In this document: piece by piece, positions 1 through 64,000 of the stretch
Layout: every line of letters starts with the position of its first letter
How positions within the stretch are numbered: the first letter of the stretch is position 1
Assembly (NCBI GenBank): GCA_028227525.1
Contig: JAOJAE010000001.1
Location: forward strand, 44,343 to 108,342
Direction: 5' to 3'
Source of the DNA: Candidatus Pelagibacter sp.
GTDB taxonomy: Bacteria > Pseudomonadota > Alphaproteobacteria > Pelagibacterales > Pelagibacteraceae
DNA length: 64,000 nt
Notes under the pieces: generated by a model
What the model was told of the DNA's origin: nothing
The model's database searches: none
What the model saw: the letters and a program-made list of their open reading frames with translations, nothing else
Position numbers and translations under genes: made by a program

Positions 1-554
1 GGTAGTTTTTTTGGCCACCTTTTCTTAATATCTTTTAAATTGTCTATTAAAAATTTTTCTAAATTATTAAATTTTTTCGATTTAAACTTAATACTTTTTA
101 GCAAAGGATCTAAATTTTTAATACCCATTGAGTTTTTTCTAGTTATTTTAATATTTTTAGTTACAGAGTGCATTTGGGCAATTATTTTGCCAACTTCAAA
201 ACAGTTTTTTGAGTTGAGTTTACTCTTATCTTTTCCTTCTAAGAAAGAGACAATACAAGCTGTTTTGCTTTTTAGTTTTATCAAATAGTTCCCATTATTA
301 TTTTTTAAAGGTTTTGGACAACTAATATTAGAATGATTTAATTCATCCATTAACTTCATGAAAAAAGGAATTTCTTTATTAGAAACTCTTTTTTCAAAAA
401 TAGTTAATATAAATTTTTTATTTTTGGATTTTAGTAAGTAATTAGTATTTTCAATTCCTTTTTTGATACCTTGAAAACTAACAATCTTTTCAATATCAAA
501 TTTATTATTAATGATAGAAATATCTTTTTTATTAATTTTTGTATAAACAGCCAT
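1..554 (-). CDS. thrB: homoserine kinase, N-terminal part (runs off the window)
   Basis: Homoserine kinase phosphorylates homoserine in the threonine pathway in the cytoplasm. The first 184 residues are readable on the minus strand; the rest lies beyond base 1. The N-terminus has the aminoglycoside-phosphotransferase-like pattern of ThrB: a glycine-rich GIKKGIENTNY stretch near residues 29-39, then FILTIFEKR near 48-56. The catalytic HGD loop would fall in the missing part. The ATG at 552-554 directly abuts the ispH stop codon (555-557), so the two are almost certainly co-transcribed. The family call rests on the N-terminal half only. Confidence 0.85.
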   Translation of the reverse strand, partial: MAVYTKINKKDISIINNKFDIEKIVSFQGIKKGIENTNYLLKSKNKKFILTIFEKRVSNKEIPFFMKLMDELNHSNISCPKPLKNNNGNYLIKLKSKTACIVSFLEGKDKSKLNSKNCFEVGKIIAQMHSVTKNIKITRKNSMGIKNLDPLLKSIKFKSKKFNNLEKFLIDNLKDIKKRWPKKL

Positions 555-1499
555 TTAATTTAATTTTTTTGGGATTTTAAATACTACGTCTTCTTTGATT
601 ATTTCTACTTCTTCTATAGTTATAGTAAATCTATTTTTTAAATCATTAATAAAATTATCTACTAAAATTTCTGGTGCAGAAGCTCCAGATGAAATTCCAA
701 TTATTTTTGAATTTTCAATGAGATCATATGGGATTTCACTTTCAGAATGAATTAAGTATGAATCTGAACATCCCGATTTTTTAGCAACCTCAACAAGTCT
801 CACAGAGTTTGACGAATTTCTGCTACCAATTATAAAAAACATATCACATTTTTTTGCAATATTTTTAACAGCCATCTGTCTATTTGTAGTTGCATAACAA
901 ATATCTTCTTTTAAAGGTTCGCGTATATTTGGAAATCTATTTTTTAAAATATTTATTATTTCTTTGGTATCATCTATAGATAAAGTTGTTTGCGTTACAA
1001 AAGCAATTTTTTTATCTGTATTAATTTTATAATTTTTTGCCTCATCTTCATTTTGAATGAGATGAATACTACCAGCGGGTAATTGACCCATTGTTCCTAT
1101 AACTTCAGGGTGATTTTTGTGACCTATTAAAATTATATGATAATTAGCTTTATTAAGATTTTCAGCTTCTCTATGTACTTTAGACACTAGAGGACAAGTG
1201 GCATCAACATAAGTCATATTATAATTAATTGCATCAAGAGGTATCTGTTTAGGTACCCCATGAGCTGAAAAAATTACAGGTCTTGTTTTATCCTCAATTT
1301 CCTCCAGTTCTTCAACAAATACCGCTCCTTTCATTTTTAAATCGTCAACAACATATTTGTTGTGAACAATTTCATGACGAACATAAACAGGAGCCCCATA
1401 TTTTTGTATAGATTTTTCAACAATTTCAATAGCTCTCTCGACCCCAGCACAAAAACCTCTTGGGGCAGATAATAAAATTTTTAATTCTTTATTTTTCAT
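555..1499 (-). CDS. ispH: 4-hydroxy-3-methylbut-2-enyl diphosphate reductase
   Basis: IspH makes IPP and DMAPP in the last step of the non-mevalonate isoprenoid pathway, using a [4Fe-4S] cluster. The three cluster cysteines are visible at C17 (GFCAGV), C102 (DATCPLV) and C201 (EDICYATTNRQ), and the HEIVHN and SAHGVP substrate-site motifs are intact. At 314 residues it is normal length. It starts inside the 3' end of blh (11-nt overlap) and is followed without a gap by thrB. Its place directly after the carotenoid genes makes sense, because its products are the precursors they consume. Confidence 0.96.
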   Translation of the reverse strand: MKNKELKILLSAPRGFCAGVERAIEIVEKSIQKYGAPVYVRHEIVHNKYVVDDLKMKGAVFVEELEEIEDKTRPVIFSAHGVPKQIPLDAINYNMTYVDATCPLVSKVHREAENLNKANYHIILIGHKNHPEVIGTMGQLPAGSIHLIQNEDEAKNYKINTDKKIAFVTQTTLSIDDTKEIINILKNRFPNIREPLKEDICYATTNRQMAVKNIAKKCDMFFIIGSRNSSNSVRLVEVAKKSGCSDSYLIHSESEIPYDLIENSKIIGISSGASAPEILVDNFINDLKNRFTITIEEVEIIKEDVVFKIPKKLN

Positions 1500-2454
1500 T
1501 TTTTTCTAAAAAATATTCCAGCAATATATGTGGAAAGGTTAAAGACGCCAAACCTATAAATATTATTTTTAAAATAGAACTATTAAAACTATAGCTGTCA
1601 TTTAATAAATAAAAGCCAATTAAGCAAAAAAAAGCTGTCAAAACTGTAAGAGGTAAAGCTTTTTTGCCAAATACTTTTAGTCCATTTATAAAATCGTTTT
1701 TATCTAATTCATTAACAAGTGTAATGCTATGTCTGATAGAGTGCAAAAAGCAAAAGTAAATTGTAAACGCAACCAAAGGAGATAGATAATAATTTAATAT
1801 CAAAATTGAAAAGTAGTCTAAAAAAATAGTAAATTTTTTTATTTCAAATTTTCTTACAAATAAATAAACGCTAGATAAAGTGCTTAAAACAATTCCTATT
1901 GGTAATATCTTATTAATTTCTATAAATTCTAAAGTTGAATAAAACATCTCATTGTCAACCAGTAAAAATTTAAATATAGCTATTGTTTCATTAAAGTGAA
2001 AATAAATTGGTGCTAGAATTATCAACAAACCTTTAAAGAAAAAAAGAAATTGATTTAACTTAGAATTTTCATTGATCAAAAATTGTGTATCTTCTTTGCC
2101 GAAATGAAAAGAGGCGACAAGCAAAAAAATAATCAATGAAATAGATGGTGCTAAAATCCATATTATGATTACTGAAATAGCTATTAAAATGTATAAAAAA
2201 TAAAAGATAGAAATTTTTTCAATATTAAGAATATTAAAAAGTCTTTTACCTTTAACATGGTCTAAAGATCCATGAGATACTCCAATAGTTAGGATTAATA
2301 ACAAACAAATTAATGGTGAAATATTAAAATTATTAAATTTAAAAATTATCAATGAAAAAATATTAGAAAATAAAAAAAAAACAAAAGAGTGATTTAGATT
2401 TATTTTTTTGATTTCATTGCTCATACTTAAATTAGTTGTTTTAAAAAAATCCAT
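1489..2454 (-). CDS. blh: beta-carotene 15,15'-dioxygenase, Brp/Blh family
   Basis: Blh cleaves beta-carotene into two retinal molecules, the chromophore of proteorhodopsin. The protein is very hydrophobic, with many membrane segments, and has the histidine motifs of the family: HGSLDH at residues 61-66, SFHFGKED around H117, and FLHSIRH in the C-terminal third. It overlaps the 3' end of crtY by 28 nt. A second ATG at 2424 (residue 11) would place the start just after the crtY stop and is a realistic alternative; neither start has a clear ribosome binding site. The rhodopsin gene itself is not in this window. Confidence 0.9.
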   Translation of the reverse strand: MDFFKTTNLSMSNEIKKINLNHSFVFFLFSNIFSLIIFKFNNFNISPLICLLLILTIGVSHGSLDHVKGKRLFNILNIEKISIFYFLYILIAISVIIIWILAPSISLIIFLLVASFHFGKEDTQFLINENSKLNQFLFFFKGLLIILAPIYFHFNETIAIFKFLLVDNEMFYSTLEFIEINKILPIGIVLSTLSSVYLFVRKFEIKKFTIFLDYFSILILNYYLSPLVAFTIYFCFLHSIRHSITLVNELDKNDFINGLKVFGKKALPLTVLTAFFCLIGFYLLNDSYSFNSSILKIIFIGLASLTFPHILLEYFLEKNEK

Positions 2455-3491
2455 TTAGGCATTTTGGAAATTATGGATACATCTTCTAAAACATTACTTT
2501 TATTAGATAAAAAATTTATAACTGTATTAGGCGAACAATTAAACATTTTATAAAATATTTTTGCCATTTTATCAGGGTTATTTTTTAAAACTTTTAGAAA
2601 AATATTGTCTAAAAATTGATATTTTTTTTCTATTGAGAAAATTTTTGCATTTTTTATATTTTCTATATTCTTTCTAATATATCTGCTTTGCGCTTGAATA
2701 TTTAAGAATGTATATCCAGTGCTTAATCTTGTCATTCCACCAGCAGTTCCAATTTCAATTTGATTTAATTTTTTAATATTAGTTGGATGAAATAAAGGAA
2801 TTGCACCAGTCTCTTGGAAATTAATTTTATAATTTTTAATCTTTAGTTTGTTTTCAATATAATCTTTTAATTGAATATCATAATCTTTTAATGATGCATT
2901 ATTAAGGTCAGAAATCCATGTAGTTTCTATGAGCGCCTTTTTTTTGGAGTAGGGTAGCGTATAAAAAAAATGAACACTATTTTTTTGATCACAATCAAAG
3001 TCCATCAAGTTAAATATCGTTTCATCAAAAAGATCTTTGCTTGTTTCAATTTCTAAACCCGAAAAGTGCTGCCATAAATTACTTTTATTATCTGATGTGT
3101 CACTTACACTATTAAAGATGAAAGAATTTTCAGTATTTACTTCATTTATATTTTTGAAAAAATGAACATTATTATTTTGTTTTAACCTACTAATTATCTT
3201 GTGATAAAATAAACCGCTATCAATTGATTGATAAGGCATATTTTTACATTCAATATGTTTTAAATGATTTGGGATATTAATTGTAAAATTATCCCAGCTT
3301 TTTTTAACACAGTCGTCAAAATTATGAGGTGTCACTTTCCAAAATGACCAAGTTTTATCTTTTTTGTACTCATTCCTAGGCTCAATAATTGCCAAAGATT
3401 TACCTTTTAATTTTGAGTAAGTATCCAATTCAAAAGCAAGAGATAGCCCAGCACAACCACCACCAATTATTATATAATCAAAGTCTTTCAT
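2427..3491 (-). CDS. crtY: lycopene beta-cyclase
   Basis: CrtY closes both ends of lycopene to give beta-carotene, using a reduced flavin in a redox-neutral reaction. The N-terminus has a dinucleotide-binding motif (IIIGGGCAGLSLAFEL, residues 7-22), followed by a conserved KDKTWSFW segment and a GGMTRLSTGYTF segment typical of the CrtY/CrtL family. At 354 residues it is slightly short. It overlaps crtB upstream by 14 nt and blh downstream by 28 nt, so translation is probably coupled through crtB-crtY-blh. Confidence 0.92.
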   Translation of the reverse strand: MKDFDYIIIGGGCAGLSLAFELDTYSKLKGKSLAIIEPRNEYKKDKTWSFWKVTPHNFDDCVKKSWDNFTINIPNHLKHIECKNMPYQSIDSGLFYHKIISRLKQNNNVHFFKNINEVNTENSFIFNSVSDTSDNKSNLWQHFSGLEIETSKDLFDETIFNLMDFDCDQKNSVHFFYTLPYSKKKALIETTWISDLNNASLKDYDIQLKDYIENKLKIKNYKINFQETGAIPLFHPTNIKKLNQIEIGTAGGMTRLSTGYTFLNIQAQSRYIRKNIENIKNAKIFSIEKKYQFLDNIFLKVLKNNPDKMAKIFYKMFNCSPNTVINFLSNKSNVLEDVSIISKMPKWIFLKQLI

Positions 3492-4329
3492 CTAAATTTA
3501 ATTCTTCGTTAATTAATAAATGATCATGTTCAATATTTTCATCATTTTTATTTATTAATAGTAATTTAATTAGGTCAAAAACAGAAAGAAAAGTTTCTAT
3601 AATTTTCTCAATATTTGAAACATAAATTTTTCCAGATTTTCTATAATTTTCTAAGGTTTTCTTTTTTAAAATTTTATACCCAATTTTTCTATAAACTCTT
3701 CTAGCTACTAAGATTGAAAATCGAAAGCTTATCGGTATTTTGTTAATTGAATGAAAAGAGTTTTCATAAAATTTTTCTGCAAGCATTAAAGTAGAATGAA
3801 TTTCTTCAAAATTTTCATTTATATATGATCTATTATTATTTAAATCTTCAATCACGTCTCTTGATATATTTGTTAGCTGCATTGCTATTCCTAAATCAAT
3901 TGCAGACTTTAATGAGCTCTTTTTACTTACATTTAAAATTTTTGCCATTAATAAGCCAACAGTTCCAGCAACCTTGTAAGAGTAAACTAATAATTCTTTT
4001 TTTGAGTTTAATTTTACTTTTTCTTTAATATCAGATTTAATGCCTTCAAATAAATCATGAATAATTTTTAAAGAAATATTAAATTCATTTATAAGATCCC
4101 ACATATTTTTTATAATAGGATCATCAAAATTTTTATTATTAAAATTATTTTCAAAGTTTTTAAATTTATTTTCCTTTAATTCAACTGAACCCTTATCATC
4201 AGCTATGTTGTCTATAACTCTACAAAAATCGTATAATGTGGAACACTTTTGATAAGTTTGTTTTGGTAAAAAAAAACCCGCCCAATTAAAAGATTTGGCA
4301 TAAAGTGACAAGTAATTTTGGTTTGTCAT
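3478..4329 (-). CDS. crtB: phytoene synthase
   Basis: CrtB condenses two geranylgeranyl diphosphates to phytoene, the first committed carotenoid step. Both aspartate-rich motifs of the trans-isoprenyl synthase fold are present: YDFCRVIDNIADD near residues 33-45 and NISRDVIEDLNNNR in the middle. Length is 283 residues. The ATG at 4327-4329 overlaps the crtI stop codon, so the genes are coupled. The geranylgeranyl diphosphate synthase (crtE) usually found with this set is absent here and must lie elsewhere. Confidence 0.94.
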   Translation of the reverse strand: MTNQNYLSLYAKSFNWAGFFLPKQTYQKCSTLYDFCRVIDNIADDKGSVELKENKFKNFENNFNNKNFDDPIIKNMWDLINEFNISLKIIHDLFEGIKSDIKEKVKLNSKKELLVYSYKVAGTVGLLMAKILNVSKKSSLKSAIDLGIAMQLTNISRDVIEDLNNNRSYINENFEEIHSTLMLAEKFYENSFHSINKIPISFRFSILVARRVYRKIGYKILKKKTLENYRKSGKIYVSNIEKIIETFLSVFDLIKLLLINKNDENIEHDHLLINEELNLDERL

Positions 4330-5789
4330 TATAAAATTTTATCTAAAACTTTTGCAGATGATAAAACTCCTGGAACACCAGCTCCTGGATGTGTACCAGC
4401 ACCAACAAAATAAAGACCATCATAAATCTCTGACTTATTATGAAATCTGAAATAAGCAGACTGAGTAAATTTTGGCTGAATAGAAAATCCTGAACCAAAT
4501 TTTGTATTCAGGTCTTTTTCAAAATAATCTGGAGTTAAGTAAAAATCTTCAACAATATTTTCTTTAAGATTTGGCATTAGATCTTTTTCCATTTTATTTA
4601 TAATTAAATTTTTCATCTTTTCTCCTTCGGTATTCCAATCAATTCCAGATTGGTTATTAGGAACAGGAACCAAAACATAAAAACAGTCATTTCCTTCTGG
4701 AGCCATAGATTTGTCTGTAGCTGATGGTCTATGCAGATAATAACTAATGTCTTCGTTTAGTTTTTTCTTATCAAATATATCATCAAGATGTTCTTTGTAC
4801 TTATTGCCAAATTTTATTGTGTGATGCTCTACATTTTCATAAATTTTTTTTGTTCCAAAATAATATACGAATAATCCCATTGAATACTCCATTCTCTTTT
4901 TTTTCCAGTTAAATAAGAATGAATTATTGCTATTTCCGTCTAATAACTTTTCATATACTGCTGGAGGATCAGCGTTACAAATTACAATATCTGCATTTAT
5001 AGTATTATCGTTGCTTAACTGAACCCCTGTGATTTTAGTATTTTTTGAAATAATTTTTTTTACCTCATTACCTTTAATTACTTTTATACCAACTTCATTC
5101 ATTAATTTTTCAAAACCTTTAATTATATTTCCGGTTCCACCCATTGAATAATGAATTCCCCATTTTTTTTCTAAATACAGGATTAATCCATAAATTGAAG
5201 TTGTGGTAAAAGGATTACCTCCAACTAAAAGTGGGTGCATACTCAACATTCTTCTTAATTTTTCATTTTTTATATATGAAGATACTAAAGAGTAGACAGA
5301 TTTGTAGCTTTTTAGTTTTAAAAGAGCAGGTAATTGTTGCATCATCACAAATGGTTTATCAAAAGGAACATCCGCAAGTTCTGTAAAACCTTTATCAAAA
5401 ATTTTTTTTGTAAAATTTACTAATTTTTCATAACCTTGAACATCCTCTTGACTCAATTCTCCAATTTGAGCTTTCATTTCATTTTCGTTGCCTGAATAAT
5501 TAAATTTAGATCTATCTTCAAAAATAAATTGATACCAAATTTTTAATGGAGATAGTTCAATGTAATCTTTTGGATTTTTCTTAAATAATTCAAATAATTC
5601 ATTAATAAGATATGGCGCAGTAATTACAGTTGGACCACCATCAAAAGTAAAACCATTTCTTTTAAACACTCTTGCTCTGCCTCCAAGATCTTGATGTTTT
5701 TCAATTAATGTAACATCGTGACCTTTGGCTCTAAGTCTCAGGGCCGCAGCAATTCCACCAAATCCAGAACCAATAACTATAGAATTCAT
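4329..5789 (-). CDS. crtI: phytoene desaturase (phytoene to lycopene)
   Basis: CrtI is an FAD-dependent enzyme that introduces four double bases-equivalents of unsaturation (double bonds) into phytoene to yield lycopene. The FAD-binding motif is at the extreme N-terminus (VIGSGFGGIAAALRLRA, then a GHDVTLIEK strand), and the C-terminus carries the bacterial CrtI signature GLYFVGAGTHPGAGVPG. Length, 486 residues, is typical. It is the first gene of crtI-crtB-crtY-blh and starts 39 nt after the atpF stop. That gap is AT-rich, and I see no convincing promoter in it, so read-through from the ATP synthase genes is possible. Confidence 0.95.
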   Translation of the reverse strand: MNSIVIGSGFGGIAAALRLRAKGHDVTLIEKHQDLGGRARVFKRNGFTFDGGPTVITAPYLINELFELFKKNPKDYIELSPLKIWYQFIFEDRSKFNYSGNENEMKAQIGELSQEDVQGYEKLVNFTKKIFDKGFTELADVPFDKPFVMMQQLPALLKLKSYKSVYSLVSSYIKNEKLRRMLSMHPLLVGGNPFTTTSIYGLILYLEKKWGIHYSMGGTGNIIKGFEKLMNEVGIKVIKGNEVKKIISKNTKITGVQLSNDNTINADIVICNADPPAVYEKLLDGNSNNSFLFNWKKKRMEYSMGLFVYYFGTKKIYENVEHHTIKFGNKYKEHLDDIFDKKKLNEDISYYLHRPSATDKSMAPEGNDCFYVLVPVPNNQSGIDWNTEGEKMKNLIINKMEKDLMPNLKENIVEDFYLTPDYFEKDLNTKFGSGFSIQPKFTQSAYFRFHNKSEIYDGLYFVGAGTHPGAGVPGVLSSAKVLDKIL

Positions 5790-5828
5790 TTTAACAATTT
5801 ATAGTTTTTTTGAAAAATTGTAAGGATA

Positions 5829-6326
5829 TTATGAGTTAATCTTCTTCAACTCTTCTTTTGTTTCATTTAAATTTTTTTGAAACACAGCATCAAGTTTTGT
5901 TTTATCAACTGATGTAGTAATGATCTTTTTAACAGAATCCACAGCTATTTTAATTGAAGCATCTTTTATTTCTTTTATAGCAGCCTCTTTCATTTGGCTT
6001 ATCTTATTTTCAGCTAAGTTCTTTTTAATCTCTGAAGATTTATGAAATTTATCATTTAATTCTATCATTAACTTATCTGAGTCTTTTTTAGCCTCATTAA
6101 GAATTTCATTGCTGACTGACTGTGCGGTTTCTAATTTATTCTGAGCATTATCAAGTAAAGTTTTTGCTTCAGTTCTTAATTTTTCGCTTTCATCAATTTC
6201 ATTTTTAATGTCAGAAATCATTTTATCTAACATTTTAGTAATTTTTTGGGGGATCTTTAGATAGATTAAGCCACCAAAAAAAATTACGAATGATACTGCT
6301 ACCCAAAATGTTGCATCAATTGCCAT
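5829..6326 (-). CDS. atpF: F0F1 ATP synthase subunit b
   Basis: Subunit b is part of the peripheral stalk tying F1 to the membrane sector. It shows one N-terminal membrane segment (FWVAVSFVIFFGGLIYL) followed by a long charged coiled coil to the end, 165 residues in all. I chose the ATG at 6326 (MAIDATFW): a GGAG ribosome binding site sits just upstream, and a longer in-frame version starting at 6365 would only add residues encoded inside the upstream b' gene. The last bases of the b' gene (to 6316) overlap this start by 11 nt. Confidence 0.9.
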   Translation of the reverse strand: MAIDATFWVAVSFVIFFGGLIYLKIPQKITKMLDKMISDIKNEIDESEKLRTEAKTLLDNAQNKLETAQSVSNEILNEAKKDSDKLMIELNDKFHKSSEIKKNLAENKISQMKEAAIKEIKDASIKIAVDSVKKIITTSVDKTKLDAVFQKNLNETKEELKKINS

Positions 6327-6906
6327 AGTATTTATCTCCACTTCTTCTAGATAAATCATCAACAATTGCAGATATGCTGCTATTATTTACTTCAGCACCA
6401 ATAAGCTTTTGTATTAGTTCTGATGAAGTTTCGATAGCTATTTTGTTGATTTTATCAGGCGCACCGTTACGCAGGGTCTTAATTTCTTCCTCTGCTTTAC
6501 TTATTTCTTCATCAATTTGACCCTCTAACACTTCTTTTTTAGCATTAATGTCTTTTAAAGCTTTTTCTCTAGCTTGATTGAAGATAGTTTTTGCATCAAG
6601 TTTGCTTTTGGAAATAATTTCCTCATACTCTTTTAGCTTCATTTCACTATCTTCTCTCTGTTTCTCTGCAGCCTCAATATTTTCTAATATCTGTGATTTA
6701 CGTGTTTCTAAGTTTGCACTTATTTTTGGCAGTATTAGTTTTGATAAAACTAAGTACAAAATACCAAAAGTAAGTGTTAACCAAAAAATCTGTGAAATCC
6801 AAAATTCAGGGTTTAATTGAGGCATACCTCCGCTTTCAGCTGAAAAAGCTTCCATCGAAAATAGGAAACTAAAAAATATCGACTGAAAATATATTTTTTT
6901 AATCAT
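6316..6906 (-). CDS. atpG: F0F1 ATP synthase subunit b' (second b-type stalk subunit)
   Basis: A second, diverged b-type subunit, as found in alphaproteobacteria and cyanobacteria, where b and b' form a heterodimeric stalk. An N-terminal hydrophobic stretch that could be a signal peptide is followed by ESGGMPQLNPEFWISQIFW and one membrane segment. A long heptad-like helix with LETRKSQILENIEAAEKQ then begins, the classic b-subunit neck. It is 196 residues long and lies between atpE (5-nt gap) and atpF (overlap). Symbol usage varies (atpG, atpF', atpX). Confidence 0.88.
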   Translation of the reverse strand: MIKKIYFQSIFFSFLFSMEAFSAESGGMPQLNPEFWISQIFWLTLTFGILYLVLSKLILPKISANLETRKSQILENIEAAEKQREDSEMKLKEYEEIISKSKLDAKTIFNQAREKALKDINAKKEVLEGQIDEEISKAEEEIKTLRNGAPDKINKIAIETSSELIQKLIGAEVNNSSISAIVDDLSRRSGDKYYGN

Positions 6907-6911
6907 TAAAT

Positions 6912-7139
6912 TTAAAATGCAAAAAGAATGATTAACGCTACTACTAATCCAAATAATCCCGTTGCTTCTGCAAGTGCAAAACCTAAAAGCAAATTAGGAA
7001 ACTGTTTTTGTGCAGCAGAAGGGTTTCTCATTGCTCCTGATAAATAGTTTCCAAAAATTATTCCAATACCAACACCGGCACCAGCTAAAGCTATTGCTGC
7101 TAAACCTGCTCCGATCATTTTTGCTGCTTCTAATTCCAT
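6912..7139 (-). CDS. atpE: F0F1 ATP synthase subunit c (rotor ring)
   Basis: Subunit c forms the membrane rotor that carries protons. The 75-residue hairpin has two membrane helices, the polar loop RNPSAA (residues 38-43) that contacts F1, and the proton-binding carboxylate E58 in FALAEATG. The glycine-rich first helix (AGAGVGIGIIFG) is typical. An unusually strong Shine-Dalgarno (AGGAGG) lies 6 nt before the ATG, in keeping with the need for many copies of c per complex. The residues around E58 give no sign of the sodium-type site, so proton coupling is the natural reading. Confidence 0.96.
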   Translation of the reverse strand: MELEAAKMIGAGLAAIALAGAGVGIGIIFGNYLSGAMRNPSAAQKQFPNLLLGFALAEATGLFGLVVALIILFAF

Positions 7140-7157
7140 TATATCCTCCTATGTTAA

Positions 7158-7892
7158 TTAATGGTGTAAATTTAATGCATCATTTAAATAGATGCAGGTT
7201 AAGATCGCAAAAACGTATGCTTGAAGAAAAGCAACTAAGATCTCCAAACCTGTTAATGCAACCGAAAAACTTAGTGGAAGCCATCCACCAACTATTCCAA
7301 GGCTAATTACAAAGCCTCCGAAAACTTTCATCATAGTATGACCTGCCATCATATTAGCGAATAATCTAACTGATAAACTAACCGGTCTACTTAAGTAAGA
7401 AATAATTTCTATTACTACTATCAAAGGGAGTAGCACTGCTGGTACTCCACTAGGCACAAATAATTTTAGATAACCGAAACCATGTTTCATAAAACCGATT
7501 ACAGTTACACCAATAAAAATAAAAGCTGCTAAAACGAATGTTACAATGATATGACTAGTTACTGTAAAAGTATAAGGTATCATTCCAAACATATTGCAGA
7601 ATAATACAAACATAAATAGAGAAAATATAAATGCAAAATATGGTTTTGCTTTTGAACCGGCAGTATCACTTATCATTTTAGATACGAATGTGTAACTAAG
7701 CTCTGCCAAGAGTTGAATTTTATTTGGAAGTAATGAACTTTTTTTAGAACCAAGATTAAAAATTAATAAAATTGCAACAGAACTTATAATCATAAACAAA
7801 CTAGCGTTTGTAAATGAAATATCAAATGCACCTAACTTAATTTCTGGTCCAATTCTGTAAACATTGAATTGGGTCATTGGATTTGCTGCCAT
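7158..7892 (-). CDS. atpB: F0F1 ATP synthase subunit a (proton channel)
   Basis: Subunit a provides the proton half-channels next to the c-ring. It is a 244-residue multispanning protein with the essential arginine at R176 in VSLSVRLFANMMAGH and the conserved NMFGMIPYTF segment near residues 100-109. The C-terminal helix FLQAYVFAILTCIYLNDALNLHH is also family-typical. It lies between atpI and atpE in the order I-B-E-F'-F common in alphaproteobacteria. The F1 genes (alpha, beta, gamma, delta, epsilon) are not in this window. Confidence 0.96.
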   Translation of the reverse strand: MAANPMTQFNVYRIGPEIKLGAFDISFTNASLFMIISSVAILLIFNLGSKKSSLLPNKIQLLAELSYTFVSKMISDTAGSKAKPYFAFIFSLFMFVLFCNMFGMIPYTFTVTSHIIVTFVLAAFIFIGVTVIGFMKHGFGYLKLFVPSGVPAVLLPLIVVIEIISYLSRPVSLSVRLFANMMAGHTMMKVFGGFVISLGIVGGWLPLSFSVALTGLEILVAFLQAYVFAILTCIYLNDALNLHH

Positions 7893-7902
7893 AAATTCTT
7901 AT

Positions 7903-8178
7903 CTACTTTTGCATATTTTTTGCAGACCTGATTACATTTGTTATTCCGGCAACCACTCCAACAAAAAAAAATATTAATATAAACCAGGGTCTAGTACCAA
8001 AGGTTTGGTCAAAAATAAACCCAATAATTGTCCCAACTGCCACTGCAGCAACTAATTCTGTGCTCAATTTAAAGGCTGCTCCAATAGAAGACGGGTTGTC
8101 ATCTTTATTCTTAAGGTTTTTCTTTAAAATCTTCTTTTTTGCAATCTCTAAGCGAGTTTTAAACTGATCTTTTGGCAT
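7903..8178 (-). CDS. atpI: ATP synthase assembly protein AtpI
   Basis: A 91-residue protein with a charged N-terminus (about 30 residues) and two hydrophobic helices, one containing AAVAVGTIIGFIFDQTFGTRPWF and the second ending VGVVAGITNVIRSAKNM. This is the AtpI/AtpR-type pattern, thought to help c-ring assembly or magnesium handling. It is the first gene of the F0 block, starts 9 nt after the smc stop, and has no obvious promoter in that gap. The call is supported by position and topology rather than by catalytic motifs. Confidence 0.85.
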   Translation of the reverse strand: MPKDQFKTRLEIAKKKILKKNLKNKDDNPSSIGAAFKLSTELVAAVAVGTIIGFIFDQTFGTRPWFILIFFFVGVVAGITNVIRSAKNMQK

Positions 8179-8187
8179 TTATATAGT

Positions 8188-10761
8188 TTAGGCAACCATA
8201 CTCTCTGCTTTTTGTAAATCAACAGCAACTAACTGACTAATACCTTTTTCTGGCATCGTCACTCCATAAAGTCTATTCATTTTAGACATTGTCAGTGCGT
8301 GATGAGTAACAATAATGAATTTTGTATTAGTTATTTTTATAAGCTCTTCAAGCAAGCTACAAAATCTTGTTACATTAGCATCATCAAGTGGTGCATCAAC
8401 TTCATCTAGAACACAAATAGGAGATGGATTTGTTAAAAATACAGCAAAGATCAAAGATAAAGCGGTCAGAGCTTGTTCTCCCCCAGATAATAAAGTTATA
8501 GACTGAAGTCTTTTACCAGGTGGACTTACCAACATCTCTAAGCCTGCTTCTAAGGGATCATCTGAGTCGACTAATTCTAGTTTTGCATTTCCACCATTAA
8601 AAAGTTTTGTATAAACTTCATTAAATTTCCTGTTAACTTTTTCAAATGCTTCAATTAACCTTTCCCTACCTTTTTTATTAAGCTCATTAATGCTATCTTT
8701 TAGTTTAACAATTGCGGTTACTAGATCAGAACGATCTTGTTCCATTTTTTTTATTTCTTCTTCATACTTACTCGTTTCTTCATCAGCTTTTAGGTTCACT
8801 GATCCCAATTTTTCTCTTTCTTGTTTTTTTTTATCTAAAGTATCTTCTTGATCTACAGGATTAGGTAGATCTTCAGCACCATTTAGATTTGAATTTTCTA
8901 AAATATTTTCCTCAGTAAGATTAAGTTCTGAATTTATTCTATCTAATAAATCACTTTTTCTTTTTTGCAGACCTTCAATAGTTGCTCCAGAACTTGCTTT
9001 TCTTTCTCTAATTTGAATTGACTGTTCTTGAATTTCATTTAATTGAGATCTTAAATTTTCTATTTGTTTATCCGTTTCATCAATAACAGAGTCGTTATCA
9101 ATTTTCTCTTTATTTGATATTCTTAAATTTTCTGAAATTTGACCCTTTCTTTCAGCTTGAATTTTAGGCTGATTATCTAATTCTTTTAGTTGGTCTAATA
9201 ATTTATTTTTTCTATCAGTTAATTCTCCAACCATCTTTTCAGAATTAGACAGTAAGTTTTTCCAACTTTCAACTTCAGTTTCTATAGTTTTAATTCTCTC
9301 ATTACGTTTTATAGATTCATTTTTAATTGATTGATTTTTACTGTATGCATCAGCATATTTTTCTTGAAGTTGTTTTATATTTTGTGACTTTTCATTTACA
9401 CTCAATAATTCTTCTCTTGATCTTTCATTTTTTAAATCATTTAAAAAATTATCTAACTCCATATTACATCTGTCTAATAAAGTGACTGCTTGATTGATTT
9501 CATTACTATCAATTAATTCTTTCACTCTATTAATAGAATTTTTAACATTTTTGATTGGTCCAACACTGATGTTTATTGATCCCTCAGCTATATTAGATAC
9601 AACTTCATCAACAGCTTTTTGCTCTTCTTTTAATTTATTTTTGGCATCCTCTAATTCTTCATTGGAAAGTTTTTCAGTTTCGAAATATTTAGAGTCTATT
9701 TCTATTAAATCAGTTTTTTCCTCTTTTAGTCTTTTTTCATTGGAGTTAGCATCAATAATAATTCCTCTTTCTCTAGATATGTCCTCATCTAAAGTCTGTA
9801 GAGACTTTTTAATACTTTCAATCTCATCTTGTGTTCTTGTATTTTCTTCATCTAAACTTTGAAGCTCAAGGTTTAGTCTTTGAATCCTTGATAAATTTTC
9901 AATATTTTTTTCCCTAAGTGGTGAGACTTTATCTGTTGCAGATTTAATCAAATTTTCTATTTCTGATATTTTAGTGTTGAATCCTTCAACCTCTCCCTCT
10001 GCCTCATTATTAATTTCATTTTCAATTCTAATTTCTTTATCTATTTCAATTAATTTCAAATAATAAAGACCTGCTTCTATTTTTTTTATTTCTTCCGAAA
10101 TAAATTTATATTTTGTAGCTTCTTCAGCTTGTTTTTGAAGATTGGCTAGTTGTTTTTCTTGCTGTCTTCTAAGTTCATCAGCTCTTTTAAGATTATTTTC
10201 TGCAGCTCCCAATCTTAGTTCGGCCTCATGTCTTCTAACATGTAAACCAGAAATTCCTGCAGCCTCCTCCAAAATTGCTCTTCGGTCTGTTGGTTTTGCA
10301 GTTACTAATGCACCAATTCGTCCTTGGCTAATCATCGAGGGAGAATGTGCGCCAGTTGATAGATCTGCAAAAAACATTTGAGCATCTCTTGCTCTTACTT
10401 CTTTATCGTTAATATAAAATTTTGAGCCTTTATCTTTTTCTATTTTTCTTCTGACACTTATTTGATCCAAATCACGATATTGAACTGGTCCTTCATTATT
10501 TTTATTTTCTACATCAATTGAAACTTCTGCGATATTCTTTGAGGCTTTATTGGAGGTTCCTGAAAAAATTACATCTTCCATTCCTGATCCACGCATGCTT
10601 TTTGCGGAGGTTTCTCCCATGACCCACCTTAGGGACTCAACTATGTTTGACTTTCCACAACCATTAGGTCCAACAATTCCAGTGAGACCCTCTTCAATTA
10701 AGAAATTTGTTTTATCAGCGAATGATTTAAATCCATTTAATTGGATTTTTTTAAACTCCAT
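8188..10761 (-). CDS. smc: chromosome segregation ATPase SMC, short form
   Basis: SMC proteins compact and segregate chromosomes. Both halves of the ABC-type head are intact: Walker A GPNGCGKSN at 31-39, Q-loop around Q146, signature LSGGEQ at 758-763, Walker B ICVLDEVDAP from 782, and VTHH at 818-821. Two charged coiled-coil arms of roughly 200-300 residues lie between. The protein is only 857 residues (about 1150-1200 is usual). No glycine-rich hinge domain is recognisable in the middle; residues about 390-445 form the only clear break in the coils. It sits between dsbA and atpI. RecN or Rad50-like ATPases are alternatives, but the head motifs fit SMC best. Confidence 0.88.
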   Translation of the reverse strand: MEFKKIQLNGFKSFADKTNFLIEEGLTGIVGPNGCGKSNIVESLRWVMGETSAKSMRGSGMEDVIFSGTSNKASKNIAEVSIDVENKNNEGPVQYRDLDQISVRRKIEKDKGSKFYINDKEVRARDAQMFFADLSTGAHSPSMISQGRIGALVTAKPTDRRAILEEAAGISGLHVRRHEAELRLGAAENNLKRADELRRQQEKQLANLQKQAEEATKYKFISEEIKKIEAGLYYLKLIEIDKEIRIENEINNEAEGEVEGFNTKISEIENLIKSATDKVSPLREKNIENLSRIQRLNLELQSLDEENTRTQDEIESIKKSLQTLDEDISRERGIIIDANSNEKRLKEEKTDLIEIDSKYFETEKLSNEELEDAKNKLKEEQKAVDEVVSNIAEGSINISVGPIKNVKNSINRVKELIDSNEINQAVTLLDRCNMELDNFLNDLKNERSREELLSVNEKSQNIKQLQEKYADAYSKNQSIKNESIKRNERIKTIETEVESWKNLLSNSEKMVGELTDRKNKLLDQLKELDNQPKIQAERKGQISENLRISNKEKIDNDSVIDETDKQIENLRSQLNEIQEQSIQIRERKASSGATIEGLQKRKSDLLDRINSELNLTEENILENSNLNGAEDLPNPVDQEDTLDKKKQEREKLGSVNLKADEETSKYEEEIKKMEQDRSDLVTAIVKLKDSINELNKKGRERLIEAFEKVNRKFNEVYTKLFNGGNAKLELVDSDDPLEAGLEMLVSPPGKRLQSITLLSGGEQALTALSLIFAVFLTNPSPICVLDEVDAPLDDANVTRFCSLLEELIKITNTKFIIVTHHALTMSKMNRLYGVTMPEKGISQLVAVDLQKAESMVA

Positions 10762-10769
10762 GCACTAAC

Positions 10770-11348
10770 TTATATCAGTTTTTCTATAGCTTTTTTTAAA
10801 TTTTTATAAGTTAGGGTTTTTTCAAACTTTTGATTATTGATTATTATCGTAGGAGTAGAATTAACATTGAAGTTTTTTACCCCATCGATTCGATCATTTA
10901 AAACAAAATCCTCGATTTCTTTGTTATTTATGCAAGTTTCAAAATTAACATCAATTCCTTCGCTAGTTAAAAATTTCTGAAGATTTTTATTTGCTTCTTG
11001 GACAGAACTACCTTTGACCCATTTTTGTTGGTTTGCATACAATGTATTTAAAATTTTCGAATCACCATCATTTTTACATTGTGAAACTTTTGCAGCATTA
11101 AAAGCCGCAACATCTAATGGGAAGTGTCTAAATTCAATTTTAGCTAAACCTGTATCAAGATAATCTTTTTTAAGTCCAGGATACACATCTTTATGAAAAT
11201 TTGCACAGTGACTACAAGTTAAAGATTCAAAAGCAATTATAGTTATTTTTGCGTCTTTACTTCCTACAACAATTCTTTTTATTTCCTCTGCGCTAATAGC
11301 TGAAATGGTACTAAAAAAAATTGTTAAAATAATTATAATTTTTTTCAT
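10770..11348 (-). CDS. DsbA-like periplasmic thiol:disulfide oxidoreductase
   Basis: A thioredoxin-fold protein with a clear signal peptide (residues 1-20, cleaved near ISA|EE) and the active-site motif C45-S-H-C48 within FESLTCSHCANFH. The cis-proline loop is near NSTPTIIINN, and a helical insertion lies between, as in DsbA and DsbG/BdbD-type proteins (192 residues). It probably oxidises cysteines of exported proteins; whether it works as an oxidase or an isomerase cannot be read from sequence. It lies 8 nt upstream of smc and overlaps the end of the dciA-like gene by 4 nt. Confidence 0.88.
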   Translation of the reverse strand: MKKIIIILTIFFSTISAISAEEIKRIVVGSKDAKITIIAFESLTCSHCANFHKDVYPGLKKDYLDTGLAKIEFRHFPLDVAAFNAAKVSQCKNDGDSKILNTLYANQQKWVKGSSVQEANKNLQKFLTSEGIDVNFETCINNKEIEDFVLNDRIDGVKNFNVNSTPTIIINNQKFEKTLTYKNLKKAIEKLI

Positions 11349-11833
11349 TTTTCTTTAAATACTTTAGTTAATTCAATAAGTGATTTTTTAATTTTATCAT
11401 TTTTAACATCATTAATTTTACTTTGGTATTTATTAATTGCGACATTTTCACGATTAGCTTCTTTCTTAAAAAAGATTTTTTTCTCATCATCAAAGCTAAT
11501 AAATTTAAGCTTTTCTACAACTGAATAACCAAAAAAACTGTTCATCTTGTCTAAAATTTCTTTTTTAGAATATTCTAAATCAACTTCATGACCTCTTTTC
11601 ACCATTACCAATAAAGTACTTGCTCCAAACCTGTTAGAATTCTTAAATGTCTTTGGATAACAAACTTTGAATAGCTCATCTCCAACAATATATCTCCAGT
11701 TACTTAGTGTTTCAGAATATATATGACCCTTTTTATTGATGATTTTTTTTACATTTTTAGGCAAAGTGTCTTTAAAAGATCTTAAACCTTGAATGGTGAC
11801 ATTTCCACGCTTAGTGTTATTTTTAAAATGCAT
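11345..11833 (-). CDS. dciA: DUF721 / DciA-like protein (possible replicative helicase loader)
   Basis: A 162-residue basic protein of the DUF721 type, with the conserved core WRYIVGDELFKVCYPKTF followed by TLLVMVKRGHEVDLEY and a segment on the way to the end of the domain (NSFFGYSVVEKLKF). DciA is the ancestral loader of the DnaB helicase in bacteria that lack DnaC or DnaI. The reading frame is open to a TTG at 11845, but the ATG at 11831-11833 is the more natural start. That start codon is immediately next to the divergent mutY ATG, the two forming a single CATATG. The assignment to DciA is by domain resemblance. Confidence 0.7.
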   Translation of the reverse strand: MHFKNNTKRGNVTIQGLRSFKDTLPKNVKKIINKKGHIYSETLSNWRYIVGDELFKVCYPKTFKNSNRFGASTLLVMVKRGHEVDLEYSKKEILDKMNSFFGYSVVEKLKFISFDDEKKIFFKKEANRENVAINKYQSKINDVKNDKIKKSLIELTKVFKEK

Positions 11834-12817
11834 ATGAAAGATCAAACAATATCAAATAAAATTCTTAATTGGTACGATATTAATAAAAGGTCATTACCTT
11901 GGCGAAAAAAAACTTCTTCAAAAAAAAAGCAATATTACACCCTGGTTAGTGAATTTATGCTTCAACAAACCCAAGTTATAACGGTGATACCCTATTTTAA
12001 TCGATTTATTAAAAATATTCCTAATTTAGAAGCTTTAGCTAGTTTTGAAAATCGAAAACTTTTTAAACTATGGGAAGGACTTGGTTATTATTCAAGAGCT
12101 AGAAATTTAAAAAAAACTGCACAAGTTATTATTAAAGATTTCAATAAAAAATTACCTAATGATTTTTTAGACTTAAAATCATTACCTGGTATTGGAGATT
12201 ATACAGCAAGCGCAATATCGGCTATTGCATTTAATATGCCCATTATCCCCTTAGATGGCAATATCGAAAGAGTTTTAAAAAGATATTTATATTTAAAAAA
12301 AGAAAGTCAAATTCAAAAAGAAAATTTAATCAAAAGTAAAAAAGTTTTAGGAACATCAAGTAGATCTGGTGATTATGCTCAAGCTTTGATGGAACTAGGT
12401 GCACTTATTTGCAAACCCAATAATCCTATTTGTGAAAAATGTCCAATCTCAAAAAACTGCAAATCTTTTACTAAGAAAGATTTTACTTTAACTAAAATTA
12501 AAAAAAACAATAAAGATAAATATTTTTTATTAAAGGTTTATAAAAAAAATAATAAATATTTATTAGTCAAAAATACAAATTTTAATTTTTTAAAAAATTT
12601 TAATATTTTTCCAATGAAAGAATTAACTAAGCCTAAAAACTTTAGCCAAAATTTAAGTGTTAAAATGTCTAATATGAATATGAATATCAAAGTTGAAAAT
12701 CATAAGATGAATAAACCAATACCCTTTTCTTATTGGATTAATCCTGAAAAATTAAAAAATTATACTTTACCAACATTTACAAAAAAAATTGTTACATATT
12801 TGGAAAAAAACAAATGA
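11834..12817 (+). CDS. mutY: A/G-specific adenine DNA glycosylase
   Basis: MutY removes adenine mispaired with 8-oxoguanine. Counting from the ATG at 11834, the catalytic glutamate is E40 (SEFMLQQTQV), the helix-hairpin-helix is LPGIGDYTA (118-126), and the catalytic aspartate is D141 (PLDGNIERV). The [4Fe-4S] loop is C193-x6-C200-x2-C203-x5-C209. The C-terminal domain that recognises 8-oxoG is present but weakly conserved and lysine/asparagine-rich; total length is 327. An ATG two codons earlier (11828) is also possible. Its 3' end overlaps the next gene as ATGA. Confidence 0.94.
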   Translation: MKDQTISNKILNWYDINKRSLPWRKKTSSKKKQYYTLVSEFMLQQTQVITVIPYFNRFIKNIPNLEALASFENRKLFKLWEGLGYYSRARNLKKTAQVIIKDFNKKLPNDFLDLKSLPGIGDYTASAISAIAFNMPIIPLDGNIERVLKRYLYLKKESQIQKENLIKSKKVLGTSSRSGDYAQALMELGALICKPNNPICEKCPISKNCKSFTKKDFTLTKIKKNNKDKYFLLKVYKKNNKYLLVKNTNFNFLKNFNIFPMKELTKPKNFSQNLSVKMSNMNMNIKVENHKMNKPIPFSYWINPEKLKNYTLPTFTKKIVTYLEKNK

Positions 12818-13965
12818 AAAAAATTGCAATAATAGGAGCGGGGATTTCTGGTTTATATATTGCAAATTTATTCAAAGATCATTCTGATTACCTGGTTAGT
12901 ATTTATGAAAAAAATACTGCAATCAACTTAGATGAAGGATATGGGATACAGCTTTCAACTAACAGCATTAAACTGCTTAATAAAATTGGATTTAATATTT
13001 TAGAAAATAAAGATAAATTTCACCCAGAAAAAATAGATTTTTATACAATTAAACAAGAAAAAAAAATATGTGATCTGAATATTTCAGAGTTTAATTCTGA
13101 AGATTGTAAGTACACAACACTAAAAAGATCTAAATTAATTGAATTTTTAAAAGATAGAATAAACAGTAATATAATTAAGTACGATCATAATATTGAAAAA
13201 ATTGAAAAAAATAATGATCAAATAAATTTAATTTTTAATAAAAAAAATAGAGTAATTTGTGATTATCTAATCATTTCTGATGGTGTTTTTTCTAAAGGCA
13301 AATCATTAATTTCTAATAATAAAATAAAACCTGCTTATAATAATTCAATTGCAATTAGGGGTAATATTTCAAAAAATAATCTTAATCATTTAAATAAAAA
13401 AAATATCTCTTTATTTATGGGGCATGATTTTCATTATGTTACCTATCCAGTAAATAATGACAATGAACCATGTAATTTCATTGGAGTTTTAAAATACAAA
13501 TTAACTACAAATGAGCTTAATAATTATGATCTTTTTAAAGAGGAAACTTTTGTAAGAGCTATTAAAGACAAACTAAAAAATAAAATTTCAACAATTATTC
13601 TAGATAATATTGATAACTTTAAATGCTTCCCTGTTTTTGCTAGTAAAGGTTATCTTAAGCCAGGTAAAAATATCTTTTTAGTAGGAGATGCTTTTTTTGC
13701 CTTCCCACCTTCATTTGCCCAAGGAGCATCACAATCTATTGAGGGTGCGTCAGAACTATTTGATAACATTGTAAATAAAAAAAGCAATTTCTATGATAAT
13801 AGGGTTAAAAAAGTAAAAATGATTAATAACAGATCAAAATTAAATCAATTTGCTTTTCATTTATCTAATCCGATTTTAATTTTTTTTAGAAATATCAGTT
13901 TAAAATTATTAACAAAAAATAAGAAATTTTTAGAAAATTATTTAGGTAAAATTTATAAGAATTAA
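12814..13965 (+). CDS. FAD-dependent monooxygenase (UbiH / salicylate-hydroxylase-like)
   Basis: A 383-residue flavoprotein of the aromatic hydroxylase family. The N-terminal Rossmann motif is KIAIIGAGISGLYIANLF. A middle strand YLIISDGVFS matches the DG motif, and the second FAD motif is FLVGDAFFAFPPSFAQGASQSIEGA, close to the GDAAH..P..GQG pattern though the usual histidine is phenylalanine. The family includes UbiH/UbiF-type ubiquinone hydroxylases and salicylate hydroxylases; the substrate cannot be read from sequence. It overlaps mutY by 4 nt and converges on ccrM, sharing a TTAA stop. Confidence 0.78.
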   Translation: MKKIAIIGAGISGLYIANLFKDHSDYLVSIYEKNTAINLDEGYGIQLSTNSIKLLNKIGFNILENKDKFHPEKIDFYTIKQEKKICDLNISEFNSEDCKYTTLKRSKLIEFLKDRINSNIIKYDHNIEKIEKNNDQINLIFNKKNRVICDYLIISDGVFSKGKSLISNNKIKPAYNNSIAIRGNISKNNLNHLNKKNISLFMGHDFHYVTYPVNNDNEPCNFIGVLKYKLTTNELNNYDLFKEETFVRAIKDKLKNKISTIILDNIDNFKCFPVFASKGYLKPGKNIFLVGDAFFAFPPSFAQGASQSIEGASELFDNIVNKKSNFYDNRVKKVKMINNRSKLNQFAFHLSNPILIFFRNISLKLLTKNKKFLENYLGKIYKN

Positions 13966-15032
13966 TTTTTTGAAATTAATCTTTGTCTTAGATAATCAAT
14001 TGGATGTATTCTTCCATTAATATCACAATGCCAATAAGTCCAGCCATTACAGCTCTCAGCACCTAAAATTGTTGCAGCTACTTTATGAATAGATCCTTCA
14101 GCTAGATTATGTTTAATGCTTCCATCTGCCATTATTCTTGCTGTAATTTTTTTCTTATGATCAAAAATATTTGTACCAGGCTTAATTATGCCAAGTTCCA
14201 CTAGAGAACCAAAAGGTATTCTTGGTTTAGTTCGATTATTTTTTAAGGTATCCAATAAATCATCTTCAATTTTTTTTGTATTTTTTATTCTTTGTTCAGC
14301 AGCTTTAAAATAACTTTTTTCTTTTTCTATACCGTAATAATATCTGCCTAATTTTTTAGCTACAGTAGCTGTAGTTCCAGATCCTAAAAATGGATCTAAA
14401 ATCATGTCATCTTTATTTGATGATGCTAGTAAAACTCTATGAAGTAGAGACTCTGGTTTTTGTGTTGAATGAACCTTTTTACCATTTTTTTTAAGTCTTT
14501 CAGATCCATTGCAGATTGGTAGATTCCAGTTAGATCTCATTTGTAGATCGTCATTTAAACATTTTAATGATTGATAATTAAAAGTGTATTTTGATTTCTC
14601 ACTTTTTGAAGCCCAAATTAAAGTTTCATGTGCATTCGTAAATCTTGTTCCCCTAAAATTTGGCATCGGATTATTTTTATTCCATATCACATCATTTAAA
14701 ATCCAGAATCCTAAATTTTGAATGGCTGTTCCTACTCTAAATATATTGTGATAACTACCTATGACCCAGATAGCTCCATCCTTTTTTAAAATTCTTTTAC
14801 ACTCGGTTAACCATTCATATGTAAATTCATCATATTTTTTAAAATTTTCGAATTGATCCCATTTATCATTAACAGCATTGACTTTAGATCTGTCGGGTCT
14901 AGTAAGCTCACCTTTTAACTGTAAATTGTATGGTGGATCTGCAAAGATCAAGTCAAAAGTTTCGCTTGGAATTTTTTTTAACTCTTCGAGACTATCCCCA
15001 TTAATAATTTTGTTTTTAAAATTAGTTTCCAT
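13962..15032 (-). CDS. ccrM: cell-cycle adenine DNA methyltransferase (GANTC-type, CcrM family)
   Basis: CcrM methylates adenine in GANTC and times cell-cycle genes in alphaproteobacteria. The catalytic DPPY motif is at residues 32-35 (LIFADPPYNLQLKGEL), the SAM-binding motif is LDPFLGSGTT, and the C-terminal CcrM domain (RIMADGSIKHN, GSIHKVAATILGAESCNGWTYWH) that separates this family from phage methylases is complete. I chose the ATG at 15032 (356 residues, close to the Caulobacter protein). A TTG at 15056 in the same frame would lie upstream of the predicted -10 element. No restriction enzyme is adjacent, as expected for an orphan regulatory methylase. Confidence 0.93.
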   Translation of the reverse strand: METNFKNKIINGDSLEELKKIPSETFDLIFADPPYNLQLKGELTRPDRSKVNAVNDKWDQFENFKKYDEFTYEWLTECKRILKKDGAIWVIGSYHNIFRVGTAIQNLGFWILNDVIWNKNNPMPNFRGTRFTNAHETLIWASKSEKSKYTFNYQSLKCLNDDLQMRSNWNLPICNGSERLKKNGKKVHSTQKPESLLHRVLLASSNKDDMILDPFLGSGTTATVAKKLGRYYYGIEKEKSYFKAAEQRIKNTKKIEDDLLDTLKNNRTKPRIPFGSLVELGIIKPGTNIFDHKKKITARIMADGSIKHNLAEGSIHKVAATILGAESCNGWTYWHCDINGRIHPIDYLRQRLISKN

Positions 15033-15044
15033 TTGTATAAAATA

Positions 15045-15097
15045 ATTAGACTCCAAATGGATTCTTGGGTCAACCTGAGATTGAATTATTTGGATTC
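15045..15097 (-). promoter_or_regulatory. predicted ccrM promoter with three GANTC sites
   Basis: Reading the minus strand: -35 TTGACC (15068-15073), a 17-nt spacer, and -10 TCTAAT (15045-15050). This would start transcription about 6 nt before the ccrM ATG. GANTC methylation sites lie at 15049-15053 (overlapping the -10), 15060-15064 (in the spacer) and 15093-15097 (upstream of the -35). At this base composition GANTC should occur about once per 400 bp. The promoter assignment is inference from the hexamers; the site positions are read directly. Confidence 0.62.
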
Positions 15098-15124
15098 GAT
15101 TTGTGGCGACTTAAAAATAAGTAA

Positions 15125-15697
15125 CTAGATATTGTGTGTCTTAAATTTCGATACAGGAGAAAAGGTTTTTCTATGATGCTTATTAATACCAAGTTTTTTG
15201 ATTGCCTTTAAATGCTGTTTAGTTCCATAGCCAAAATTTTGATCCCATCCATATCCTTTATTGTTCTTAGCAAGTCTAGTTATAAATTTATCTCTTGAAA
15301 CTTTAGCGATTATAGAGGCTGCTGATATTGAAGGAATTTTTTGATCACCCTTAATTACTGCTTTTAATTTATAATTTTTTAAATCAGGAACTTTATTTCC
15401 GTCAATTAAAATATGAGATGGTTTTTTTTTCAGTTTTTTTACTGCTCTTTTCATAGCAAGCAAACTTGCTTGTAAGATATTAATTTTATCTATTTCTTTT
15501 ACAGAGGCCTTACCAATTGCCCAAATAGAATTTTTTTTTATATAATTGGATAATAATTCTCGATTATTCTTATCAATACTTTTAGAGTCTTTTAATAATT
15601 TTTTATCTATTGATTTATTTAAAATTACAGCAGCAGCATAAACAGGACCTATCAAACTACCTCTTCCAACTTCATCTACACCAGCTATAATTTTCAT
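15125..15697 (-). CDS. rnhB: ribonuclease HII
   Basis: RNase HII cuts RNA in RNA-DNA hybrids and removes single ribonucleotides from DNA. The first two catalytic acids are in IAGVDEVGRGSLIGPV (D7, E8). A third is in ILIDGNKVP, and the SISAASIIAKVSRDKF motif carries the last. Length 190 is typical. The TAG stop lies 68-93 nt before the ccrM start region. The ATG at 15695-15697 directly follows the stop codon of the small membrane ORF, with no gap, so they are probably on one transcript. Confidence 0.95.
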   Translation of the reverse strand: MKIIAGVDEVGRGSLIGPVYAAAVILNKSIDKKLLKDSKSIDKNNRELLSNYIKKNSIWAIGKASVKEIDKINILQASLLAMKRAVKKLKKKPSHILIDGNKVPDLKNYKLKAVIKGDQKIPSISAASIIAKVSRDKFITRLAKNNKGYGWDQNFGYGTKQHLKAIKKLGINKHHRKTFSPVSKFKTHNI

Positions 15698-15832
15698 TTA
15701 AATTGCAATTAAGTGATAAATTAGTAATCCCACTAAAACACCTTTTATAAATGAAATCCATAGAAGACCATAATTAGAAATATTTAGTTTTTTCTTCCAC
15801 CAAGAAATATATCTCTCATGTAGTTCGATCAT
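15698..15832 (-). CDS. small membrane protein of unknown function (44 residues)
   Basis: A short open frame fills the gap between the UDG-type glycosylase and rnhB. Its ATG (15830-15832) is 6 nt after the UDG stop region and its TAA (15698-15700) abuts the rnhB ATG. The product begins MIELHERYISWWKKKL, with an amphipathic, tryptophan-containing start. One hydrophobic helix then follows (GLLWISFIKGVLVGLLIYHLIAI). The exact fit between neighbours and the coherent topology argue for a real gene. I do not recognise a family and assign no function. Confidence 0.6.
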   Translation of the reverse strand: MIELHERYISWWKKKLNISNYGLLWISFIKGVLVGLLIYHLIAI

Positions 15833-15838
15833 TTTTAT

Positions 15839-16558
15839 TTAAATAACAATCTTCATTTCACTAATTTTTTGTTTAATTTTTTTCAAATCTTCCCAAGAAT
15901 ATTTTTTATTTTCAGGAAATCTAATTAGATAAGATGGATTAAATGATATCATCACTGGATAAGTTTTATTTTTTAATATTGTTTCTTTCCATTTACCTCT
16001 TTCAGAGGATATTTTGTTATTAATGCCTGTGACAGCCTCCATTGCCGAACTTCCCATTAAAAAAACAATTTTTGGATTTATAATTGAAATATGTTCTTTT
16101 AAGAAAATTGAATATCTTTTTATTTCTTGAGATGTAGGCTTTCTATCCTCAGGAGGTCTAAAGTTGATCGCGTAACTGCAATAAATATTTTGTCTATTAA
16201 TGTTTATTGCTAACAGCATTTTATTTAATAAATCTCCAACTTCTCCTTTAAATGTTGTGCCAGATTTATCCTCTTCAGGTCCTGGAGCTTCACCAATTAA
16301 CATAATTGGACTATTTATATTTCCATCACCTAAGACAAGATTTTGAGCATTATCTTTTAAATTACAATTTTCGATTGAATTTATTTGTTTTTTTAATTCA
16401 TTTAGAAGTTCAGCTTTATTAGCTTGATTAAAATTATCGCAATTCTTGATAATGTTAAATCTATTTATGGGCTTATCTTGAAACACAAAGTTTGGCTCTA
16501 TAGTATTTAATAACTCCTCGTTGAATTTGCCTTTTTGATTTATCACTTTTTTAGTCAT
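15839..16558 (-). CDS. uracil-DNA glycosylase superfamily protein (type 4-like)
   Basis: The core motif MLIGEAPGPEEDKSGTTFKGEVGDLLNKML matches the active site of family 4/5 uracil-DNA glycosylases, and VFLMGSSAMEAVTG and VMISFNPSYLIRFP give the remaining active-site segments (239 residues). The family normally holds a [4Fe-4S] cluster with a CxxC before the LVLGDGN strand. Here only one cysteine (ENCNLK) is seen at that point, so cluster binding is uncertain. It excises uracil from deaminated cytosine. It diverges from the TPR gene with only 11 nt between start codons. Confidence 0.82.
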   Translation of the reverse strand: MTKKVINQKGKFNEELLNTIEPNFVFQDKPINRFNIIKNCDNFNQANKAELLNELKKQINSIENCNLKDNAQNLVLGDGNINSPIMLIGEAPGPEEDKSGTTFKGEVGDLLNKMLLAININRQNIYCSYAINFRPPEDRKPTSQEIKRYSIFLKEHISIINPKIVFLMGSSAMEAVTGINNKISSERGKWKETILKNKTYPVMISFNPSYLIRFPENKKYSWEDLKKIKQKISEMKIVI

Positions 16559-16569
16559 AGAATGATTAA

Positions 16570-18255
16570 ATGTATAATAATCTAATAAAAATATTAGTAA
16601 TCTTATCTGTATTCTATCAGACCCCTGTATATTCTAAAAGTGCTAGTTTTAACGACTTTAATTCAAGAGATTTAACAAATTATTTTTCTGGAATAATTGC
16701 ATATGAAAATAAGAATAATACTGATGCTTTAAAATTTTTTAATGCTTCTAAAATCTTAATCAACAAACATGACTCATATTTGAAAAGATATGTTTATTCT
16801 TTAGTTCTAGAGAACAAGGTAGCTCAAGCTATTAATATAATCAATAACAGCAAGGATAAAAATAATATTGATTTTTTTAATGCTTATATTCTTTTAGCGG
16901 TAGATAGTTTAAAAAAGAATAATTTTAAAAAAGCTGATGAGTATTTAACTCAAAGTTTAAAATTTCAAGATCAAAGAAGATTTAATTTAGTAATATCAGA
17001 AACTTTAAGACAATATGTCTATACATTTAAAAATAAGAAAATTTTATCTAATAAACAAAATTTTGGAAATTTATCTTTAATAGCTCAAACATTTCAAAAA
17101 TGCTATCTTCAAGAGAATAACACAGGATCTTTTTTTTTAAATTTGATTAACAATCAGCAAGGAGATTATTCTAGATATATATTTTTTTATATTAATTACT
17201 TAATAGAAAATAAAAAAATAGAGGAAGCTAGAGCGGTTGCTGAACAACTTGAATATATAAATTCTACACTTTTATTAGCTCAAAGTAAGAGTTGGATAGA
17301 TAATAATAAATTTAAAGAATTTAATAAAATTTTTAAATGTAATAATCATAATGATATTGTAAGTGAATTTTTATTTTTAATTTCAAATCTCTATTCATCT
17401 CAGGATGATTTTGAAAAATCAAATTTTTACTTAAATTTATCAAGTTATTTAAATCCAAAGTTCACATTCAATTTATCTCTTGTAGCTGAAAATTTTTATT
17501 TAAATAAAGAATATGACAAGGTTAAAACAGTTTTAAAAAACTTTAATAAAGATAATGAGTTTTATTATTGGTTTAGAATTAAAAAAGAAACCCAAATAAT
17601 CATTAAAGAAAAAGGTTATGAAGATGGAATAAACTTTATAAGTTCAAAATTTAATAAGATTGATGATCCAAATTTAAAAATAGTTTTTGACGTTGCAAAT
17701 TTCTATAAGAATTCAAAAAAGTATGAAAAAGCAATAGATTATTATACGCAAATTATTTCATCTTTAGGCAATGAGACAGACATAAAATCTGACTTACTGT
17801 ATAGAAGGGGTGGAAGTTATGAGAGATTAGGCAACTACAAAAAGTCAGACGAAGATTTATTACACTCGTTAATAATTAATCCAGATGATGCATATGTTCT
17901 TAATTATTTGGCGTACTCATGGTTAGAGAGAGATTATAAAATTGATGAGGCTTTTAAAATGCTTGAAAAAGCATACGCATCTAGAAGTAATGATCCTTAC
18001 ATTATAGACTCAATCGGTTGGGCTTATTATTTGATAGACAATTATGTTGAAGCGGAAAAATACCTTAAAAGAGCTGTAGAATTAATGCCACAAGATCCAA
18101 CGGTTAATGATCATTATGGAGATATTTTATGGAAATTGAATCGAAAAATTCAGGCAAGATATTTTTGGAAAAATGTTTTAAGCCTTGATGATACCGATGA
18201 AGAGATAAGAGAAAATGTAAATATTAAGATGATAGAGGGTCTTAAGAATTCCTAA
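16570..18255 (+). CDS. exported tetratricopeptide-repeat protein
   Basis: A 561-residue protein with an N-terminal signal peptide (cleavage near VYSKS) and degenerate helical repeats throughout. The C-terminal third contains clear TPR units (for example AIDYYTQIISSLGN, KSDEDLLHSLIINPDDAYVLNYLAYSWLE, DSIGWAYYLIDNYVEAEKYLKRAVELMP). Such proteins usually scaffold envelope complexes. The last repeats resemble the region found in alphaproteobacterial TPR proteins placed before ispE, but I can name no function. The stop TAA is followed immediately by the ispE ATG, so the two are coupled. Confidence 0.75.
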   Translation: MYNNLIKILVILSVFYQTPVYSKSASFNDFNSRDLTNYFSGIIAYENKNNTDALKFFNASKILINKHDSYLKRYVYSLVLENKVAQAINIINNSKDKNNIDFFNAYILLAVDSLKKNNFKKADEYLTQSLKFQDQRRFNLVISETLRQYVYTFKNKKILSNKQNFGNLSLIAQTFQKCYLQENNTGSFFLNLINNQQGDYSRYIFFYINYLIENKKIEEARAVAEQLEYINSTLLLAQSKSWIDNNKFKEFNKIFKCNNHNDIVSEFLFLISNLYSSQDDFEKSNFYLNLSSYLNPKFTFNLSLVAENFYLNKEYDKVKTVLKNFNKDNEFYYWFRIKKETQIIIKEKGYEDGINFISSKFNKIDDPNLKIVFDVANFYKNSKKYEKAIDYYTQIISSLGNETDIKSDLLYRRGGSYERLGNYKKSDEDLLHSLIINPDDAYVLNYLAYSWLERDYKIDEAFKMLEKAYASRSNDPYIIDSIGWAYYLIDNYVEAEKYLKRAVELMPQDPTVNDHYGDILWKLNRKIQARYFWKNVLSLDDTDEEIRENVNIKMIEGLKNS

Positions 18256-19101
18256 ATGAGCGCTATTCAAGTTAAGTCACATGCTAAAATTAATTTAGCA
18301 CTAAATATTACAGGTAAACTGGCCAAATTACATAAGATTGAAAGCATTGTTTCATTTATTAACTTACATGACTTAATTTTTATTAAGCAAATTAAAGAAC
18401 CCAATCATCGAATTTATTTTTATGGAAATTTTTCACAAAAAATTAGTAAAAATAATACTGTTAAAAAGCTTTTTAAAATTCTTGATGAAAAAAAATTATT
18501 AAAAGATAAAAAATTTCAGATTAAGATTAAAAAAAATATTCCACAAAAGGCAGGGCTAGGTGGAGGATCAATGAATGCAGCAAGTATTTTAAAGATTTTA
18601 TTAAAAAAAAAAATTATCAAAGCCAGTCAAAAAAAAATAAAAGATATTTCAAATGCAATTGGTTCTGATGTAATTTTAGGAGTCGATAATAAAAGTGCAG
18701 TGTTAAAATCTGACAATATTATTAAAAGATTTTCTAAATGTCCAAAATTTTATACTCTTTTGGTTAGACCAAATTTTGGTTGCTCTACAAAAGAAATTTA
18801 TTCAAGAGTAAAAAAAATTACAAAATCAAAATTTACCAATCCTAAAAGATCTATGTTTAAATATGGATACCTATTTAAACAAGCGAATGCTTTGGAAACT
18901 GTTGCGTTTTCAAGATATCCAAGACTTAAAAAAATTAAATCTTTTTTAGAAAATTTAAATCAACCATTATTTGTAAGAATGACAGGCTCTGGTTCAGTAA
19001 TAGTTGCCTATTATCAGTCAAAAAAAGATTGTGAACTGGCAAAAGTTCAATTTAAAAGAAAATTTGAAAATTATTGGTGCAATACATCAAAAACTCTATA
19101 A
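18256..19101 (+). CDS. ispE: 4-diphosphocytidyl-2-C-methyl-D-erythritol kinase
   Basis: IspE phosphorylates CDP-methylerythritol in the non-mevalonate isoprenoid pathway. The GHMP kinase features are AKINLALNITGK at the N-terminus, the glycine-rich ATP loop PQKAGLGGGSMNAA near residue 100, and the C-terminal MTGSGSVIVAYY motif. Length 281 is typical. It follows the TPR gene with no gap (TAAATG). Codons 115-125 contain an 11-A run (about 18603-18613), typical of this AT-rich genome. With ispH at the start of the window it supplies precursors for the carotenoid genes. Confidence 0.93.
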   Translation: MSAIQVKSHAKINLALNITGKLAKLHKIESIVSFINLHDLIFIKQIKEPNHRIYFYGNFSQKISKNNTVKKLFKILDEKKLLKDKKFQIKIKKNIPQKAGLGGGSMNAASILKILLKKKIIKASQKKIKDISNAIGSDVILGVDNKSAVLKSDNIIKRFSKCPKFYTLLVRPNFGCSTKEIYSRVKKITKSKFTNPKRSMFKYGYLFKQANALETVAFSRYPRLKKIKSFLENLNQPLFVRMTGSGSVIVAYYQSKKDCELAKVQFKRKFENYWCNTSKTL

Positions 19102-19134
19102 ATTTTATTTTTTTGTGTTATACGAATTTAATAT

Positions 19135-19208
19135 TGGGGCGTAGCCAAGTGGTAAGGCACTGGTTTTTGGTACCGGCATCCTAGGTTCGAATCCTAGCGC
19201 CCCAGCCA
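19135..19208 (+). tRNA. tRNA-Gln (anticodon TTG)
   Basis: The acceptor stem TGGGGCG pairs with CGCCCCA, the D arm is GCC/GGC with GG in the loop, and the anticodon stem CTGGT/ACCGG encloses loop TTTTGGT (anticodon TTG). The T arm is CTAGG-TTCGAAT-CCTAG, the discriminator is G, and CCA is encoded. All tertiary-contact positions are canonical. It sits 33 nt after ispE and only 3 nt before the ATG of the CCA-adding enzyme gene, so processing of this tRNA would cut the cca transcript at its 5' end. Confidence 0.96.
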
Positions 19209-19211
19209 TAT

Positions 19212-20486
19212 ATGGATAAATTTTTAGATAAAATTTTTTTTAGATCACGAAATCTTGATTATATAAGTCAAAATCTTAAAGATATTACCAATCAAACACC
19301 AGCAAATAAAATATTTGAAGCCATTAATAACTATTCAGAAAGTAGTGAGGTTAGATATGTAGGTGGCTGTATTAGAAAAGTTATAAACAAAGAAGTAGTT
19401 GATGATATTGATTTAGCAACAAACTTAAAACCCAACGAAATCTGTGAAGCTTTAAAAAATAAAGATATAAATTTTTATGAAACTGGTATTGAGCACGGAA
19501 CAGTGACTGCAGTAATTGATGAATACAAATATGAAATTACCTCTCTAAGAAAAGATGTAAAAACAGATGGAAGACATGCAAAAGTTGAATTTTCTCTAGA
19601 CTGGAAAGAGGATGCGGCGAGAAGAGACTTTTCGATAAATTCAATTTATTCAGATGCAAGGGGAAATTTATTTGATCCAAATAATGGAAAAAAAGATTTA
19701 GAGGAAGGTTTAATTCATTTTATAGGTGATGCGGAAATCAGAATTAAAGAGGATTACTTAAGAATACTTAGATATGTTCGTTTTTTTTTAAATTATTCAA
19801 ATCACAAACACAAACCTGAAATAATTAAGATTATAAAAAGAAATATTGGTGGAATATCTAAATTATCTAGTGAGAGATTGATAGATGAATTTAAAAAATT
19901 AACAAAATCGCATGGTTTTGTAAAATTGTTTCAAGACAATGATAGTTTAGAGATTATAGAGATTATTTTTCCACAATTAAAAAATTTAGCAAAATTTAAA
20001 AAACTAAATACTCATGCTAGAGATAATTTATTTAAAATTGATTTTATTTTTTTACTATCACTGATGATAGTTGATGGAACTGATAATACTGATTATTTTT
20101 TATATAAGTTTAATATATCTAAAAAAGATCAAAAAAGATTAAAGTTAATTGATTTCTTTTATAAAGAAAAAACTAATCTTAAAAATTTTACAGAAAAAAA
20201 TTTTAATAAAATTTTTTATTTCAATGGTAAACAAGCTGTAATCGATATAATTAATTTTAAATTATTTACTTCTAATAAAGTTGAAAAAAAACTGATAAAA
20301 TTAATAGAAGTTTACAAAGATAAAGTAATTCCAACAATGCCAATAGGAGCTAATACACTTATGGAAAAGTATAATATTCCTGAAGGAAAAATATTGGGTA
20401 ATAAGTTAAAAATGATTGAAGAAGCTTGGGTGGAAAATGGATTTACTATTTCTGAGAAAAATATTCAAAAAATTGCTAAAGGTTAA
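19212..20486 (+). CDS. cca: tRNA nucleotidyltransferase / poly(A) polymerase family (CCA-adding enzyme)
   Basis: A class II nucleotidyltransferase of 424 residues. The catalytic GG-xxR...DIDLAT motif is seen as [24 protein letters not shown], followed by HGTVTAVI, the RRDFSINSI motif and [10 protein letters not shown] in the tRNA-binding neck. Poly(A) polymerase I shares this fold; the GIEHGTVT and RRDFS motifs and bacterial context favour the CCA-adding enzyme, which repairs tRNA 3' ends. The ATG lies 3 nt downstream of tRNA-Gln. It converges on greA with a shared TTAA stop. Confidence 0.85.
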
Positions 20487-20959
20487 ATATATTTAACGTC
20501 CTTAATTTCAAAATTTTTAGTTCCAGCAGGAGTAGTGATCTCAACTAGATCGTCTTTATTTTTTCCAATTAATCCTTTTCCAATTGGGGATTGAAAAAAA
20601 ATTAGTTTTTGTTTTAAATCGGCCTCATCTTTTCCTACAATTTTGTAGCTAATTTTTTCACCATTATCTAGGTTTTCTAAAAACACAGTAGAGCCAAAGA
20701 TTACTTTTCCATCATTATTTAATTTTGTAACATCAATAACATTAGCTCTTGCAATGATATCATTTATTTCTGTTATTCGACCTTCGCTATGAGACTGTTC
20801 CTCTTTAGCGGCATGATATTCTGCATTTTCTTTAAGGTCGCCATGTGATCTTGCTTCTGCAATTGCAGCCACAATTTCAGGTCTCTTTTTTTCTTTTAAA
20901 AAAACTAATTCTTCTTTTAGTTTATTCAATCCATTCAATGTTATTGGTTCTTTATCCAT
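20483..20959 (-). CDS. greA: transcription elongation factor GreA
   Basis: GreA rescues stalled RNA polymerase by stimulating transcript cleavage. The 158-residue protein has the N-terminal coiled coil with the acidic tip residues in [21 protein letters not shown], then the C-terminal FKBP-like domain containing [18 protein letters not shown]. It starts 3 nt after the hemF stop, in the order trmL-hemF-greA on the minus strand. The final four bases are shared with the cca stop codon. Confidence 0.96.
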
Positions 20960-20962
20960 TTA

Positions 20963-21790
20963 TTATTTCCATTTAGCAATCGGAGGTAATGACATCAATA
21001 TACCCTCTACATTTCCACCAGTTTGTAAGCCAAATTTAGTTCCCCTATCATACAACAAGTTAAATTCAGCGTATCTACCTCTTTTAATATACTGCATCTC
21101 TTTATCTTTTAAAGTCCATTTTTTTTTAATTTTTTTTTCTATTATATTATTAAATATCATTTGAAATGTAACTCCAACGTCTCTTACAAATTTAAAATCT
21201 TTTTCAAAGTTATCTTTTTTATAATCAAAAAAAATTCCGCCTATTCCTCTTGCTTCATTCCTATGAGGTAAAAAGAAATATTCATCACACCATTTTTTGT
21301 ATTTTTTATAATAATTTTTATTGTGACGATCACACATTTTTTTTAATGATTGATGAAATATATTTTTTTCCTTATCATCTTTAATAGCAGGTGTTACATC
21401 CATACCGCCGCCAAACCAATTTTGTGTAGTACAGATATATCTAGTATTAAAATGCATAGCAGGAATATGAGGATTTTGCATGTGCATTACTACTGAAATA
21501 CCAGAAGCCCAAAATCTTGGATCTTTACTAGCTCCAAGAATATTTTTTTGAAATTGTTTTGGAAATTTTCCATAAACTTTTGAAAAATTTACTCCTACTT
21601 TTTCAAAAACTTTTCCATTTGTAATAATCCTATATTCACCACCTCCCTCATCTTTTTTTTTACTTCTTTGCCATGAGGTTGATTTAAATTTTATTTTATT
21701 TTTTTCTAATTTGCTAATATCATCACAGATTGCATTTTGAAGTAGCTTAAACCAATTACTTGCTAAGTCTTTTTTAATTTCAATATCCAT
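20963..21790 (-). CDS. hemF: oxygen-dependent coproporphyrinogen III oxidase
   Basis: HemF converts coproporphyrinogen III to protoporphyrinogen IX with O2 in heme synthesis. Family segments are intact: KKDEGGGEYRII, GISVVMHMQNPHIPAMHFNTRY, WFGGGMDVTP, GIGGIFFDY, and the ending RGRYAEFNLLYDRGTKFGLQTGGNVEGILMSLPP region (275 residues). Use of the aerobic enzyme fits an obligate aerobe. It lies 1 nt after trmL and 3 nt before greA; heme made here would be needed by the nearby cytochrome bc1 genes. Confidence 0.96.
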   Translation of the reverse strand: MDIEIKKDLASNWFKLLQNAICDDISKLEKNKIKFKSTSWQRSKKKDEGGGEYRIITNGKVFEKVGVNFSKVYGKFPKQFQKNILGASKDPRFWASGISVVMHMQNPHIPAMHFNTRYICTTQNWFGGGMDVTPAIKDDKEKNIFHQSLKKMCDRHNKNYYKKYKKWCDEYFFLPHRNEARGIGGIFFDYKKDNFEKDFKFVRDVGVTFQMIFNNIIEKKIKKKWTLKDKEMQYIKRGRYAEFNLLYDRGTKFGLQTGGNVEGILMSLPPIAKWK

Positions 21791-21791
21791 T

Positions 21792-22250
21792 TTATAATAA
21801 TTTAGTTTGTCTTAAGCTTTCTGCCAAAACAATTGCAACTGAAGATGCAATATTTAAAGACCTAGCATTTTCGTTCATTGGTATCTTTAAGCGATCAGCA
21901 ATTGATTGATGTATGCTTTCTGGTACTCCGGCACTTTCTCGACCAAATAATATTGTATCATTTTTTTGAAATTTAAATTTTAAGTATGAAATAGATGCTT
22001 TTGTTGTCATCAGTATTACTCTATGATTCTTTTTTGTTTCAAAAAATTTTTCTGCACTTTGATGTATCACAATTTTATCTAAATCCATGTAATCCATTAC
22101 CACTCTTTTAAACCTTTTATCACTTAGATGAAAACCGCATGGCTCAATAATTTCAAGTTTAGCCCCTAAACAGGCGCATGTTCTAATTATTGCTGCTGTA
22201 TTTTGAGGAATATCCGGTTCATACAATGCAATATTAGGTCCTTGGCTCAT
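21792..22250 (-). CDS. trmL: tRNA (cytidine/uridine-34 2'-O)-methyltransferase
   Basis: A SPOUT-fold methyltransferase of 152 residues that 2'-O-methylates the wobble base of certain leucine tRNAs. Recognisable segments are IALYEPDIPQNTAAIIRTCACLG, LFGRESAGVP (SAM-binding knot) and the C-terminal MNENARSLNIASSVAIVLAE. It is the first gene of trmL-hemF-greA and diverges from petA across a 90-nt gap. That gap is AT-rich and must hold both promoters, but I cannot pick the hexamers with confidence. Confidence 0.94.
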   Translation of the reverse strand: MSQGPNIALYEPDIPQNTAAIIRTCACLGAKLEIIEPCGFHLSDKRFKRVVMDYMDLDKIVIHQSAEKFFETKKNHRVILMTTKASISYLKFKFQKNDTILFGRESAGVPESIHQSIADRLKIPMNENARSLNIASSVAIVLAESLRQTKLL

Positions 22251-22340
22251 AATTATGTGTCATTCTTTCAGTAGAAAAAAAACTATTATCTTATAAGAAA
22301 TCGTATATTAAGTAATTTTTTAACAATAATATTTAAAAAA

Positions 22341-22850
22341 ATGTCAGATAAAAAGCCTAAAAGAAGAGAGTTTCTATTTACTGCCTCATATGCAGTTGGA
22401 GCAGTTGGTGTTGGAGCAGTAGTTTGGCCATTAGTAGATCAAATGAATCCAGATGCATCTGTAAAAGCACTAGCAAGCACAGAAGTTGATGTAAGTTCAG
22501 TTAAACCTGGAAATACAATAACAGTGCTTTGGAGAGGTAAACCAGTTTTTATTAGAAGAAGAACCCCAGAAGAAATTTCAGATGCTAAATCAGTCAAAAT
22601 GGAAGATCTAATCCATCCTGAAAAAGATGAAGATAGAGCCAAAAACCCCGAGTGGTTAGTAATGGTTGGTGTTTGTACTCACTTAGGCTGCGTGCCATTA
22701 AATGATAAAGGTGACTATAATGGATGGTTTTGCCCATGCCATGGATCTCATTATGATACATCAGGCAGAATAAGAAAAGGTCCCGCACCTTTAAACATGG
22801 AAATTCCTAAATATGAGTTTGTCAACGCTAATACAATTAAAATTGGATAA
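22341..22850 (+). CDS. petA: ubiquinol-cytochrome c reductase Rieske iron-sulfur subunit
   Basis: The Rieske subunit of the bc1 complex takes electrons from ubiquinol and passes them to cytochrome c1. The N-terminus has a Tat-type signal anchor (KRREFLFTA followed by a hydrophobic helix). The [2Fe-2S] ligands are C112 and H114 with disulfide C117 (CTHLGC), and C131, H134 with disulfide C133 (CPCHGSHYD). It is 169 residues long and first in the petABC operon, 8 nt before petB. Confidence 0.97.
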
Positions 22851-22858
22851 TTAATATC

Positions 22859-24121
22859 ATGAGCGATCACGAATATACACCTTCATCAAAAGTAGGAAAA
22901 TGGTTTAACGACAGGCTTCCACTTTTAACTTTAGCCAATCACTTAACAGATTATCCTACCCCCAAAAATTTAAATTACTGGTGGACATTTGGTGGGATTT
23001 TAACTTTTTGTTTAATTACTCAGATTGTAACCGGTTTAACGCTTGCAATGCATTACATTGCTCATGCCGACATGGCTTTTGAAAGTGTTGAGCATATCAT
23101 GCGGGATGTAAACTATGGATGGTTGATAAGATACATACATGCAAATGGTGCATCAATGTTTTTCCTAGCAGTCTATATTCATATATTCAGATCTTTATTT
23201 TATGGATCTTACAAATCTCCAAGAGAGATCATTTGGATCATCGGAATAATCATTTATTTATTGATGATGGCAGCTGCATTCATGGGTTATGTATTACCTT
23301 GGGGTCAAATGAGTTTTTGGGGAGCAACAGTTATAACAAATTTATTTAGTGCAATCCCATTAGTAGGTGAGGGAATTGTGACTTGGTTGTGGGGTGGTTA
23401 TTCAGTAGATAACCCTACATTAACTAGATTTTTTACGCTTCATTATTTAATTCCTTTTTTAATTTTAGGTCTTGTTGTTTTACATATTTGGGCGCTTCAT
23501 GTTCCTGGAAATAACAATCCAGTTGGAATTGATATAAAAAAACCTTCAAAAGATACAGTACCATTCCACCCATATATTGTTATTAAAGATGGTTTTGCAT
23601 TACTAATGTTTATGATTGTTTTTGCTTTTTTTGTTTTTTATTCACCAAATATCTTAGGTCATGCTGATAATTATATTGAAGCTAATCCAATGGTAACTCC
23701 CGCTCACATTGTTCCTGAGTGGTATCTGTTACCTTTTTATGCAATTTTAAGATCTGTGCCAGATAAATTGCTTGGAGTTGTAGCAATGCTTTCAGCTATT
23801 TTAATCTTAGCTGTACTACCATGGTTAGATACTTCAAAAATTAGATCTGCAGTATTCAGACCTTTGTATAAACAGTTTTACTGGATACTTGTTGCTGATG
23901 TTTTAATCCTAGGATACATGGGAGCTATGCCAGCTGAGGGACTTTATTTGTTAATTGCAAGAGTAGCTACAGCATATTATTTTCTTCATTTTTTAGTTAT
24001 TTTACCAGTTTTAGGATTTAAGGAAAAAACATTACCTGTTCCGTTGAGTATTACAGAGCCAGTCCTTGGAGGTGCTCCCAATTTAGCAACTGTAAAAAAT
24101 AAGGAAAGTATTGATAAATAA
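22859..24121 (+). CDS. petB: ubiquinol-cytochrome c reductase cytochrome b subunit
   Basis: The membrane core of the bc1 complex, holding two b hemes and the quinone sites. At 420 residues it spans the membrane about eight times. Visible landmarks are [66 protein letters not shown] with heme-ligand histidines, and the Qo-site PEWY motif ([14 protein letters not shown]). It is preceded by petA and overlaps or abuts petC, depending on which petC start is used. Confidence 0.97.
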
Positions 24122-24902
24122 AGTGAAAAATTTAATAAAATTACTTTCGATCCTAGCTTTTATTTCTTTAGCATCGACAAATGCTAATTCAGCTGAGACA
24201 GCTAAACTTTTAAAAACTGATTGGAGTTTTAAAGGTTTATTTGGGAAATTTGATAGAGGTGCACTACAAAGAGGATATCAAGTTTACACAGAGGTATGTG
24301 CCTCATGCCATTCCATGAAATATGTAAGTTACAGAAATTTAGGTGAAAAAGGTGGCCCTGAATTCTCAGAGGCAGAAGTGAAAGCTATCGCAGCCTCATT
24401 TGAGGTAACAGATGGTCCTAATGCAGATGGTGAAATGTTTACTAGACCAGGGAAACCATCAGACAAATTTGTTTTACCATATGAAAATGTAAAAGCTGCT
24501 CAAGCGGCTAATGGTGGTGCGTATCCACCAGACATGTCAGTTTTAGTTAAAGCTAGAGGAGGTGGGGTAGATTATATTTATTCTTTGCTACAAGGTTACG
24601 AAGAAGCACCAAGTGGAATTACTTTAGATGAAGGAGTTCATTATAATAAATATATGTATGGCAGTAAAATTAGAATGGCAGCTCCACTTTCAGATGACCT
24701 AGTAGAGTATGGAGATGGAACAAAAGCATCAGTTGAACAGATGTCAAAAGATGTAACAACATTTTTAATGTGGGCCGCAGAACCACATTTAGAGTCAAGA
24801 CATCAAATGGGTTTTAAAGCTATAGTTTATCTTATTATTTTAACTATCTTAGTCTATTTCAGTATGAAAAAAATATGGTCACGTGTTGAATCTGAAGTTT
24901 AA
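24111..24902 (+). CDS. petC: ubiquinol-cytochrome c reductase cytochrome c1
   Basis: Cytochrome c1 passes electrons from the Rieske protein to soluble cytochrome c. It has a cleavable signal peptide ending near NANSA, a CASCH heme-c motif (C63-C66-H67 from the first start), a likely methionine axial ligand in [11 protein letters not shown], and a C-terminal membrane anchor ([16 protein letters not shown]). The open frame begins at TTG 24111, inside petB; a GTG at 24123, 1 nt after the petB stop, gives a more typical signal peptide ([11 protein letters not shown]) and may be the true start. The mature protein is the same either way. It overlaps the convergent ychF by 24 nt. Confidence 0.94.
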
Positions 24903-25952
24903 TACATCGCCATCTTTAACTATATAATCTTTTCCTTCTAATCTCATTTTTCCATTAGTCTTTGAATTGACCCAGCCATCATTTGCTACGAAATCTTCAT
25001 ACGAAACTGTTTCCGCTCTTATAAAGCCTTTTTCAAAATCTGTATGAATTTCACCAGCTGCTTTTGGAGCAGTGCAGTTTTTTTGAATAGTCCAAGCTCT
25101 AGTTTCTTCTGGACCCGAGGTGAAGTAGGTATCTAATTCTAAAATTTTATATCCTTTTTGAATTAACATACTTAATCCAGTTTCTTTTAAACCAATCATC
25201 TCCATATAATTTTTTCTTTCTGTAGAATCTAGCTCATTAATCTGATTTTCTATATCAGCTGATACAATTAGAGTGTTCTCCTCACCAAACTTTTCTATAA
25301 ATTTTTTTGTATACTTATTTCCTTCCTGAACACTTTGTTCATCTACATTACATACAAATATTTTGGGTTTAATTGATAACAAACCACTTTGATTAAGTTG
25401 TTTATCTTCAAATTGAGATTTTAGAATTGATATATCTTTATCATTATTAATACAATCTAATGCTACTTCTAATATTTTAAGCTGTTCTTCATCAACATTT
25501 TTCTTATTATTTTTTTCTAATCTTTTTTGAATTGACTCTAAGTCTGCTAACATCATCTCTGTTTCAATTATTTCCAAATCTCTTATAGGGTCTACTGTTG
25601 GATTGACATTTTGAATATCATCAGAGTCAAAACATCTAATCATATGAATGATTGCATCAACCTCTCTAATATGTGATAAAAATTTATTACCTAATCCTTC
25701 ACCTTTGGATGCGCCTTTTACTAATCCTGCAATATCAACAAATGAAATAGTTGTATTTATTATTTTTTTTGATTTTGAAACTTTTGATAGACTATCCAAC
25801 CTTTCGTCAGGAACAGGCACAACACCAACATTTGGATCTATCGTGCAAAAAGGGAAATTTGCTGCTTGAGCTTTACTAGAATTTGTTAAAGCATTAAATA
25901 AAGTAGATTTACCAACATTGGGCAAACCAACAATTCCACATTTAAAACTCAT
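24879..25952 (-). CDS. ychF: ribosome-associated ATPase YchF (Obg family)
   Basis: YchF is an Obg-family P-loop protein that binds ATP rather than GTP. The P-loop is GLPNVGKST (8-16) and G3 is DIAGLV. The usual NKxD specificity motif is replaced by NVDE (FVCNVDE), as expected for YchF. A coiled-coil insert and C-terminal TGS domain (GPEETRAWTIQ, GFIRAETVSYEDF) complete the 357-residue protein. It is translated just after pth (1-nt overlap), a pairing conserved across many bacteria. Its last 24 nt overlap petC antisense. Confidence 0.96.
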   Translation of the reverse strand: MSFKCGIVGLPNVGKSTLFNALTNSSKAQAANFPFCTIDPNVGVVPVPDERLDSLSKVSKSKKIINTTISFVDIAGLVKGASKGEGLGNKFLSHIREVDAIIHMIRCFDSDDIQNVNPTVDPIRDLEIIETEMMLADLESIQKRLEKNNKKNVDEEQLKILEVALDCINNDKDISILKSQFEDKQLNQSGLLSIKPKIFVCNVDEQSVQEGNKYTKKFIEKFGEENTLIVSADIENQINELDSTERKNYMEMIGLKETGLSMLIQKGYKILELDTYFTSGPEETRAWTIQKNCTAPKAAGEIHTDFEKGFIRAETVSYEDFVANDGWVNSKTNGKMRLEGKDYIVKDGDVLNFRFNT

Positions 25953-26515
25953 TATTTATTATTGTTTACTGTGCTAGAAAATAAATCTAATTTTTTTTCA
26001 ACCAATATAGAAATTGAGTCATTTATATCATTTGAGATTTTTTCTATGCCAGTCAATTCATCTTCATCAAAATTTTGAAGAACAAAATCTCCAACTTCCA
26101 TATTCTCTTTTGGTTTTCCAATACCAATTCTTACTCTTGAATAATCTTTACCTATAAATTTATCAATAGATGCAATTCCATTATGTCCTGCACTGGATCC
26201 GCCAAATTTAGCTTTAATTTTTCCAAACTCTACATCTAAATCATCATGAAAAACAATTACATCTTCTGCGTCTATTTTAAAATATTCAATAAGTTCTCTA
26301 ATACAAATTCCAGAATTATTCATAAATGTTAGTGGCTTAATTGCATAAACTTTTTGAGTACCAACATTTCCAGTTGTTAGTAGTCCTTTAAACTTTGGTT
26401 TTTGTTTTGATAAACCAAATTTTTTATTAATAGAGTCTATAATTTTAAAGCCTACATTATGTCTATTATTTTCACTATCTGGTGTTGGATTGCCTAGGCC
26501 TACAAATAAAAGCAT
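25952..26515 (-). CDS. pth: peptidyl-tRNA hydrolase
   Basis: Pth recycles tRNA from prematurely released peptidyl-tRNA. The catalytic histidine is H19 in NNRHNVGF. Other family motifs are GLGNP at the N-terminus, KPLTFMNNSG, VFHDDLD with the catalytic aspartate, and GGSSAGHNGIASI (187 residues). It lies between rplY (34-nt gap) and ychF (1-nt overlap), the common rplY-pth-ychF arrangement. Confidence 0.96.
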   Translation of the reverse strand: MLLFVGLGNPTPDSENNRHNVGFKIIDSINKKFGLSKQKPKFKGLLTTGNVGTQKVYAIKPLTFMNNSGICIRELIEYFKIDAEDVIVFHDDLDVEFGKIKAKFGGSSAGHNGIASIDKFIGKDYSRVRIGIGKPKENMEVGDFVLQNFDEDELTGIEKISNDINDSISILVEKKLDLFSSTVNNNK

Positions 26516-26549
26516 TTTTTAATGGATAGTAAATTTTAACTTTGACAGG

Positions 26550-27248
26550 TTATTTCTTTTCTTCAGCAGCTTTTTTGTCTTCACCATCTTTTGCTTCGCC
26601 ATCTGCTGCTGGTTTTTCACCATCTGCTGCTTCTGATCCTGCTTCACCTTCTGCAGCTTCTGCTTCAGCAGGTTTTTCAGGCTCCTTCATAACTGTTGGA
26701 GCAGCCAGTGTTGCAATAACAAAATCTCTTCCTCTAATAGTTGGAACCACATCAGTTTCTAAGTTAATTGATGATATTTTAAAACTTTCACCAATATCAA
26801 CTCCATCTAGATCAATTACCAAACTTTCAGGAATTTTTTCACTAGGACATTTTAATTCTACTTTTCTTCTAACTATGTTCAAAACCCCACCTCTTTTTAA
26901 TCCTGGAGATTTTTCATGATTAATAAACTGTACAGGTACTTCTATTCTTATTTTTACACCTGGAACAACTCTTAAAAAATCTACATGGATTGGTTCATCA
27001 GAAATTACATGATATTTGATTTCTCTTGGTAGAACGTTTTGAGGTTTACCATCAACATTTAAAGTTACTACATTTGAAAGAAAATTTTCTTTTTCAATTA
27101 GAGATTTTAATAATTTTTTAGATATCGATATTGTTTCATTTTGAGCTTCACCGCCATAAATTATAGCTGGCACACCACCATTATTTCTAAGCGAACTAAG
27201 TTCACCCTTAGTTTTGGTATTTCTAATGTTTGCGTCTAATGAAATCAT
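26550..27248 (-). CDS. rplY: 50S ribosomal protein L25 (long Ctc/TL5 form)
   Basis: L25 binds 5S rRNA in the large ribosomal subunit. The N-terminal domain (with GGVPAIIYGG, and VLPREIKYHVISDEPIHVDFL) and the TL5-type second domain (VRIEVPVQF-like region, then SFKISSINLETDVVPTIRGRDFVIATL) are intact. About 50 C-terminal residues form a low-complexity tail of Ala, Glu, Gly, Lys and Asp with repeated AADGE units, encoded by noticeably GC-richer DNA than the surroundings. Total 232 residues. It is upstream of pth and 45 nt downstream of prs. Confidence 0.94.
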   Translation of the reverse strand: MISLDANIRNTKTKGELSSLRNNGGVPAIIYGGEAQNETISISKKLLKSLIEKENFLSNVVTLNVDGKPQNVLPREIKYHVISDEPIHVDFLRVVPGVKIRIEVPVQFINHEKSPGLKRGGVLNIVRRKVELKCPSEKIPESLVIDLDGVDIGESFKISSINLETDVVPTIRGRDFVIATLAAPTVMKEPEKPAEAEAAEGEAGSEAADGEKPAADGEAKDGEDKKAAEEKK

Positions 27249-27293
27249 AAAATCATGGGTTTTTATCCCAAGTTCTTTAATAACTCAAGGTAA

Positions 27294-28226
27294 TTATTTA
27301 AATAAATCTGAAACTGATGTTGAATTAGATATCCTTTTTATTGCCTCTCCCATCAAGCCTGAAATTGGCAGAACTTCGATGTTTTTAACACCTTTAATTT
27401 TATTATTGTTATCAATCGTATCTGTGATCACAAGATTTTTAATTACAGAACTTTTAATTTTTTTAACAGCCTCTCCACTTAAAACTCCATGAGTTATGTA
27501 AACATAAACTTCTTTTGCACCTCTATCTTTAAGAGCTTTTGCAGCATTAACAATTGTGCCACCTGAATCAATTATGTCATCAACTATTACACATGTTTTT
27601 CCTTTAACATCACCAATTACATTCATAACTTGCGATTGACCTGGTTTTGGTCTTCTTTTATCTACAATTGCAAGTCCCACATTTAAAAGTTTACCCAAGG
27701 CTCTAGCTCTTTCAGTACCTCCAACATCCGGCGCCACACAAATAATATTTTTACTTTTTATCTTTTTTTTTACATGTCTTGCAAAAATAGGAGTAGCAAA
27801 TAAGTTATCAACTGGGATATCAAAAAATCCTTGAATTTGACCTGCATGCAAATCTACTGTCACAACTCTATCTGCTCCAGCTTTAGTGATCAAGTTTGAC
27901 ACAAGTTTTGCTGAGATTGAAGTTCTTGGAACAACTTTTCTATCTTGTCTAGCATAACCAAAGTATGGAATAACAGCAGTTATATTCTTTGCAGATGATC
28001 TTTTTAATGCATCTATACAAAGTAAAAGTTCCATAAGATTATCGTTAGCAGGTGATGAGACTGATTGAATAATAAAGATGCTATTTCCTCTAATATTTTC
28101 ATTTATTTCAACATAAATCTCACCATCAGAAAAATTTCTGATACTGGAATTTACCAATTTAGACTTTAAATATTTTGCAATATTTTTGCTAAGAGGTTTA
28201 TTGCTATTACCGGATAATAATTTCAT
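27294..28226 (-). CDS. prs: ribose-phosphate pyrophosphokinase
   Basis: Prs makes PRPP from ribose-5-phosphate and ATP for nucleotide, histidine and tryptophan synthesis. Diagnostic segments are [44 protein letters not shown], and the PRPP-binding loop [13 protein letters not shown] (310 residues). It lies 7 nt after pgeF in a minus-strand run lgt-midA-pgeF-prs-rplY-pth-ychF. Confidence 0.97.
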
Positions 28227-28233
28227 TAAAAAT

Positions 28234-28995
28234 CTAATTAAGCATAATTATTGAAATATTTCTACCATAATCATTATGTTTTAATTTTAGAGCTCTTCTT
28301 GCACTGAAAAATTTATTTTTTATATCAAAAGTATCAATTTTTAAAACATCTATATGCTTAATCTTTATAATTTTGAGCGAAGCATATATATAATTAGTTA
28401 AATCAAAGTATAATTTATTTTTTTTTCTCTTAAAAAATTTAATATTTTTTTTATCTCTTTTTATAAATTTTTTCTTAAAATCATCTTTAACTTCATAGTT
28501 TTTTGCAGAAATAGTTGGACCAATAACTGCTGTAATATTTTCTAATCTACAACCTTTTTTGATCATAAATTTAATCACTCTATTTATTATGCCTTTAAAT
28601 GCGCCTTTCCAGCCTGCATGAATTGCTGCTATCATCTTTATTTTATTGTCATAAATTAATATTGGCGCACAATCAGCTGTTAAAACAGCAATAGGCAAGT
28701 TTTTTTGATTAGTAATAATAGCATCAGCTTTAGGTTTCTTTTTATTTTTATACTTTTCATCAATAAATATAAATTTATTGCTATGAAATTGGTGGACTAA
28801 AAAAATATTTTTTGCATTTTTGCTAATTTTTTTTCTAACTTTGAGTAAATTTTTTTTAATATCTTTTTTATTATCTAATGATCCAGGCCCACAGTTTAAA
28901 CTTTTGTAAATATTTTTAGAATAACCACCAATACTATTAAAAAAGCCATGTTTTAAATTTAATAATGTTAATTTTTTTGATCTAATCAATTTCAA
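28234..28995 (-). CDS. pgeF: PgeF / YfiH family purine nucleoside phosphorylase-laccase domain protein
   Basis: A 253-residue DUF152 (multicopper-oxidase-like fold) protein. The hallmark zinc/copper-site motifs are [25 protein letters not shown] and [16 protein letters not shown]. Members have been described as peptidoglycan-editing factors and as purine nucleoside phosphorylases with adenosine deaminase activity; which applies here is unknown. The open frame begins with TTG at 28995, overlapping the end of the midA gene by 14 nt. No ATG exists in the first 20 codons, so a TTG start is likely. Confidence 0.85.
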
Positions 28996-30034
28996 AACCT
29001 GTTTTAAATTTATTTGTTTTTTTTTTTATAAGCATTACTTTAAAAAGTTCGCCCATTTGTTTTTCATCTATAAGTCGTCTAATTCTATAAAATAAGTCTG
29101 ATTTTTTTGAAAAAGGTATATTTTCACTTATAATTTCTGCTCTTTGGACTATTCCCATGCTAGTTAAAAATTTTTTTTGATTAGTGATTATGGAATTTAA
29201 ATCGTCAAATTGATCTATAAATTTTTTATATAAATTAAAGTTTATATTATAAGTTATATCTGAGTCCCCAATATCTTTTAAAATACTTGAAAATTTATGA
29301 TTATTTATTGCTTGTAGTGTTTCACGCATTTTAAAATTTAAATATCCATAATCAATTATTAGTATTCCGCCGTCATTTTTTTTAATTAAATTACAAATAT
29401 TATTTAAATATTCAAATGACCCTGGTGAATATTCAATAATTTCTTGATCTTTTGAAATTTCAAAGTTTAATTTCTGTTCAATAATTTTTATATCTGTTGA
29501 TTGCTCTTTAAATTCAGCTTTTTCTTCTTCTTTTAAATCAACAAATCTCTCAACCCAACCCTCTTTTTTTCTAAAAAATTGTTTAATTGGAAGTGCATCA
29601 AAAAACTCATTGGCTAAAAATATTGTAGGAAATGAATTGGTAATTTCTATATTTTCTATCCATGTTATTTTTTCAGACTCTAAATTTATTTGTTGTTTTT
29701 TTTTTAAAAATTCACTTTTTTCATGTATTAGAAAATTACAATTTAGAAAACATTCTGGAAAATTTTTTAGTGTTTCAGCTATAACCCTCATCATTTCACC
29801 ATTCCCAGCTCCAAGCTCAACCAAATTAAATTTTTTTGGTGATCCAATACTTTTCCAAAAAGTTACTACCCAAATAGCAATTATTTCTGAAAAAAGTCTT
29901 GTAATATTTGGAGCAGTAATAAAATCACCCTCTTTTCCAAAGGGGTTTTTCTTCATGTAATACCCTTTATCTTTATCGTAAAGCGCAAACTCTATAAATT
30001 GATCTAAGGGTAAATCTTTATTATTTGTTCTCAT
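28982..30034 (-). CDS. MidA / NDUFAF7-type SAM-dependent methyltransferase
   Basis: A 350-residue protein of the DUF185 (MidA) family. Key segments are the N-terminal LPLDQFIEFALYDKDKGYYMKKNPFGKEGDFITAPNITRLFSE region, the SAM-binding NLVELGAGNGEMM, and the IFLANEFFDALPIKQF motif. The mitochondrial relative NDUFAF7 methylates an arginine of complex I; the bacterial target is not established. It contains an 11-T run (29017-29027) near its 3' end. It sits between lgt (14-nt overlap) and pgeF (14-nt overlap), a conserved order in alphaproteobacteria as far as I recall. Confidence 0.88.
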   Translation of the reverse strand: MRTNNKDLPLDQFIEFALYDKDKGYYMKKNPFGKEGDFITAPNITRLFSEIIAIWVVTFWKSIGSPKKFNLVELGAGNGEMMRVIAETLKNFPECFLNCNFLIHEKSEFLKKKQQINLESEKITWIENIEITNSFPTIFLANEFFDALPIKQFFRKKEGWVERFVDLKEEEKAEFKEQSTDIKIIEQKLNFEISKDQEIIEYSPGSFEYLNNICNLIKKNDGGILIIDYGYLNFKMRETLQAINNHKFSSILKDIGDSDITYNINFNLYKKFIDQFDDLNSIITNQKKFLTSMGIVQRAEIISENIPFSKKSDLFYRIRRLIDEKQMGELFKVMLIKKKTNKFKTGFEID

Positions 30035-30794
30035 TTTTAAGATAAAAAAGAATTATTCCGGTTGCAGCAAATATCAAACTAATTATTTGGCCCATAGTTA
30101 AATTCAAAATTAAATAGCCTATTTGTTCATCAGGAACCCTGAAAAATTCTACAAAGAATCTAAATAGAGAATAAAAAATTAAAAATAATCCTGAAATTAA
30201 ACCAGGTTTCTTTAAATAATTCTTATTAATAAAATAAATTAATATTACGAATAAAATTATACCTTCTAAAATAGCCTCATATAATTGTGAAGGGTGTCTA
30301 GACAAATTATCTACTTTAATGAAAATAACAGACCAAGGTACGTCTGTAGTTGTTCCATAAAGTTCTGAATTTATAAAATTAGCTAATCTTCCAAAAAAAA
30401 TTCCAATTGGTGCAACTAATGATACTTGATCCAAATAAGAAAATATATTTTGATTATTTTTTTTGGCAAAAATATAACTTGAGGCAATCACTCCTAGCAA
30501 CCCTCCATGAAATGACATTCCTCCTTGCCAAATCTTAAAAATATCTAAAATATTTTCAGAGTAATAGGAAAAATTATAAAATATAATATAACCTAATCTT
30601 CCACCTAAAATTATTCCAATGATAAGGTAAGTAATATAGTCATCAAATTTTTCACTTATATCTGAGTTTTTGATAAATACTTTTTTGCATAAGGTCCAGC
30701 CAATTACAATTCCTAAAATATAGGCTAAAGAATACCATCTGATTTCAAATGACATAATTTGAAAAGCAACTGGGTCAAAATTATTGATGAACAT
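30021..30794 (-). CDS. lgt: prolipoprotein diacylglyceryl transferase
   Basis: Lgt attaches diacylglycerol to the lipobox cysteine of lipoproteins in the inner membrane. It is a 257-residue protein with about seven membrane segments. The signature GRLANFINSELYG (catalytic arginine region), MSFHGGLLGV and RHPSQLYEAILEG motifs are clear. It is first in a seven-gene minus-strand run and diverges from ubiK with only 17 nt between start codons (32 nt if ubiK starts at its second ATG). Confidence 0.96.
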   Translation of the reverse strand: MFINNFDPVAFQIMSFEIRWYSLAYILGIVIGWTLCKKVFIKNSDISEKFDDYITYLIIGIILGGRLGYIIFYNFSYYSENILDIFKIWQGGMSFHGGLLGVIASSYIFAKKNNQNIFSYLDQVSLVAPIGIFFGRLANFINSELYGTTTDVPWSVIFIKVDNLSRHPSQLYEAILEGIILFVILIYFINKNYLKKPGLISGLFLIFYSLFRFFVEFFRVPDEQIGYLILNLTMGQIISLIFAATGIILFYLKNENK

Positions 30795-30811
30795 TTTAAA
30801 TAATACTTATA

Positions 30812-31072
30812 ATGTATATCTTAAATATGAAAAATTCTAAATTTATAATTGATAAACTGGGTAAACTTTTTGAACAAGGGATAATTTCGTCAAAAGATCT
30901 TAGTTCAGAGCTTTTTAATATTTTAAAATCTAAAAGAGATGAAATTGTTTTTAAGATGAAGCTTGTAAGTAAAGATGAATTTGAGGTTTTAACCAAAAGA
31001 GTCGAAAATTTAGAAAATAAAATTAAAAAACTAGAAACAAAAAAAAAAGCTAAACGGGTAAAAAAATCTTAA
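30812..31072 (+). CDS. ubiK: ubiquinone biosynthesis accessory factor UbiK (BMFP family)
   Basis: An 86-residue charged protein with a helical N-terminus (IIDKLGKLFEQG) and a C-terminal trimeric-type coiled coil (DEFEVLTKRVENLENKIKKLETKKK). This is the pattern of the DUF526/BMFP family, which includes UbiK, a helper of the ubiquinone-synthesising complex. A second ATG at 30827 (MKNSKFIID) may be the true start (81 residues). The last 23 nt overlap the histidine kinase gene on the other strand. Confidence 0.78.
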   Translation: MYILNMKNSKFIIDKLGKLFEQGIISSKDLSSELFNILKSKRDEIVFKMKLVSKDEFEVLTKRVENLENKIKKLETKKKAKRVKKS

Positions 31073-32378
31073 CAGATAATCCGTTCATTTTAGATTTATC
31101 AAGTGTTATACTACCTCCATGAGATCTTATGATATCTGACGCAATAGAAAGTCCTAATCCTACGCTTGATTTTGAATCTGCTCTACCTTTGTCAATTTTA
31201 TAGAAAGGTTTAAATACATTTTCATGTTCTTTATTAGGAATACCGGGGCCGTCATCATCAATTGTGATAAATAAATTTGTATTTTTTTTACTAAGTTTGA
31301 TTTTGACCTTACCTCCATACTTTAACGCATTATCAATTATATTATTTAGACATCGATTAATTAAATTTTTTCTTCCATTTATATAAACCCTGGGTATTAA
31401 ATCATTTTCAATATTTTTATTATTATATTTATTAACAACCTGATCTATCAATTCTGATAAGTTAAACATTTCATTTTTTTCAATATAGGATGAGCTTGTA
31501 AATTGAAGGTATTCATTAAGCATTTTTTCCATTTCGTTAATATCTTCAGCTAATTTATTGGCTAAATCCTTATCTTCAATGAAAGCAATTTGTAATTTCA
31601 TCCTTGTAAGAGGTGTTCTTAAATCATGACTTATTCCAGATAACATTTCATTTCTTTGATTTAAATGTCGAAGAATTCTTTTTCTCATCATTTCAAACTC
31701 ATGACCTGCTTGTCTAATTTCCATAGCACCAGATGGCCTAAACTCCTCTAACCTCTCACCTTTGCCAAACCTTTCCGCGGCACGTGCAAGATTAGTAATG
31801 GGCCTAGTTTGGTTTTTTAAAAATATTAATGAAATCATTACCATTATGATTGCTGGAACAGTTATCCACAGTGCAAATATTCTTGCTGACGAACTTGAAA
31901 CTCTATCTTTTGGGACTAAGAATTTAAAATATCCATCTATATATTTAATTCTTATATCAATTAATTCCTTATAATTAGTGGTGTTAAACCAAAACTCACC
32001 AAGATTAAAGGTAGACTTTAATTCTCTTCTTAGAGTTCTATCAATTGGACTAAACCATCTTTCGCTATATTGATAATCAAACGTTTTGTTATTAACTAAT
32101 TCTATATTTAGATCTAAAAATAAGGAGAAAGTATTTTTTAATTCATCTTTGATAATTTCTTCATTATCATAGACTTTAACAAACGTACTAATTTCGTTGA
32201 TTAATGCTCTAGTCATTCCTTTATTGGTTTTAATCCAAAGGCTATCAAAAAACACAAAAGTTATAATTAATTGAAGAACTAAAACAGGAACAGCTACAAT
32301 TAAAAGTGCCCGATAAAATAATCGTTTAGGTAATATTTTTTTTAAAAAATTACTCAATCCAAAGAACATATCCAGCAC
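31050..32378 (-). CDS. envZ: EnvZ-like sensor histidine kinase
   Basis: A transmembrane sensor of 442 residues from GTG 32378 (439 from the ATG at 32369, which may be the true start). Order: TM1 (about 24-44), a periplasmic domain of about 120 residues, TM2 (about 168-188), HAMP linker, H-box SGISHDLRTPLTRMK with phospho-acceptor H251, N-box NNIIDNALKYG, then DDGPGIP and GLGLSIASDI. It overlaps the response regulator gene upstream, so the pair is co-translated. The EnvZ label is by architecture and pairing with an OmpR-type regulator; the signal is unknown. Confidence 0.85.
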   Translation of the reverse strand: MLDMFFGLSNFLKKILPKRLFYRALLIVAVPVLVLQLIITFVFFDSLWIKTNKGMTRALINEISTFVKVYDNEEIIKDELKNTFSLFLDLNIELVNNKTFDYQYSERWFSPIDRTLRRELKSTFNLGEFWFNTTNYKELIDIRIKYIDGYFKFLVPKDRVSSSSARIFALWITVPAIIMVMISLIFLKNQTRPITNLARAAERFGKGERLEEFRPSGAMEIRQAGHEFEMMRKRILRHLNQRNEMLSGISHDLRTPLTRMKLQIAFIEDKDLANKLAEDINEMEKMLNEYLQFTSSSYIEKNEMFNLSELIDQVVNKYNNKNIENDLIPRVYINGRKNLINRCLNNIIDNALKYGGKVKIKLSKKNTNLFITIDDDGPGIPNKEHENVFKPFYKIDKGRADSKSSVGLGLSIASDIIRSHGGSITLDKSKMNGLSVKIFLPV

Positions 32379-33027
32379 CCCTTATTGTTTGTAAAAATTT
32401 TGGATTCTTAGGATCAATTTCAATTTTTTTTCGTAATCTTGTAATAATTACATCTATAGATCTCTCTTTATCTAATTTAATTAATTGACCAATATCTTCT
32501 CTTGAAAAAGTTTTTCCTGGATTATTAATCATTCTTTCTAAAATTATTTTTTCTGTATTATTAATTTTAAATTCTTTATCATTTTTTAAAATTAAAAGTT
32601 TGTTTAAGTCAATTTTAACATTTTCAAACTCGATAATTCTAACTTGTTCAGTTTTGATTGTTTTGTTTAAAATATTTTTAATTCTAAGTATCAATTCTTT
32701 TGGCTCAAATGGTTTTGGCAAATAATCATCAGCTCCAATCTCTAAACCTTCAACTCTTTCACTTGCCTCACCTTTGGCAGTTAAAAGAATAATAGGAGTA
32801 TCTAGTTTTTTTTTATGATCTTTAATAAATTCAAGTCCATTTTTTCCTGGCATCATTATATCTAAAATAATTAAATCAAATTTAATAATACCAATCTTTT
32901 CTGATGCATTTTCTGCACTATCTGAAGTTGTAACTAAAAAATTATTTTCATTTAAAAATTTTTTAACTAAAGATCTTATTCCATCATCATCGTCAACAAC
33001 AAGAATATGTGCAATAAATTTATCCAT
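32350..33027 (-). CDS. ompR: OmpR-family response regulator
   Basis: A 225-residue two-domain regulator. The receiver has the acidic pocket at D12-D14, phospho-acceptor D56 (LIILDIMMPGKNG) and the YLPKPFEPKEL lysine motif. The C-terminal winged helix contains FSREDIGQLIKLDKERSIDVIITRLRKKIE and ends GAGYVLWIE. It is directly upstream of and overlapping the kinase gene, and overlaps the MarR gene end by 8 nt. The targets are not visible here. Confidence 0.92.
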   Translation of the reverse strand: MDKFIAHILVVDDDDGIRSLVKKFLNENNFLVTTSDSAENASEKIGIIKFDLIILDIMMPGKNGLEFIKDHKKKLDTPIILLTAKGEASERVEGLEIGADDYLPKPFEPKELILRIKNILNKTIKTEQVRIIEFENVKIDLNKLLILKNDKEFKINNTEKIILERMINNPGKTFSREDIGQLIKLDKERSIDVIITRLRKKIEIDPKNPKFLQTIRGAGYVLWIE

Positions 33028-33457
33028 TTATAATTTTACTTAAAACATTGTCAAAATTGATTACTTCTTCTGAACTCGAACTAAGTAATGCATTATAAAT
33101 CCTTTTTTTTTGTAAATCGAAAATTTCATTAAATATTTTTTTTCCTTTTTCATTTAAAAAAACATGTTTTACTCTAGTGTCTTGATCATCTTTTTTAAAA
33201 GTTACTATTTCTAATTTAATTAAATCTTTAAGAACTCTATTGAGGCTTTGTTTTGTTACTTTTAACCTCTTTAATAACTCAGAAATCGAAATACCTTGGT
33301 ACATGGACAATAAATGAATAACCTTATGATGAGCCAAACCAATAGAATATCTATCTAATACCTTTTTTGCGTCTGAAAATGTTTCTCTGTAGCTAACAAA
33401 TAATTTTTCAATTAAATCTTTTAGCTGTTCATCTTTTAAATATAAAAGTTCTTTCAT
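33020..33457 (-). CDS. MarR-family transcriptional regulator
   Basis: A winged-helix regulator of 145 residues. The core ISISELLKRLKVTKQSLNRVLKDLIKLEIVTFKKDDQDTRVKHVFLNEKGKKIF region is the typical MarR DNA-binding helix and wing with the DxR motif. The frame is open to a GTG at 33505, but the ATG at 33457 (MKELLYLKDEQ) gives the usual MarR N-terminus and leaves room for the ilvE promoter, so I use it. It is the first gene of marR-ompR-envZ. No inducer can be inferred. Confidence 0.85.
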   Translation of the reverse strand: MKELLYLKDEQLKDLIEKLFVSYRETFSDAKKVLDRYSIGLAHHKVIHLLSMYQGISISELLKRLKVTKQSLNRVLKDLIKLEIVTFKKDDQDTRVKHVFLNEKGKKIFNEIFDLQKKRIYNALLSSSSEEVINFDNVLSKIING

Positions 33458-33528
33458 TATAGGTAAGTTATATTGACATATTAAAGATACAAAGATAATT
33501 TTCACTTATAATTTAAAAAATTTCATAC

Positions 33529-34410
33529 ATGGTACCGTACGATAAAAGAACTGGAAAAATTTGGTATAATAGTGAGCTAGTTGATTGGGCTGACGCCAAG
33601 ATACATGTCCTAAATCATGGACTTCATTACGCTAGTTGTGTTTTTGAAGGAGAGAGAGTTTACGATGGTTCAATATTTAAATTAGAGGAACATACTTCAA
33701 GACTTTTTTATTCAGCAAAAAGAATGGGTATGACAATTCCTTATTCTGAAAAAGAAATAAATGATGCCTGTAATAAAATTATCTCAGTTCAAAATGTAGA
33801 AAATGGTTATGTAAGACCTACTATTTGGAGAGGTAGTGAGATGATGGCAATTTCAGCACAACAAACAAAAATTCATGTTGCTATAGCTACTTGGGAGTGG
33901 GGCTCTTATTTTGATCCAAAACTTAAAGTTGAAGGAATCAAACTAAATATTTCTAATTGGCGAAGACCTGCTCCAAATACAATTCCTTGGGATACAAAAG
34001 CTTCAGGTCTTTATATGATCTGTACTTTATCAAAACACGAAGCAGAAAAAGAAGGGTACACCGACTCATTAATGTTAGATCATGATGGAAATGTTGCAGA
34101 AGCAACTGGTGCAAATATTTTTTTCAAAGATAAAAATGGAGAAATTCACACGCCTATTCCAGATTCTTTTTTAGACGGAATAACAAGAAGAACAGTAATT
34201 GAGATAGCAAAATCTAAGGGTATTAAAGTTCATGAAAGAAAAATAAATCCATCAGAACTTTCTAACTTTGTTGGATGTTTTTTAACTGGTACAGCTGCAG
34301 AAGTCACTCCAGTGTCTTGTATTGCAGAAAATCAATTTAAAGTATGTGAAACTATAATTGATTTAAATGAAAGTTATCAAGCCTTGGTAAGAAAGAAAAA
34401 AGCCGCTTAA
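33529..34410 (+). CDS. ilvE: branched-chain amino acid aminotransferase
   Basis: IlvE transfers amino groups to the keto acids of leucine, isoleucine and valine. It is a fold-type IV PLP enzyme of 293 residues with LNHGLHYASCVFEGERVYDG near residues 28-47, the PLP lysine K157 (PWDTKASGLYM), EATGANIFF and the SFLDGITRRTVIEIA motif. A TATAAT-like box lies at 33507-33512, about 16 nt before the ATG, but with no good -35 at the right distance. It converges on pgsA with a shared TTAA stop. Confidence 0.94.
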   Translation: MVPYDKRTGKIWYNSELVDWADAKIHVLNHGLHYASCVFEGERVYDGSIFKLEEHTSRLFYSAKRMGMTIPYSEKEINDACNKIISVQNVENGYVRPTIWRGSEMMAISAQQTKIHVAIATWEWGSYFDPKLKVEGIKLNISNWRRPAPNTIPWDTKASGLYMICTLSKHEAEKEGYTDSLMLDHDGNVAEATGANIFFKDKNGEIHTPIPDSFLDGITRRTVIEIAKSKGIKVHERKINPSELSNFVGCFLTGTAAEVTPVSCIAENQFKVCETIIDLNESYQALVRKKKAA

Positions 34411-34991
34411 TCTTTGTTGTCTTCTGATATCGCGTGATCTATTCCCTTACGCATATAATCATAACCAGTAAAAAGAGTTAAAAATGCAGAAAGCCAAAGA
34501 AGAATAATACCAATAGTTTGAGCATTATAATCTTGAAAATTAATAATTTTATTCCCTGTTTCACCCGATAGTAAAAAAGCAATTGATACCATCTGCAAAA
34601 CAGTTTTTAATTTTGCAAGATTAGATACTGGAAGTTTTATTTGTCCTTTAGCTAAAAATTCTCTTAATCCTGAAATTAAAATCTCACGAGTAAGAATAAT
34701 TATTGCTGCTATAACTTCATAATTTCTAATAGTGCCATCCATTACCAATAAGATTAATGATGTTGCTACAATAATCTTATCTGCAATTGGATCTAATAAT
34801 TCACCTAATTTAGACTCTTCACCAAGCATTCGAGCTAACATTCCATCTAAAAAATCAGTGAATGAAGCGACAATAAACAATATTAATGCAGTTAAATCTC
34901 CATAAAAACCCGGTAGATAAAAAGCCAAGACAAAGAACGGGACAATTATAATTCGTCCAATTGTTAATATATTTGGAATTTTTTTTAACAT
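34407..34991 (-). CDS. pgsA: CDP-diacylglycerol-glycerol-3-phosphate 3-phosphatidyltransferase
   Basis: PgsA makes phosphatidylglycerophosphate, the precursor of phosphatidylglycerol and cardiolipin. The CDP-alcohol phosphotransferase signature is complete: DFLDGMLAR, then GELLDPIADK, in a 194-residue protein with several membrane helices. It starts 2 nt after the uvrC stop on the minus strand; a uvrC-pgsA neighbourhood is common in proteobacteria. Confidence 0.95.
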   Translation of the reverse strand: MLKKIPNILTIGRIIIVPFFVLAFYLPGFYGDLTALILFIVASFTDFLDGMLARMLGEESKLGELLDPIADKIIVATSLILLVMDGTIRNYEVIAAIIILTREILISGLREFLAKGQIKLPVSNLAKLKTVLQMVSIAFLLSGETGNKIINFQDYNAQTIGIILLWLSAFLTLFTGYDYMRKGIDHAISEDNKD

Positions 34992-34993
34992 AA

Positions 34994-36829
34994 TTATTCG
35001 TGAAAAAAGTTATATATCTTTTTTGCAACTTTTTCCTCAACACCTTCTACAGATTTTATTTCATCAAAGCTAGCTGACTCAACAGATCTAGCTGAACCAA
35101 AATGGTTTAATAATGCTCTTTTTCTAATAGCTCCAATGCCATCGATTTGGTCTAGCAATGATTTTGATAATCCTTTAGCTCTTTTTGCTCTATGGGAGGT
35201 GATTGCAAATCTATGCGCTTCATCTCTAAGTCTTTGCATGAAGAATAAAGTTGGATCATTTTTTTCAAATTTAAAACTTTTACCATTAAAGAAGAAAGTT
35301 TCATCTCCGCTGTTTCTAAATTTACCTTTTGCAATAGCTATCATTGGAAGATCATGAAGACCTAATTCATCTAATACTTCTTTTGCTGAGGAATATTGCC
35401 CCTTTCCGCCATCAATTAGAATTAAATCAGGAAGCGTTAAATAATTTCCTTTTTCTAAAATTGCCCTTTTAAACCTTCTAGATAAAACTTCTTTAAGCAT
35501 AGCAAAATCATCTTGTTCAGCTCCTTTTGTTTTAATATCAAATTTTCGATATCTCTTTTTAACAAAACCTTCATTACCAAAAGTAACCATTGCCCCAACA
35601 CTATTTGTGCCTGAAATATGACTGTTGTCATAAACCTCAACTAAATTGATTGAATTTTTTAGATTGAATTTTTTAGCCACTCCCTCGAATAAGTTTTTAT
35701 TATTATTTGTTTCATAAAGCTTCCTGTTTAATGACTCCTTTGCATTTTTTTCAGCCATTGCCACGACTTTTGCTTTTGTTCCCTTTTTAGCTGTATTGAT
35801 AGAAATAGTATTTCCTTCTTTTTTACTCAAAGTTTCTTCTATTAGTTTCTTATCTTTTATGTCGCTGTTGATAATAACTAACTTAGGAACAGTTTTATTT
35901 TCATAAAATTGCATTAAGAAAGAAGACATGATTTCAGACACATCTTGATCAGGATCGTGTTTAGGAAAGTATGCTTGATTACCCCAATTTTGTTTTGATC
36001 TATAAAAAAATACTTGAATACAAGCTTTGCCAGATTCTTTGTACCCAGCAATTACATCGGCATCAACTAAGTTTGCTTCATTAATTCTTTGAGAGGATTG
36101 AATTATATTTAAAGATTTTATTCTATCCCTATAAATTGAAGCTTTTTCAAAATCGAGTTCATCACTAGCAGCCTCCATTTCTTTAGAAAGATTTTTTTGT
36201 ATATCTCTTGATTTACCAGATACAAATTGAATTGCTTGATCTACTGTTTTTTTATAATCAGATTTATCTATATAACCAACACATGGTCCAGAACATCTTT
36301 TAATTTGATACAGTATACATGGTCTTTTTCTATTTTTAAAAGTTCCATCATCACAAACTCTTAGCTGAAATATTTTTTGGAGCATTTTAATTGTCCAGTT
36401 GGCAGTACCTGCGGATGCAAAAGGACCAAAATAAAACCCTTCTTTTTCTTTTTTACCTCTATGCTTCATTACTCTTGGCCATTGCTCCTTCTCTCCAATA
36501 AATATGAAAGGAAATGATTTATCGTCTTTAAGTAAAATATTAAATTTTGGTTTATGTTTTTTGATTAAATTAGCTTCTAAAAGTAAAGCCTCACTTTCAT
36601 TTGCGGTAGTTGTGATTTCAATTTTAAAAGTCTGAGATAGCATTCTCTCCGTTCGAATGATGTGATTTTTTTCAGAAACATAACTTTTCAATCTATTAGG
36701 TAAATTTTTAGCTTTACCAACATATAGAATATCATCTTTGTGATTAAGCATTCGGTAAACGCCAGGACTTTTAGGAATTAATGGAAGCTCTTTTTTTATT
36801 ACTTCTTTTCCAAGTTCAGAGCTTTTCAT
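34994..36829 (-). CDS. uvrC: excinuclease ABC subunit C
   Basis: UvrC makes both incisions in nucleotide excision repair. Domains in order: GIY-YIG nuclease at the N-terminus ([23 protein letters not shown]), UVR motif ([18 protein letters not shown]), RNase H-like endonuclease ([21 protein letters not shown]), and C-terminal helix-hairpin-helix ([16 protein letters not shown]...[12 protein letters not shown]). Length 611 from the ATG at 36829. The frame extends to TTG 36859, but that would deepen the overlap with folB from 14 to 44 nt. uvrB lies 1.1 kb upstream, with folB and an SDR gene in between. Confidence 0.95.
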
Positions 36830-37241
36830 GACTTCTTTTTTTGGTAATTTGGATACCAACAGAGGTACATTCTTTTAATATCTCTAATTTTTCTATTTGC
36901 AGCATTATTTTGCCAATACGTTTGTCTTTAAAAAGCACATCAAAAACATCTTCCGCAAGTGTTTCTAAAAAATTATAATGTTTATTTTTAGTAAGCTTTT
37001 TGATTAATTTTACTACTTGCCCATAATTGACAATAGATTTGATATCTTTATCACTTGTCGGTTTTTTATCTTCATAGTCAATTTCAAGGCTAAATTTTAC
37101 TTTTTGAGGTTTTTCTTTCTCAAAATCATAATAACCAAGTTTTAAATCTAAAGTTAGTTCTTTAATAAGAATTTTTTTTTCGTAATTAAAAAGACTTTTA
37201 TTTTTATCTATTTTTACAATCTTTAAATTATTTTTTTTCAT
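36816..37241 (-). CDS. folB: dihydroneopterin aldolase
   Basis: FolB cleaves dihydroneopterin in folate synthesis. The 141-residue protein has the family pattern [29 protein letters not shown] at the N-terminal half, then [12 protein letters not shown] and [14 protein letters not shown] with the catalytic region. It starts inside the 3' end of the upstream SDR gene (4-nt overlap) and its end overlaps uvrC by 14 nt. The neighbouring SDR looks like a pterin reductase, so the two may form a pterin module. Confidence 0.85.
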
Positions 37242-37990
37242 TCTTTTCCTATTACGTCAGGTGTTTGCCAATTTAAATTTTGACCACTATCAATTGCTAA
37301 CACTTGTCCTGTAATTGAACTGTTTTTGATAAAAAAGTCAACTGCATTGCAAATTTCATTTACATCTACTTGTTTTCTTAAAGGGGTTGCTAAATACTGT
37401 TTTTTAAAGTGTTTATCACTTTGTCTTTTATTTTTAATGGTTGGACCAGGAGCAATCCCATTAACTCTTATTTTAGGAGCAAGGCTCATGGCAGTAGTTT
37501 TAGTTAAAGTATAAAGGCCAGTTTTACTTATTGTGTAAGAAAAGAAAAAAGGGGTTAATTTAAATACTCTTTGATCTATTATATTAATAATATTGTTATT
37601 TTTACCCTTAATATTTTTTGCAAATTCTTTAGACAATAATGCAGGTGTTCTTAAATTTGTTCTCAAATGTTTGCCCCAACTATCAGTAGTAAAATTTTCC
37701 AATTTATCATTTTCAAATAGTGATGCGTTATTAATTAAACAGTCAAAATATTTTAATTTTGATTTTGCATATTTGACTATTTTATTAACATCAACTTCTT
37801 TACTTAAATCTCCTTTAACTAAGTAAATTTTAGTGCCGTTTTTTTCTAATTCTTTCCTTAAGCTTTCAGCTTTAGATTTTGATTTATTATAATGGATTAA
37901 TATTTCTTTATTGGGACCAGATAATTTTTTTGCAATTGCGGCACCAATTCTAGTAGCACCTCCAGTAATTATTATTTTATTTGCTTCCAT
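37238..37990 (-). CDS. short-chain dehydrogenase, pteridine-reductase/FolM-like
   Basis: A classical NAD(P)H-dependent SDR of 250 residues. The cofactor motif is TGGATRIG (residues 9-16); the arginine after the TGxx is characteristic of pteridine reductases (PTR1, FolM). Other motifs are LINNAS (85-90), Y152-xxx-K156 ([10 protein letters not shown]) and the NGIAPGPT segment. Context supports a pterin role: folB follows with a 4-nt overlap. It could be a dihydrofolate or dihydromonapterin reductase, but a general SDR role cannot be excluded. It overlaps the uvrB 3' end by 19 nt. Confidence 0.75.
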
Positions 37991-40143
37991 TTTTTTTTAC
38001 CTTTTTGTGCTCTTGTACCCGGTAGTCCCATTGTGGATCTACCTTTTGGATAAATTTTATTTTTAGAACTATATTTTTTTACCTTTGGATTTAAAGTAAT
38101 TTCTAGTTCAGAAGCCTCTAGTTTTCTAATTTCATCTCTAATTTTTGCAGCTTCTTCAAATTCAAGGTTAGTGGCAGATTCTTTCATTCTCTTATTAAGA
38201 GCCTTTAGGTGTTTTTTAAGATTTCCACCTATATTTTCATCAGTTCCAACTTTGACGTAATCTTTTTCATAGACACTCTCTAAAACATCACCAATTTCTT
38301 TTTTAATGCTGGTTGCATTAATTTTGTGTTTTTTGTTATAAGCAACCTGAATAGATCTTCTTCTATCTGTTTCTTTAATCGCATTTTTGATACTCTTTGT
38401 CTCTTTATCTGCATAAAGAATAACTCTACCGTCTAGATTTCTAGCAGCTCTTCCAATTGTTTGTATTAATGAAGTTTCTGATCTTAAAAACCCTTCCTTG
38501 TCTGCATCTAAAATTCCAACTAATGCACACTCAGGTATATCAAGTCCTTCTCTTAAAAGATTAATTCCAACCAAAACATCAAACACACCTAGTCTTAGAT
38601 CTCTCATGATTTCTATACGCTCCAAGGTGTCGATATCAGAGTGCATATATCTCACTTTAATACCATTTTCATGAAGGTATTCTGTTAAGTCTTCGGCCAT
38701 TTTTTTTGTTAAGGTAGTTACCAGTACTCTATAATTGTTATTGATTACTTTTATGCATTCATGCATCAAATCATCAACTTGGTTTTTAGCAGGCTTTATT
38801 TCTACTGGAGGATCAATCAACCCTGTTGGTCTAATAACTTGTTCTACATATTTATTTTTTGTTTGTTTTAACTCCCAAGGACCTGGTGTTGCTGACACAA
38901 AAACGGTTTGAGTTCGCATTGCATCCCATTCTTCAAATTTAAGTGGTCTATTATCCATACAAGAAGGTAATCTAAACCCATATTCTGCAAGATTACTTTT
39001 TCTAGATCTATCTCCTTTGTACATTCCATTTAACTGAGGAACTGTTACGTGACATTCATCTACAAAAATTAAAGTATTATCAGGGAAATATTCAAATAGA
39101 GTAGGAGGGGGCTCACCAGGTTTTCTACCAGATAAAAACCTTGAGTAGTTTTCAATTCCAGCACAAGAACCAGTTGCTTCGATCATTTCTAAATCAAATT
39201 TAGTTCTCTCCTCTAATCTTTGCGCCTCGAGTAATTTATTTTGTTCTTTGAATTTTTTTAATGTTGCTTCTAATTCTCTTTTAATTTTAATTATAGCTTG
39301 CTCAATTGTTGGTTTTGGAGTGATGTAGTGACTATTTGCATAAACTTTAATAACATCAAGTTCATTTACCAAATCTCCTGTTAAGGGATCAAACTCTTCT
39401 ATTTTTTCTAACTTATCTCCAAATAAACTTAATCTCCAAGCACGGTCTTCTAAGTGTGATGGAAAAATTTCTAAGTACTCGCCCCTAGCTCTAAAAGTTC
39501 CTCGATAAAAATTTTGATCATTTCTTTTGTATTGAAGCGCTACTAAAGATTTTATTAATTCTTCTCTGTTATAATCGTAATTAGTTTTTAGGCTTAAAGT
39601 CATTTTACTGTAAGCTTCAACCGAGCCTAATCCATAAATACAAGAGACACTTGATACAATGATAACATCATCACGTTCTAAAAGTGATCTTGTTGCTGAG
39701 TGACGCATTCGATCAATTTGCTCATTAATTGACGCTTCTTTTTCAATATAAGTGTCTGATCGTGGAACGTACGCTTCAGGAGTATAATAGTCATAGTAGG
39801 ATACAAAATATTCAACAGCATTATCAGGAAAGAAAGATTTCATTTCTCCGTACAGTTGAGCTGCTAATGTTTTGTTGGGTGCAAGAATAAGTGCTGGTCT
39901 ATTTGTTTTTTCAATAACCTGAGCCATAGTAAAAGTTTTTCCAGACCCAGTTACACCAAGTAAAACCTGGCTAAGTTGATCCTTGTTAGCACCATTTACC
40001 AACTGTTTTATAGCCTCAGGTTGATCACCAGCAGGTTTAAAATCAGTTTTCATTTGAAACTTTTTTCCACCCTCTAGTTTAGGGCTTATTGCAGGATTTT
40101 TATTCTGCACAGCTGTAATTAGATCTTGATAAGTGTTCTGCAT
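37972..40143 (-). CDS. uvrB: excinuclease ABC subunit B
   Basis: UvrB verifies DNA damage and loads UvrC. Walker A is GVTGSGKT (63-70), the damage-probing beta-hairpin is [16 protein letters not shown], the helicase motif II is FVDECHV, motif VI is QTIGRAARN, and a UVR domain lies near the end ([20 protein letters not shown]). At 723 residues it has about 30 extra N-terminal residues compared with E. coli and a basic tail ([10 protein letters not shown]). It diverges from aspC with 35 nt between starts. Confidence 0.97.
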
Positions 40144-40178
40144 TATTTATAAAACTATTAGATTAAAATTATATTTCA

Positions 40179-41378
40179 ATGAGCATAATATCAGACAGTT
40201 TAAAAAAGATTAAACCATCGCCGACGATTGCTGTAACTCAAAAAGCAAGAGAATTAAAGGCTGCTGGTAAAGATGTAATAGGTCTTGGTGCAGGAGAGCC
40301 TGATTTTGATACACCAGATAATATCAAAAAAGCTGCTATTAAAGCCATTAATGACGGAGACACTAAATATACAGCAGTTGATGGAACACCAGCTTTAAAA
40401 CAAGCAATCGTAGAAAAATTTAAAAAAGAAAATAATTTAGATTATACAACTGATCAAGTTACAGTTGGAGCAGGAGGAAAGCATGTAATTTATAATGCAA
40501 TGATGGCAACTCTTAATGAAGGAGATGAGGTTATTGTTCCAGCTCCTTATTGGGTTTCTTATCCCGATATGGTTTTGTTAGCAGGTGGAACTCCAATTAT
40601 TTTAGAGTGTAATGAAAAACAAGGATTTAAAATTAATCCAACTGAATTAGAAAAATCTATAACTCCAAAAACTAAATGGATTATATTAAACTCACCTTCA
40701 AATCCAACAGGTGCTTGTTATACAGAAGAAGATGTTAGAGAGATTGCAAAAATTTTAGAAAAAAATCCACATGTTTATATTTTAAGTGATGATATTTATG
40801 AGCATGTAACTTATGAGGGTTTTAAATTTTTCACCATCGCTCAAATTGATAGTTTAAAAGATAGAGTGTTAACTATGAATGGTGTAAGTAAAGCTTATTC
40901 AATGACTGGTTGGAGAATAGGATATGCAGCTGGTCCAAGAGATATCATTAAAGCAATTGCAAAAATTCAATCACAGTCAACAACTAATCCATCTTCAATT
41001 AGCCAAGCAGCTGCAGTTGAAGCATTGAGTGGAAAACAAGATTTTATAAAAGAAAGAGCGACTTCTTTTCAAGAGAGAAGAGACTTTGTTGTTAAAGCAT
41101 TAAATGAAATTGATGGAATTGAATGTTTAAATCCTGATGGTGCATTTTATGTTTTTCCAAGTTGCAAAGGTTTAATGGGTAAAAAAGATTCAGATGGAAA
41201 TGAATTAAAAACAGATACTGATTTTGTTCAATCTTTATTAGAGAACAGTGGCATAGCAGTTGTTCAAGGTTCTGCGTTTGGCTTAGAAGGTTTTTTTAGA
41301 ATTTCTTATGCTACTTCAATGGAAAACCTTAAAAAAGCTTTAGAGAAAATATCTTCTTTTTGTAAAAGTCTTAACTAG
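40179..41378 (+). CDS. aspC: aspartate aminotransferase (class I, alpha-subfamily 1b type)
   Basis: A PLP enzyme of 399 residues that interconverts aspartate/2-oxoglutarate and oxaloacetate/glutamate. Landmarks are GLGAGEPDFDTP (36-46), NSPSNPTGA (171-179), the aspartate contacting PLP in LSDDIYEHV, and the PLP lysine K238 in NGVSKAYSMTGWRIGYAAGP. Substrate range could include prephenate or aromatic substrates, as in related alphaproteobacterial enzymes. Its 3' end overlaps the convergent ABC transporter gene by 8 nt. Confidence 0.92.
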   Translation: MSIISDSLKKIKPSPTIAVTQKARELKAAGKDVIGLGAGEPDFDTPDNIKKAAIKAINDGDTKYTAVDGTPALKQAIVEKFKKENNLDYTTDQVTVGAGGKHVIYNAMMATLNEGDEVIVPAPYWVSYPDMVLLAGGTPIILECNEKQGFKINPTELEKSITPKTKWIILNSPSNPTGACYTEEDVREIAKILEKNPHVYILSDDIYEHVTYEGFKFFTIAQIDSLKDRVLTMNGVSKAYSMTGWRIGYAAGPRDIIKAIAKIQSQSTTNPSSISQAAAVEALSGKQDFIKERATSFQERRDFVVKALNEIDGIECLNPDGAFYVFPSCKGLMGKKDSDGNELKTDTDFVQSLLENSGIAVVQGSAFGLEGFFRISYATSMENLKKALEKISSFCKSLN

Positions 41379-43140
41379 GTTTTTGTTTTCCCCACATTTC
41401 AAAATATTTACCTTTTTCTAATAATAAACTCTCATGCGTCCCTTGTTCAATAATGGCACCCTGATCAAGAACAATAATATTATCAGCATTTGCAGCTGTA
41501 GATAGTCGGTGAGCAATTATTAAAGTTGTTTTACCTTTAGAGATATTTTCTAGATTTTTTTGAATTTCTTTTTCTGTACTAGTATCTAATGCAGATGTTG
41601 CTTCATCAAAGAAAAATATTTTGGGATTTTTTAGAATCGTTCTTGCAATAGCAACTCTCTGTTTCTCTCCACCAGATAATTTCAACCCTCTTTCTCCCAC
41701 TATTGTTTCATAACCATCTGGTAAAATTGTTATAAAATCGTGTATATCTGCATTTTGTGCGGCACTAATAACCTCCTCTTTAGTAGCACCAGTATTACCG
41801 TAAGCTATATTATAATAAATTGTGTCATTAAATAAGACAGTGTCTTGTGGGACTACACCAATAATTTTTCTTAAAGAGTTTTGAGAAATTTTATTTACAT
41901 TTGTATTGTTAATAAAAATATTTCCCTCTTTTGGATCATAAAACTTGAATAACAGTCTACTTATTGTTGATTTACCAGCACCAGTTGGCCCTACGATGGC
42001 TACTTTTTTTCCATTAGGAACAGTAAATGTAATATTTTTAATGATAGTTCTTCTTATATCGTAATCAAAACTAATGTTTTCAAATCTAATTTCTGCATCG
42101 TTACTTTGGGGTATATCATTTAGATCATTATTTGTTGTTGGGGCAACTTCCAATAAGCTAAACATGTTTTCCATATCAGTCAATGCTTGCCTGATTTCTC
42201 TATAAACAGAACCCAACCAATTCAATGGCTGATATAATTGGAGCATGTACGCATTAATTACAACAAAACCACCAATATCAATTTCTCCACTTTTGATCCC
42301 ATAAACTGACATCACCAACATAATAGTAATACCCACCATTATGATAAATGTTTGAGCTATGTTTAACAGTGAAAGAGAATGTCTACTTTGATTTGCTGCT
42401 AACTCATATTCTTCTAATGATTGATCAAGTCTATTTGCCTCAAAGTTCTCATTATTAAAATATTTAACTGTCTCAAAGTTCAATAAACTATCAATCATTT
42501 TAGTGCTTACATCGTTATCAGCTTGGTTCATTCTTTTTCTAAATACATTTCTCCATTCAGTAATCTTAAAAGTTAAGAAAGAATAAAGGCCAATAGTTAC
42601 AAGCGTTACTACAGCATACCATGGGCCATATAGATAAAACAAAATTCCAGAAACCAAGAACACTTCAAAGAAAGTAGGGGCAATATTAAACAAGACATAT
42701 CTTAGGAGAAAATCTATTCCTTTAGTTCCCCTGTCGATATATTTTGCTAGTGCACCTGTCTGTCTATTTAAATGAAATTGTAAGGATAGATTGTGAAGAT
42801 GTTGGAACATTGTCAAAGATATTTGTCTAATAGAATGCTGGGAAACTTTTGAAAATAAGGCGTCTCTAATTTCAACAAATGTAAAAGCAATTACTCTTGT
42901 GACACCATAGCCAACTACTAAAGCAATTGGTACTAGCATAAATAGATTAATGCCTGAACTTAATTCTGTCAGAGAGTTTACCGCACTACCCAATACTAAA
43001 GGAGTACTAACACTTGCTATTTTTGCTAAAACTAATGAAACAACCGCAAAACTAACTCGTATCCTTAAATCTTTTCTTTTTTTAGGCCACAAATAAGGAA
43101 GCAACAGTTTAAAAGTTTTAATGTATTTACCTTTTTTCAC
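41371..43140 (-). CDS. Atm1/ABCB7-type ABC exporter (fused membrane and ATPase)
   Basis: A 589-residue half-transporter with six membrane helices and a C-terminal ATPase. The segment FHLNRQTGALAKYIDRGTKGI and NFETVKYFNNE are hallmarks of the mitochondrial Atm1 family and its alphaproteobacterial relatives, which export glutathione-linked sulfur or metal compounds. The ATPase has Walker A GPTGAGKST, signature LSGGEKQR, Walker B FFFDEATSALD and the H-loop IAHRLST. The start is GTG at 43138-43140; no ATG is nearby. It diverges from the next gene over a 92-nt gap. Confidence 0.92.
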   Translation of the reverse strand: MKKGKYIKTFKLLLPYLWPKKRKDLRIRVSFAVVSLVLAKIASVSTPLVLGSAVNSLTELSSGINLFMLVPIALVVGYGVTRVIAFTFVEIRDALFSKVSQHSIRQISLTMFQHLHNLSLQFHLNRQTGALAKYIDRGTKGIDFLLRYVLFNIAPTFFEVFLVSGILFYLYGPWYAVVTLVTIGLYSFLTFKITEWRNVFRKRMNQADNDVSTKMIDSLLNFETVKYFNNENFEANRLDQSLEEYELAANQSRHSLSLLNIAQTFIIMVGITIMLVMSVYGIKSGEIDIGGFVVINAYMLQLYQPLNWLGSVYREIRQALTDMENMFSLLEVAPTTNNDLNDIPQSNDAEIRFENISFDYDIRRTIIKNITFTVPNGKKVAIVGPTGAGKSTISRLLFKFYDPKEGNIFINNTNVNKISQNSLRKIIGVVPQDTVLFNDTIYYNIAYGNTGATKEEVISAAQNADIHDFITILPDGYETIVGERGLKLSGGEKQRVAIARTILKNPKIFFFDEATSALDTSTEKEIQKNLENISKGKTTLIIAHRLSTAANADNIIVLDQGAIIEQGTHESLLLEKGKYFEMWGKQKPS

Positions 43141-43168
43141 AATCTAGGTATAGCTGATTAGCAATATT

Positions 43169-43196
43169 TTGTAATAAGCAAATTAGATCTTATAAT
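43169..43196 (+). promoter_or_regulatory. candidate sigma-70 promoter for the gene at 43233
   Basis: TTGTAA (43169-43174) and a perfect TATAAT (43191-43196) are separated by 16 nt, placing the start of transcription about 30 nt before the ATG. It lies in the only sizeable gap (92 nt) between the divergent ABC exporter and NAD(P)-binding protein genes. The hexamers are read directly; the function is inferred. Confidence 0.5.
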
Positions 43197-43232
43197 TAAT
43201 TAAAAGATGATATTTAAAATAAAAAAGCAATA

Positions 43233-43889
43233 ATGAAAACAGCATTATTATTTGGCTCATCCGGTTTGGTGGGAGGCCACCTACTTAATCAATTAATTAA
43301 CGATAATAAATATTCTAAATTAAAGTTATTTATACGTAAAGATCCTGAAATTAGTGATCCAAAAGTAGAGGTTATTAAGACTAATTTTAATAATTTACAA
43401 AATCACAAAGAGGATATCAAGGGAGATGATTGCTTCTTTTGTATTGGTACAACAAAACAAAATTCACCTGATAAAAATGAATATCGAAGAGTAGAACTTG
43501 ATATGCCTAAAGAAATTGCTCAAATTGCTAAATTAAACTCAGTAAATTCATTTGTTTTTGTCTCATCTGGTTATGCAGATCCAAAAAGTTCAGGAGATTA
43601 TTTAAAGTTCAAAGGAGAAGTTGAAGAGGAATTAAAAAAGCTTAACTTTCCAAAACTTGGAATTATGAGACCTTCTTTTCTATTGGGTGATAGAAAAGAA
43701 AAGAGAATAGGAGAGAAAATAGGAATTTTTATATTTAAACTATTTTCTCCACTATTTTTAGGCCCTATAAAAAAAATGAAACCTATTCATTCAGCAACTG
43801 TTGCAAAAGCTATGATTAGGACTGCAAATGAAAACCTAGAAAAAAATATCTTTGAGTCAAACGAAATAGCTGAATTAGTTTTAAACTAA
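43233..43889 (+). CDS. NAD(P)-binding oxidoreductase, HTATIP2/TIP30-like
   Basis: A 218-residue atypical SDR. The cofactor motif GSSGLVGGHLLNQLI is at the N-terminus, followed by GDDCFFCIGTTKQNSPDKNEYRRVELD and FVFVSSGYADPKSSGDYLKFKGEVE (Tyr-xxx-Lys-like), then GIMRPSFLLGDRKEKRIGE. These are typical of the HTATIP2/FMP52-like family, whose substrates are mostly unknown. It has its own likely promoter and converges on the next gene with a 9-nt overlap. Confidence 0.78.
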   Translation: MKTALLFGSSGLVGGHLLNQLINDNKYSKLKLFIRKDPEISDPKVEVIKTNFNNLQNHKEDIKGDDCFFCIGTTKQNSPDKNEYRRVELDMPKEIAQIAKLNSVNSFVFVSSGYADPKSSGDYLKFKGEVEEELKKLNFPKLGIMRPSFLLGDRKEKRIGEKIGIFIFKLFSPLFLGPIKKMKPIHSATVAKAMIRTANENLEKNIFESNEIAELVLN

Positions 43890-44903
43890 CCCTAATCTTA
43901 CAACAGATTTAGCAGTTTCAGATATACATCCTTTTGCAGGATTAAATTTTAATCCTAATAATTCTTCAGCATAACTTGTGTCAGTTTGCATTGTGATCCC
44001 AAGGTCTGGAATCATTGTTTTTGCACTTGAGTCTAAGTAGCTAAACAATTTAACCATAAAATTTGGAAGATGTTTTTTTGGAAGTTTTTTTGCATATTCT
44101 GGCATTGCTTCAGCCATTATTTGAGATAGCTCAATTAGAGTTTTTACTTCTTTGCCTACAATTAATCTTCGTCCACCAACATTATTATTGCCAATACAAG
44201 CAACGTGTGCTTGTGCTATATCCTTTACATCAGAAATTAAAACTCCCCACTTAGGTGCTGCAGGAAATTTGCCTTTTAGAAACTGTCTAACATATTCAAT
44301 TGAAGTTCCTCCCTTTTTATCTAATGCATCACCAAATACTCCCCCAGGACAAATAGTAGTGAACTTATTTTTTAATCCCTTGCCATTCATAAATTCCCAA
44401 GCAAGCCTTTCAGCTTTTGTTTTTGATAAAAAGTAGTCAGTTACCCCCTCTGTCCAATTTTCATCTGTCCAATCATTTTCTCCAAATGTATAAGGGTTAC
44501 TTCTGTTTGGCTTTCTAAACATTGCAACAATCGAAGAAGTTTTAATTATCTGTTCTACATTTGCATTAACACCAGCTTTTAAAACTCTTAACGTTCCATC
44601 TACAGCAGGTGCCAATAAACTATCTCTATTATTTGAAACTTTGTAAGGAAAAGGTGAAGCAATGTGCATTATATATTTGCACTCTTTAGCAGCTTCATTC
44701 CATCCATCATCTTTTAAAAGGTCCAATTCAACAAATGACAATTTTTCAGTTGATGCATATTTGCTTATAGTTTCTTTTGTTTGATCAATAAGTTCCTTAT
44801 TTCTAACTGTTCCTAAAACTTCATATCCTGCATTTAATAATTCTATTGCAGTATGTTTTGCTATCCATCCACTTATTCCAGTTAATAATACTTTATTTGT
44901 CAT
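43881..44903 (-). CDS. NAD-dependent epimerase/dihydroflavonol-4-reductase-like protein
   Basis: An extended SDR of 340 residues from the ATG at 44903 (MTNKVLLTGISGWIAKHTAIELL). An AAAGGACC ribosome binding site lies at good distance upstream; the longer frame from 44942 would read through that site. It has the TGxxGxxA-type motif at the N-terminus, VELDLLKDDGW, IMHIASPFPYKVSN, a YFLSKTKAERLAWEF active-site Tyr-xxx-Lys and ICPGGVFGDAL. The family reduces aldehydes and ketones, but the substrate is unknown. It is divergent from an HxlR regulator gene over a two-site operator, which suggests regulation by it. Confidence 0.82.
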   Translation of the reverse strand: MTNKVLLTGISGWIAKHTAIELLNAGYEVLGTVRNKELIDQTKETISKYASTEKLSFVELDLLKDDGWNEAAKECKYIMHIASPFPYKVSNNRDSLLAPAVDGTLRVLKAGVNANVEQIIKTSSIVAMFRKPNRSNPYTFGENDWTDENWTEGVTDYFLSKTKAERLAWEFMNGKGLKNKFTTICPGGVFGDALDKKGGTSIEYVRQFLKGKFPAAPKWGVLISDVKDIAQAHVACIGNNNVGGRRLIVGKEVKTLIELSQIMAEAMPEYAKKLPKKHLPNFMVKLFSYLDSSAKTMIPDLGITMQTDTSYAEELLGLKFNPAKGCISETAKSVVRLGLV

Positions 44904-44980
44904 TTTGATGGTCCTTTTAATTAAATTTATGTTTTGGTACATATGAACATAAATAATCTTTTATCAACTAATTATAAGCT

Positions 44981-45020
44981 TACTAGTCACTTTAATGTTA
45001 CTTAAATCATGACTGGTCAT
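44981..45020. promoter_or_regulatory. paired palindromic operator between the reductase and HxlR genes
   Basis: Two related palindromic sites lie in the divergent intergenic region. Site 1 is around ACTAGT at 44982-44987 (context TTACTAGTCAC). Site 2 is ATGACTGGTCAT at 45009-45020, with perfect 5-bp arms. Read in opposite senses both contain TGACTRGT, and their centres are 30 bp apart, close to three helical turns. This fits binding by the adjacent HxlR regulator as two dimers on one face of the DNA. The sites are read directly; their binding protein is inferred. Confidence 0.5.
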
Positions 45021-45047
45021 TTTTTGTTATTTGATTACAAAAGAGAT

Positions 45048-45386
45048 ATGGAAAAAATTAATAAAAAACAATCATGTCCTTTTTCAAACGTTATGAAATT
45101 ATTAGGAGGTAAATGGAAAATTTTTATTATCCTAAGAATCTATGAAAATAAGAAAATAAGATTTAATATGCTTAAAAAAACAGTAACTAATATTAGTTCT
45201 CAGGTTTTGGTAAGAAAACTTTATGAAATGAGAAAAGATGGTTTAGTTGTTAAAATTATAAATAAATCTCAAAACGTAGAATATAAATTAAGTGAATTTG
45301 GAAATTCGGTGATACCCATAATATCTGCTTTAAAAAAATGGAGCCTAGGTAGAAAAAAAGAAATTTCCAAAATAGTAAATATCTAA
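45048..45386 (+). CDS. HxlR-family transcriptional regulator
   Basis: A 112-residue winged-helix regulator. Diagnostic segments are CPFSNVMKLLGGKWKIFIILRI near the N-terminus, RFNMLKKTVTNISSQVLVRKLYEMRKDGLV and YKLSEFGNSVIPIISALKKW. A single conserved cysteine (C10) sits where several HxlR proteins (YodB, HypR) sense quinones or disulfide stress. I chose the ATG at 45048, because an in-frame ATG at 45009 is part of the operator palindrome. It probably controls itself and the divergent reductase. It converges on trxB, with 1 nt between stop codons. Confidence 0.85.
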   Translation: MEKINKKQSCPFSNVMKLLGGKWKIFIILRIYENKKIRFNMLKKTVTNISSQVLVRKLYEMRKDGLVVKIINKSQNVEYKLSEFGNSVIPIISALKKWSLGRKKEISKIVNI

Positions 45387-45387
45387 A

Positions 45388-46332
45388 TTAGTGAGATAGG
45401 AATTTTTCGGCTTCTAATGCTGCCATACAACCCATTCCTGCAGCTGTAACGGCTTGTCTAAAAGTTTTATCTTTAACGTCTCCTGCAGCATAAACTCCAG
45501 GGACATTGGTTTCGGTAGAATCTGGTTTAGTTAATAAATAACCTTCTTTATCCATATCTAACTGTTCTTTAAATAAAGCTGTTGCAGGATCATGACCAAT
45601 TGCAATAAATAAACCATCAATTTTCATTTCTTCTACATTGTTAGTTTTTAAATTTTTAACTTTAATCCCTGTAACATTTTTGGGTTCACCGTCACCAATT
45701 ACTTCATCGACAGCACTATCCCAAATGATTTCAATTTTTTTATTTTCCATTAATTTCTTTTGAAGCATCTTTTCAGCTCTTAACTCATCTCTTCTATGGA
45801 TTAGTTTTACCTTTGATGCAAATTTTGTAAGAAACATTGCTTCTTCAACAGCAGCATTACCGCCACCAACAACAGCAACTTCTTTATCTTTAAAAAAGAA
45901 ACCATCACATGTAGCACATGCAGAAACTCCAAAGCCTCTAAATTTTTGTTCAGATTCTAAATTTAACCATCTAGCTTGAGCGCCAGTTGATATAATTATA
46001 CTATCTGCAGTATATTTTTGACCACTATCACCAACTGCTTCAAACGGTGTAGATTTTAAATTTACAGATGAAATATGATCTTCAATCATTTCAGTTCCAA
46101 CAGCTTTAGCTTGATCTCTCATTTGATCCATCAACCAAGGACCCTGAATTACATCAGCAAAACCAGGAAAATTTTCTACATCTGTTGTCGTAGTTAATTG
46201 TCCACCAGGAGCTGATCCATAAACTAAAACAGGACTTAACATTGCTCGAGCAGCATAAACAGCGGCAGTGTATCCGGCTGGACCGGATCCAATTATTAAC
46301 ACTTTTGTGTGTTTTGTTGGATTATCACTCAT
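45388..46332 (-). CDS. trxB: thioredoxin reductase
   Basis: TrxB reduces thioredoxin with NADPH via FAD and a disulfide. The FAD motif is IIGSGPAGYTAAVYAARA, the redox-active pair is C139-A-T-C142 (SACATCDG), the NADPH motif is VVGGGNAAVEEAMFL, and the C-terminal FAD motif is GVYAAGDVKDKTFRQAVTAAGMGC (314 residues). It is divergent from the ELM1-family gene with only 21 nt between starts and converges on the HxlR regulator gene. Confidence 0.97.
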   Translation of the reverse strand: MSDNPTKHTKVLIIGSGPAGYTAAVYAARAMLSPVLVYGSAPGGQLTTTTDVENFPGFADVIQGPWLMDQMRDQAKAVGTEMIEDHISSVNLKSTPFEAVGDSGQKYTADSIIISTGAQARWLNLESEQKFRGFGVSACATCDGFFFKDKEVAVVGGGNAAVEEAMFLTKFASKVKLIHRRDELRAEKMLQKKLMENKKIEIIWDSAVDEVIGDGEPKNVTGIKVKNLKTNNVEEMKIDGLFIAIGHDPATALFKEQLDMDKEGYLLTKPDSTETNVPGVYAAGDVKDKTFRQAVTAAGMGCMAALEAEKFLSH

Positions 46333-46353
46333 ACAAAAGTTATATAAGGATAA

Positions 46354-47298
46354 ATGGCAAAATTAAAAGGGATATTATTGACCGAAGGTATGCATGGCAT
46401 GATCAGTCAAGTAGAAGGTTTGGCTAAAGCCTTGGATATAGATTTTACACACCACAAGGTTGAACTAAATCATTTTTGGAAATTAATTCCTCCAAATCTT
46501 AGCCCAGTTTCACAGCGTGTTTTTAAAAAAATTAATCATGATGATTTTGATGTGATCATCTCATGTGGACGTAAAAGTGTTATTCCTTCAATTCACTTAA
46601 AGAATACAGCAAACAAAAAAGCATTTAATATTCACATTCAAGATCCAAAAGTAGATTTAAATCATTTTGATTTTATTGTTGCTCCAGAGCATGATGGAAT
46701 AGAAGGTGACAATGTAATTAGCACAAAGGGTGCCATTCATTACCTTACTGAAAACGAGATTAATGAAAATAAAGATTATTTGAATTCATTTATTAAAAAA
46801 GATGAAAGAAAAATTTGGACTTTAATATTAGGTGGTCCAACAAAGTATTATGACTATTCAACAAAAAATATGAAACATATTTTTACATCTCTATACAAAT
46901 TATTAAAAAAACATGATTTTCAATTAGTAGTAATTCCATCGATGAGAACACCAATTAATACCATTCATTATGCCAAAGAATTTTTTGGAGATAATCACAC
47001 AATTATAATGGATGTTGATAAAAAAGCATATTTATCAGCTTTAGCAATATCTGAGAATATTATTGTTACATGTGACTCAAGTTCAATGATTTCTGAAGCA
47101 GCTTTAACTGGTAAGCCGATTTATATTGCGAGTATTTTACCAAAAAAAAATGACAAAAGATTTCAAAAATTTAGAAATCTATTTAGAGAATTGAATATAA
47201 TTAGAAATTTAGGTGAAGAAGTAGAAAATTGGAACTATCTAAAGCTTGATGAAACGAATAGAGTAGCGAATATTATCAAACAGAAAATTAATTGTTAA
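46354..47298 (+). CDS. mitochondrial-fission ELM1 family protein (DUF1022)
   Basis: A 314-residue protein of the ELM1/DUF1022 family. Segments that led to this call are the N-terminal LLTEGMHGMISQVEGLAKAL, DVIISCGRKSVIPSIHLK, FNIHIQDPKVDLNHFDFIVAPEHDGIEGDNVISTKGAIHYLT, LILGGPTKYYDYS and CDSSSMISEAALTGKPIYI. The last resembles the nucleotide-sugar site of GT-B glycosyltransferases. The plant member acts in mitochondrial fission; the bacterial role is not known to me. A ribosome binding site AAGGA precedes the ATG. It is translationally coupled (TAATG) to the 2OG oxygenase gene. Confidence 0.8.
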   Translation: MAKLKGILLTEGMHGMISQVEGLAKALDIDFTHHKVELNHFWKLIPPNLSPVSQRVFKKINHDDFDVIISCGRKSVIPSIHLKNTANKKAFNIHIQDPKVDLNHFDFIVAPEHDGIEGDNVISTKGAIHYLTENEINENKDYLNSFIKKDERKIWTLILGGPTKYYDYSTKNMKHIFTSLYKLLKKHDFQLVVIPSMRTPINTIHYAKEFFGDNHTIIMDVDKKAYLSALAISENIIVTCDSSSMISEAALTGKPIYIASILPKKNDKRFQKFRNLFRELNIIRNLGEEVENWNYLKLDETNRVANIIKQKINC

Positions 47299-47960
47299 TG
47301 TCATTTTTAAATTCAATTCAAACTCAATCTAAGAAACACAATTTCCCTTTTGATCATTGGGAATATCATAATGCACTTACAGATGGAGCTATAGAAGAAA
47401 TAGTTAAAGCTGATATTCCTGATGTGAGTAAGCACAATCTTAACTATGATGGAACCAGAGCAATTGATGGTGGTGCTGCTGAGTTTAGAGAAGGAATAGC
47501 TTCCGGAGGTGAAGCAATAAAGTTTAGATGTTTTGTAACAAAAGAAAATGAAAAACAATTCCCTCACTTGGTTGAATTTATTAACGAACTACAATCTAAA
47601 GAAGTACATCAGACTATCTCAAAAATGATCAATAAAGATTTATCAAACTCATATGTTAGAGTTGAGGTTATCTGTGATCGAGAAGGATTTTGGTTAAAAC
47701 CTCATTGCGATATTAAAGAAAAGCTGATGTCAGGGTTGATTTTTGTAAATAATGCAAATGAATCTGAGGATCTTGGAACGGACTTTTACAACGAAAAATT
47801 AGAAAAGGTCAAAACGGTTCCTTATAAAAATAACTATGGATACATGTTTACTAGTGGGCCAAACACTTGGCACGGGATGGAGAAGAAGACGATAGTTAAA
47901 GAAAGACGTTGCATTCAGGTAAATTATGTCACTTTCCCTACAGATTGGAAGGTCGAGTGA
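47298..47960 (+). CDS. 2-oxoglutarate/Fe(II)-dependent oxygenase, prolyl-4-hydroxylase-like
   Basis: A 220-residue oxygenase starting at the ATG that overlaps the ELM1 stop codon as TAATG (a TTG two codons earlier is less likely). Iron ligands are H136 and D138 (KPHCDIKEK) and H192 (NTWHGMEKK). R203 or R204 is placed to bind the 2-oxoglutarate carboxylate (VKERRCIQVNY). The domain begins with a helical N-terminus and a GGAAEFREGI segment. The substrate is unknown; tight coupling to the ELM1-family gene suggests a shared pathway. Confidence 0.8.
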   Translation: MSFLNSIQTQSKKHNFPFDHWEYHNALTDGAIEEIVKADIPDVSKHNLNYDGTRAIDGGAAEFREGIASGGEAIKFRCFVTKENEKQFPHLVEFINELQSKEVHQTISKMINKDLSNSYVRVEVICDREGFWLKPHCDIKEKLMSGLIFVNNANESEDLGTDFYNEKLEKVKTVPYKNNYGYMFTSGPNTWHGMEKKTIVKERRCIQVNYVTFPTDWKVE

Positions 47961-48125
47961 CTTTTTACTGCCAATCACATGTATCTAATGATCACAATAG
48001 GTGTTAGAGTTAGTTTTTAAATACTGCCAGACAAAACAAATATTCTCTACCTAGGCAATAACTTTTAGAAATAAATTAATTAAGATAATTCATTATTTGG
48101 AAGCAAATAATGGAAGAAATTCATT

Positions 48126-49181
48126 ATGATTATAAAAAATATAACCGAGCAAACATTGCCATTGGCAACAAATATTCTACCTTTAAAGAAAAATAACGTT
48201 TTTAGTATTAAAATTGATAAATCAATTGAGATAGTTGTGGTTCCTAATTTTGGCATAAAAAATTCTCATCAACCAAATGTTGGAATTATTTTGGAAGAAA
48301 TTAAAATTTTAAAAATTTTATCTAAAAGATACAAAAGTGTATCAATAACTACAATTACTTCAAAAAAAGATTTAGAGAAATTAGTAATTAGAAAACCTGA
48401 TTTAGTTTTCTCAGGTGTTAAATATTTTTTATTTAAAAACAAAAAAATTTGGCTCAATGATTATCTAGATTTATATGAAATTCCATATATTGCATCAAAT
48501 GTTGCTGCACTTAATAATGAAAGCGATAAAAATCGAGCTAAAAAAATTATGCAAATTGCAAAAATTAAGACTGCTGATTTTTTTATTACAAATCCTGGTG
48601 AATATTTAACTAAAAGCTCAATTCCATTAAATTTTCCTCTCTTTATAAAACCAGTCAAAGGTGGTGACAGTATAGGAGTTGATAAAAATTCGATTGTACT
48701 TAATTTTAAAAGTTTTAAAGCAAAAGTTTTAGATATTAAGATTAATCAAAACTCATCTTCTTTGGTAGAAACCTATTTGGCTGGTAAAGAATATAGTGTA
48801 GGTATTTTTGAAGACAGTATTGATGGAACTATAACAGCTATGCCTATAGAAATTATAGTTAAAAAAAATGTTAATGGTCATTGCATTTTAGATTTTGATG
48901 TAAAAAAAAATGATGAAGAAAAAGTAATTCCAGTTACTGATATTAAAATTTTTAATAAAATTTCAAAAATAGCAAAAGTTTCATTTAAAGCTTTGGGAGG
49001 TAAATCATTTGGTAGAATTGATATTAAAATGGATCACCTTGGTGTTCCTCATTTTATAGAAGCAAATTTAATGCCAGGTCTTCGAAAAGGATACTTTTAC
49101 AGATCATGCTTGTTAAATCTTGATATGAGCTATGATGATATGATCTTTAATATTGCAAATACTGGGCTATCTTCCCATTAA
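48126..49181 (+). CDS. ATP-grasp ligase, D-alanine-D-alanine ligase-like
   Basis: A 351-residue ATP-grasp enzyme. The centre and C-terminus match Ddl proteins: [39 protein letters not shown], and [43 protein letters not shown] with the metal-binding acidic and asparagine residues. The N-terminal third ([27 protein letters not shown]) is diverged from housekeeping Ddl, which normally sits in the division cluster. This may therefore be a different amino-acid ligase. The 165-nt upstream gap contains two copies of TACTGCCA (47966, 48022) but no firm promoter. It shares a TTAA stop with carB. Confidence 0.72.
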
Positions 49182-52100
49182 ATATCTTGAAGCGAAGTAA
49201 CTTCTAATTTTTTAGTTTTGAGAGATTTGATAGCTTGCAAGCATGCTTGAGCAGTAGACATGTTTGTGCAATAGGGAACTTTATTCTTAAGTGTTGCTCT
49301 TCTAAGTGCTATTGCATCATTTAGTCTATGTTCAGAGTTTCCACCCCCTGTATTAATTACCAAAGCAATTTTTTTAGAGTCTAAAACATCAACAATGTGT
49401 GGAGATCCACTACTTACTTTATTTATAATCTTACACTTCATTCCATGTTTTTGAATATATTCTGCCGTTCCTCTTGTTGCGCATAATGTAAAATTTAGTT
49501 TGATAAGCTCTTTAGCTAAATCAATTCCCTCATCTTTGTGAGAGTCTTTTAATGATACAAACGCTAACCCTTCTTTTGGTAATGAGTTAGCTGCTGCAAT
49601 TTGACTTTTGGCAAAAGCCATACCAAAGTCTTTATCAAATCCCATCACTTCACCAGTTGATTTCATTTCAGGTCCTAAAAGTAAATCACTATTAGGAAAT
49701 TTATTAAAAGGAAATACTGCTTCTTTAACAGCATACATTCCTTTAGATTTATCTTTTAAATTAAAATTAGATAATTTTTCACCAGCCATAACTCTTGATG
49801 CTATTTTAGCAAGAGGAAGACCTTTTGCTTTAGATACAAATGGTACAGTTCTACTTGCTCTAGGGTTTACTTCGATAACATAAATCTCATCTTTTTTGAT
49901 AGCAAATTGAATATTCATGAAACCTTTAACTTTTAAAGCTAAAGCTAATTTCTTAGTTTGATTTTCTATTTCTTTAATTAAGAACGGTTTAATTGAAACT
50001 GGAGGCAAACTACAGGCAGAGTCCCCAGAGTGAATGCCGGCTTCTTCAATGTGCTGCATAATGCCAGCTACATGAACTTGTTTTCCATCAGAAATTGCAT
50101 CAACATCAACTTCCATTGCATGATCGATAAATTTATCAATTAAAATTGGATTTTCCTCAGCTGCTTTAAAAGCTTCTTCAACAAAGTTTTTAAGCTGGCT
50201 TTTTTCGTGAACAATTTCCATTGCTCTTCCACCTAATACGTAAGAAGGTCTAACCATCAATGGTAAACCAATTTTTTCGGCTATTTTAATTGCTTCCTTA
50301 TAGGTTTTAGCAATTCCACTTTCAGCTTGTTTTAACTTTAATTTGTTGAGTAGGTTTCTAAATCTATCTCTGTCTTCTGCTAAATCAATTGATGTGTATT
50401 GCGTCCCTAAAATTGGCAGCTTGTTATCATGTAAAAATTTAGCAAGCTTAATTGGAGTTTGGCCACCAAATTGCGCAATAACTCCAATAAGGTTTCCTTT
50501 TTCTTTTTCTTTTTTGATTATATTAAAGACGTATTCTTCTTTAAGAGGCTCAAAGTATAATCTATCGCTAGTATCATAGTCTGTTGATACTGTTTCAGGG
50601 TTACAGTTGACCATGATTGTTTCAAAACCTGCGTCTTTCAATGCAAAACTAGCCTGACAACAGCAATAATCAAACTCTATTCCTTGTCCTATTCTGTTAG
50701 GTCCGCCACCTAAAATAATAATTTTTTTCTTTGAAGATGGATCCGCCTCACATTCTGAATTAATTGAAAAATTACGCTGATATGTTGAATACATATATGG
50801 AGTAAACGATTTAAATTCAGCTGCACAGGTATCAACCTTTTTAAATACAGGTAGTATTTTAAGCGCTGTTCTTTTTCGTCTAACAGCATCTTCAGACGTA
50901 TTAGTTAGCTCTGATAGTTTTTTATCAGAAAAACCTATTGATTTAATTCGGTTAAATTCATTAAAATCTTTGGGTAAACCTTTATTTTTAATCTTAGTTT
51001 CATTATCTACAATTTCTTTGATTTGCTCTAAGAACCATGGATCAATCTTAGATAAAGCAAATATTCTCTTTAAATCAAACTTTTTTCTAATTGCTTCTGC
51101 AACTAACAAAATTTTATTTGGTATGTTTTCTTTAAGTTTTTTTTCAATTTGTTTTTTATTTAAATCAAATATTCTATCCAATCCTGAAAAACCAGTTTCA
51201 AGAGAAACCAATGCTTTTTGAAGCGACTCTTTAAAGTTTCTTCCAATTGCCATTGCTTCTCCAACAGATTTCATAGATGTTCCTAAGGTTGCAGGTGAAG
51301 TTGAAAACTTTTCAAATGTAAATCTTGGAATTTTAGTTACCACATAATCAATACTTGGTTCAAATGATGCAGGGGTTACTTTTGTAATTTCATTTTTTAA
51401 TTCATCTAATGTGTATCCAACAGCAAGTTTTGCAGCAACTTTTGCAATTGGAAATCCAGTTGCTTTTGATGCAAGCGCTGATGAACGAGATACTCTTGGG
51501 TTCATTTCAATTACAACCATTCGTCCATTTTTTGGATTAATTGCAAATTGAACATTTGATCCACCTGTTTCAACTCCAATTTTTCTTAAACATGCAATTG
51601 AGGCATTTCTCATTACTTGATATTCTTTATCGGTTAATGTGAGAGCAGGGGCGACAGTTACAGAGTCACCAGTATGTATTCCCATTGGATCAATATTTTC
51701 GATAGAGCAGATTATAATACAGTTATCTTTCTTATCCCTTACAACTTCCATCTCAAATTCTTTCCAGCCCTCTAAGCATTCTTCAACTAGCACTTGGCTA
51801 ACAGGCGACTCGTGTAATCCACTTTTAATTATTTTAAGATATTCTTTTTCGTTTTTAGCTATACCTCCACCTAGACCTCCAAGAGTGAACGCAGGTCTTA
51901 TGATTGCAGGTAAACCGATTTTCTTTAAAACTTTAGGTGATTGATTAATATTGTTTACGATTTCAGATTTAGGTAGATCTAAACCGATATCAATCATGTT
52001 TTTTCTAAATTTCTTTCTATCCTCAGCATTTGAGATAGCTTTAGAGTTAGCCCCAATTAATTCTATTTTGTATTTTTTAAGAATTCCTTTTTTCTCAGCT

Positions 52101-52402
52101 TCCATTGCAAGGTTAAGGGCTGTTTGGCCACCCATAGTTGGAAGAATTGCATCTGGTTTTTCTTTTTTAAGAATTTTCTCTAAAACCTCTAAAGTAATTG
52201 GCTCAATATAAGTCTTGTCTGCAACATCAGGATCAGTCATGATCGTTGCTGGGTTTGAGTTAATTAAAACAACTTTATAACCCTCATCTCTTAGAGCTTT
52301 GCATGCTTGTGTTCCTGAATAATCAAATTCACAAGCTTGCCCAATAATAATTGGACCTGCTCCAACCACTAATATTTTTTTAAGATCTTTTCTTCTTGGC
52401 AT
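49178..52402 (-). CDS. carB: carbamoyl-phosphate synthase large subunit
   Basis: CarB makes carbamoyl phosphate for arginine and pyrimidine synthesis. At 1074 residues it has the two tandem ATP-grasp halves (first half starting [25 protein letters not shown], second [23 protein letters not shown]). Conserved blocks include [23 protein letters not shown] and [23 protein letters not shown], and a C-terminal allosteric MGS domain contains [13 protein letters not shown]. It follows carA with a 23-nt overlap. Confidence 0.98.
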
Positions 52403-53573
52403 TTTTTTTCATGTTGTTAATAAACTCTTGAAATAAATAAACACTGTCTTGAGGTCCTGGATTTGACTCAGGGTGATATTGAACAGAAAATACTGGTTTG
52501 TTTTTTAGTTTTATTCCCTCGATACTGTTATCAAATAAAGACTTATGAGTAATCTCAATATTTTTAGGTAAATTTTCTTTTATCACTTCAAAACCATGGT
52601 TTTGACTGGTGATTTCTACATTATCATGAATTAAATTTTTAACAGGATGGTTCGCACCTCTATGACCAAGTTTCATTTTTTTTGTTTTACCACCCAATGT
52701 AAGTGCAAGTATTTGATGGCCTAAACAGATACCAAATATTGGTAAATTCTTTTTAATTAAATCTTTAATTATATTAATTGCATATTTTCCAGTTGCAGCC
52801 GGATCTCCTGGACCATTAGACAAAAATACTCCATTTGGTTTAAGTGCTAAAATTTTATCTGCTAAAGTTTTGCAAGAAACAACAGTTACTTTACAATTAA
52901 AGTCTGAAAAATATCTTAAAATGTTTTTTTTTATTCCATAATCAATTGCAACCACATGAAATGAATTTTTGTTATTTTTTTTATATCCTGTTTCTTTTTT
53001 CCAAGTTTTAAGACCTTTCCAAATATAGTTTTTTGGTGTTGTAACTTTTTCTGCAAGATCAAGATTTTTCAGTCCACTCCATTTAATTGTTGAGTTAGTT
53101 AATTTACTAATATTAAATTTAGCAGTTTTAGAATAAGCGATAGTTCCTTTTGGGGCACCATTGTCTCTTATGAAATTAGTTAAACTTCTGGTATCTAAAC
53201 CTGTAATTCCAACTATTTTATTTTTCTTTAGCCAGGCATCTAAATGTTGAAAAGATCTGTAATTTGATGGCGATGTTATTTCTGAATTAAATATTACACC
53301 TTTTGTCCAAATTTTATCTGACTCGTAATCTTCTTTATTAGTTCCAACATTACCAATGTGAGGGAAAGTAAAGTTTATAATTTGTCCAGCATAAGATGGA
53401 TCTGATATTATTTCTTGGTAACCTGTAAGAGAAGTATTGAAGCAAACTTCTCCAGTCGCTTCTCCTTGATAACCAATTCCTATTCCTTTAAAAACCTTCT
53501 TATTTTCAAGAACTAAAACGCCTGTACTGATTTGTGAATTTTTTGAGTTAGTTTTTTTTGCTTTTTTGATCAA
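52380..53573 (-). CDS. carA: carbamoyl-phosphate synthase small subunit (glutamine amidotransferase)
   Basis: CarA releases ammonia from glutamine for CarB. The N-terminal CPSase domain ([32 protein letters not shown]) precedes a class I amidotransferase domain with nucleophile C283 ([12 protein letters not shown]) and the His/Glu pair in [11 protein letters not shown]. Length is 397. The start codon is TTG (53571-53573): the codon just before it is a stop, and no ATG occurs in the next 80 codons. It is divergent from yqeY across 127 nt, in which I see only weak promoter-like hexamers. Confidence 0.96.
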
Positions 53574-53700
53574 TTACAACTCATGAGTTAAAGGTTAATA
53601 CAATAATTGCATTATTATCGCAACAGAGATGTATTATAAAATTGTAAAAAAACAATTTTTCTTTTGAAGAATTTTTTCTTTGCAGTAGATTAAAAAAATT

Positions 53701-54162
53701 ATGGCATTAAAAGAAACCATCGAAACAGAATATAAAAACGCTTTAAAAGCTAAAGATAAAACTAAAATATCAACCTATAGGTTAATATTATCTTCAATTA
53801 AAGATTTAGACATTGTGAACAGATCAGGTCCAAATAAAAAGGACACGGATGACGAGGATATTAAGAAGCTTTTAAAAAAAATGGTCAAGCAAAGAGCCGA
53901 ATCGATAGATATCTATAAGAAAAATAACAGGACAGATCTTTTAGAAGTTGAGCAAAATGAACTTGATATTTTATCAGGTTTTTTACCAAAACAAATTGGT
54001 GAAGAGGAAACTAAGAAATTATGTGGAGAAGTAATTGCTAAACTTGGAGCAAGTTCAATTAAAGATATGGGCAAAGTAATGGGTGAGTTAAAAAAAACAC
54101 ATGCTGATGAAATTGATTTTGCAAAAGCAGGCCCACTAATTAAGGAATTATTGAATAGTTAA
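53701..54162 (+). CDS. yqeY: GatB/YqeY domain protein
   Basis: A 153-residue helical protein of the YqeY family, related to the tail domain of the amidotransferase GatB. Typical segments are YKNALKAKDKTKISTYRLILSSIKD at the start, KKMVKQRAESIDIYKKNNRTDLLEVEQNELDILSGFLP in the middle and a C-terminal KDMGKVMGELKK. Function is unclear, possibly tRNA binding. It precedes dnaG and rpoD, with a TAATG overlap to dnaG, the yqeY-dnaG-rpoD order seen in many alphaproteobacteria. A weak TTGCAT (53607) / TATTAT (53632) pair could be its promoter. Confidence 0.9.
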   Translation: MALKETIETEYKNALKAKDKTKISTYRLILSSIKDLDIVNRSGPNKKDTDDEDIKKLLKKMVKQRAESIDIYKKNNRTDLLEVEQNELDILSGFLPKQIGEEETKKLCGEVIAKLGASSIKDMGKVMGELKKTHADEIDFAKAGPLIKELLNS

Positions 54163-55937
54163 TGAAATACCCAAAAGAGTACCTTGAAGAGATTAAAACA
54201 AGGCTCAAAGTTTCAACAGTTGTATCTAAGTCAGTTTCTTTAAAGAAAAGAGGTAAGGAATATGTTGGCTTATCTCCATTTAAAACAGAAAAAACTCCAT
54301 CTTTTACTGTTAATGATGAAAAGGAATTTTATCATTGTTTTGCAACATCGGAGCATGGAAATATCTTTGATTTTGTGATGAAAACTCAAAATTTAAAATT
54401 TGGTGAAGCTGTTAAACACTTGGCTCAATTAGCAGGCATGCAACCTTATATGTTTTCAAAGCAAGATGAGGAAAGAGAAAAAAAATGGAAAGAGTATCTA
54501 TCAATCTATAGCCATTATGTTGATTTTTATCACGGCGAGTTATTAAAAAATGAAAGATACTCAAATGCTAGGGACTATTTAAAAAATAGATCATTAGGTA
54601 AAGAAGAAGTTAAAAAATTTAAGATTGGTTATATAGAAAAAAATCCTAGTTTTTTTGAAAAACTTAAAGACGAATTTAGTGAACAAGCTTTAGTAGAAAG
54701 TGGATTATTTTATTTAGATGAAAAAAAGAAAACATATGTTGAAAGATTTAGAGGTAGATTAATTTTTCCAATTAACAATATCTCTGGACAGCCAATTGCT
54801 TTAGGTGGAAGAATAATAGAAAATTTAGATTATTTAGCAAAATATATTAATTCACCAGAAACAATTTTTTTCAAAAAGGGCTCAAACCTATATAACCTAG
54901 ATTTAGCTAGAAAATTATCTAACAAATTAGATCATATTTATTTAGTTGAAGGATATATGGATGTTGTTGGTCTGAGTAAAAACGGAATTGAAAATGTAGT
55001 TGCAAACCTTGGTACTTCTTTAACTGATAAGCAAATCTTAACTTTAAATCAATTCTTTGACGACATTATAATTTGTTTTGATGGTGATGAAAGTGGGTAC
55101 AAAGCTGCTCTTAGAGCTGCCGAAAACTCTATTAGAGAATTGAAACCTGAAAAACAAATATCTTTTTTGTTTTTACCAGACAAAGAAGATCCTGATAGTT
55201 ATGTCAATAAACATGGTAAAAACTATTTTGTAGATTTTACAAAACAAAGCAAACTGTCTATTCATCAATTTATTTTTAGTCACTATAAAAAACAGACTGA
55301 AAATAATCCTTCTTCGATGGCAATATTTGAAAAAAAACTTAGATCTATCGCTAATACTATCAAAGATGATTTTATTAAAAAGTACGTTCTTGAATATTTT
55401 TTAGAAAAAATTGCAGAATTAACTCCTCACTCTAATCAAAAAAGAAAACAATTTTATGTTAAAAAAACTAAATCACTTGACTCAACCAAAAAATATTTTA
55501 ATGAAAGTCAGTCTATATCAGGTGTGGAGTTAAAAGAGTTTTCTTTACTATATTTACTTCTTAATAATCTATCATTTTTTCAAGCAAATATTCATTTAGT
55601 TGAAAATATAAAGCTATTCACAGAAATAAATAAGCAAATATTTAAATCTATAATAGAGAGATTAAAGTCTGGCGAACAAATTAGTATTGAAGATTTAAAT
55701 TTAGACAAACAACTGCTAGATAAAATAAATAAGTTTGCTCCAATCAAGCATATTCTTAAAAATAAACTTGATAATGATGATCAAGTGATTGAACTACTAG
55801 ATGATATCTCTAAAGATTTATTTAATTATGACCTTGAGTTCAGAATCCAAGAATTAGAATCAAGGTTTTCAAAAGATATGAGCGAAACAACATTTAATGA
55901 GCTAAAAGAGCTTAAAAACGAAAGAAAAATCAACTAA
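54162..55937 (+). CDS. dnaG: DNA primase
   Basis: DnaG makes RNA primers for replication. The N-terminal CHC2-like domain is present (VGLSPFKTEKTPSFTVNDEKEFYHCF), but three of the four zinc ligands are replaced: S38, K41 and T62 stand where Cys, His and Cys are usual; only C59 remains. The TOPRIM domain has the catalytic glutamate in LVEGYMDVVGL and the aspartates in ICFDGDESGYKAA. A weakly conserved C-terminal helicase-interacting region follows; 591 residues in all. It sits between yqeY (overlap) and rpoD (67-nt gap). Confidence 0.95.
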   Translation: MKYPKEYLEEIKTRLKVSTVVSKSVSLKKRGKEYVGLSPFKTEKTPSFTVNDEKEFYHCFATSEHGNIFDFVMKTQNLKFGEAVKHLAQLAGMQPYMFSKQDEEREKKWKEYLSIYSHYVDFYHGELLKNERYSNARDYLKNRSLGKEEVKKFKIGYIEKNPSFFEKLKDEFSEQALVESGLFYLDEKKKTYVERFRGRLIFPINNISGQPIALGGRIIENLDYLAKYINSPETIFFKKGSNLYNLDLARKLSNKLDHIYLVEGYMDVVGLSKNGIENVVANLGTSLTDKQILTLNQFFDDIIICFDGDESGYKAALRAAENSIRELKPEKQISFLFLPDKEDPDSYVNKHGKNYFVDFTKQSKLSIHQFIFSHYKKQTENNPSSMAIFEKKLRSIANTIKDDFIKKYVLEYFLEKIAELTPHSNQKRKQFYVKKTKSLDSTKKYFNESQSISGVELKEFSLLYLLLNNLSFFQANIHLVENIKLFTEINKQIFKSIIERLKSGEQISIEDLNLDKQLLDKINKFAPIKHILKNKLDNDDQVIELLDDISKDLFNYDLEFRIQELESRFSKDMSETTFNELKELKNERKIN

Positions 55938-56004
55938 TCTCAACAAATTAGCAATGGATTTTTGTTAATTTGATATTATATAAGTCTCTCAAACTTATAT
56001 TGCT

Positions 56005-57831
56005 GTGGAAAGAATAATTACAAAATCATTTGCTAGATTAATGGGTAGAGGCACCCACAGAGGATTTATTACCCATGAAGAATTAAGCAAATCTCTCGGA
56101 AAAAGAAATCTATCTGATGAAAATTTATCGCAAGCATTTATCCATATCTTGGATGAAGGTGTAGCTTTAGTAGAAAAAAAATCTGATTTTAAAGTTTTAA
56201 GAAAAAAAGAAGGGTCGTCTAAAGAGGAAGGTAAGACGATTGAGAAGAGCGATGATCCTATCAGAATGTATTTAAGAGAAATGGGTGGCGTAGAGCTACT
56301 TTCAAGAGAAGGGGAGATTGCAATTGCTAAAAGAATTGAGGCCGGAAAAGATGTAATGTTGATTGCATTATCACAAAGCCCGATGACCGCTCAACAATTT
56401 TATGAGTGGAATGATCAATTGCAAAAAGATGAAATTTTAGTTCGAGAAATTATTGATATTGATACTAATTATATGGAAGATGAGTCAACTGGACCTAGCG
56501 CAAAACAGAAAAATGCTGGTGAGACTGATAAAGATGACAACTCAAGTGATGGTGACGATGATGATTTTAACCCAACACTTGCTGCAATGGAGACTGAAAT
56601 AAAACCTAAAGTTTTAAAAACAGTAAATACATTAACAAAAGAATATACAAAATTAATAAAATACCAAAAAGAAAAATTAGATTGTGTTTTAAACTCACAA
56701 AGCTTTTCTACCACGAAAGAAAAAAGCTATCAAAAGATTGTAGATGATATTTTAGAAAATATTAAATCTCTTCAACTATCACCTTCAGTTTTAGAAGAAT
56801 TAGTTCAAAAACACTATGTTGAAAATAAAAAAATTATATCGCTAGAGGGAAATCTTTTAAGGTTAGCGATGGATCATAATATTCCAAGAAATGAGTTTAT
56901 TAAATTTTATATTGGCAATGAAATTAATCCAAATCTTAAAAAATTTTTAGATACAAACTCAATTTGGAAACAATTTTTTTCAAAAAATAAAGAAGAGTTT
57001 AAGAATATTAGAGAAAGATTAATTGAGATTAGTCATAAACTAGGAATTTCTGTAACTGATTTTAAAAAATTAGTTAGCAGAGTTCAAAAAGGTGAAAAAG
57101 AGTCTAGGATTGCTAAAAAAGAAATGGTTGAAGCTAACTTGAGATTGGTAATATCAATTGCTAAAAAATATACGAATCGAGGTCTTCAATTTTTAGATTT
57201 AATTCAAGAGGGAAACATTGGCTTAATGAAAGCTGTTGATAAGTTTGAGTATAGAAGGGGATATAAATTTTCTACGTATGCTACTTGGTGGATTAGACAA
57301 GCTATTACAAGATCAATAGCTGACCAAGCTAGAACTATTAGAATTCCAGTTCACATGATTGAAACAATCAATAAGATTGTAAGAACTCAAAGATTAATTT
57401 TAAGTGAGTTTGGAAGAGAGGCAACTCCTGAAGAATTGGCTCAAAAACTTAGAATGCCATTAGATAAAGTTAGAAAAGTTTTAAAAATTTCGAAAGAACC
57501 TGTATCACTTGAAAAACCGGTTGGTGATGAAGAAGATAGTAGTCTAGGAGATTTTATAGAAGATACAAAAGCATTGGCACCTCTTGAACAGGCCATTAAG
57601 TCAAATCTTGGAGAAGCAACAACCAAAATTTTATCTACTTTAACTCCAAGAGAAGAAAGAGTTTTAAGAATGAGATTTGGTGTAGGAATGAATACGGATC
57701 ATACTTTAGAGGAAGTTGGTCTTCAGTTTTCTGTCACTAGAGAAAGAATTAGACAAATTGAGGCAAAAGCTCTTAGAAAACTTAAACATCCAAGCAGATC
57801 TAAACAATTAAAAAGTTTCTTAGAAAGTTAA
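56005..57831 (+). CDS. rpoD: RNA polymerase primary sigma factor (sigma-70)
   Basis: The housekeeping sigma factor, 608 residues from a GTG start (56005; an in-frame stop lies 24 nt upstream, so little choice is left). Region 1.1 is N-terminal, region 1.2 is [29 protein letters not shown], and an acidic non-conserved region ([14 protein letters not shown]) follows. Regions 2.1-2.4 lie around [42 protein letters not shown], and region 4.2 is [31 protein letters not shown] tRNA gene begins 7 nt after its stop codon. Confidence 0.97.
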
Positions 57832-57838
57832 TTTTACT

Positions 57839-57913
57839 GGGCCGTTAGCTCAATAGTAGAGTACTGCATTGACATTGCAGGGGTAGTTGGAGCGTAACCA
57901 ACACGGCCCACCA
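57839..57913 (+). tRNA. tRNA-Val (anticodon GAC) with altered elbow contacts
   Basis: All stems pair: acceptor GGGCCGT/ACGGCCC, D stem GCTC/GAGT (one G-T), anticodon stem CTGCA/TGCAG around TTGACAT, T stem GTTGG/CCAAC, discriminator A, encoded CCA. The loops are unusual. The D loop is AATAGTA, with A where G18 belongs; the T loop is AGCGTAA instead of TTCGANN; and the last variable-loop base is A rather than C. Only the G19-C56 contact is kept as usual. It begins 7 nt after the rpoD stop codon, so it is probably cut from the rpoD transcript. Valine identity rests on the GAC anticodon and A73. Confidence 0.85.
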
Positions 57914-57931
57914 TTTAAACATTATCTATAA

Positions 57932-57958
57932 TTGATAACTTTTAAAAAATGATATAGT
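57932..57958 (+). promoter_or_regulatory. possible promoter before tRNA-Ile2
   Basis: TTGATA (57932-57937) and TATAGT (57953-57958) lie 15 nt apart in the 60-nt gap between the two tRNA genes. Transcription would start a few bases before the tRNA at 57974. The spacer is shorter than the ideal 17, so this is a weak call; read-through from rpoD is the alternative. Confidence 0.35.
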
Positions 57959-57973
57959 TAACTGTAAGATTTT

Positions 57974-58050
57974 GGGCCTGTAGCTCAGTTGGTTAGAGCA
58001 GTACACTCATAATGTATTGGTCCCAGGTTCGAGTCCTGGCGGGCCCACCA
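57974..58050 (+). tRNA. tRNA with CAT anticodon, probably tRNA-Ile2 (lysidine type)
   Basis: A canonical tRNA: acceptor GGGCCTG/CGGGCCC (one T-G pair), D loop AGTTGGTTA, anticodon stem GTACA/TGTAT with loop CTCATAA (anticodon CAT), T arm CCAGG-TTCGAGT-CCTGG, discriminator A, encoded CCA. A CAT anticodon can be initiator Met, elongator Met or Ile2. The first pair is Watson-Crick, so it is not an initiator. The C4-G69 and C5-G68 pairs, known recognition elements for lysidine synthetase TilS, favour Ile2. It ends 9 nt before the convergent mlaC stop. Confidence 0.9.
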
Positions 58051-58059
58051 AAATTATTA

Positions 58060-58644
58060 TTAATTTTTTGAAAACTCTTCTAAAGTTTTAAATAAGGCAT
58101 CTATATCACCATCATTAGAATTTAATATTGATGCAAATTCTTCTTTTTGTGTTCTTGCTAAGCTAAGTCCCTCTATTATTAGATCTCTAATTAGAGGTTC
58201 TTCACGATTTTTTGTGTAGATTCTCCAATCAATTTTTACTTCAGGTCTATCAGGTGTGCTGATTAATACACTATTAACAATTGTATAATTTTCGTTTATG
58301 ACTTTTTTACTTTCAACATTGATTTTGGGATTTGTATATTCAGACAATCTACTAGAAAAACTTTTTAAAAAATAATTTTCAAATAAATCAAAATATATTT
58401 TTTTTTGATTATCGTTTAAATTTTTTCTAGCTGAACCTAGGGAATAATAACCTATTCCTTTTATATCTACAGTTTCCTTGGCTACATTCTTTAAGGCATT
58501 CATTTTTTCTTCTTTTGAGATATTTTTCGACAAAATTTGTGATGCTCTATTCACAGTAGACTGAACAAATATATCAGGCTCAGTAGAGAAAACATGATTA
58601 AAACATAGATTAAAAGATATTATAATTATAAGAATTTTTTTCAT
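58060..58644 (-). CDS. mlaC: MlaC/Ttg2D-type phospholipid-binding ABC substrate protein
   Basis: A 194-residue exported protein (signal peptide MKKILIIIISFNLCFNHVFS) of the toluene-tolerance/MlaC family, which carries phospholipids across the periplasm between the outer-membrane MlaA and the inner-membrane MlaFED transporter. Family-like segments are YYSLGSARKNLNDNQKKIYFDLFENYFLKSFSSRL, VDWRIYTKN-like DWRIYTKNREEPLIRDLIIEGLSLARTQKEEFASIL near the C-terminus. It lies 20 nt after mlaA. The other mla genes are not in this window. Confidence 0.85.
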   Translation of the reverse strand: MKKILIIIISFNLCFNHVFSTEPDIFVQSTVNRASQILSKNISKEEKMNALKNVAKETVDIKGIGYYSLGSARKNLNDNQKKIYFDLFENYFLKSFSSRLSEYTNPKINVESKKVINENYTIVNSVLISTPDRPEVKIDWRIYTKNREEPLIRDLIIEGLSLARTQKEEFASILNSNDGDIDALFKTLEEFSKN

Positions 58645-58664
58645 ATTATAAATTTTTATTTGAA

Positions 58665-59462
58665 TTATTTGTTATCTATTTCTTCCCAGTCTTCCTCATC
58701 TTTATAGATAACTTCCACTGTTCCTCTTTGATTATTCTTAATTTTATTTTCTCTGTCTTGTAAATATAAGCTTCTTAAAGATGCGTAAAAGTCTATTGAA
58801 TTTTTTTCAAGGTTATCTAATGACTCAAGATTATCTGATCTAAAATCAATACCATTTAAAGCTTTGGATATTAGATAAGCCCCCTCACTTAAAAACTCAT
58901 TATTGCCATGCACTGATGCGTTATACCAAGGGTCTCCTCCTAACACATTAGCAAAAGAACCAGCAGTATCTCTTACAGTAGATGGACCTAGTATAGGCAA
59001 GACTACATAACATCCTGGTCCAACACCCCATTTACCAAGGGTCTGACCATAATCTTCTTTTTCATATTTTGGAAAACCCATTTTATTTGCAACATCAACA
59101 GTTCCTAGAAGTCCAACTGTTGTATTCACAACTAATCTGCCAGTATTAATTATTGCTGTTTTAACATCTCCCTGCAAAATATTATTAGGTATTGTTATTA
59201 GAGTTGATAAATTTGTAACTGCATTTTTTGTACCTTTTTGGATAGGATTTGGTAAATTTCTATATCCTTTTGCTATTGGTTTAATAAGAGCTTTATCTAA
59301 ACCCTGATTAAATGCAAAAGTTGCTCTATTCAATTTTTCAAAACAATCTTTTATTTCTTTTGGTTGATCTTTTTTTAATGCTAATTCTCCATCAGATCCT
59401 GCATTTGCATTAAATGCCAATAAAAAAATATAAATTATTGTTACTGTTAATTTTTTGAGCAT
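58665..59462 (-). CDS. mlaA: MlaA/VacJ family outer-membrane phospholipid transport protein
   Basis: MlaA removes phospholipids from the outer leaflet of the outer membrane and hands them to MlaC. Family landmarks are NRATFAFNQGLDKALIKPIAKGYRNLPNPIQKGTKNAVTNLSTLITIPNNILQGD, GRLVVNTTVGLLGTVDVANKMGFPKYEKEDYGQTLGKWGVGPGCYVVLPILGPSTVRD-type segments, in the right order. The 265-residue protein has a signal peptide ending LLAFNANAG with no lipobox cysteine, although most MlaA proteins are lipoproteins. It is the first gene of mlaA-mlaC and diverges from the amidase gene. Confidence 0.9.
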   Translation of the reverse strand: MLKKLTVTIIYIFLLAFNANAGSDGELALKKDQPKEIKDCFEKLNRATFAFNQGLDKALIKPIAKGYRNLPNPIQKGTKNAVTNLSTLITIPNNILQGDVKTAIINTGRLVVNTTVGLLGTVDVANKMGFPKYEKEDYGQTLGKWGVGPGCYVVLPILGPSTVRDTAGSFANVLGGDPWYNASVHGNNEFLSEGAYLISKALNGIDFRSDNLESLDNLEKNSIDFYASLRSLYLQDRENKIKNNQRGTVEVIYKDEEDWEEIDNK

Positions 59463-59566
59463 ATCAGACTATATATTATATAATTATTGTTTATTAAATA
59501 ACATTTAATTTTAAAAAATGTCTACAAAGTGTTTATAAATAGTCAAAATTTATACCCAAACTGAGC

Positions 59567-60304
59567 ATGTATACAACTTATAATTATTCCCCAAACTTTG
59601 AGTTAAAAAAAAGAAAACCGGATCAAATTAAATTTATTATTTTCCATTATACAGGAATGAAAAAAGAATCAGAGGCAATAGAAAGACTGACTAGCATAAA
59701 ATCTAAAGTGAGCTGTCACTATTTAATTAAAAACAATGGAGAAATAGTCGTTATGGTGCCAGATTTGTATGAAGCATGGCATGCTGGAGTATCCTCTTGG
59801 AAAAATTTTAATTCTTTAAATAAGAATTCAATTGGAATTGAAATAAGTAATCCAGGTCATGATTTTAATTATAAGAGATTTTCCAAAAAACAAATTCAAT
59901 CGATAAAAAAACTAAGTAGATTTTTAATCAAAAAGTATAAGATTGATCAAAAAAATATTTTAGGTCACTCTGACATTGCTCCTAACAGAAAAAAAGATCC
60001 TGGTGAAAAATTTCCATGGAAATATTTAGCTAAATTTAGAATTGGTATTTGGCATTCACTATCAGTAAAGACTCTTGTTAAAAATAGAAGAAAAAAAATA
60101 AACTCCACAGATAAAAATTTTTTTTTTGGTTATCTATCAAAAATTGGATATTCAATTAAAAACTCAACAAAAATAAAAAAAGACGAATTTGCAATTTTTT
60201 TAATTAGTGCTTTTCAAAGAAGATTTAGACAAGAATTAATAAATGGCAAAATTGACCAAGAATGTTTGCTTATAAGTAAAAATTTGGCAAAAAAATTGAA
60301 TTAA
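59567..60304 (+). CDS. N-acetylmuramoyl-L-alanine amidase (amidase_2 family)
   Basis: A zinc amidase of 245 residues that cuts the bond between muramic acid and the stem peptide. Zinc and catalytic residues appear as H27 (FIIFHYTG), the histidine in EAWHAG or GHSDIAPNRKKDPGEKFPW, and the aspartate in KKDPG. No signal peptide is seen, so it may act on recycled muropeptides in the cytoplasm, like AmpD. The C-terminal 70 residues are charged and resemble the PG-binding tail of AmiD only weakly. The gene ends 41 nt before RNase P RNA. Confidence 0.87.
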   Translation: MYTTYNYSPNFELKKRKPDQIKFIIFHYTGMKKESEAIERLTSIKSKVSCHYLIKNNGEIVVMVPDLYEAWHAGVSSWKNFNSLNKNSIGIEISNPGHDFNYKRFSKKQIQSIKKLSRFLIKKYKIDQKNILGHSDIAPNRKKDPGEKFPWKYLAKFRIGIWHSLSVKTLVKNRRKKINSTDKNFFFGYLSKIGYSIKNSTKIKKDEFAIFLISAFQRRFRQELINGKIDQECLLISKNLAKKLN

Positions 60305-60344
60305 AATTTCTTGCACTTTTCAAGTTTGATAATAGATTGTTAGG

Positions 60345-60699
60345 GCCAGATAAATGATTTATCGCTTTAATTTTTATTAAAGAGGAAAGTCCGGGCTCCA
60401 CAAGGATACAGTGCCAGATAATACCTGGCGGGGGTAACCCTAGGGATAGTGCCACAGAAAATAAACCGCCATAACATGGCAAGGGTGAAAAGGTGTGGTA
60501 AGAGCACACCGGTTCTATTGGTAACAATGAACGCTGGAAAACCCCACTGGGAGCAAGACTAAGTAGAGATGACATTGTTGAAAAACTAAAAGCCATCCTT
60601 GGCTAGTCATCAGGGTTAGTTGCTTGAGCTTAAGAGTGATCTTAAGCCTAGACAAATGATAGGTTTAAATGACAGAACCCGGCTTATAGTTTATCTGGC
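60345..60699 (+). ncRNA. rnpB: RNase P RNA (bacterial type A)
   Basis: The catalytic RNA that matures tRNA 5' ends. The terminal helix P1 pairs GCCAGATAAA (60345-60354) with TTTATCTGGC (60690-60699). The conserved cores are GAGGAAAGTCCGGGCTCC at 60382-60399 and ACAGAACCCGGCTTA at 60672-60686, and the AGGGTGAAA...GGTAAGAGC specificity region lies at about 60482-60506. Ends are set by P1 and may be off by a few bases. A short reading frame on the opposite strand inside it is not a gene. Confidence 0.95.
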
Positions 60700-60745
60700 A
60701 AAACTTTTCACAATCTAAATAACATATAAAATAAATGTTCACGTT

Positions 60746-60765
60746 TTGACTCACTAATGAGTCAA
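60746..60765. repeat. perfect inverted repeat with two GANTC sites after rnpB
   Basis: TTGACTCA (60746-60753) and TGAGTCAA (60758-60765) form perfect 8-bp arms around a 4-nt loop, and a T-rich run (60774-60780) follows after 8 nt. It may be a weak intrinsic terminator for rnpB. Each arm holds a GANTC methylation site (60748-60752 and 60759-60763), so a regulatory role upstream of the division cluster is an alternative. Confidence 0.5.
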
Positions 60766-60884
60766 TAATGTTCTGTTTTTTCAATCCATGACACTTAGTG
60801 CTTAATTATAATTGTTTGAATTAATTATCACATCGGATATTAAAAAAGCCATTAACAACAGTCAAAATGAACAAGATTCAAGAT

Positions 60885-60913
60885 TTGACACTAAATTAAA
60901 TTACCCATATATT
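60885..60913 (+). promoter_or_regulatory. sigma-70 promoter of the division (mra) cluster
   Basis: A near-consensus promoter: -35 TTGACA (60885-60890), 17-nt spacer, -10 TATATT (60908-60913). The expected start point is about 60920, some 35 nt before the mraZ ATG. The -10 lies between the first two of three MraZ-type boxes, so the element is well placed for repression. It is the only strong promoter-like pair in the 256-nt gap (60700-60955). Confidence 0.75.
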
Positions 60914-60927
60914 CCCATATATTCCCA
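60904..60927. promoter_or_regulatory. MraZ operator: three TGGG boxes at 10-bp spacing
   Basis: On the minus strand the repeat reads TGGG three times in direct orientation, at 60904-60907, 60914-60917 and 60924-60927, each separated by exactly 10 bp, with AATATA filling the two gaps. Three TGGGN repeats with 5-nt spacers are the known DNA target of MraZ in E. coli. The boxes overlap the -10 and start region of the promoter just before mraZ, as expected for autorepression. Confidence 0.75.
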
Positions 60928-60955
60928 ATTATGGAATTTATAAATTATAAAATAT

Positions 60956-61423
60956 ATGTTTTTATCTACTTACGAGAACAAACTAGACAAAAAGGGAAGG
61001 GTTTCCGTGCCTGCTAGCTTTAGATCTTATTTATCAAATCTAGGTTACAACGGTGTTATTTGCTATCCTTCTTTTAATAATGTTTCAATTGAAGCTTGCT
61101 CTCAAGATAGAATAGAAAAAATTTCTTCTGCAATAGATTCTTTAAATCCATTTGAAGAAAAAAGAGATTTTTTTGCTACATCAATTTTAGCAGAAAGTAT
61201 TAATTTACAATTTGATAGTGAAGGAAGAATTTCACTTTCATCAAAATTATTAAAGCATTCAAAGATAAAAAGTAGCATGTTGTTTGTTGGTCAAGGTCAA
61301 ACGTTCCAGATATGGGAGCCAACAGCATTTGAAAAATTTAAGGTAACTGCAAGAAAAAAAGCAAATCTAAACCGTGCTAACCTTAAATGGGAAAAACATT
61401 TTAACAACAACGAGGGGAAATAA
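60956..61423 (+). CDS. mraZ: transcriptional regulator MraZ
   Basis: MraZ represses the division/cell-wall (dcw) cluster that it heads. The 155-residue protein has two SpoVT/AbrB-like halves: FLSTYENKLDKKGRVSVPASFRSYL at the N-terminus and ILAESINLQFDSEGRISLSSKLLKH in the second half. Three matching operator boxes sit 29-52 nt upstream. It ends 3 nt before ftsZ, and the ftsZ ribosome binding site (GAGGGG) lies inside its last codons. Confidence 0.94.
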   Translation: MFLSTYENKLDKKGRVSVPASFRSYLSNLGYNGVICYPSFNNVSIEACSQDRIEKISSAIDSLNPFEEKRDFFATSILAESINLQFDSEGRISLSSKLLKHSKIKSSMLFVGQGQTFQIWEPTAFEKFKVTARKKANLNRANLKWEKHFNNNEGK

Positions 61424-61426
61424 CAG

Positions 61427-62905
61427 ATGACAATTAACTTTAAAACACCAGAAATCAAAGAATTACAACCACGACTATTAGTAATGGGAGTTGGTGGAGC
61501 AGGCGGAAACGCAATTAATGAGATGATTGAAAATAATCTACAGGGCGTAGAGTTTATAGCAGTTAATACTGATGCGCAGGATTTAAAGTTAAGTAAATGT
61601 AAAACAAGAATTCAAATTGGTTTAAATTTAACCAAAGGATTAGGTGCTGGTGCAAAACTTGATATAGGTCAAGCAGCTGCAGACGAATCTTTAAATGAAA
61701 TTGTAAATACTTTGCAAGGTGCAAATATGGTTTTTATTGCAGCTGGTATGGGTGGTGGAACAGGCACTGGTGCTGCCCATGTCATTGCTAGAGCTGCAAA
61801 AGAATTAAATATTTTAACTGTAGGAGTTGTGACTCTTCCATTCTTATACGAAGGCCCCTCTAGAATGAGAAGAGCACAACAAGGTTTGGAAGAATTAAGA
61901 AAACATGTTGATACAATAATTGTTATTCCAAATCAAAATTTGTTCAAAATTGCAAACGAGCAAACAACTTTTGAAGACTCTTTTAATCTTTCAAATAATG
62001 TTTTGATGCATGGAGTTCAAAGCATAACGGATCTGATGGTTAGACCAGGTTTGATCAATCTTGATTTTGCTGATGTAGAAACTGTTATGGCTTCAATGGG
62101 TAAAGCAATGATGGGAACTGGTGAAGCAGAAGGAGAAGGTAGAGCTCTCAAAGCTGCAGAGATGGCAGTTAGCAATCCATTAATTGATGACTATACTCTT
62201 AAAGGCGCAAAAGGATTATTAGTTAATATTACTGGTGGAAAGGATCTCAAACTTTTTGAAGTTGATGAAGCAGTTAATAAAGTTAGAGCAGAAGTTGATC
62301 CAGAAGCAGAATTAATTATTGGTGCTATCACTGATGCTGAATTAGATGGAAAAATGAGAGTTTCTATTGTTGCAACATCATTAGATGGTCAACAGCCAGA
62401 AACTAAATCTGTGATAAACATGGTTCATCGTATTCAAAATAGAAATCCTGGATATTCAGATTTTTCTAACATTGGATCATCTGCATCTTTTAACTTTTCA
62501 AATACAATTTCTAATCCTATTTCACATGGTGCAAATGCACTTAAAGTTGAGAATGAAATTGTTCAAGAGCATACTCAAGAACAGATTAATACAAGTGTTA
62601 CAAATGAAGAGACAGTTCATAGTAATAGTTTTGAAACAGAAAGCGTTGTCGAAGATAGTTCTGTTAATGAAATGGAAAAATCTTTTACTCAAGAAGCAAT
62701 GGAATCAACTCAAGAGCAAACAGTTGAAGAAACTATTCAAGAGGATGTTTCTAATGATCTTAAAGAATTTGGTGTTGACTCAGATGCACCAGATTTATTT
62801 AGCTCAGAAACTGAAAATTCAAGTTCAGACGACTTATTATCTTCAAGTGATGAAGAGGATGATGATCTTGAGATACCAGCATTCTTAAGAAGACAAAAAA
62901 ATTAA
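61427..62905 (+). CDS. ftsZ: cell division protein FtsZ
   Basis: FtsZ polymerises into the division ring. The GTP-binding tubulin signature GGGTGTG is at 109-115, the N-terminal nucleotide loop is [11 protein letters not shown], and the catalytic T7 loop is [12 protein letters not shown] long acidic, glutamine-rich linker (about 130 residues, low complexity) leads to the C-terminal peptide [12 protein letters not shown] that binds FtsA/ZipA-type partners. Length 492. Its place directly after mraZ, before rsmH, is unusual, as ftsZ normally ends the cluster. Whether another ftsZ exists cannot be told here. Confidence 0.97.
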
Positions 62906-62923
62906 TGGTCTTCAAAGAAATAA

Positions 62924-63934
62924 ATGGACGCCACCATAGTACCGGAAGTACAAAAGCATTACCCGGTACTGCTAAAAGAAATTATTAGCATTATTTCCCC
63001 TCAATATGGTGGCACATTTATAGACAGTACTTTTGGTCAAGGTGGTTATTCAAAAAAAATACTAGAGTTTAAAAATACTAAAGTAATAGCTTTAGATCGT
63101 GATATTGAAAGTGAAACAAAAGCCAATTTATTTAAAAATAAATTTGAAGATAGATTTTTATTTAAAAATATTAAATTTAGTCAGCTAAACAATTTAAAAC
63201 TTAAAAACGAGAATGTTAAAGGAGTGATATTCGATCTTGGATATTCCTACACCCAAATAAAGGACCCTAAAAAAGGATTATCATTTAAATCTGAAGGTAA
63301 TTTAAATATGCAAATGGGTTTAAATAATTATTCAGCTGAAGATGCAATAAATAAGTTGGACGAAAAAGAGCTTGATAAGATATTTAAATTTTTTGGAGAA
63401 GAAAAAGAAAGCAAATTTATAGCAAGAAATATTGTTAAAGAAAGATCAAAAAAAAAGATAGATACACAAACTCTAGTTAAGATCATAGATAACACAAAAA
63501 GAAAAAAAAACTTTAAAGTTCATAGTGCTACTAAAGTTTTTCAAGCTTTAAGAATTTTAGTTAATAAAGAAATTAGCGAATTGATTTTTGGACTTATTAA
63601 TGCAACTAAGGTCTTAAAAAAAGATGGAGTTTTAGCTGTTGTTACATTTCATTCGCTAGAGGATAAAATCGTTAAATATTTTTTCAAAAGTTTATCTGAA
63701 CAAAAAAGTGTATCTAGATATGCCCCTATTACAGAGCAGCCTGATACGTTACTTAGATTAATCAAAAAAAAAGCAATTGTTCCCTCTAACGAAGAGATTA
63801 ATGAAAATTTGCCATCAAGATCAGCAAAACTTAGGTATGCGATTAAAAAAACTGACTTTTATGATTTTAAAACTGATGTTTTAGAAAAATTTAGCAACTT
63901 AATTGAGATAGAAAATTTTGGAAATAAGTTATGA
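62924..63934 (+). CDS. rsmH: 16S rRNA (cytosine-1402 N4)-methyltransferase
   Basis: RsmH (MraW) methylates C1402 in the ribosomal decoding centre. Family segments are [25 protein letters not shown] (SAM loop), [53 protein letters not shown] and [18 protein letters not shown]. At 336 residues it is slightly long. It begins 18 nt after ftsZ; two nested inverted repeats surround its start (see 62938-62970). It ends in an ATGA overlap with the next gene. Confidence 0.96.
62938..62970. repeat. inverted repeat at the start of rsmH
   Basis: AGTACCGG (62938-62945) and CCGGTACT (62963-62970) are perfect 8-bp arms, 17 nt apart, within codons 5-16 of rsmH. They are GC-richer than the surroundings. The second arm encodes part of the conserved HYPVLL motif, so chance cannot be excluded. 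Confidence 0.35.
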
Positions 63935-64000
63935 AAAAAATTGCTTTAGTAATAGTTATTTTTTCATTAATTTTATCTACTGCAATTATTAAAAATTCTG
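63931..64000 (+). CDS. ftsL: FtsL-like cell division protein, N-terminal start (runs off the window)
   Basis: The last 70 nt contain an ATG overlapping the rsmH stop as ATGA and encode [20 protein letters not shown], a short charged start followed by one membrane helix. Position directly after rsmH and this topology fit FtsL, the bitopic divisome protein that follows mraW in most dcw clusters. Only 23 residues are visible, so the call rests on position. Confidence 0.55.

Follow-up and report, generated by a model that had tools for sequence, protein, structure and literature searches.

A probable decoding tRNA-Val(GAC) of SAR11 bacteria with a conserved, altered elbow

Introduction

What becomes of a tRNA whose stems all pair but whose D-loop and T-loop bases depart from those that normally join to form the elbow? 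G18-psi55 and T54-A58 are textbook tRNA contacts and near-universal, and the bases for both are missing from a tRNA-Val(GAC) gene located next to rpoD in the window, which is the whole stretch of 64,000 nucleotides of Candidatus Pelagibacter sp. DNA analysed here. An earlier note on this DNA had drawn attention to the gene, considering that the loops had changed together under selection or that the RNA had a non-standard structure or role. The canonical bacterial elbow is described as holding the pairs G18-psi55, G19-C56, T54-A58 and R15-Y48 (PMC4810234, PMC7912444), with base 18 inserted between bases 57 and 58 and in contact with psi55 (PMC4810234). In what follows, genomes and loci are designated by G and L numbers, respectively.

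Results

The tRNA-Val(GAC) gene, with an encoded CCA, occupies positions 57839..57913 of the forward strand, on which rpoD, the loops, the anticodon and the neighbouring tRNA described below also lie. It was delimited exactly so by ARAGORN, in agreement with its letters, and was matched by the Rfam tRNA family RF00005 with 53.6 bits (cut-off 29), compared to 63.3 and 72.7 bits for the two other tRNAs of the window; the concern that standard finders might miss it is not borne out for this gene, which both programs detect. The gene begins 7 bases after the stop codon of rpoD (56005..57831), an ORF of 608 aa with a GTG start that lies immediately 5' and served as anchor for synteny and trees, and an adjacent tRNA with a canonical elbow by its letters, tRNA-Met(CAT) according to ARAGORN, is found at 57974..58050. 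All stems are paired: the acceptor stem GGGCCGT/ACGGCCC, the D stem GCTC/GAGT with one G-T pair, the anticodon stem CTGCA/TGCAG and the T stem GTTGG/CCAAC. The anticodon GAC (57871..57873) was assigned both from the letters and by ARAGORN, the discriminator is A73 and the variable loop is GGGTA. The gene passes every secondary-structure test for a tRNA, and its description as an intact tRNA-Val(GAC) with pairing stems, A73 and CCA is upheld.

The elbow is another matter. In the D loop AATAGTA (57852..57858), numbered by alignment to 7-nt D loops, A14 (57852), A15 (57853) and G19 (57856) accompany A18 (57855), a position usually occupied by G, and the final variable-loop base, usually C or T, is A48 (57885). 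The T loop AGCGTAA (57891..57897) comprises A54 (57891), G55 (57892), C56 (57893), G57 (57894), T58 (57895), A59 (57896) and A60 (57897). The pairs are therefore A-A at 15-48, A-G at 18-55, A-T at 54-58 and a normal G-C at 19-56, letter by letter as had been claimed. Compared to the canonical bacterial elbow, which requires G18, U54, U55 and A58, the tRNA has in common the cloverleaf, G19-C56, R57, U8, A14 and a 7-nt T loop, but differs in A18-G55, A54-T58, A15-A48 and A60.

When 397 Pelagibacteraceae genomes were searched with the DNA of the gene, 119 contained a copy identical at 75 of 75 positions (counted from the match table), and matches at E 0.001, in part weak, were obtained in 177. 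Related loci were also fetched through RpoD, yielding at least 80, of which 21 were SAR11 by title; among the matches listed, 13 of these 21 have a tRNA-Val near rpoD and all 13 share the same 75 letters, although the flanking DNA varies in the 12 that were compared with the window. The odd loop bases are thus conserved in these rpoD-linked SAR11 loci, the point that the earlier note had proposed to check by alignment.

More diverged SAR11 forms carry compensated stem changes (GGGCCGT to GGGACTG, CTGCA to CCTCG and GTTGG to GTAGG). In a set of 15 distinct sequences that includes two canonical elbows, 13 of the 21 stem pairs vary on both sides and 99.7% of cells are paired; the observed stem covariation was reached by none of 500 shuffles, a control inflated by the kinship of the sequences. 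The cloverleaf of an RF00005 tRNA is in this way supported by covariation. The bases A15, A18, G19, A48, A54, G55, C56, T58 and A60 are constant in all 13 distinct altered-elbow SAR11 sequences aligned, the copies of G160, G183 and G054, which are damaged or partial, having been left out of these alignments. Positions 16 and 59 may covary in SAR11 Val(GAC), T16 going with A59 and A16 with T59, in few lineages. A decaying gene or a sequencing error could be suspected from odd bases at normally fixed positions and from the damaged copies in G160, G183 and G054 (a second copy in the latter), but identity in 119 of 397 genomes and the compensation in the stems rule it out and leave it a negligible probability, as the earlier note had already judged with respect to decay.

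The damaged copies differ in kind. The second tRNA-Val copy of G054 (L143) is without its 5' third, the copy in G183 (L150) is 5'-truncated, and the one in G160 (L139) has mismatched acceptor and T-stem halves and a 5' end resembling the neighbouring tRNA-Met. A mobile-element attachment site was considered and discarded, the two ORFs beside the partial G054 copy having glycosyltransferase and mannosyltransferase domains (Pfam) and no integrase. The rpoD / tRNA-Val / tRNA-Met stretch is variable in SAR11, with inserts of about 1-3 kb (L003, L008, L010, L011, L013, L019 and L170); the tRNA-Val is displaced in L003, where it lies 1.3 kb from rpoD, and was not found near rpoD in L008 and L019.

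With respect to function, the gene has the anticodon GAC, A73 and CCA of a decoding tRNA-Val, and it is the sole gene for its anticodon in the tRNA sets read for G001 and G006, the two genomes to which this statement applies. The first, an incomplete single-cell genome, gave 27 tRNAs, and the second, a single contig of 1.2 Mb, gave 31 by ARAGORN and 33 Rfam matches, each with one Val(GAC) and one Val(TAC); the second, canonical Val(GAC) whose existence the earlier note had left open was not among the tRNAs read in either. GTT is the commonest valine codon in 18 ORFs of the window (265 of 468). On these sequence grounds, the altered-elbow gene is most likely an ordinary decoding tRNA-Val(GAC). 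There are tRNAs that are used outside the ribosome, the staphylococcal cell-wall tRNA-Gly being an example, and the departure from the elbow consensus would be in line with a specialised tRNA of that sort. Such a role is highly improbable for a tRNA that is the single Val(GAC) read in both G001 and G006, serves the commonest valine codon, has canonical-elbow orthologues at the same place and is accompanied by tRNA-Phe and tRNA-His species changed likewise; the non-standard role once proposed is accordingly unsupported.

These further tRNAs were found in genomes in which other tRNA genes were read. A18-G55 is present in tRNA-Phe in three of three genomes (G002, G003 and G006) and in tRNA-His in one of three (G006). 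In tRNA-Phe(GAA), the D loop AGGAGTA is combined with the T loop TGCGAAT (G006, likewise G002 and G003). The tRNA-His(GTG) of G006 (L503 716-786) combines AAATAGTA with AGCGTAA and so has the same altered elbow as the window tRNA; it scored 50.6 bits with Rfam and was unreported by ARAGORN. A canonical tRNA-His lies beside tRNA-Phe in G002 and G003, at the place corresponding to that of the altered tRNA-His of G006. Converted tRNAs amount to at most three per SAR11 genome read, with TTCRA loops in all 26 other tRNAs read in G001 and in 33 of 33 in G008, where TruB is present. The tRNA-Thr(GGT) of G002 and G003 (L539 and L540) shows another T loop, GTCAGTA, with G54 and G58 and the D-loop GG kept.

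Beyond SAR11, model searches that covered 289 genomes in the class and 398 in the phylum revealed no further case of A18-G55 in the best 56 loci, whose 100 tRNAs included 2 with G55, both SAR11 Val(GAC), and 98 with T54, T55 and A58. The threshold of these searches was also passed by canonical tRNAs (231 of 289 and 217 of 398 genomes matched) and just 17 or 12 candidates were scored per genome; compatibly with this result, A18-G55 may be present in other bacteria, most of all with other D-loop lengths.

Across the order Pelagibacterales, a Val(GAC) pattern matched 178 of 227 genomes; in the other 49 the gene may have been overlooked by the pattern, as in G008 and G349. Elbow types were taken from the 150 places listed, among which 106 have the altered elbow and 41 belong to a second, canonical group (AGTGGTA with TTCGAT); the canonical elbow is also found in G300 and G108, and G321 is intermediate, its ATTAGTA and TGCAATC giving A18-G55 with T54-A58. 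In G349, a canonical TTCGATC T loop is present yet A15-A48 is retained. The tRNA-Val of this genome directly follows rpoD like the altered gene (the rpoD match ends at 3871 and the tRNA begins at 3866), and has the anticodon arm, the T stem and A15-A48 in common with the altered form. The A-A combination at 15-48 is thus real but less telling than had been supposed, since G349 combines it with a canonical T loop.

When a tree was built from rpoD, after removal of 12 of 76 loci in which rpoD was absent or too short, the altered form proved to extend across the family as far as the deep G043 line, with the canonical tips nested within it. A single clade of canonical tips was not rejected by rpoD alone (p 0.169) and was rejected by four neighbouring genes in 27 loci (p 6e-42); the latter genes also rejected every pair of canonical tips as a clade (p 0.0009 or below) and call for a minimum of four changes. 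Three other SAR11 genomes, G349, G300 and G108, do have canonical loops at this place, a finding that the earlier note would have taken as a sign of sequencing or strain error, but they are few and scattered on the tree, and look like switches rather than signs of error in the remaining genomes. As the tRNAs of G300 and G108 resemble each other, their canonical form may have arisen by strain-to-strain recombination rather than by point changes.

Independent evidence on the loop bases was sought in phage tRNAs. Searching IMG/VR with the elbow pattern yielded 8 contigs, whose tRNAs, for Val(TAC), Asn(GTT) and Val(GAC), have different stems. With A54 and T58 fixed and positions 18 and 55 free, 36 distinct IMG/VR sequences were obtained, 29 with G-T, 7 with A-G and none mixed. 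Among the matches listed, fixing A18 gave G55 in 72 of 76 distinct sequences, T in 3 and C in 1, and fixing G55 gave A18 in 72 of 73 and T in 1, after 11 of 130 viral sequences had been dropped for poor stems. T54-A58 is kept in 51 of the 72 distinct A18-G55 tRNAs among these matches. Clustering of the 71 of these 72 that could be compared end to end, at 65% identity with the loops left out, gave 22 groups of up to 32 members. Kinship is not corrected for in any of the phage counts given here, and the loci behind them were selected by bait patterns. In a less biased count, that of the non-bait tRNAs (203 loci with 1121 distinct tRNAs, 237 of them with a 7-nt D loop and a 4-bp D stem, and 228 after removal of 9 without G19 and C56), the 18-55 combination is G-T in 197, A-G in 28, and G-C, T-T and C-T in one each, and A-T and G-G are absent; the Fisher p for this coupling is 2e-36, a figure that omits the three other combinations and ignores relatedness.

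The second pair behaves similarly. In non-bait phage tRNAs, A60 accompanies A54-T58 in 26 of 32 cases vs. 12 of 822 with T54-A58, and a purine is found at 48 in 18 of 32 vs. 161 of 822. A lone 54-58 swap is seen in a phage tRNA-Ile(GAT) (L184 and 26 further viral loci), which has A54-T58 and G15-G48 with an ordinary G18-T55. In SAR11 and phages alike, G19-C56 is kept and A54 goes with T58 and A60, often with purine 48. Two observations bear out the idea that the loops changed together under selection: A18 and G55 are coupled, as are A54, T58 and A60, and the elbow persists through turnover of the stems.

The Erythrobacter phage vB_EliS-L02 (OL955261.1 72153-72227; L407 2001-2075) encodes an unannotated tRNA-Val(GAC) with AGCAGTA and GGCAGCA, and therefore A18-G55 with G54-G58, which scored 47.8 bits with Rfam and was passed over by ARAGORN. 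The phage A18-G55 tRNAs of IMG/VR and vB_EliS-L02 have the 18-55 pair in common with the window tRNA, some adding A54-T58, A48 and A60, but their stems are unlike it and most have T54-A58, with G54-G58 in vB_EliS-L02. It was one of three inspected among the named phages matched by the L173 tRNA; the two others were Streptomyces phage Annadreamy, with a canonical elbow at the matching place, and Pseudomonas phage Astolliot, with ATCGTAA. Phage tRNAs with a CAT anticodon and A18-G55 (L262, L274, L276, L285, L297 and others) resemble initiators in that their first acceptor pair is mismatched (CGCGGGG...CCCCGCA).

Phages also carry tRNA-Val(GAC) genes whose elbow is identical or related (L180, L205, L243, L257 and the Erythrobacter phage), which raises the question of whether the SAR11 gene was acquired horizontally from a phage, displacing the old tRNA-Val(GAC), and the 75 nt of the gene are too short for a tree on this point. 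The altered and canonical forms share their place after rpoD, as the synteny of G349 shows, the anticodon arm, T stem and A15-A48 of G349 are those of the altered form, and the window tRNA had no match at E 0.01 in 50,697 phage records; a phage origin is in consequence distinctly improbable.

Some phage contigs appear to be converted almost throughout. More than 80% of tRNAs have G55 in 6 of the 97 viral loci with at least five tRNAs, corresponding to five contigs of 83-275 kb, and the other 91 do not exceed one third; no phage-wide frequency of such sets follows, because the loci were bait-chosen. The shares are 27 of 27 in L350, 31 of 32 in L277 and L345 (one contig), 14 of 15 in L266, 12 of 13 in L352 and 13 of 16 in L315. 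Of ten ORFs from two converted loci, four matched PHROGs (helicase, Nudix, DNA methyltransferase and radical SAM) and none was a structural gene with confidence.

This sharp division among viral loci would suit selection for escape from an elbow reader, which could be an enzyme of tRNA modification or a nuclease that cuts tRNAs and belongs to a phage or a defence system. The changed elbow would conceal the tRNA from it, and phages whose sets are converted nearly throughout would label their tRNAs as their own in this way. Phage tRNAs that evade tRNA-cutting defences have been published, but for changes in the anticodon loop, and neither T loop nor D loop is mentioned in the main text of that work (PMC10264068). 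Moreover, no nuclease or enzyme reading the A18-G55 elbow was identified, and SAR11 genomes have at most three converted tRNAs per genome read, with switches back, so that escape seems an unlikely explanation.

In the canonical elbow U54 and U55 are modified, and the corresponding enzymes were searched for. TruB_N was found in one of six SAR11 genomes (G043, among G001, G006, G029, G038, G043 and G349), and TruB (psi55) in 50 of 227 Pelagibacterales and not in 177, compared to 14 of 14 controls and with genome completeness uncontrolled; G006 and G029, each nearly whole on one contig, had no TruB hit. By listed elbow type, TruB was present in 31 of 41 genomes of the canonical group, 2 of 106 with the altered elbow, none of 3 nested canonical ones (G349, G300 and G108, which have no hit yet a canonical Val(GAC)) and not in the single intermediate. 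Genome incompleteness matters here, because 10 of the 41 canonical-group genomes also lack a hit, and the number of independent events is small, because the contrast lies largely between two clades. The TrmA family was not detected in the six SAR11 genomes (12 of 14 controls), nor was TrmFO above its cut-off (10 of 14 controls, 7 over the cut-off); weak TrmFO matches (52-55 bits) in SAR11 proteins of 624-636 aa probably correspond to MnmG. SAR11 tRNAs may lack psi55 and T54.

TruB and the altered elbow occur together in G043, deep in the tree, and in G026. The first case suggests that the elbow change may have preceded the loss of TruB. In the second, contamination is possible, because TruB and the tRNA lie on different contigs and no TruB was found in G029, which shares this tRNA. 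As canonical tRNAs persist without TruB, its absence permits but does not compel an elbow switch.

Discussion

The interpretation that we favour, and hold to be probable, is that of a working decoding tRNA-Val(GAC) whose elbow, likely of non-standard structure, would be held by compensated alternative tertiary contacts. Like G18, A18 would insert itself between bases 57 and 58, where it would form a putative sheared pair with G55; the U-turn with G18-psi55 would give way to a composite GNRA fold built by G55-C56-R57 and A18, which would explain the need of G55 for A18. A54-U58 would keep the loop-closing trans pair with its two letters exchanged, a putative role suggested by this exchange and by the linkage with 48 and 60. 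As to the cause, enzymes that depend on U54 and U55 went undetected (TruB in most SAR11, TrmA and TrmFO in the six genomes tested), which fits a relaxed need for both bases; their absence would have unpinned these letters and let the elbow switch, tRNA by tRNA, between equivalent sets of pairs. Steinberg and co-workers reportedly selected suppressor tRNAs with altered elbows, which may include similar laboratory forms. Among the papers listed from open-access PubMed Central, none was seen to describe A18-G55 as a pair that occurs naturally in tRNA.

The window elbow falls outside the canonical definition and corresponds in part to two described variants. One is the UGNRA type R1 lonepair triloop, in which a G and an outside A commonly complete a composite GNRA tetraloop, described for riboswitches and not for tRNA in the accessible text of PMC2258182. 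A G at loop position 2, coupled to a distant A by the 18-55 covariation, a purine at position 4 and A18 as the outside A are shared with it, a likeness drawn from base identities; the U-A closing pair is found in tRNA-Phe, G321 and 51 of the 72 phage A-G tRNAs among the matches listed, but is replaced by A54-T58 in the window tRNA. The other is eukaryotic tRNA-Ala, for which the accessible text of PMC7566577 describes R15/A48 coupled with A54/A58 and purine 60. The window tRNA shares R15/A48, A54, purine 60 and their coupling, but has T58 and not A58, and A18-G55 is unmentioned in that text. A GNRNA-type pentaloop within the T loop, from G55 to A59, was dropped because A59 is T in G356, G219, G255 and G285.

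More generally, at least two interchangeable pair codes may exist for the elbow, G18-U55 or A18-G55 and U54-A58, A54-U58 or rarer closures, with lineages free of the T54 and psi55 enzymes, such as SAR11, switching tRNA by tRNA and some large phages nearly the whole set, foreign to or untouchable by the elbow-reading enzymes of the host; this broader proposal is tentative, and we regard it with some doubt. The occurrence, in a highly abundant marine bacterium, of a natural, conserved and compensated alternative for which an intermediate and back-switches are seen makes the purpose of the contacts and modifications testable, and the missing TruB, TrmA and TrmFO of SAR11 would, if confirmed, constitute a natural loss experiment. 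In practice, the rule of A18 with G55 recovers tRNAs overlooked by a standard finder, such as the tRNA-His of G006 and the tRNA-Val of vB_EliS-L02, and flags phages with tRNA sets converted nearly throughout.

Apart from the tRNA genes, Rfam also revealed in the window a match to the bablM sRNA (RF01784) at 15029-15097 of the reverse strand, with 89.1 bits against a cut-off of 38.
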